A DNA stretch of 64,000 bases from Misgurnus anguillicaudatus. Its lineage: Eukaryota > Chordata > Actinopteri > Cypriniformes > Cobitidae. The position numbers and the translations under genes are program-made. Below, one piece after another: positions 1 through 64,000 of the stretch (position 1 is its first letter; every line of letters starts with the position of its first letter). The stretch is taken from NCBI RefSeq assembly GCF_027580225.2, contig NC_073358.2:9243501-9307500 (forward strand), in the 5' to 3' direction. The notes beneath the pieces are model-generated. The model did not search any database. It had not been told where the DNA came from and was given only the letters and a program-made list of their open reading frames with translations.

Positions 1-1523
1 AGCGTAAATGACAGCACGGGTCACAGTCCACTCAAAAACTGGCATTTTTAATAAACACTCTTGACATGATGTGCGTGTATAATAAAGAGTTTGGTTCAAA
101 AACCAAATTTTTCAAAACATGTTTATTATTATGTTATCATGTTTTATTGTGCTACTTAGCTGTATTGTTTTAGTTATGAAGGCTTAAATCCTAAACTAAC
201 CAACTGCAGTTTGATTGATATTAATTGCAATGCACAATCAAAAAACAAGATTTTTGAAAAATTAAAATCTGATTTTGGAACCAAACTCTTCATTTTATGT
301 ATTTGTGTGTTATACACACACACACAATTCTAAATGGATCAAGAAAAATATTAGGATTGAGTGGGATCGTCCGATACTCAGAATCCAGGTATCGAAATTG
401 GATCGGTAATGGAAAAAGTGGTATCAACCCACCCCTGATTTAAACACTGGTGAATAGACATTTTTTCAGTGATGTATGTAAATATTTAAACCAGTTTGAC
501 CTTATGAACTTACTGTTCTTGTTCTTGAGCCGAGTGCTCGTTTCAGATGAAACAGATCCGTCTTTAGATTATTATATATATATGTGTGTGGTCTATTTTT
601 AGATTTAATGTTTGAAATTCAGATTACATCTGTTTTTATTACAGTGTCTGCAGGGTAGTACTGCTATTTATATGGTGCTCGCAAGATTTTATTGATATTT
701 AAACTGGCGAAATTGTGTAATTCCTGTCTGGATCCCTCAATGTACGGACTTTAGTCACACTTTGATAATTTGAGCCTTACAGAAGTATTTGGTAATATCT
801 GTTTTTTATATTGTGGGACTAAAGTTGAAATTTTAAATACGGCTACAACAAGATATATCGAAACATCAAAATATTGCTATTGTGTAATTAAACCTAAAAA
901 ATAGGCTACTAACCAAAAGCACTACTTTTTTATAATTTAATGTTTGTTTTTTTATTAAAATGTTGAGTTTTAGAACAGTTTTTGTCACAAATTTTCTTTG
1001 GGGGGCCGCAAAGGAATGCACTGTACACAAGGGGGGCCACACGCTGAAAAAGTTTGGGAACCACTGCCGTAGCGCACGCTACCGTAGCGCGTGCTGCACA
1101 TGAAGTATTATTGTTCTTTTGTGCACGCGATGCAGTTCAGGACCATAACCAGTTCACAAAGGTTTCTGATTTTAGCCACATACTGTGAACAGTCAAATAA
1201 AAAATCGGATCTGATTTACGAACATAATGCTTTATTGTATCGCTATCATATATTGTGTCATTTAGAAACCTATTGCATATCCTTTTTATCCTATCGATTT
1301 CGTGCAGCTCTATTATATTAAAAATGTGTTATTTGTAAACAAAATTGCAGTTCATCTTGTGTTTACGTGTTAAACTGTGATTTGTATTGTGTTGTAAGTA
1401 TACTTGTGCTGCATTCTAAGCACTAGTTTCTTTATTGGTATTTCTTTGATGCTACCAAAACGAGGAAATTACTTTTCTTTTGTTTGTTAAAACATGATCT
1501 CTGGAGAATTTTCTTTCTCACAG
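1..1523. other. jak2 intron upstream of first visible exon, with repeat fragments
   Basis: No exon is seen. It contains a small inverted-repeat MITE (82-293), a fragment resembling the end of a fish hAT element (about 350-440, GGATCG-rich) and another hAT-like end at about 1000-1065 (GGGGGGCCGC... GGGAACCACTG). A good acceptor (TTCTTTCTCACAG) precedes the exon at 1524. Confidence 0.6.
82..293. repeat. Short inverted-repeat MITE, AAGAGTTTGGTT family
   Basis: The left end reads AAAGAGTTTGGTTC and the right end GGAACCAAACTCTT, perfect inverted complements over the core. A larger relative with the same ends lies at 15174-16141. Confidence 0.7.
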
Positions 1524-16948
<15,425 letters not shown>

Positions 16949-17338
16949 CCCAGAAGCATCTCTGTGGTCTGAGAGCTGCCAGCCCCGGCCTGCTGTGGGT
17001 CATTACGACAAAACTAACTCAACTAAGACTCGATCACCTCTTCTTCTCTCAGAACAATTTTAGGGTCATTTATATCAAGAATGTTTTATTTTTGCTTTGC
17101 TAGCAGTGCTGGCGCGCACCTATCTACCGACAATGGTTTGAATGAATGAATGAATCGTTATATTAGGAACTGTGCGTTTTTACATCCACGTGTTTGTATG
17201 TACATATAAAAGATGATTTTATAATTTTATAAAAATGAAATCTATAAATTCACACTTATTCTTTGTGAATTGTTTAGAAGCTGTTTAATGTAAATGAAGA
17301 ATCTTGCTATTATAAGAGAAGTCTTTATACTTTCTTTG

Positions 17339-17344
17339 AATAAA
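17339..17344 (+). promoter_or_regulatory. jak2: Candidate jak2 polyadenylation signal
   Basis: AATAAA lies 391 nt past the jak2 stop codon in AT-rich sequence, with no earlier coding signal between. It is the most likely end of the 3' UTR. This rests on motif and position only. Confidence 0.5.
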
Positions 17345-17444
17345 AAATGTCTGATAATTTTTGAATTTCATTGTTGCAGCGTAAAATTAGAGGACGAGCG
17401 ATTTTTCACTGGAGGATATGCATTAGGGATGCACCTATACATCA

Positions 17445-19195
17445 CGTTTCAAATTTTATTTATATAGCGCTTTTCACAATAGTTAATTGTTTCAAAGCAG
17501 CTTTACATTAATAGATGTATGAAAAGCATAAAAAATGAGCATAGTAAAAATGTTATGTATACAGTAAAGTAGTAAGTTAAGCCAAAGGTGGCAAATTCTC
17601 CAGGGGATGAAAAAAAACCCTAGGAGAAAAACCCTCTTGGCTAGTCCAGGGGGAAAACTCCTAGGAGGGGAAAAACCCTTGAGAGAGATACATATATATT
17701 TATATACATATAAATACTATCGGGGTATGAGGACGGGTAAGCGAATTAAAATGGTTCGCCAGTGGTCGCTGGTCAGGCATCGGCTGGGCATCTCGTAGAA
17801 GGACGGTCAGTAGATCAACGGTGTTATGACCTTCATGGTTGCAGAAACTGGGTCTGTTTGTCTCATTGTCCCCAGGGTCAAGGACGAGACAGGGAAAGAG
17901 AAACAGAATCCTATTAGCGTAGGGGCTGTTCACATGTAAGGCAAGTGTCATACAGTATAGTGGTTTAAGTCAGCTCGGTTCTAGACAGGCTAACTATTGC
18001 AGCATAAGTATATTACCCAATATGAGGTATGTGAGTGCTTTGTTCTAGACAAACTAACTATTGCGGGATAAGTGCATTTACTGGACATTTTATGTGAATG
18101 CTTTGTTAAAGAAGAATGTCTTAAGTTTAGTTTTAAATTGATCGACTGTGTCTGATACTTGAACATTATTTGGTAAATCATTCCAGAGCTTAGGGGCTAA
18201 GTTGGAAAAGGATCTACCAACTTTAGATACTTTTGATATTCTAGGGATAATTCAGTGGCCAGAATTTTGTGATCGCAGTTTACGTGATGGATTGTATTCT
18301 GACAGTAATTCTTTAATAAACGAGGGTGCTAGGCCATTTAAGACCTTGTATGTGATTAGTAATATTTTAAATTGTATGCGATATGTAACTGGCAACCAGT
18401 GTAAAGATGCCAGAATTGGACTTATGTGGTCATACTTTTTTGATCTAGTAAGCACTCTTGCGGCGGCATTTTGAACCAGCTGTAACTTGTTTACCTGATT
18501 TGCGTGACATCCCCCGAGTAACAAATTACAATAGTCTATTCTAGAGGTCATAAAAGCGTGGATAAGCTTTTCTGCATCTGATGCAGACAGCATATGGCGT
18601 ATTTTCGAGATATTTCTAAGATGGAAGAATGCTGTGGAACATCACGCCTAAGTTCTTAACAGTGGATGGCACCACCGTGCAGCCATCTATGGCCAACTTG
18701 TAATCTGACATATTATGTTTGGAGCGGTTTGGTTCAATAATAAGTATCTCTGTCTTATTGGAGTTTAGCATAAGAAAGTTATGTGCCATCCAGTCCCTAA
18801 TATCACTAATGCAGTCTGTTAGCTTAGAAAACTGGTGGGTTTCGCTAGGATGTGACGAGATGTAAAGCTGGGTATCATCCGCATAGCAGTGAAAACTTAT
18901 GTTATGTTTCCTGATAATGTCTCCTAAAGGTAACATATATAACAAGAATAGGATAGGGCCTAAAATTGATCCCTGTGGTACGCCATATTTAACCGGGAAG
19001 TGATATGACTCTTCCTCATTTACATAAATCAAAGTGATATCGATTGGTTAGATACAATCTAAACCAGGCTAACGCCTGAATACTGATGCCAACATAGTTT
19101 TCTAGTCTATTAAGTAAGATTCTGTGATCAATTGTGTCAAAGCCTGCACTAAGGTCTAGTAATATAATGAGATTTCACCACGATCGGATGTTAAA
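17445..19195 (-). mobile_element. 5'-truncated L2-like LINE (reverse transcriptase fragment)
   Basis: On the minus strand the sequence encodes reverse transcriptase motifs: FDTIDHRILL (about 19130), [16 protein letters not shown] (about 18975) and the catalytic YADDTQLY (about 18880). Then comes a C-terminal part (SRIDYCNLLL, VQNAAARVLT, LHWLPVTYRIQFK, 18593-18252). Frames break at about 18600 and 19030. The 3' tail ends near 17450 with the element's AAATTTGAAA end. It is dead, and typical of CR1/L2-clade fish LINEs. Confidence 0.8.
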
Positions 19196-19300
19196 AGGAG
19201 GTAATTTGTAACTCAAAGCAATGCTGTCTAGTGGCAAGCCAGCTACGCACATTCATAGTGAATAATAGTACATATGAAGCAGGGAGCAGCGTTGCCATAA

Positions 19301-20776
19301 ATTATTATGCACATGACATTTTTGTTTATTTTCCCAAGACAGTCAGTAAGTTTACAGATTTTATTTTACCTTCAACACTTATATGACAGTGTGGATGTTA
19401 TTCTATTTAAATGAAATTAAATTGTTAAAAGATACTTTAATACTTTGAAAAATATGAAAAATGCTGTTCCAAATTATTAAGCAAGTTGTAGTTCTCCTAC
19501 AATATGGGTACGAAAAAAGATCTTTCAAAAGACAAAAAGTGTGCATTATCTCAAAAAAGCAAATTACTTCCTATAGCAGTTTATATTTGGTTGATCGAAA
19601 CAGAAATTATTTAACTATTTGTAAGATGTATGAGTGATTTACAGTACAAAAAGATTTGACTATATAATAATAACTGTATAATTTAAATATTTTTTTAGGA
19701 AAAGCCATCAATAAAAAGCCACCTTTAAGAATCAAACATGTATTTAAACCTGCTGGTGTCTCTGGTATCCCAAGAACCCTTCAATACAGGATCCTTTATT
19801 GCATAAAGCTGTATTTCTACTCCTTACACAAACCAAAACTTGCAAAAATGAAACATTTGCTGTGAGCACAGAATACAAAAAGACTAAAGTTTTATTCATT
19901 GACATGCCATAATACACTCAATAATGTAGATGAATGCCATTCTGGTTTGTTGGTGAATAGCCACTATGTTCAAACAAGATTGTAACATTAGGGAGAAGGG
20001 GCAGAGTAATGATTTGGGCTGGAATATTGGGAAGCAAGATGGTAGGTCCCTTTAGGGTCCCTGAGGGGGTCAAAAGGACATCTAGAAGATATGTAGAGTT
20101 CCTAAAAGATGTTTTTTCACAATGGGATATGAAAAGAATCGTGTCTTCTGAAATAAAATGTCCCATGCTGCAAAAAGCACAACTGACTATTTTAATTAAT
20201 ATGGGCATAAAATAAGAAAGAATTCAAGGTATTACCACCATCATCCTCAGACTTTAGTCCTATTTAAGAGCCTATATTGTGCATCATTATATGAAAGATC
20301 TGTGAGGTGGACAGCACTATAATTCAAAACATCAACTTAGGGATGCAATACTAGCGTCTTCAATTGAAATAAAGACAATAAAGACTATATACAAAGACTA
20401 TACTTATACATACAAGTTTAATCAATGGGAGAGTTAAAGTCATGTCAAAGATATGCTGATATATTATTATGTAACTTGTGTAAATACATTATTTATTTTA
20501 CATAGTTTTTTTTTTGGACAATGTTTGTTTTGTGTCCATGCAGCACATTTGACAGATATCTATTTTTGGATCATTATTATACCATTATGCATTTGGTTAA
20601 AGTGCATTCTGCATAATAATTTGGAACAGCATATTTTGCATATTTTCAAAGTATTAAAGTATCTTTTGACATATTTATTTCCACACTGTCATATAACTGT
20701 TGAAGGTAAAATAAAATTTGTAAACTTACTGACTGTATTGGAAAAATACAAACAAAAATGGCATGTGCATAATAAT
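19301..20776 (+). mobile_element. Tc1/mariner-like transposon with about 170-180-bp terminal inverted repeats
   Basis: The left end ATTATTATGCACATG (19301) and the right end CATGTGCATAATAAT (to 20776) are inverted, and the complementarity continues to ATGCTGTTCCAAATTATT (about 19461) against AATAATTTGGAACAGCAT (about 20615-20632). Inside, 20009-20215 encodes a transposase scrap (MIWAGILGSKMVGPF) typical of the Tc1/mariner catalytic core. The rest of the frame is decayed. Confidence 0.75.
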
Positions 20777-20949
20777 CTGTATCGGCAGATAAAAGCATTT
20801 TATTTCACTATTGTACATCGTCCAATTGTTTAAAAACAGCTGATGATTTCATGACATAATACTTTGAAACAAAGAGTAAAAAGTAAAACTAGGTTTAACT
20901 TTAGATTAACTGATGTTGGCCTCCAGGTTGACATCAGCAAAAGAAGAAA

Positions 20950-21220
20950 ATGGATTATTTTGACTATTTTAATGATGATGAAAGGGTACCACCAAAACCA
21001 GATAGGCAGGCAATTATAGACAGGAGCAACCCACTGAACGAGTTTGATGGAATTCACTTTCGTGATCGGTTTCGTATGTACAAACAAAATGTAGCTGACA
21101 TAATTATTTTTGCTTGAAGGCTTTCATCTCACTATTTAAGGGGAAGGCTTATCCCTCCTTCCCTGCAAATACTGAATGAAGACTACAATTGCCCTGTATT
21201 GGTTTCAAGATTATTTTTAT
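20950..21220 (+). pseudogene. PIF/Harbinger transposase N-terminal fragment
   Basis: An ATG at 20950 opens MDYFDYFNDDERVPPKPDRQ followed by NPLNEFDGIHFRDRFRMYK, resembling the N-terminus of HARBI1-type transposases. A stop (TGA, 21115) interrupts the frame, after which RLSSHYLRGRLIPPSLQI-like sequence continues in the same style. The DDE catalytic part is missing. Confidence 0.5.
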
Positions 21221-21236
21221 TTAAGCAAAGGAATTT

Positions 21237-21790
21237 TTAGGACACAGAACTGGACAGCATTTGTTGCTGCTTCATGTTTCTCTCCTCTTCCTTCATAGCC
21301 AACTCAATATGAAGGATTTGCATCTTTATTTCATGTTCTTCTTTTAAATGCTTTAATTTGTGCTCATGATAGTCCATGGCCAGTTTCTCGTGTATGGTCT
21401 GTCTCTTTCGGCCCAGATTAGTGACACCATCTTCCATCTTGTCTACCTCAGATGTAGTGGGATGACATGTACCCTCTCTCAAGCCCTCCAAGCTTATGTG
21501 GTCATCTGAAAAATGATGCATTAGAGAACAATACTTGAGTTGAATTCCTTGCTTATTTTTGTTTTGGGAATATAGGAGATGACGGACAGCATTACATAAT
21601 CACTGAAGCCTGAGGATGGCACATGTTGCCTATTAAATGAGGACAGGTGACCCATCTGAACTGTCCATATGGTCATCATCGGGGATACCTTCCAGGGGTT
21701 GCTGGCTATCAAGAGGGCACTCAACAAGTCTCCCATGTCATCTGTCTCTGGTGTTTCCGGGGGTCCACCACCAGTCTTGAATCGTTTCAT
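21237..21790 (-). pseudogene. Harbinger-type accessory (MYB-like) protein remnant
   Basis: Two minus-strand frames (21790-21521 and 21521-21237) form one decayed protein. Its C-terminal end is a Lys/Glu-rich coiled coil (EHKLKHLKEEHEIKMQILHI, then AMKEEERNMKQQQ). It faces the transposase fragment at 20950, the divergent or convergent pairing known for PIF/Harbinger elements. Assignment is from arrangement and composition; the MYB domain itself is not visible. Confidence 0.4.
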
Positions 21791-21950
21791 ACAAGCAGCA
21801 GCATTTGTCTTCTTTAATTGAATTTATGTTTTTCCAGAAGATCTTAGAAAGATGATCATTTAGAAATTATGTTAGTAATTATTATACGTCTTTAATTTCT
21901 AATTTACAGATATGTTTGGATCCCACTGTGTGTGCTACACAAAACAAACT

Positions 21951-22285
21951 TTAAAGGTACACTCCACTATTTTTGAAAATTGTTAATTTTCCAGCTCTCC
22001 TAGAAAACATTTGATTTTTACTGTTTTGGAATCCATTCAGCTGAGCTCCGGATAGTGGTACCACTTTAAGCATAGCTTAGCATAAGCCATTGAATCTGAT
22101 TAGACCATTAGCATCACGCTAAAAAATAACCAAAGAGTTTCAATATTTTTCCTATTTAAAACTTGACTCTTCTGTAGTTACATTGTGTACTAAGACCGAC
22201 GGAATATTAAAAGTTGCGATTTTCAAGGCAGATATAGCTAGGAACTATACTCTCATTCTGGCGTAATAAGATGCTATTGTCCCAG
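21951..22285. repeat. F1 fold-back family, half copy
   Basis: The sequence shares the F1 left arm: TTTTGGAATCCATTCAGCTG, AGCATAGCTTAGCATAA and ACTATACTCTCATTCTGG. The opposite arm is absent, replaced by unrelated sequence. Confidence 0.65.
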
Positions 22286-23550
22286 ACAGGGGGGGTAGGG
22301 TTTCATATTTTATTGAAGCTTCCCTGGGTTCTGCCAATGATTAGCGGACCCCCACCTGCTGTTAGCATTCCTGTTAGCATAGACTTCTTTTTTTGAAGCG
22401 CACGATGCAAAGTTCGTCACAACATGTATGTAGCTTGTCTCGTGTGTGGTTTGTCATTTCAAAATATGTGTTCTGCGCTTTGAGAGATCGTGTGTGGATC
22501 ACGTCTCCAGCAGGCACTTATTTTGACAAAACACGTGATGCACACAGGATCTCTCCACACGCATGACACATATTTTGGAAAAGGGAACCACACACGTCAC
22601 AATCCGAACACTTATTTTGAATTAGCGCATCCTCGGAAGAGCAGTCACGAGCCGCCACTGATCAGAATACTTACTAAAATTTGTTTCTTTTCACGCTCAC
22701 CGTCTGTGCAAGATTCGGTGGGTGATTTAGATTTCTGTAGGCACGGCTATTAGAAGACTTACAATTGTCAGACAGGTTGCTCACGTGACATCTACGCCAT
22801 CAAGCTCAGTTTGAGTGTGTGGCTCTGCGCAGTACGCTCGACCCCCAGGAAGTGCGTGATCCAATTGACTTGTCTCCGTTGAATCCAATGGGGTCGCTGT
22901 GTCCATTTCTTTTACTGTATATGGTCCCAGACTGTATTTTACAGGAATCAGATCTATTTTTAACCAAAAGTGCTCACTGGTTGTTTTTAAGGGAGCGATG
23001 AGCAGCTCATTTGCATTTTGGTACACACATAAAAACAGCGACTTTTTGCTCCCACCCAAATAGGGGCATTTTGGACATGTATAATAAATGATCTGTGGTG
23101 TATTTTAAGCTGAAACCTCACAAATACATTCTAGGCACACCTGAGACTTAAATTACATCTTGTAAATATTGACATAATAGGTGCACTTTATTATCATGTA
23201 AGAAAATTTAGCAAGGCCTTAACTTTAGGAGGCCTGAAATGTAAAGAATCCTGGGCATGGTGTTGTGTTTATCATTAATACAGGGTCTGGGAGACTTTTT
23301 TATTTTTTACTGTTATTTTGACATTTATATACCTGTTTTAAATAAAATCAAGGTAATAATCAATGTAGGAAAGAACAAAGCGATCATTCCAGTATAAGTT
23401 ATTATGATTTCAATGACACGTTTTGGCAAGTGACGTCTAATTTATAATAGGAATAAATACATTTATAATAGTTCGTGAAGCAGAGACATATTGACGAAAG
23501 TGCGTCCATAAGAAAAAGACGGGTCTGACACAACACCGCGTTGCCCTAAG
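22286..23550. other. Intergenic sequence without clear genes
   Basis: No conserved coding signal. A stretch from about 23080 to 23190 ending AATAGGTGCACTTTA resembles a common fish repeat end. The rest is unassigned. Confidence 0.4.
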
Positions 23551-23690
23551 GGGCGTGGCCAGCACTGCCTCGAGGTTATAAATAGAGCTCCGTTATATGT
23601 CATTGCTGCTGCTGCTGCTGTAGTACGTAAAAAATATGAGGAGATCCTGAGCAAGGACAGACAAGAGAACAGGGTTCTCATACCTTTCAC
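23551..23690 (+). promoter_or_regulatory. Candidate promoter and 5' noncoding exon of the SLC16-like gene
   Basis: A GC box (GGGGCGTGGCC, about 23550-23560) precedes a TATA box, TATAAATA, at 23577-23584. About 30 bp further on is a GCT trinucleotide run, and a good donor (CAC then GTGAGTG) follows at 23691. The spacing fits a transcription start near 23608 and an untranslated exon spliced to the acceptor at 25547. This is inference; no transcript evidence is available. Confidence 0.4.
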
Positions 23691-23699
23691 GTGAGTGTA

Positions 23700-24665
23700 C
23701 TTTTGCATCTTATTTAATTTGAAGAAACATCACACCAATCTTTACGTATAGATATTAGTTTATGATTGTCTTTTTAAAACAGCAGCAATAATTAGAAAAT
23801 TCACAATGCCGTGAGCAACGTACACCAGTCTATATTGTACACCATATGCATATAAAATACACAAAACATACCCATAGCCTATTCAAAATAGACTTGAATT
23901 TCAGCTCTCAGGTAGTATACATTTCTAGTTATGAGTTTTACGAATTCCACTTTCTGACTGGATTTTTTTTATATTGAATAAACATTGAAATTATTAAGTA
24001 TATTAAACGTGAATTTAAGGTTATAATAATTTACTTATTTCAGTGAAGACGATGCACACATGCGATTTTTTGTAAAGATACTGATATTTGACACTTGCTC
24101 ACTTATTATTGTAATTAAAACAGATGTTTGCTATATCTTATGCTTTAGCCGATAAGCCAATGATTTTGAATTGTTTGGAAAAAAATCAGCCGATAAATAT
24201 TAGCGGCCGATACATCGGTAAAAATATAATTGCTGCTTCATAGCCTATATGTTGCGATATTTCGATTTCTCAAAATTTGCTTTTGCTCTGCACAATCTTC
24301 CTTAGGGCTGCACAATATTGACGAAAATGTGATTTAACTATAGGCCTAACAAATTTTTTTAAGTAATTAAACATTTATTACAAAGTTATAGCAAATTGCG
24401 ATGTGCTGCAGTATGCTGCGTTACACCATGTGATATGTACATTTTGCGATATTTAAAAAAAATCTGTATGTCTTCCAGCCCTAGGCTGCTTCGAAACCGC
24501 CTACTTCCATACTATATAGTAGGCGAAAAGAAGTAGGCGAGGCGAGTAGTATGTCCAAATTCATAGTTTTCGAAAAACTGTAGGTGAAAAGTACCCGGAT
24601 GACCTTCTTCCGGCAAGATCCCGAAGTGTTCATTCCATAGACATTATATACATAGACGCCTTAAA
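23700..24665. other. Likely 5' intron of the SLC16-like gene, AT-rich
   Basis: No exon is recognised. About 24160-24250 contains AGCCGATAAATATTAGCGG and TACATCGG, scraps of hAT-like elements. About 24480-24610 is a TAGGCGAAAAGAAGTAGGCG-containing repeat. Confidence 0.4.
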
Positions 24666-25083
24666 GGCCCTGTCCCAAATGGCACACTCCGGACTTGTGG
24701 TCCTCCTCAGGTCCACACTTTGATGACATCATGTAGTGCAGACTTAAGGGACCCTTGATGCGAGTCTACGTGGGTGCACTGGAGTAGTATTTTGGGACAG
24801 ACTTGAGCATCATGCCGGAAATAGGTAGAGAAGTTGCCCATCATTGACCTGATTGGTCTGATTGCTCTTTCGCAAGGACTTCTGGGTTGGTAAAATGCGT
24901 GAAGCCTGCTGCAGTATTCGCTGAAGACCTCATCAATTGTGAAAAGGATGCGCTGATAAGCACACTTCAAAGCGTAAAAATGACAGATGGGACACCCTAC
25001 GGACTCGTAGACTAACCGAGCATGCGCAATTTAAGGCCACGAGGCGGAAAGTCCACATGAAGTGCGCCATTTGGGACAGGGCC
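24666..25083. mobile_element. MITE, GGCCCTGTCCCAA family, copy 2
   Basis: Inverted ends GGCCCTGTCCCAAATGGCAC and GCGCCATTTGGGACAGGGCC. Internal sequence is collinear with copies 1 and 3 (CTTGTGGTCCTCCTCAG, GATGACATCATG). Confidence 0.8.
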
Positions 25084-25575
25084 ATAGACTGACGCTGACT
25101 TGTATTAGCGAGGCCGCCATCTTGGATAGGTCCCCAATGCGCCTGCATTTATTTCTACTGAGAAAGGTGTATCGACAACTACAATAATCATAACTTCCCA
25201 AATTTTTTTCGGATTTCCACACGGTTTGGTTACGCGACAGTAACTTTAGTTACAATGACATAATATTATAAATGGTAAAATATCCCAAATTATAGTTCAG
25301 TCTTACTTACGTAATTCGATGCGATCTGGTATTAATACTGCGCCGGATATTGCAACCGTTAGATGCACAAAATACGGGCATAGTTGCTCGCTCTCCGTTG
25401 ACTCTGATTGACTCGGGTGCTAGCGTAGAGTGAGGAGACCCAATCAAAATTATTACCTCATTTCAAATAAAGTAATAATAGACTATTTTATTCTGCCGAC
25501 AATTTCTAGACTTGTAAATGGAAATGATTTGCGACAATGCTTTGCAGAGGGTGGGAACAGGCTGACAGATCCAGA

Positions 25576-28455
25576 ATGGACAAGCGTTTGGTCGATCCAC
25601 CGGATGGTGGCTACGGTTGGGTTGTGGTCACCTCTGCCTTCTTTATTATGGGCTTTACCGCTGCTGTCCTGAAGAACTTCGGCCTGTTCTTCCTCGACAT
25701 CCAAAGACACTACAGCGTTTGTGCCAGCACTACTTCATGGGTGACCTCAACCACTATTGCAGTGTTTCATTTGGGAGGTGATAAGATCCCTTTTAAAATT
25801 ATCTTAAAATGGACTTCCTGTGTTTTGGTGATGTCATGCTTTGCTGTTTAGCTCCTCTGGCTAGTGCTCTCAGTATGCACCTGTCACAGCGGACAGTCAT
25901 CATGATTGGAGGGATCCTGGCTACTTCAGGGATGGTTCTTGCTTCTTTGGACCTCAGCCTGCCATGGATGTATGTGTCTATGGGTGTGCTTCAAGGTAGG
26001 CTTGTTGGTTTGAATAATGTTGGCATTTTAGTATGTTTTTATTCACTGATTTAAAGATATTATGTCAAATCCCTTTAAGCATTCTAAACATCTTTTGGAT
26101 TTATAATTGAGCAGCTCAGATGCAAAAGCTGCTAATGATAATAATGACTGAATGCTTTTGGAAAATCTGCTTAATCCCATCCTCTGGCCATTCAGAAATA
26201 CTGCTTTGTTGCCAGAATGCGCCATTTTTCAGCAAAGTCCTCTAATGATGATTTCTCTCCCATGTTGTGATCTAGGGCTTGGTATCTCATTATGCTGGAT
26301 ACCAGCAAACAGCATGGTCAGCCATTATTTCAAACACTGGCGTCCAGTCGCCTATGCGGTCGCAAGCTCTGGAGAGTGCGTGTTCGCCATGATCTTCAGT
26401 CCGCTCTTCCAGTGGCTCATCGAGATCTATTCGTGGCAGGGGGCCGTTCTTATTATTGGAGGTCTGCAGCTGAATCTGTGTGCTTGTGGTGCTTTGATGC
26501 GACCCCTTCCACCAAACTCAGTCATGCAAAACTCTTTGCAAGACAAACTGTTGTCGGACTCCAAAGATCAAACAAAACCACCAGTCACTTTCCAGTGGTC
26601 TTTGATTCAGAGGCCCGAGCTGCTGCTATACATCGTGTTTGCCATCTTGGCTGCAGCTAGTTTCTTCATCCCCCCTTTGTTTTTGGTACCCTATGCCAAC
26701 AGCCGGGGTATGGAGCAGTACTGGGCCGCCTCCATCCTGTCAGTGCTTGCGTGTGCAGACCTGCTGGGTAGACTTATGTGCGGATGGCTGGCGACCCTGC
26801 GGCTCGTGAGGAACCTGCAGCTGTTGACCGTGGTAGTAACGACTGGAGGGGTGGTGCTACTTCTGTTTCCCATTGCAGAAAGTTACTGGGGCATTGTGGT
26901 CTTCTCCTCGCTTTACGGTTTCTTGTTCGGCTGTGTGGTGGCCATCCACGTGACAAGTATTGTGGATATTGTTGGACTGGAGGGGTTTGACAGCGCCCTA
27001 GGGCTCTTCATGCTGTTACGAAGCTCTGGAGGATTTGTGGGACCACCTGCTGCAGGTGAAAGTTACATTCTTCTATAGATTTCATGTTTAAGGTGATTTT
27101 TGCTATCTTCAGCCAAATAGTTCCGGTTCATCCCTACCTTTTTACTTTGCAAATCATATAAAAGTAAATATTTTATATAAATGAAATCAAACATTTGAAT
27201 CAATTAGTTCACAATGTGATACATTTTGGCTGTTAACTATAGTTCAAAAGCAGTGTTGGAGGTAACGCATAACTACTCTGAAGTACAAGTAAAGTAACGC
27301 ATTACTTTATAAATGTAGACATTAATATTTTAGTTACTTTTAAAAATAGTAATTAGAGTTTCAGCTTAAATGCAGGATAGGCAGGAATTATCTAAAAAAA
27401 ACTTTTTTACAAATTTGTTTAAACTGTCTTTATATACCAATACGTAATTAAATTGTAAGTACTCTGAAAAAGAGAGTATAAAACTCGAGTGTCTGTAGAC
27501 CTCTCACCACTGTTTTAAACACAGCCAATTATTTCCATTCGGGACGAAACAAATGATTGGCTTGCGCGACTATAACTCTCTCGTGCGACCATGGCACCAC
27601 CCCTGTTGCTATGGGATCTGCCCACACATGCGCACACCTGATTGATTTGAACGTGCACGAGACACTCTAGAAGGAGCAAAAGAATGGCAGAGAAAGTGCA
27701 TTCAGAACTCACAGTACCTGCATATCCAGTCAGCAAAGGCAAACGCGGCAAAACAAGGAATAAACGAAGAAATCAAACGAGATTAAATACACTCGATTTT
27801 TATACTCTCTTTTTCATAGTACTTACATTTTACTTATGTATTGGTATATAAAGACAGTTTAAACAAATTTGTAAAAAAGTATATATAATGTACTTAATTA
27901 AACTAAATGTAGAATTACGCACTTTCATACGTGCGGCCTGAGCGGAAACAATTTGCATCAGAAAAGGAGATGACAGGCCAGAGCTTGAAATTTTTGCAAT
28001 GGAAATATGCGGTTTCTGAATGCAGAACTTCTCAGTCATAAAAAACACAAGAGATCAAGTCTCAGCCATGTAAGAAAAAGTTACGCAAAAGTAACTTAAA
28101 AGTAACATAAGTATTATTTTCCATAAAAAGTAACTAAGTAATGTAAATTAGTTCCTTTTTGGGAGTAACTTAATATTGTAATGCATTACTTTTAAAAGTA
28201 ACTTTCCCCAACACTGTTTGAAAGTTACAAAATATATCATAGTTATATAGTAAATCTTTATAGTATATAATATTGTAAAAGTATTGTGTGTTGCCCATCT
28301 CTTTTAACTCTTTCCTCGCACATTACAAGTTATTTTGTCAAATAATGAGTCCTTCCAGAAAAACGCAGTTTTTTGTGATTGTTGCGGGGAAAAATCCTTG
28401 ATCTTGCGGCACGTTTTCTTAAACAATGCGATAGAATGTGCTGGATAAATTTATA

Positions 28456-28546
<91 letters not shown>

Positions 28547-31500
28547 CCGCTATTATCCACTAGGTGGTGCTCTTATCCAACTTATAAAACACTTAATCAT
28601 CCACTGATTCAAAAACAATAAAAACTCTGAGTATGTGTTGATCATCATTAAACAAATCTCCTTAGCATTATCAAAATTTTGTATTTTTGAAAAACTTGCC
28701 CATATTTGAGAGATGATAAAAAGAGAACAAATAAAGATAGTATAAAATGTTTTTTCATTATTGTTTGAAAGCAGAGGCTTTGTTCTTTTGTGAAAATCAT
28801 ACAAAATGCTGCCGCTGACTGGCAACTTAAAAAAAAACGCTGGCGTGGAAAGAGTTAATAAGGTCATTAGTTGCCGTTGGTAATTAGGTGACAAAAGAAT
28901 AAAAGTCTACAGCAGTAAGGGGTTGTGCACACCAAAACATTTAAACGCCGCTGAAAACGCCTGGAGGACGTCGAATGCCAGCTGTTTTTTCAGCCGAGCA
29001 TCGGCTTTCTTCAGCCGAGCCCTTTGGGAGCTGTGATATTTGAGCTGTGAGCCGGTTGGTTGCTGTGGTAATGTCACGCCCATCCTCCACTGTGATTGGA
29101 CAGCCATCTGAGAACTGACATTGACCAGCGGAGCTTTTCACCCAAAGTTGAATATTTTTTACAGCAGAGTGCTGGTTTTCAGCGCGGAAGAAAACCGCTA
29201 ACTGTTAAGTTTTTTGAAAAATGCCGAGCTTCCATTGGAAACAATTGAAAACCAAGCTTTGGTGTGCATACCCCCTAACTGACAAAAGATGAATGACGTA
29301 AACCAGAGTCGTATAATAATAGAGTAACGACACTCACATAGACGTCCGTTGTAAGAATGGAATGCGGAAGTAACAGCGTGTCATGTAGTGACGCATAGTT
29401 CCAAACGCAGCACTGAAGCCCATTCATTTCAATGGCACCTGCTGGTAAATCGATGAAATTACCGTTTCTCTTTACATTTTCAGACATTTTATGAATATAG
29501 TCAACAGTGATATTTTATGAACTCTGCTGTACGTAATGATTATCGTTAATAATAACTAGAATTTTTTTTATATTTTAATGAGTTGTGTATAATGTGTGAA
29601 TAATATAGATTTAATGGTTTAATATTTTATTACTGGTGGCCATCTACTTTATACTTATCTTTTTTATATATATTACGAGTAACACTAGGGGGCAACAGTG
29701 ACAAGCTAAATGCCTTATAAGAAAGTCACACTGCTTCACAATGCTGCTATGTGTTTCATTGTGTTTGGTAAGTAATACAAGTGATGTATCCTCGAAAATC
29801 ATATATAATTATATTAACATTTAATGTGTACTATAAATACAATTAAATATGAATTTAGTGTGTTTCTGTTATGCTTCACTTTTACAAATAACCACGTTGG
29901 CGATCTTTTTTTGTGATTTTAATATAGTAAAAGTGTAGGAATAATGTTTTTAGCAGATTGATAGCCATTTATATAGACATATTTTTGCTATAAAAATAAA
30001 AGATAAACTGTGTCGCTGTAGTTGGTATAGATAACCACAGTTATCTTTGGGTCATCATTAACTGTTTATCTTTATTAACTGATTTACTGTATTTCCATCA
30101 CTCCCTAGTAAAAAAACCCGTTATAAACATATGAAGTATAGTGATCAATTCACATTACAAGCTAATATTTACCTAAAATAGCTGAAAACCTATGCAAACA
30201 GATTGACAGCCCTGCTTGGTTAGGAACTGTAGAACGTTACATGAATCACGTGACCGCGCGGCAGCGAGATCAAAAGGTGTGTTCGACTTCATGCGGCGCT
30301 GCGCAGACCGATCGGCGGCTGACTTGAAGCAGTGCATTCCAGTTAGTATTTTTGTCCGACTTCAGCTGGCGCTGCAGGCACGTGACTGTGTCATATGGTT
30401 CTTAAGTACCGCGAGAGCGATTCGAGATCAGCCGCCTGAGTTAGCCAGCGCAGTTCGCGAAGAGGAGCTGCACGGGCTGTAATGGCCCTGTCCCAAATGG
30501 CACACTCCGGACTTGTGGTCCTCCTCAGAGTCCACACTTTGATGACATCACGTAGTCCAGACTTCAGGGACCCTTGATGCGAGTCCACGTGGGTGCACCG
30601 GAGTCGTATTTTGGGACAGACTCGAGCATCACACCGGAAATAGGTAGGGAAGTTGCCCGTCAGTGTGAACTCCTCCCTTCCTTCGTCTGATTGGTCTGAT
30701 TGCCCTTTCGCAAGGACTTCTGGGTTGGTAAAGTCCGCGAAGCCTGCTGCAGTGCAAAGGAGGCGCTGATGAGCACACTTCAAAGCGTAAAAATGACAGA
30801 TGGGACACCCTACGGACTCGTAGACTTAGCGAGAACGCGCAATTTAAGGCCACGAGACCGAAAGTCCAAATGAAGTGCGCCATTTGGGACAGGGCCAATG
30901 ACGACACAGCTGTTTCACCATTGGTCGGATTCACCACATGACAACAATCACGTGTGTTTCGTGCTTATTTTCACGCCCTCAGTTCCACAAATGCTCACAA
31001 ATCTGTATTTTTATAACAGTTAAAGCTCTTTTCATGTAGTCGCGATGTTATATTGTGTCATCTTCATCAAAATAAAATGGAAATAGAAATGAAAAACGTA
31101 GACCCCACTTCATTGGTATTTAAATAATTGATGCTTATTTTGAACTTTATTCTTGTAAAAACAGATTATGTAAGCCTCTTCAGTTCCACTCATGCTCATA
31201 CACGGACATTCAAAACAGTATAATTCACTTTTTATGTAGTTTACATCTTACAAATCATGTTTATTGCGATAAAGCAAACAAACGGCACGTGATCAGCCAT
31301 GCCTGACCTAAATGCCGCAAACTACGGGAAGCACAGCGCGTCCGACTTCACGTCTCCTTTGTTTGTGATTATCTGAAAAAGCAATATTTACATCTGGGAT
31401 AGCATGTGGGTGAGTAAATTATGTAAAAAAATCATTTTTATTATTTCTTTAATCCACATTAAATCATAAGATCACAGAAGTTCAGCATGAGTTGTTTAGC

Positions 31501-31783
31501 AGCTTAGTTTCTCAAATAGCGATGAGGCTCTGGTGTCTCTCTATCTCTGTGTTACAGGACACTGGTTTCATGTTTCTTTTGTATTACAGGCTGGCTGGTG
31601 GACTGGACCAATGACTTCAGCGCAGGTTTCTATTTGTCTGGCATCTGTCTCGTCCTCTCCAGTGTATTCGTGGTGTTTGTTGACAGACTGGTGCAGAAGA
31701 AAAAACTCTTTGTCAAACAAGCAGGTTTATATACTGACACCACAGATAATTTAAACAACAAAGCAAACCATACAGATGCATAA
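25576..31783 (+). CDS. SLC16 monocarboxylate-transporter-like protein (4 coding exons)
   Basis: Coding exons 25576-25777, 25852-25995, 26276-27055 and 31590-31783 join in phase (1320 nt, 439 residues plus TAA). The product is a 12-helix major-facilitator carrier. It has the MCT signature PPDGGYGWVVV before helix 1, the second family motif SHYFKHWRPVAYAVASSG near helix 5, and a helix 8 Asp/Arg pair in ADLLGRL; a long, poorly conserved loop separates the two halves. The start was set at the Met just after the acceptor at 25547; an in-frame upstream ATG at 25537 lies before that acceptor and is intronic. Introns 1 (74 bp) and 2 are short; intron 3 is 4.5 kb and repeat-filled. Family membership is clear. 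Subtype and substrate (lactate, creatine, ketone bodies or other) cannot be fixed by eye, so no symbol is given. Confidence 0.92.
27251..28216. repeat. Long fold-back element in SLC16 intron 3
   Basis: Ends CAGTGTTGGAGGTAACGCAT and AAAGTAACTTTCCCCAACACTG are inverted, with CAG/CTG tips as in hAT elements. Flanks TTCAAAAG and TTTGAAAG match at 6 of 8 positions. A second inner inverted pair (about 27400-27480 and 27795-27880) carries AAACTGTCTTTATATACCAA and its complement. Confidence 0.7.
28458..28543. repeat. (AT)n microsatellite, about 85 bp
   Basis: Uninterrupted AT dinucleotides for about 42 units in SLC16 intron 3. It is self-complementary and likely polymorphic. Confidence 0.97.
28544..30483. 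other. SLC16 intron 3, repeat-derived, no exon seen
   Basis: It includes a fish repeat around 28910-29270 (ACACCAAAACATTTAAACGC ... AAGCTTTGGTGTGCATA, inverted ends) and GC-richer repeat sequence at 30230-30480. No protein similarity is recognised. Confidence 0.45.
30484..30896. mobile_element. MITE, GGCCCTGTCCCAA family, copy 3
   Basis: The inverted ends match copies 1 and 2, and it is flanked by AAT on both sides. It is inserted into SLC16 intron 3. Confidence 0.8.
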
Positions 31784-32165
31784 TGGTCAATGAAGACAAT
31801 GTAGATCTACCTTATATTATAAACTGTGGTTTGTTCCGTTTTGTCGTAGTGCCACCTAGTGGTCAGACAAATGTTTTACACGCACATAAGTAACTAACTT
31901 TAGCTGCGGTTGACACAATTGTAAGGGTTTCGTTGGAGTCTTGAATCTATGCAGAGTTTTGCCTTATTTTTGCCACATTGTGTTTGTCTATTGTTGTGAC
32001 CTAGATGAGGATCAGATCACATTTTATGGCAAATCACAGTAGAAAACCAGTTCATTCTTAGGGGTTCACATACTTTTTCTCTCTCCACTGTATATTTATT
32101 AATGCTTTTACTTTGGAAATGCAAACCTAAATTATCTAGAACTATTAACCTTTAATTCACCCGAA

Positions 32166-32171
32166 AATAAA
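32166..32171 (+). promoter_or_regulatory. Possible polyadenylation signal of the SLC16-like gene
   Basis: AATAAA sits 382 nt after the SLC16 stop codon. If it is used, the hairpin at 32.7-33.1 kb is outside the main transcript. The region is AT-rich, so the motif could occur by chance. Confidence 0.3.
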
Positions 32172-32374
32172 AATAGTTTTATTCACTCGTGCCACTTCAA
32201 ACATGATTTAATTTTTATGTGCTAAACGCATATGAGCTGTTTTTTGTTCGTACAGTGGAATGGAGCGAGGATCATAACATAAATGATGTCATCATGACTG
32301 AAGAACCAATGAGGTCACTGTGTTATCATATTTGATTAGCTCTGTATATATGAGATGCTCTATACACTGCAAAA

Positions 32375-32629
32375 AATTTTACTTGAATTAAGTGTTTAAG
32401 AAAAAAGAAATCTTATTTCACAATTTTTTTTCTCACCCCATTGGCAGATAATTTTGCTTGTTTTAAGGACAATTTCACTTAAATTGTATATTATTTGTCT
32501 TAAAACTAGACTTATTTACTTAGGTCATTTTGCTCATCAAGAAAAAGCATCTTAATTTAAGAATTTTTAGATATTTCTACTGAAAACAAGACAAAAATAC
32601 TAAGTAAGAAAGTCATTTTTTGCAGTGTA
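32375..32629 (+). repeat. CACTGCAAAAAA-end MITE, unmodified copy
   Basis: A complete element of about 255 bp with ends CACTGCAAAAAA and TTTTTTGCAGTG. It serves as the local reference for the hairpin at 32671-33121, to which it aligns without gaps at an offset of 493 bp. Confidence 0.8.
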
Positions 32630-32670
32630 ATATAATTTAAATCTAAAATTTCAGAATTTGTTAATCATAC

Positions 32671-33121
32671 ACCGCAAAAAATTACATTTTTACTTGGTAT
32701 TTTTGTCTTGTTTTCAGTAGAAGTGTCAAAAGATTCTTAAATCAAGATGTATTTTCTTGATGAGCAAAATGACCTAAGAAAGTGATACTGGTTTTTGGAC
32801 AAAGAATATACAATTTGGGTGAATATGTGCTTGGAACGGGCAAAGGTATCTGCCAATGGAGTGAGAAATTTTTACTTGAATTAAGTGTTTAAGAAAAAAG
32901 AAATCTTATTTCACAATTTTTTTTCTCACCCCATTGGCAGATGATTTTGCTTGTTTTGGGGACAATTTCACTTGGATTGTATATTGTTTGTCTTGAAACT
33001 GGACTTGTTTACTTGCGTCATTTTGCTCATCAAGAAAAAGCATCTTGATTTGGGAATTTTTAGATATTTCTGCTGAAAACAGGACAGGGATCCTAGGTGA
33101 GAGGGTCATTTTTTGCAGTGT
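32671..33121. repeat. Inverted pair of the CACTGCAAAAAA MITE forming a hairpin, A-to-G enriched
   Basis: A reversed arm (32671-32866) is followed by a forward copy (32867-33121). The stem pairs 32671-32866 with about 32928-33121, leaving a loop of about 60 nt. Compared with the neighbouring copy at 32375-32629, the forward arm has 22 A-to-G changes, all after the loop; the reversed arm has about 15, on the same DNA strand. Confidence 0.8.
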
Positions 33122-33239
33122 ACAAAGTGATTGTATTGCATCAGCAGACTTCTACACACCAGTATTGAACCTTTAAGGAAAGTATTAATACTCCTATCTA
33201 AAAAGTCCTATCTACTTATAATTGTCTCATTGGAATTGT

Positions 33240-33564
33240 TTGACCTCGTCGTGATGATTTCAGATCACCACAATGATTGCACATCTCTCTAAAAAACACA
33301 AGGGGGAGCTGCAGCACATATATAAACGACACAGTATCAGATTACTTTTAAAAATGTGTTATGTGTATAAATATTTACTGCCAGATAAACCTTGCAAAAG
33401 ATTTTTTTTAAATCACAACAATCTGTGAAAAGTATTTCTTAAACAAAAAGTAATGTATGAGAATTAAATGTCAAAGCAATAAACAGCCAATTAATCGTCA
33501 TAATCTTAACACTTTATTAAACAATTAACTGTCAGACAAATGTCATAATCGTGACAACCCTAAT
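33240..33564 (-). repeat. Reverse-orientation copy of the 2538-2870 MITE
   Basis: It contains AAAACACAAGGGGGAGCTGC and ends ATAATCGTGACAACCCTA, the inverted counterpart of the element in the jak2 intron. Confidence 0.6.
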
Positions 33565-34654
33565 CTAATTGAGTAGTAAAAACTGATATAAAACCAAATA
33601 TTTCCAATAAACAATTAAAGCTGGCATCAACTGTACCATACATTTACCATGCAAGTTTATAGTGGCTATATTGAGCATTGCATTTTAGTATTTGAATATA
33701 CCAACTGATTTACTACTGGATGTCTTATGTCCTGTTTGGATCAGAAAATCTAATAATGAGTTGAAAATTACATCATGATTAGATACAGGTTTGTCATTTA
33801 TTGGGTCACCCGTCCCTTTAAGAATGTGACCTCATTGTTGCCATATTTTAAAGCCCTAACCTATTGACAAACTAAAACTCAGACATGACATTCTGAGATC
33901 CTCTTCCTGTTCTTGAACGGGTTACATGAAATTAGCATCAACAGGCATAATCATGTATAGACAAAAATTCAGGGAATGTACAGTGTATGAAAGCAATATG
34001 TTTAATCTTGTTTTTCTGTTTCTATATGTGAAAGGTGAAAACGAACAATTGTTTTATTTTACTTAATTTGTATCAGCTAATTTAGTCAGGTTGATTTACC
34101 TCTGCGGGCACACTGCCAGCGACTTTGTCGCTGCACTGTAAAAAGTGAAAGTTGGGTTAGCTTAAAAAATTACTTCAATTGGTAACACCTAAAAGGTTAA
34201 ACCGTTAAAGTTTTAGGTTAAAAAAGCTTACAATATTAGTTTTTTTTAGGTTTATAACTAATGAGATCATCTGTAGCCACTGGGTGTCAGTATGACTCCA
34301 GAAAGAGTTGATCTTCAGTCATACAATACAAATACAGTACACTACCACACCAGTTTATTTTTATTTCTACTTTTTTGGAATAATAGTTAAGTCATCTTGA
34401 AAATTATGTAGTGACCAAATGAATGCTAAAATGTCCTGCTTCAAAGTTTCAATACTTTTCTAGGTTACAACTCTCAACATTGTTGACATTTTCTCTGTCA
34501 CATGAAGTGCCACTTGGATAAGGCAATACTGATGCAGAAATTCAGTCAACATGTCTATACATTTGATTTGTAGTGTATGGTTTTTCATTTGACATGTACA
34601 TAATAACATTTAATAAAAAAAATGTGTCTGTGACAAATTAACACTTAAAGGGAC
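33565..34654. other. Intergenic AT-rich sequence, no gene seen
   Basis: No coding signal or long repeat structure is recognised beyond short AT-rich tracts. Confidence 0.4.
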
Positions 34655-34888
34655 ACTCCACTTGAAAATAGGCGCATTTTCAAGCTACCCTCGAGTTAAG
34701 CATTTTATTTTTACCGTTTTGGAATCCATTCAGCCAATTTCCGGGTCTGGCGCTACCACTTTTAGCATAGCTTAGCATAATCCATAGAATCTGATTAGAC
34801 CATTAGCACTGCGCTAAAAAAAATAACCAAAGAGTTAGATATTTTCCTATTTAAAACTTGACTCTTCTGTAGCTACATTGTGTACTAA

Positions 34889-36408
34889 TGCTGCGTTTAC
34901 ACCAGTAATTCTCAAAGTGTGGTCCGTGGACCACTAGTGGTCCGCCAAAAGATGACCTAAACTAGGCAAGTGTTTATACAATCGTCACTTATATAGTAGA
35001 TTTTTAATGCACGTGCAAAACTGTGATATCAGTTCTTGCCTTTCTGTTTTAATAACGTAAAAATGGATCGGTGGCTAAACCAAAGAGGAGTCAAAAGAAA
35101 AGATCAAGCGTCAACTGAAAGCAGATAAAATCCACAGATCTATTAGTTTTGTAGTGTAGTTTTTGTTTCATGTGTAAAATCCCTAATTTCATTGATTTTG
35201 GACATTAAGGGGAAACATTTTTTCCAGTATTTTATTGTTAGTTACAACCATAGACTTCATATACCCACCACCTCAGTTTTAAACTAATGGCTCTTTGGAA
35301 TGACATTAAGTGGGACCTAGGCTGTTATGGTATGTTTAATTGCAGTTTTTTTTCACATGTTCAGTCTGTTGTTCATATTATGTCGCAACTCATTTCACAT
35401 TTACTTTTTCAAATGAAATAAAATTCATATAATAATTTCTGAACATAGCATTGCATTTGTTTTAAAAAATTCGTTTTTGACTTGAAACAGTTGCATATTA
35501 AACTTAAACTTAGCTTATCCTTCCTATTTTGTTGTTTTTTGGGGGAGTGTTAGAGTGGGATTCTGTTAGGTGGTCCTCAGAAAAAAATTGGAAGATAAAG
35601 TGGTCCTTGGGCTGAAAAAGTTCGAGAAACACTGTTTTACACCAACCACGTTTCAGATGTCAAAATCGCATCTACCGCTCCTAGTTTGCCGTTTGAACAG
35701 TTTGAATGCATTCACGCGTCTACAGCGAAGTAGACGCGTGGAAAAAGCAAGCATTTGCTTGCATCAGAGGCAAAATTCGCTTCTTGTGGGAGGGGCAAGT
35801 GCTATGCGGTTGTCTGTTTGCAGGATGGCTGATGTTGATTGTGCATTTATCGAGAGAGTAACCGGTTTGTGGTCACCTTACTATAGGGGGAAAATAAACG
35901 GCGCGGGTCGATAAACATCACGTGACTCAAAAGTGAAATGTGTATTTACAACTTACCAAGTTGCCCAATGTCCTCACTATTCCAGGCGAGGTCCTTTTTA
36001 TTCCTGTTTCTACAGAAATAAGAACTTGTGTCCTATAGCTCCGGGTGACTGCTCACGGACAATATCAAGCCTTCATGCTGAATTTGTGACTCCAGCAAGC
36101 AGGCTCCTGATTGGTTAACGTGGTGCAAAAATCCGCCAAAGTTCACAATTTTCAACTCGGGATTCAGTCGCAAATTCGCGTCAAACGCAAAATGCACAAA
36201 AACACCATTCGCGCGTACCGCGAAATACGCTTAATTCGCGCCATTCACACGAACTAGACGTGCGAATGAGGTGGAATTGCGTCTGCAGCGCCGAACACCT
36301 CATCCGTAGTGCGAGACCTCCAGACACGCGTCAACGCGTCTTCACATTGACTTAACATTGAAATCACTCTCGTTTGACGCCTCTTCCGCAGCTGGTGTAA
36401 ACGCAGCA
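34889..36408. mobile_element. TGCTGCGTTTACACCAG element with TAA target duplication
   Basis: Termini TGCTGCGTTTACACCAG and CTGGTGTAAACGCAGCA are perfect inverted repeats. The flanking TAA on both sides is the TWA target duplication typical of PIF/Harbinger. Internal sequence is rich in TTCGCG-like motifs. Relatives lie at about 36661-36950 and 59765-60130. Confidence 0.75.
34903..35634. mobile_element. hAT-like element inside the 34889-36408 element
   Basis: The tips are CAG and CTG. The left end reads CAGTAATTCTCAAAGTGTGG and the right end GTTCGAGAAACACTG. The 8-bp flanks GTTTACAC (34895-34902) and TTTTACAC (35635-35642) match at 7 of 8 positions. No transposase frame survives. Confidence 0.7.
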
Positions 36409-36660
36409 TAAGACCGAAAGAAAAATAAAAGTTGTGATTTTCTAGGCCGATATGGCTAGGAACTATACTCTCATTCTGGCTTAATAATCAAGGAAATGCA
36501 ACAAAAGCATTTTCCCAAAATATGTTTTAAAAAAAGATTTACTCATTCCATTTGCTAAAACACAGAAAAGTTGTAGCCATAGTGGTTGAAAACATCCCCA
36601 ACATAATATAAGGGTTAAAAAAATTAAGAAAATGTTTGAAACGTGGAAATAAAGTGCCTA

Positions 36661-36950
36661 ATGCTGCGTTCACACCAGCTGCGGTAGAGGCGTCAAGTGC
36701 GAGTGATTTCAATGTTAAGTCAATTTAAAGAATGAGGCGTTAAGCGCAGCGCAGTAGACGCGAATCCGTCTAATTCGCGCAGCGCAGTAGACGCGAATCT
36801 GTCTAATTCGCGCAGCGCAGTAGACGCGAATCCGTCTAATTCGCGCGTCTAGTTTGCGCAAATGACACAAATTGAGCGGAAACGCACAAGTTGAAAAATC
36901 GTGCTGCGTTAACCAATCAGGAGCTTGCTCTAGTACTGACTGTTACGAAT
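36661..36950. repeat. Partial TGCTGCGTTCACACCAG element with a 33-bp minisatellite
   Basis: It starts ATGCTGCGTTCACACCAG and lacks the other end. From 36744 to about 36842 a 33-bp unit (GCGCAGCGCAGTAGACGCGA plus 13 bases) is repeated three times with one C/T difference. Confidence 0.75.
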
Positions 36951-37004
36951 ATTCATTAAGAATAAAGGTATTGGGTAGGGTAAGGGGTCTCTATAGGAAG
37001 GATT

Positions 37005-37010
37005 TTTATT
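37005..37010 (-). promoter_or_regulatory. mboat4: Possible mboat4 polyadenylation signal
   Basis: TTTATT on the + strand reads AATAAA on the minus strand, 140 nt past the mboat4 stop codon. The call is by motif and distance only. Confidence 0.35.
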
Positions 37011-37149
37011 CTCCCATTAATACATCTATTTAATAATTTTTATAAATATAATCATTTACACTTTGTGTAATTATTGGATCCTGTTAATCTACAAAAATAC
37101 TGAGGTGCATCTAATTCCTATTCATATCATTTATATTCCTGTTTAATTC

Positions 37150-40100
37150 TCACAGGATCATAATGAACAGAACACTCAGGAATGGAAACACAGCGATATA
37201 TGAAGAACAGAGAAATCCGACTGACTTAAAACTTTGTAGCTCTACACAAACAACAACACATGCAGTGGTGAGTTGTGTAAAGGCCCAGCTTAGACACACA
37301 TATAACCGCTTCCTCCACGGGGAGGTAAGCTTCGGTTTCAGGAAGCGATGTAACTTGTAGTCACCATGCACGGTGGCGGCCCACATGAGAAAACCCAGAA
37401 TCTGACCAGGATGAAGTCCGTGCCACCAAGCCGAGAACCCAAAAGTCACGAGGAGCGGAGATGTGTTGCACCTTTGGAAGATTATTCTCCGAAGCCACGC
37501 CGCTGTGGTTCTGTTCCACTCACGAGCAAACACTGAAGGTTGACTCGACAATTCAGTCAGCCATGGGTTGCCGTCAGACATCCCATCCCATGATGGTTTT
37601 CCGGTGTGACGGTAACTACGGAGACCGAAGCCTGCGGCATTGTTAACGCACTCGCTTACTTTCCAGTGTGCATAATAGTTCATTTTCAGTAGCAGGGCCA
37701 AGATCCAGATCCCTAATATCTCTCCTGTGTTGGATTTCAGGAGCATATGTAGAGCATATTTAATCAAAACTAAAACTAAAACTTGCAATGTTTTCGATGC
37801 AAGATTACCTAGACAGGACGCTAAGGGTGGAGTCTGGCTCATTCGCCTTACTGACTCCACAAATGTGTTGAAATCACAAAGCGGTCCTCCGAGGAGAGAT
37901 GGAAAATAAAGAAAGTAGCTCAGAAATAAAACGAAGATCCCTGAATGGTGATCAATGCCGACTGACCCCTTCTGAAGATCCAGAGATAGAGAAGAAACCC
38001 TCTGTGTCATCAACATCAGAGCAGACACTGCCAATAAAAGCCTGTATGTGATAAAGCAGAAGAATTCAGATGGCAGATTTTACCGTGACATTTTCGTATA
38101 GATTTTTTTTTAAATCAAACCTGGAGTCAGGTGTCTCTTGCAGCCAGTATTGCTGGTACTGTATGCACAAATGCCAAAACGTTTGCCAGCACATCTGCAG
38201 TCCTAAAGTCCACCGATAAATTTGCGTTGGGTCCAAAAATCGAATCAGCAGAAGGGAAAAACCAGCACTGATAAACAGCAGAACGCTGTATGGACCCATC
38301 GTCAAAGCACCCAGGAGGAAGCCACCCAGGGCCAAATAGATAAACCTTTCAGGATGAGATGCATGTCAGAAATTTTATTTTACAAAGTGTCATGGTAAGA
38401 GGGCAACATCTTTTAAAATAGCATAAGCGACAGCATGCATTCTTAGATCACACAGAACGCGTTTATGGCAGTGACAGGCGTCATTTTTGAATGATTTTCT
38501 ATGAGGGTTAAGTGTGATGTTTATCCGCACCGAACGTCTTGCGTTTTTACACTGGTCTTTTTTAAAGTGATGAAAAAAGGTGGGCATTTAAGTGCCTCTC
38601 CTCTCTTTCGATTGGACAATGGAAAAACACAAATGACGTCGGGCGCTTTTCCGCTTTGAGTGCTCCTTCAAAAACGAGTGTCGCGACAGGCAGAAAAAAC
38701 TGCATAAACAGCGTGTATACCGCTCACTGCCCGTAGAAAATCATTTACAAAAGGCGTCTGCAACCATAGATATGTATAATAAAGGCTAGATGTCTTACGG
38801 CGGGATCTCTAACGTCATCACCTGACGGCCATCTTACCACAGGGAAGCTCGCTCACTCGTAGCATTGAGTTTTAATGGTGCATGTACTTTTAAATGACCA
38901 TAACTTGCTCAATTTTCTACCGATTTTCAAATGGTTTGGTTTCTTATAAATATTATTAACATGGCTATAATTCTTCATTTTTCATGTTTCTTCGTGTTAC
39001 AATCTTTGACGTTTATAACAAACCATTTAAAAATCAGTAGAAAATTGAGCAAGTTATAGGGCCCTATTTTAACGATCTAAGCGCATCGTAAACACACAGC
39101 ACAACGTCTAAATGGGCGTGTCCGAATCCACTTTTGCTAGTTTAACGACGGGAAAAATGGTTTGTGCGCCGAGCGCATGGTCGAAAAGTGTAGTTTTTTT
39201 TTTTTTAATGAGTAATGGGAGTATTTTGGGCGTAACGTGCAATAAACCAATGAGGGTCTCAGCTCTCATCCCCTTTAAAAGCCAGTTGCACTGGCGCTAT
39301 GTCTAATCTCTATTTAGATGACGGACTTTGTAAACTGAAAAACTAAGCGGAGGAACAAGATCCCCAGTTTAAGATTAATATTAAATAATTGTGTTGATTT
39401 TCACGTGTATTGAAATTGTTATTTTTTATTAAAACCTTTAAAACCCGTTTTCTTCTAGTCATGGAAGTAAAAAAGCAGGCTTTTAATTGCTTTAAATGTA
39501 TGGCTATCCAATATCATAAAAAATTATTTACAAGTATGTTAGATACTGTAAAAATACTTTATTTGTAACAAACAGGAGATAAAGAATTTACAAACGGCTC
39601 TCCGCACCTTTCAGCACTTGGACAGCGTCAGTTTTTTTTAAGCATTACTTAAAAATGTTTCTCATCTCACCATATCCACAGGTACAGAGTCATCATATAC
39701 AATAAATCGGCGAGGTAGCATTAAAAATTTTTTTTAAAAACAGATGCATTTGTTTAAAGCAAAGCATTTATTTACTTACCAGGCTGCAGATGAAGCAGCT
39801 CTTTGTGCCTTTTAACGTCTTATAATCGGTCCTCATTTATGTCCAAGAGACTCAATAATAATCTTTTACATTCAATCCTTTAATCTTTCATTTTAAAAGC
39901 ATTTTTGTGCAGCTGCACATTTATGTGTGTGATAAGCAAACCTGCGTTGTCGTTCCATTTATGGAGGCATATTACTAATGCGCTCTTTAAATAGCAAAAA
40001 ACATATTGCGCCATTGACTTTAGACTTTAGAGCAGGTTTTTGTTGGTCAATGGCGTAGTCTATTTTAGTTGCCTCAAAATAGCAACGCGCCAACAATGCG

Positions 40101-41489
40101 CCTGAACACACCTCATTTTTACATCAGAACGCCCATGGGCGCAAAAATGGGCGCAAATGCATTTGCTATTTAAACAACGTGGCGCTTTGGCAATTGTCAT
40201 TTTTGGCAAGAAAAATAAAAACATGCACTTTTAAACCACAACTTCTCTTCTTCCTCCGGCTGTGTGACGCGCCAGCACGACCTCACGTAATTGCGTAATG
40301 ACGTAGAAAGTTCACGTGTTACATATATAAAACTTACTTTTGCAGACCATTTTAAACAATAAACTGACACAAAGACATTAATTGGTATCATTCGACATAC
40401 AACAATGTTGAAGTGGTCCTCTTTCTCCACACTTGTAAACACTGGAACGTAGTTTCACATTCGTCATCCGTGACCTCTTGACGTGATGACGTATTACATG
40501 AAGTTGCGCTGGTGGGTCGCACGACTGGAGGGGGACGGGAGGTTGTGGTTTAGGGGTGCATGTTTTTTGTTTTTCTTGCCACAGATGGCAGTCGTTTCGC
40601 TAGATAAGTCATTTAGAGTCCTTTAAAACTGCATTAAGACTGTTAAGTGTTGGGGTCCATTAAAGTTCATTAAAATTAGAAAAATCCTGGAATGTTTTCC
40701 TCAAAAAACAAAAGACATAAATTAGTATCATTCCACATACTGTACAACAACGTCGGAACGGTCCTCTTTCTCCACACTTGTAACACTGGGGCGTGAGGTC
40801 GCGCTGGCACATCTCAGGACCGGAGATAGACGAGAAGTTGTGGTTTAAAAGTGCATATTTTTTATTTTTCTTGTCAAAAATGACAATCGTTTCGCTAGTC
40901 TAGATAAGACCCTTATGCCTCGTTTGGGATCGTTTAGAGTTCTTTGAAACTTCGTTAAAAAACTGTTAAGTGTTAGGTGTTGAGTTCCATTAAAGTCCAT
41001 TAAAATGATAAAAATCCTGGAATGTTTTCCTCAAAAAACACAATTTCTTCTCGACTGAACAAAGACAGACATCAGCATTTTGGATGAAATGGTGGTGAGT
41101 GGATGGTCTGGATTTTTTTTTTTGGGAAAATTGACTAATCCTTTAATTTTTTTTAAATTAACTATTATTTTTTATAGAATTAGCTCAACATTTTTAGGCT
41201 ACAAGGTAACTTACTTTTATAAGTTGAACCAACAAATTTTTAAAGTGTAATATTAAAGGTGCTTACAGTAAATCACAATTCTTTACATCGATTTTCCCCA
41301 AAAAACTATTCAGTCAGTAATAGGACTAGCACCTTTAATTTTAAAAGTGTGTCATATATACCTGTTTACTACTGAGAGACGTCCACTTCTAGCCAAATAA
41401 TACAACAGCAGAGCGAAAGGAATGTTCAGAAACTGGTAAAACAGCTGCAGGTTTCCATCCAAAAGTACCCAGAGAAGATCCATCGCCAT
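37150..41489 (-). CDS. mboat4: Ghrelin O-acyltransferase (MBOAT4), 3 exons
   Basis: Membrane-bound O-acyltransferase of the ER that attaches a medium-chain fatty acid to serine 3 of proghrelin. Exons on the minus strand: 41489-41362, 38345-38121 and 38041-37150; 1245 nt in phase, 414 residues plus TGA. The product opens MAMDLLWVLLDGN; a second in-frame Met follows two codons later. It is hydrophobic throughout. The MBOAT catalytic pair is visible: Asn in REWNRTTAAWL and His in FSAWWHGLHPG. TQRVSSLSLD and LLGGPLC match GOAT rather than other MBOATs, and the length fits fish orthologues. The splice sites are standard (AACAG/GTATAT; CTGAAAG acceptor; CCAG/GTTTG; CATACAG acceptor). Intron 1 is 3.0 kb of repeats. 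Confidence 0.94.
38897..39056. repeat. Inverted repeat in mboat4 intron 1
   Basis: ATAACTTGCTCAATTTTCTA (left) and TAGAAAATTGAGCAAGTTAT (right) are exact inverted complements about 110 bp apart. Confidence 0.7.
39058..40165. repeat. GGGCCCTATTTTAACGATCT repeat in mboat4 intron 1
   Basis: It begins GGGCCCTATTTTAACGATCT, a start I recognise as a common fish DNA-repeat family, with GCGC-rich motifs (AATGGGCGCAAATGC) near the far end. The complementary end is not visible, so it is probably truncated. Confidence 0.5.
40195..41145. repeat. F3 fold-back family, rearranged copy with extra arm
   Basis: A left arm (from about 40195), a right arm to about 40700 and a second right-arm copy (about 40730-41145) end in ATTGACTAATCCTTTAA. 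The first right arm at 40528-40595 carries an A-to-G cluster relative to the second (40826-40890). Confidence 0.7.
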
Positions 41490-42040
41490 GTGGTAACAGT
41501 CTGAGAGTATCGTGTGCTAAAGAGTGTTATACAGTATATGGATGAGTCTATTATTTCAATCTCTTATCAGCTGAATGTTTGATCGCCTTGGGGTCTCTCG
41601 TCCATTTGTTTGATCTTTGGAGTAAAATCTACATCCAGATTCCAGTCATGCATGGAGACACAGAAATTCAGCAAGTCAACGCTGTGTACTTATTTCCTAA
41701 ATGCAATCTGACAGTGGCAACCAACTCACGAGCAAACACGAGTGTCTTCTCATTTAAGTGTAAAGAATAAAAAATACATACTGCATGTTGTTTAGGATTA
41801 CCTTGCAAAAGGTTTGATACATCCACCGACAGAAAATAAGTGATGACCGTACTTGTTTCAAACTCTCATGCACTCTAAACTACAAAAATGTTTTTAATAA
41901 CACATTTTGCAAGCATTAAGCAACATACAGGAACAGTGTCATTTTTAACATTATGAATGATGTGCTTAAAAGTACAAATGTTTGTTTAAAGGACACATAT
42001 TACACCCATTTTTACAAGATGTAATATAAGTCTCATGTGT
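41490..42040. other. Upstream region of mboat4 (promoter side)
   Basis: The sequence immediately upstream of the mboat4 ATG on the minus strand. No convincing TATA or CCAAT box was found; AT-rich throughout. Confidence 0.3.
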
Positions 42041-42048
42041 GCCTAGAA

Positions 42049-42214
42049 CAGTGGTCACCAACCCTGTTCCTGGAGACCCTCCTACATAATTAAGATCCAA
42101 CCCTTAAATTTTTAGGTAGCTGTGAAAGCTTGATTAGCAGGTTCTCATGTGTTTGGGGTTGAAGGTGAACTCTGCAGGAAAGTTGATCTCCAGGAACAGG
42201 GTTGGTGACCACTG
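42049..42214. repeat. Short CAG/CTG-tipped MITE
   Basis: The left end CAGTGGTCACCAACCCTGTT and the right end AACAGGGTTGGTGACCACTG are perfect inverted complements. It is inserted in a larger repeat that starts near 41988 (TTAAAGGACACATATTA). Confidence 0.8.
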
Positions 42215-42229
42215 GCCTGTGTCTGTGAC

Positions 42230-42800
42230 TGTGAGGTTAATTACGCCACAGATCATTTGTTATAAAACTGCAATTCATTGACTGGCCACTAGAGGCTGGC
42301 TCCAAATGGGAGTCAATCCCCATAGACCCCCATGTTAAAATGCCTAATTTTACAGCAGAAAATAATATGTTTACAGCCTGGTACAAAAAGTGTTTTAGTC
42401 TATATAGCTAAGTTTGCCCTTCATGACAACTGTGAGAGGGGTGAATTTTTTTTGTAACTCATCCTTTAAAAGCAAGTATAGGTCTCTGCTTTTCCCAATT
42501 TTGGGGCGTTTTCAAACTGAGATTAGGCGTTTTAACCATCCAATCAAAAAAGTATGGAAGCCCTGAAAAGCCATACATCATTGTTTTTAACACCTATTTC
42601 AGTTTGAAAGCAGCCCAAAATTGGGAAACGCCTATTTTTGTTCCGCAGAGACCTCCTGTTCAAAAATGCATTTCAGAATCGCCCACTCAATTTGAGCCAA
42701 TCAGATAAAGAGGTGGAAAAACACCTATTTCAGTTTGAAAATGCCCCAAAATTGGGAAACGCCTCTTTTTGTTCTGCAGAGTCCCCAGTCTCATTTAAAG
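42230..42800. repeat. Degenerate repeat with three copies of one motif
   Basis: CCCAAAATTGGGAAACGCCT occurs near 42610 and 42750 in the same orientation, and once inverted near 42498 (CCCAATTTTGGGGCGTTTTC). It looks like a decayed composite. Confidence 0.5.
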
Positions 42801-42804
42801 CCTT

Positions 42805-43533
42805 TAAGGAATAGTCTACTCATTTTCAATATTAAAATATGTTATTACCTTAACTAAGAATTGTTGATACATCCCTCTATCATCTGTGTGCGTGCACGTA
42901 AGCGCTGGAGCGCGCTGCGACGCTTCGATAGCATTTAGCTTAGCCCCATTCATTCAATGGTACCATTTAGAGATAAAGTTAGAAGTGACCAAACACATCA
43001 ACGTTTTTCCTATTTAAAACGAGTAGTTATACGAGCAAGTTTGGTGGTACAAAATAAAACGTAGCGCTTTTCTAAGCGGATTTTAAAGAGGAACTATATT
43101 TTATGGCGTAATAGCACTTTTGGGAGTACTTCGACTCGCCTGAAAAGTCCGCTCCCCTTCTCACTCTCATAATGGGAGAGGGAGGGTGTTACTGCGCCGA
43201 GTCGAAGTACTCCCAAAAGTGCTATTACGCCATAAAATATAGTTCCTCTTTTAAATCCGCTTAGAAAAGCGCTATGTTTTATTTTGTACCACCAAACTTG
43301 CTCGTATAACTACTCATCTTAAATAGGAAAAACGTTGATGTGTTTGGTCACTTCTAACTTTATCTCTAAATGGTACCATTGAATGAATGGGGCTAAGCTA
43401 AATGCTATCGAAGCGTTGCAGCGCGCTCCAGCGCTTACGTGCACGCACACAGATGATAGAGGGATGTATCAACAATTCTTAGTTAAGGTAATAACATATT
43501 TTAATATTGAAAATGAGTAGACTATTCCTTTAA
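42805..43533. repeat. Long fold-back element, family F2, copy 2
   Basis: Same ends and arms as 14260-14987. The spacer (43139-43197) is the reverse complement of copy 1's spacer, so the element inserted in the opposite orientation. Both arms agree with each other and lack the A-to-G cluster. Confidence 0.8.
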
Positions 43534-43990
43534 AGTTCTGCATAATTAAGGGCATGGCCACTTGATTGATGAGCGAACTGTCACTGCTGTCACTAGAGAC
43601 GAGCTAGGCGGGCATGGTTTCAGGAACCAGCCAGCTCAGTTTCACCCACGTCCTGCTTCTTTACCCATTTTTGGTTATCCGCAAGTGATGGGCGGTGACA
43701 CGCGGCCAAGGTGGCTACGGCAGGCACTGCCTACTATTGGCTTCAAAAAAGCTCTTTACAATCCTATGGGTGACGTCATGGACACTACATCCATATTTTT
43801 ACTGTATATGTCTAAAATGCTCCTATTTGTACCTTAAACTCTTTCCCGCCATTGACGAGTTATCTTAACAATTAAGAGAAAATATTTTCCTGCCAAAGAC
43901 GCTTTCCTGACAACTTTTTATGGTAATCTGTAATTCCACTATTATCCACTAGATGGCCCAATTTATAAGTAACTGAAGCAAAAAATAATT

Positions 43991-44370
43991 TAAAGGTACA
44001 GTGTGTAATTTTTAGAAGGATCTCTTGACAGAAATACAAAATAATATACAAAACTATATGATCAGGGGTGTATAAAGACCTTTTATAATGAACCGTTATG
44101 TTTTTATTACCTTAGAATGAGATGTTTTTATCTACATACACCGAGGGTCCCCTTACATGGAAGTCGCCATTTTGTCCAGCCATGTTTCTACAGAAGCCCT
44201 TAATAGACAAACTTTTTTACTAAGTTGTCTCCGACGATGTCCCGTGGCGGCTAACGTAGCTTCTCTAAACGTAGTTTCAAAAGTAAGTGGTGAGCAGTGG
44301 ACTAAGCCGTTGGTTACAATGTGCAACCTCACCACTAGATGCAACAAAAATGTACACACCGCACCTTTAA
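43991..44370. repeat. MITE with TAAAGGTACAGTGTGTAA end
   Basis: Left end TTTAAAGGTACAGTGTGTAA and right end TGTACACACCGCACCTTTAA are imperfect inverted complements. Internal sequence includes CATGGAAGTCGCCATTTTG. Confidence 0.65.
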
Positions 44371-44619
44371 TCAATTTTGAACAAAAATGCAATTATTCAA
44401 GCTTTTTGCTAAAAAAACTACCCATATTTAATAGGTTATAAAAAGAGAACAAATGAAGATAGGATGAAACTTTTTTTGCTTGTTTGTTTGAAAGCAGAGG
44501 GTCTGTTCTTTCATTTGATAAATTTGTGTTTATATTTTTATAGAAGAAAATTTTCTTGGAAGGCATTTTATAAAACTTTTGTAAAAATCACCAAAAATCC
44601 TGGCGGCGGGGAATTGGTA

Positions 44620-45509
44620 AAAGAATTAGTCAGTTTTCTTAAAGGAAATCCAGATGGTTTGCTCGCCACCATGTCATCCGGGATGTTGATGTCTTTCTTT
44701 GTTCAGTCGAGAAGAAATTATGTTTTTTAAGGAAAACATTCCAGGATTTTTCTCATTTTAATGGACTCCAAAGGACGCCAACACTTAACACTTCACTAGA
44801 CTTAACATTTTTTTTAACGGAGTTTCAAAGGACTCTAAACGATCCCAAACGAGTCATAAGGGTCATATCTAGCGAAACGATTGTCATTTTTGACAAGAAC
44901 CACAACTTCTCGTCTATCTCCGGTCCTGTAATGTGCCAGCGTGACCTCACGCAATACGTCATCACGTCAAGAGGTCACGGAGGACGAATGCGAAACAACA
45001 CCCCAGTGTTTACAAGTGTAAAGAAAGAGAACCGTTCCGACTTTGTTGTATGTCGAATGATACAAATGAATGTCTTTGTGTCAGTTTATTGTTTAACATG
45101 ATCTGCAAATGTACATTTCATATATGTAAGGAGTGACCTTTCTACGTCACTACGCAATTACGTGAGGTCGCGCTAGCGCTTCACAGAACCGTAGATAGAC
45201 AAGAAGTTGTGGTTTAAAAGTGCATATTTTTTATTTTTCTTGTCAAAAATGACAATCGTTTCGCTAGATAATACCCTTATGCCTCGTTTGAGATCATTTA
45301 AAGTCCTTTGAAAAAAACTGTGTTGAGTTAAGTGTTCAGTGTTGGGTTCCATTAAAGTCCATTAAAATGAGTAAAAATCCTGGAATGTTTTCCTCCAAAA
45401 ACATAATTTCTTCTCGACTGAACAAAGAAAGACATCAACATTTTGGATGACATGGTGATGATTAAATTATCTGGATTTTGTTTTTTAAGAAAATTGACTA
45501 ATCCTTTAA
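44620..45509. repeat. F3 fold-back family, near-complete copy
   Basis: The left arm (GAATTAGTCAGTTTTCTTAA, CATGTCATCCGGGATG) and right arm (ACATCAACATTTTGGATGAC, AAATTGACTAATCCTTTAA) are inverted over about 890 bp. Confidence 0.75.
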
Positions 45510-45994
45510 ATGCAAATAAGCTACAGCACCTCACTCCCTTACCAACAGACAGTGAGTGCTTTCGGTTAAAAATACATTTGATTCCTGTAAATACAGTCTG
45601 AGACAATAGTATATTTAGCCGCATTAGTGCTACAGCTTGCCAACAAAATTAACCAGTCAGTCAGTGGCTGTGGGCGGGGCTTTATCAGTGTGACGTCACA
45701 TTAACAAGATACAAAACAGTATATCTAATGAGACTAATTTGGATAAAAAAAGAGAGGGTGGATTTTCATTTTCATTGTAGGGTTGTTGTGTTCACACAGT
45801 TAATACACATTTATTTCCAAACTGGAAAATTTGGAATTTAAATATGGATTTTGCATAATATGTGCCCTTTAATGGGTAATTTTACTCATAACCAGTACAA
45901 CAATAGCTTCGGTTACTAAAGTCATGCAGTTTTTTCAATATCTATTGCCTGATTTGGACTGTTGCATGAAATTAAACTAGAGCATTGGAAGAGC

Positions 45995-46262
45995 ATTGTG
46001 TTAGCAGCAGAAAAGCTCATGGTTTCGAACCCAGGGAACACAAACGTGCTGATAAAAAAAATTATATCTTGTAATGCTTTAAAAAAATTGTAATTAACCT
46101 TATGCTAGGTTGTTTTAACCAACATAAACATTTTGTGGATTAATTTAACCCGAAGGCTTTGTTCATCCCTTTCAGACCCAACGCTGGGTTGAAACTAACC
46201 TAGCATTTTTAAAGTGTAAATCGCTTTGGATAAAAGCACCTGCCAAATGCATAAAATGTAAA
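45995..46262 (+). repeat. tRNA-derived SINE interrupted by a small MITE
   Basis: Head: GAGCATTGTGTTAGCAGCAG; B-box-like GTTTCGAACCC; tail: AAATCGCTTTGGATAAAAGC then TGCCAAATGCATAAAATGTA. Between body and tail (about 46080-46215) lies an inverted pair TTATGCTAGGTT and AACCTAGCA, a later insertion. Confidence 0.65.
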
Positions 46263-47100
46263 TATTAATGTAATAAAATACTTTATGGTGCTTATTTCAC
46301 CATGCACCAGTCGAAAACCTTTTGTTAATGTCAAATTGTATGTTGAAAAAAGTCAATAACAATTCAAATCAAATTTATTTCTACAGCACTTTTCACAACT
46401 TGCATTGTTGCAAAGCGGCTTTACAGAACATACAGAAGAAACAATTTAGAAAGAAGGAAAGAGAAATTATACAAACAGGAAAATGATCAAATATATAGAA
46501 TACAAAAAAAAGGACTAACCCAACCATCAGGTAACCCAAAAAAATGTTTATAATAATGACCCAGTAATGGATTAAAACAAGGTTAAATTGCAACAAGGTT
46601 CGTTCCTTTTTGACCTGATAAAAAATAACTCAAAAAATCAAACACTTTCTGGCTACATGTCCATCTTTACATGAATATGACACACTTTAATATAAAAACA
46701 ACAAGGACCAACAAATAAACAATCACTGCTACACATTTCACTACTCTTTTTAAACATAATTATCCAAACATCTCTGAAGATTTTTATTATCCTTAAAATA
46801 TATATAAAAAAAACAACCAAACCTGTTTGTAAAAGGGTACGAAAAATATTCTTGTTTTTCATCACATTATTTTACCCATTGGCAAAAGCATGTTCTTGCT
46901 TAAAGCAAAATATTACAAAACTGAAGCAATATTGCTGAAGCAATAGCCTATGTAAAATCTTGCATCATTTTGCTTCTTGACTAAATATAGCATATAATTA
47001 AATATAGCATATTTATTTCAATTGTGTTTAGACATTGGAAAACAAGACGACAACAAAAAAACAGAGCAAGAAAATATTGCAACACAACTATAAACCATGT
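46263..47100. other. Intergenic AT-rich sequence upstream of gldc
   Basis: No gene recognised. At about 46370-46440 the sequence ATTTATTTCTACAGCACTTTTC resembles the 3' tail of the LINE at 17445. Confidence 0.4.
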
Positions 47101-47202
47101 AAAGGCAACAAGCAGGTGAGTAATGAAGCGCAAACACGAGACTGAAATTAACACGGGTACGAGCTTGGGGTTTGTCCCTGCGTCACACAGATTTCCCTTA
47201 TC

Positions 47203-47337
47203 GATTGGCTGCAACGGGAAGGCGTATAAAATAGACACTTTTTCGGGAATTTCACAGACACTGAGTGGCTTGCACGGCGTGGAGGTTGGCTGAACGAGAT
47301 TCCTCTATTTAGTTGAAGAAGATTTAAAGTAAATAAC
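47203..47337 (+). promoter_or_regulatory. gldc: Candidate gldc promoter and 5' UTR
   Basis: An inverted CCAAT box (GATTGGCT, 47203-47210) is followed 14 bp later by a TATA-like TATAAAAT at 47225-47232. A CRE-like TGCGTCAC lies just upstream near 47179. The ATG at 47338 is then about 80 nt from the predicted start near 47255, leaving a short, unspliced 5' UTR. Assignment rests on spacing and motifs. Confidence 0.45.

Positions 47338-64000
<16,663 letters not shown>

What the first reader, a model, noticed from the sequence alone, without database searches (positions are those of the whole stretch)
32671..33121. A hairpin with A-to-G hypermutation confined to its stem, ADAR-like, in genomic sequence
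Seen: the forward arm (32867-33121) aligns without gaps to an adjacent complete copy (32375-32629). In the first about 70 bases, mostly the predicted loop, there are no differences. From 32943 onward there are about 24 differences, of which 22 are A in the reference and G here; none is G-to-A, C-to-T or T-to-C. All 22 changed A's follow T or A, none follows G or C. The reversed arm (32671-32866), compared with the complement of the same copy, has about 15 A-to-G against one G-to-A on the same strand, plus scattered other differences. Known: ADAR deaminates A in double-stranded RNA and disfavours a 5' G. Inference: the sequence records editing of a + strand RNA hairpin that returned to DNA (reverse transcription or RNA-templated repair), or RNA reads or a strand-specific base-calling bias entered the assembly.
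Basis: partly seen in the sequence, partly recalled or inferred. Interest (0 to 1): 0.88.

Follow-up and report, generated by a model that had tools for sequence, protein, structure and literature searches.

The report
DNA hairpin bearing RNA-editing-like scars
Just downstream of a transporter gene, two facing copies of a small mobile element carry dozens of A-to-G changes on one strand only, the pattern left by the RNA-editing enzyme ADAR, which suggests that an edited RNA was copied back into the chromosome, although an assembly artefact cannot yet be excluded.

Summary
Three copies of one short inverted-repeat element lie side by side: A (+, 32365-32629), R (-, 32668-32866), F (+, 32867-33122). 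F differs from A at 25 of 257 positions; 22 are A>G, none is T>C, G>A or C>T. R carries 15 A>G on the same strand among 33 differences. Of 53 mismatches in the R:F stem, 36 are G.U, 2 A.C, 15 other. In F, 22 of 47 stem adenines after A/T changed, 0 of 22 after G/C, and 0 of 15 A/T-preceded adenines in the loop. New here: the A>G strand is the sense strand of a monocarboxylate-transporter gene with stop codon at 31783; the three copies lie 0.6-1.3 kb downstream, possibly in its 3' UTR. Best reading (0.6): the sense transcript formed dsRNA, ADAR edited it, and the edited RNA was written back into DNA, probably in one or a few bursts. Editing and write-back are inferred. Against the simplest version: folding pairs R with A, which is unedited, rather than with F. 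Perhaps F is an edited copy of A, or A came later. Reads, other genome copies and orthologues were not reached, so RNA in the assembly remains possible.

The parts
32365..32629 (+). Copy A: complete short element with 13-nt terminal inverted repeats (CACTGCAAAAAAT at 32365-32377 and its complement at 32615-32627), TA on both sides; the reference copy, without the A>G changes of F
32630..32667 (.). AT-rich spacer between A and R (part of the loop of the A:R fold)
32668..32866 (-). Copy R (terminal repeat from 32670, TA before it): same element, opposite orientation, lacking its right part; 33 differences from A over 201 aligned positions, 15 of them A>G on the + strand (32696-32845)
32867..33122 (+). 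Copy F: same element lacking its left terminal repeat; 22 A>G (32943-33104) among 25 differences from A
32869..32921 (+). 53-nt loop of the R:F hairpin, no A>G change
26152..27055 (+). Monocarboxylate-transporter (SLC16-type) exon; start taken from the open frame, not mapped; end at CAG|GTGAAA (a second in-frame GT after 27061 is possible)
31590..31783 (+). Last coding exon of the same gene (AG acceptor, stop codon); the three copies lie downstream on its sense strand
33478..33483 (+). AATAAA, candidate poly(A) signal beyond the hairpin (another at 33606; one at 32166 lies before the three copies)

Best explanation
Inverted copies of a small TIR element sit on the sense strand just downstream of a monocarboxylate-transporter gene. 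A transcript running through them folded into a near-perfect duplex of about 200 bp (inferred). ADAR deaminated many adenines in both arms, mainly those after U or A; inosine is copied as G (inferred from the pattern). The edited RNA was then copied into DNA at this locus by RNA-templated repair or reverse transcription (inferred), fixing about 37 A>G changes on the sense strand. F has 22 A>G but only 3 other differences from A, which points to one or a few bursts rather than slow accumulation. Two histories fit. (i) The edited duplex was A:R, and F is an edited cDNA copy of A that replaced the right part of R by template switching at short shared sequences (8 nt A6TT on the left; the 13-nt terminal repeat plus TA on the right); this explains why A is unedited and why F nearly equals A outside the edits. 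(ii) R:F was the edited duplex and A inserted later from the same young subfamily. I lean slightly to (i).
For: A>G 37 of 148 against T>C 2 of 148 on the + strand over both arms. Stem mismatches: 36 G.U, 2 A.C, 15 other (36 vs 2 p=5e-9). Paired As changed, by 5' base: T 17/33, A 16/66, C 1/23, G 0/20; by 3' base: G 11/22, A 17/68, T 4/35, C 2/17; the 34 changed As that are paired in the modelled fold all sit opposite U. This fits zebrafish editing (G depleted upstream, some enrichment downstream; PMC8096273, passages). F loop clean. Sense-strand fold -237.1 kcal/mol (z -25.6) against -163.5 (z -13.1) for the antisense. Sense direction of the gene ending at 31783. Zebrafish editing index is highest in ovary and testis (PMC8096273, passages), where a change could be inherited. 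RNA-templated break repair is described in a review (PMC12686478, abstract and passages).
Against: No reads, orthologue or other genomic copy seen. In a transcript with all three copies R pairs with A (185 pairs) rather than F (0 pairs), by about 13.5 kcal/mol, yet A shows no editing relative to F and R. R's polarity rests only on A and F, which share ancestry; R's 5' context alone is weak (14 of 59 As after A/T against 1 of 19 after G/C). 18 of R's 33 differences are not A>G. Paired versus unpaired A/T-preceded As over both arms is not significant (33/99 vs 3/21, p=0.12), and 3 of the 22 F sites are unpaired in the modelled fold. An AATAAA at 32166 lies before the three copies, so whether the mature 3' UTR reaches them is unknown. 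TIRs and 2-bp TA on both sides of R-F suit a DNA transposon rather than a LINE-type retro-insertion.
Confidence: 0.6

Rival explanations
1. Artefact: RNA-derived reads or transcript contigs (truly ADAR-edited RNA) entered the assembly through gap filling or polishing, so the genome itself has A at these sites.
For: Repeated, inverted sequence next to a gene is hard to assemble and is a natural ADAR target; a survey of genomic traces suggested that sequencing errors were integrated into reference genomes in many cases (PMC2873906, passages).
Against: No N or ambiguous base in the window (weak). R also carries 18 ordinary differences. The density (22 of 47) looks like one molecule, which read polishing would rarely select (inference). 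The stretch between the two coding exons is present, so the gene here is not a pasted transcript.
Confidence: 0.17
2. DNA-level strand-specific mutagenesis: the non-template strand formed a hairpin or stayed single-stranded and adenines were mutated by an error-prone polymerase (Pol eta, WA motif) or transcription-linked adenine damage.
For: The WA context and the sense-strand bias fit; strand-biased A-to-G at WA sites in liver cancer is discussed in PMC11817618 (passages), whose authors themselves ascribe it to ADAR and reverse transcription.
Against: 22 of 23 stem changes at A in F are A>G; Pol eta also gives many A>T and A>C (recalled; with an assumed A>G share of one half, p=6e-6). The F loop is clean although single-stranded DNA would expose it. 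ADAR acting on the DNA strand of an R-loop would hit the template strand and give T>C on the sense strand, the reverse of what is seen (inference).
Confidence: 0.12
3. Ordinary subfamily differences: F (or R-F) belongs to a subfamily whose consensus already has G, spread by transposition.
For: R-F has terminal repeats and TA at both ends and could be a mobile foldback unit; the family consensus could not be obtained.
Against: R matches A at 19 of 22 F sites; two arms carry different sites with the same strand direction; 0 T>C in F. Even a subfamily master would need an A>G-only burst.
Confidence: 0.08
4. Selection kept the RNA hairpin paired, allowing G.U-compatible substitutions.
For: G.U is the commonest mismatch in the stem (36 of 53).
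Against: C>T is equally G.U-compatible but occurs at 2 of 53 Cs against A>G at 37 of 148 As (p=4e-4); it gives no reason for the 5' context; 15 of 53 stem mismatches are neither G.U nor A.C.
Confidence: 0.03

Closest known systems
ADAR hyper-editing of repeats in animal transcripts (zebrafish editome, PMC8096273; Metazoa survey, PMC5625713; passages of both read)
   Same: Dense one-strand A>G clusters in duplex-forming repeats, 5' G avoided; 3' G favoured as in zebrafish
   Different: Here the changes are in the assembled genome sequence, not seen as an RNA-DNA difference
APOBEC DNA editing of retrotransposons (PMC2873906, passages; Carmi 2011, seen only as a reference)
   Same: Enzyme-made mutation clusters fixed in genomic repeats
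   Different: G>A clusters in retroelements; here A>G in a DNA-transposon-like element
Deaminase-driven reverse transcription model (PMC11817618 and PMC12941027, passages; Steele 2006 on mRNA hairpins seen only as a reference)
   Same: Proposes that A-to-I edits in RNA are written back into DNA as A-to-G, at WA sites
   Different: Argued from immunoglobulin and cancer mutations; here one non-immune locus with an unedited copy, a loop as internal control and a known gene orientation
Miniature inverted-repeat transposable elements with TA target sites (recalled)
   Same: Short, no long ORF, terminal inverted repeats, TA flanks
   Different: R and F are joined copies truncated at the junction; family not identified here

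Membership tests
ADAR hyper-editing substrate | A>G clusters on one strand only | tested here: met
   37 A>G vs 2 T>C over both arms; F 22 vs 0
ADAR hyper-editing substrate | Changes lie in long double-stranded RNA | tested here: met
   201-nt arms, sense fold z -25.6; 34 of 37 changed As paired in the modelled fold; F stem vs loop p=5e-4; but paired vs unpaired over both arms p=0.12
ADAR hyper-editing substrate | 5' G depleted, 3' G enriched | tested here: met
   5' G 0/20, C 1/23, A 16/66, T 17/33; 3' G 11/22, A 17/68, T 4/35, C 2/17
ADAR hyper-editing substrate | Strand is transcribed | tested here: inconclusive
   Sense strand, 0.6-1.3 kb past a stop codon; no RNA data
ADAR hyper-editing substrate | RNA differs from DNA at the sites | not testable with these tools
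   no RNA or DNA reads held
APOBEC DNA editing | G>A (or C>T) clusters | tested here: not met
   F: 0 G>A, 0 C>T; R: 1 and 2
TIR element / MITE | Terminal inverted repeats and target-site duplication | tested here: met
   CACTGCAAAAAAT at both ends of A; at the ends of R-F with 1 and 0 mismatches; TA flanks, only 2 bp so weak
TIR element / MITE | Many copies in the genome | not testable with these tools
   3 copies found in the window; the genome search not answered

The most novel reading that the evidence does not exclude
A single RNA-templated synthesis event in the germ line, using an ADAR-edited A:R hairpin transcript of a gene's 3' region and switching template at short homologies, both created a third element copy (F) and imprinted the edits of F and R into the chromosome, so that RNA editing became heritable DNA mutation.
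Probability: 0.3. Interest if true: 0.92.

Novelty: new variant of a known kind. Interest (0 to 1): 0.8.

Why it matters
Whether edited RNA can rewrite germline DNA in vertebrates is an old, disputed question (recalled). A locus holding an unedited copy, an edited copy, an edited partner arm, an unedited loop and a known gene orientation within 800 bp gives a clean test case, and a search rule (stem mismatches with many G.U and almost no A.C on the sense strand) that can be run on other genomes. If it is an artefact, it warns that RNA-derived sequence can sit in reference assemblies.

Tried and rejected
Chance and background: of 34 repeat pairs A/F stands alone at 0.88, next 0.48 (first version with a filter that dropped A/F). 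Other inverted repeats of the window, G.U against A.C mismatches (local or distant): 17 vs 11 between the foldback elements 14258-14990 and 42801-43533, 15 vs 32, 23 vs 27, 19 vs 7, 19 vs 7, 18 vs 8; short ones reach 6 vs 0, and TA/TG microsatellites 16 vs 1, so a G.U lean by itself is not unique; 36 vs 2 (36 vs 3 in the gapped alignment, where a palindrome counts each pair twice) is the strongest outside simple repeats. Structure-preserving selection was set aside because of the C>T deficit. Rfam at gathering thresholds: one match in the window, a tRNA elsewhere.

Looking for family relatives: three viral-contig scans gave 0 loci; one genome-contig scan gave 2 bacterial loci sharing at most 21 identical bases in a row, taken as chance; a protein search with the 51-aa translation of part of A found no candidate; DNA words of the element searched in papers gave 31 papers, 30 listed, none about this element by title, two on zebrafish holding one short word.

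Literature on genomic write-back of ADAR edits: searches (one search was for DNA words). Six of these nine lists were capped (25 of 67, 15 of 17, 15 of 39, 15 of 28, 12 of 15 and 10 of 16 shown). In the titles and abstract starts listed I saw no report of a stem-confined A>G cluster in a genomic inverted repeat; the library lacks most subscription journals. One search was a needless scan of 11 bases and is not used.

Full report
What is there. Copies of one short element lie in a row: A (+) 32365-32629, R (-) 32668-32866, F (+) 32867-33122. A has 13-nt terminal inverted repeats (CACTGCAAAAAAT) flanked by TA; the joined unit R-F also begins (one mismatch) and ends (no mismatch) in this repeat with TA outside. 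R lacks its right part and F lacks its left terminal repeat, so they meet at a truncated junction at about 32866-32869.

The changes. Over 257 gap-free positions F differs from A 25 times: 22 A>G, 1 A>T at the junction, 1 G>C, 1 A>C. No T>C, G>A or C>T occurs. On the same + strand R differs from the complement of A at 33 of 201 positions: 15 A>G, 1 G>A, 2 T>C, 2 C>T and 13 transversions. The R:F stem of 201 positions shows 53 mismatches: 36 G.U, 2 A.C and 15 others (36 vs 2, two-sided p=5e-9). Pooled, A>G hits 37 of 148 As and T>C 2 of 148 Ts (p=2.8e-10).

Place and context. In F, 22 of 47 stem As that follow A or T changed, 0 of 22 that follow G or C (p=4.5e-5), and 0 of 15 A/T-preceded As in the 53-nt loop (p=5e-4). 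For paired As of both arms the changed fraction by 5' base is T 17/33, A 16/66, C 1/23, G 0/20, and by 3' base G 11/22, A 17/68, T 4/35, C 2/17; 34 of the 37 changed As are paired in the modelled fold, all opposite U. Zebrafish editing sites show G depleted upstream and somewhat enriched downstream (PMC8096273, passages read); in a Metazoa survey upstream G depletion is shared by both motif groups (PMC5625713, passages). Less favourable: all paired against all unpaired A/T-preceded As over both arms gave 33/99 against 3/21, p=0.12, and R alone has 14 of 59 against 1 of 19 for As after A/T against after G/C.

Controls in the window. Of 34 repeat pairs with 15 or more differences (length 120 or more, 75-99.5% identity), A/F has its commonest directed transition at 0.88 of differences; the next highest is 0.48. 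A first version of this control used a low-complexity filter that had dropped A/F itself. The pairs overlap, and A/F is the only one in which a single dinucleotide exceeds a fifth of the sequence. G.U against A.C counts of other inverted repeats vary (17 vs 11, 15 vs 32, 19 vs 7, 18 vs 8; microsatellites up to 16 vs 1) but outside simple repeats none in the list nears 36 vs 2.

Gene context. A monocarboxylate-transporter exon ends at 27055 (CAG|GTGAAA; a second in-frame donor after 27061 is possible) and the last coding exon runs from 31590 (TTACAG|GCTGGC) to a stop at 31783, all on the + strand. The joined protein matches monocarboxylate transporter 2 structures (best 1.2e-45, aligned into the second exon), better than the first exon alone (best 9.8e-42). 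The three copies lie 0.6 to 1.3 kb past the stop, the R-F hairpin 0.9 to 1.3 kb. AATAAA occurs at 32166 before them and at 33478 and 33606 after them, so they could lie in an extended 3' UTR, which is not shown. On the other side an MBOAT-type acyltransferase frame on the - strand ends at 37150.

Which duplex. Folding the three copies together pairs R with A (185 pairs), not F (0 pairs), both for the present sequence and with the 37 changes set back; A:R plus free F is 13.5 kcal/mol better than R:F plus free A. A shows no editing: at only 1 of 201 positions does A differ from both F and R where these agree, and there A has A. Either A came later, or the edited duplex was A:R and F is an edited copy of A written into R. 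For the second: F and A differ at only 3 positions besides A>G, R differs from A at 18 such positions, and both junctions of F fall at sequences shared between A and the expected uninterrupted R, 8 nt (AAAAAATT) on the left and 13 nt of terminal repeat plus TA on the right (R's missing end was modelled from A, the TA was added by me, the left word is low-complexity, and the right homology is a property of any two copies of the element).

Mechanism and rivals. Shown: the strand-specific, context-dependent pattern, its confinement to the stem in F, and the gene orientation. Inferred: transcription through the repeat, ADAR action, and synthesis of DNA from edited RNA. RNA-templated repair and reverse-transcriptase activity of Pol zeta, eta and theta are discussed in a review (PMC12686478, abstract and passages). 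Editing of the DNA strand in an R-loop would be expected on the template strand and so give T>C on the sense strand, which is not seen (inference). Pol eta or adenine damage explain the WA context but neither the near-purity of A>G nor the clean loop. Selection for a paired RNA predicts C>T too, seen at 2 of 53 Cs (p=4e-4). An assembly built partly from RNA remains the main rival; the window has no N, but that is weak evidence.

Literature. The write-back of RNA edits has been proposed for immunoglobulin hypermutation and cancer (PMC11817618 passages; PMC12941027 passages; Steele 2006 seen only as a reference there). A survey of clustered mismatches in genomic traces treats A-to-G clusters in RNA traces as RNA editing and G-to-A clusters as DNA editing (PMC2873906 passages). 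In the nine literature listings (six of them capped) I saw no case like this one.

What could not be done: the genome search did not complete (11 attempts), no reads or other loci of the host were reached, and the species and the element family remain unnamed.

Noticed in passing
14257-14989 and 42801-43533: Two 733-bp nearly palindromic foldback elements, 95% alike, without a strong G.U excess (17 vs 11 between them); used as a comparison.
   Followed up: partly
33218-33568 and 2532-2849: An inverted pair of another repeat, one copy starting about 100 bp after the hairpin.
   Followed up: no
5322-5756 and 9843-10286: Tyrosine-kinase-like frames on the + strand (Pfam E 0.0022, below cut-off, and 8.7e-13; JAK-like by eye, recalled), with an HTH, transposase-like frame at 8969-9421 between them (weak matches below cut-off).
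   Followed up: no
18616-19047: Reverse transcriptase fragment (RVT_1, 64 bits) on the - strand, probably a LINE-type remnant.
   Followed up: no
37150-38079: MBOAT-type acyltransferase frame on the - strand, convergent with the transporter gene.
   Followed up: partly
40193-41146, 44620-45510, 62709-63766: Related repeats in several orientations; the local inverted pair 40195-40334 / 40451-40590 has 18 G.U against 8 A.C mismatches, a mild excess.
   Followed up: no
59027-59096: tRNA-like match on the - strand (Rfam tRNA, 35.1 bits).
   Followed up: no
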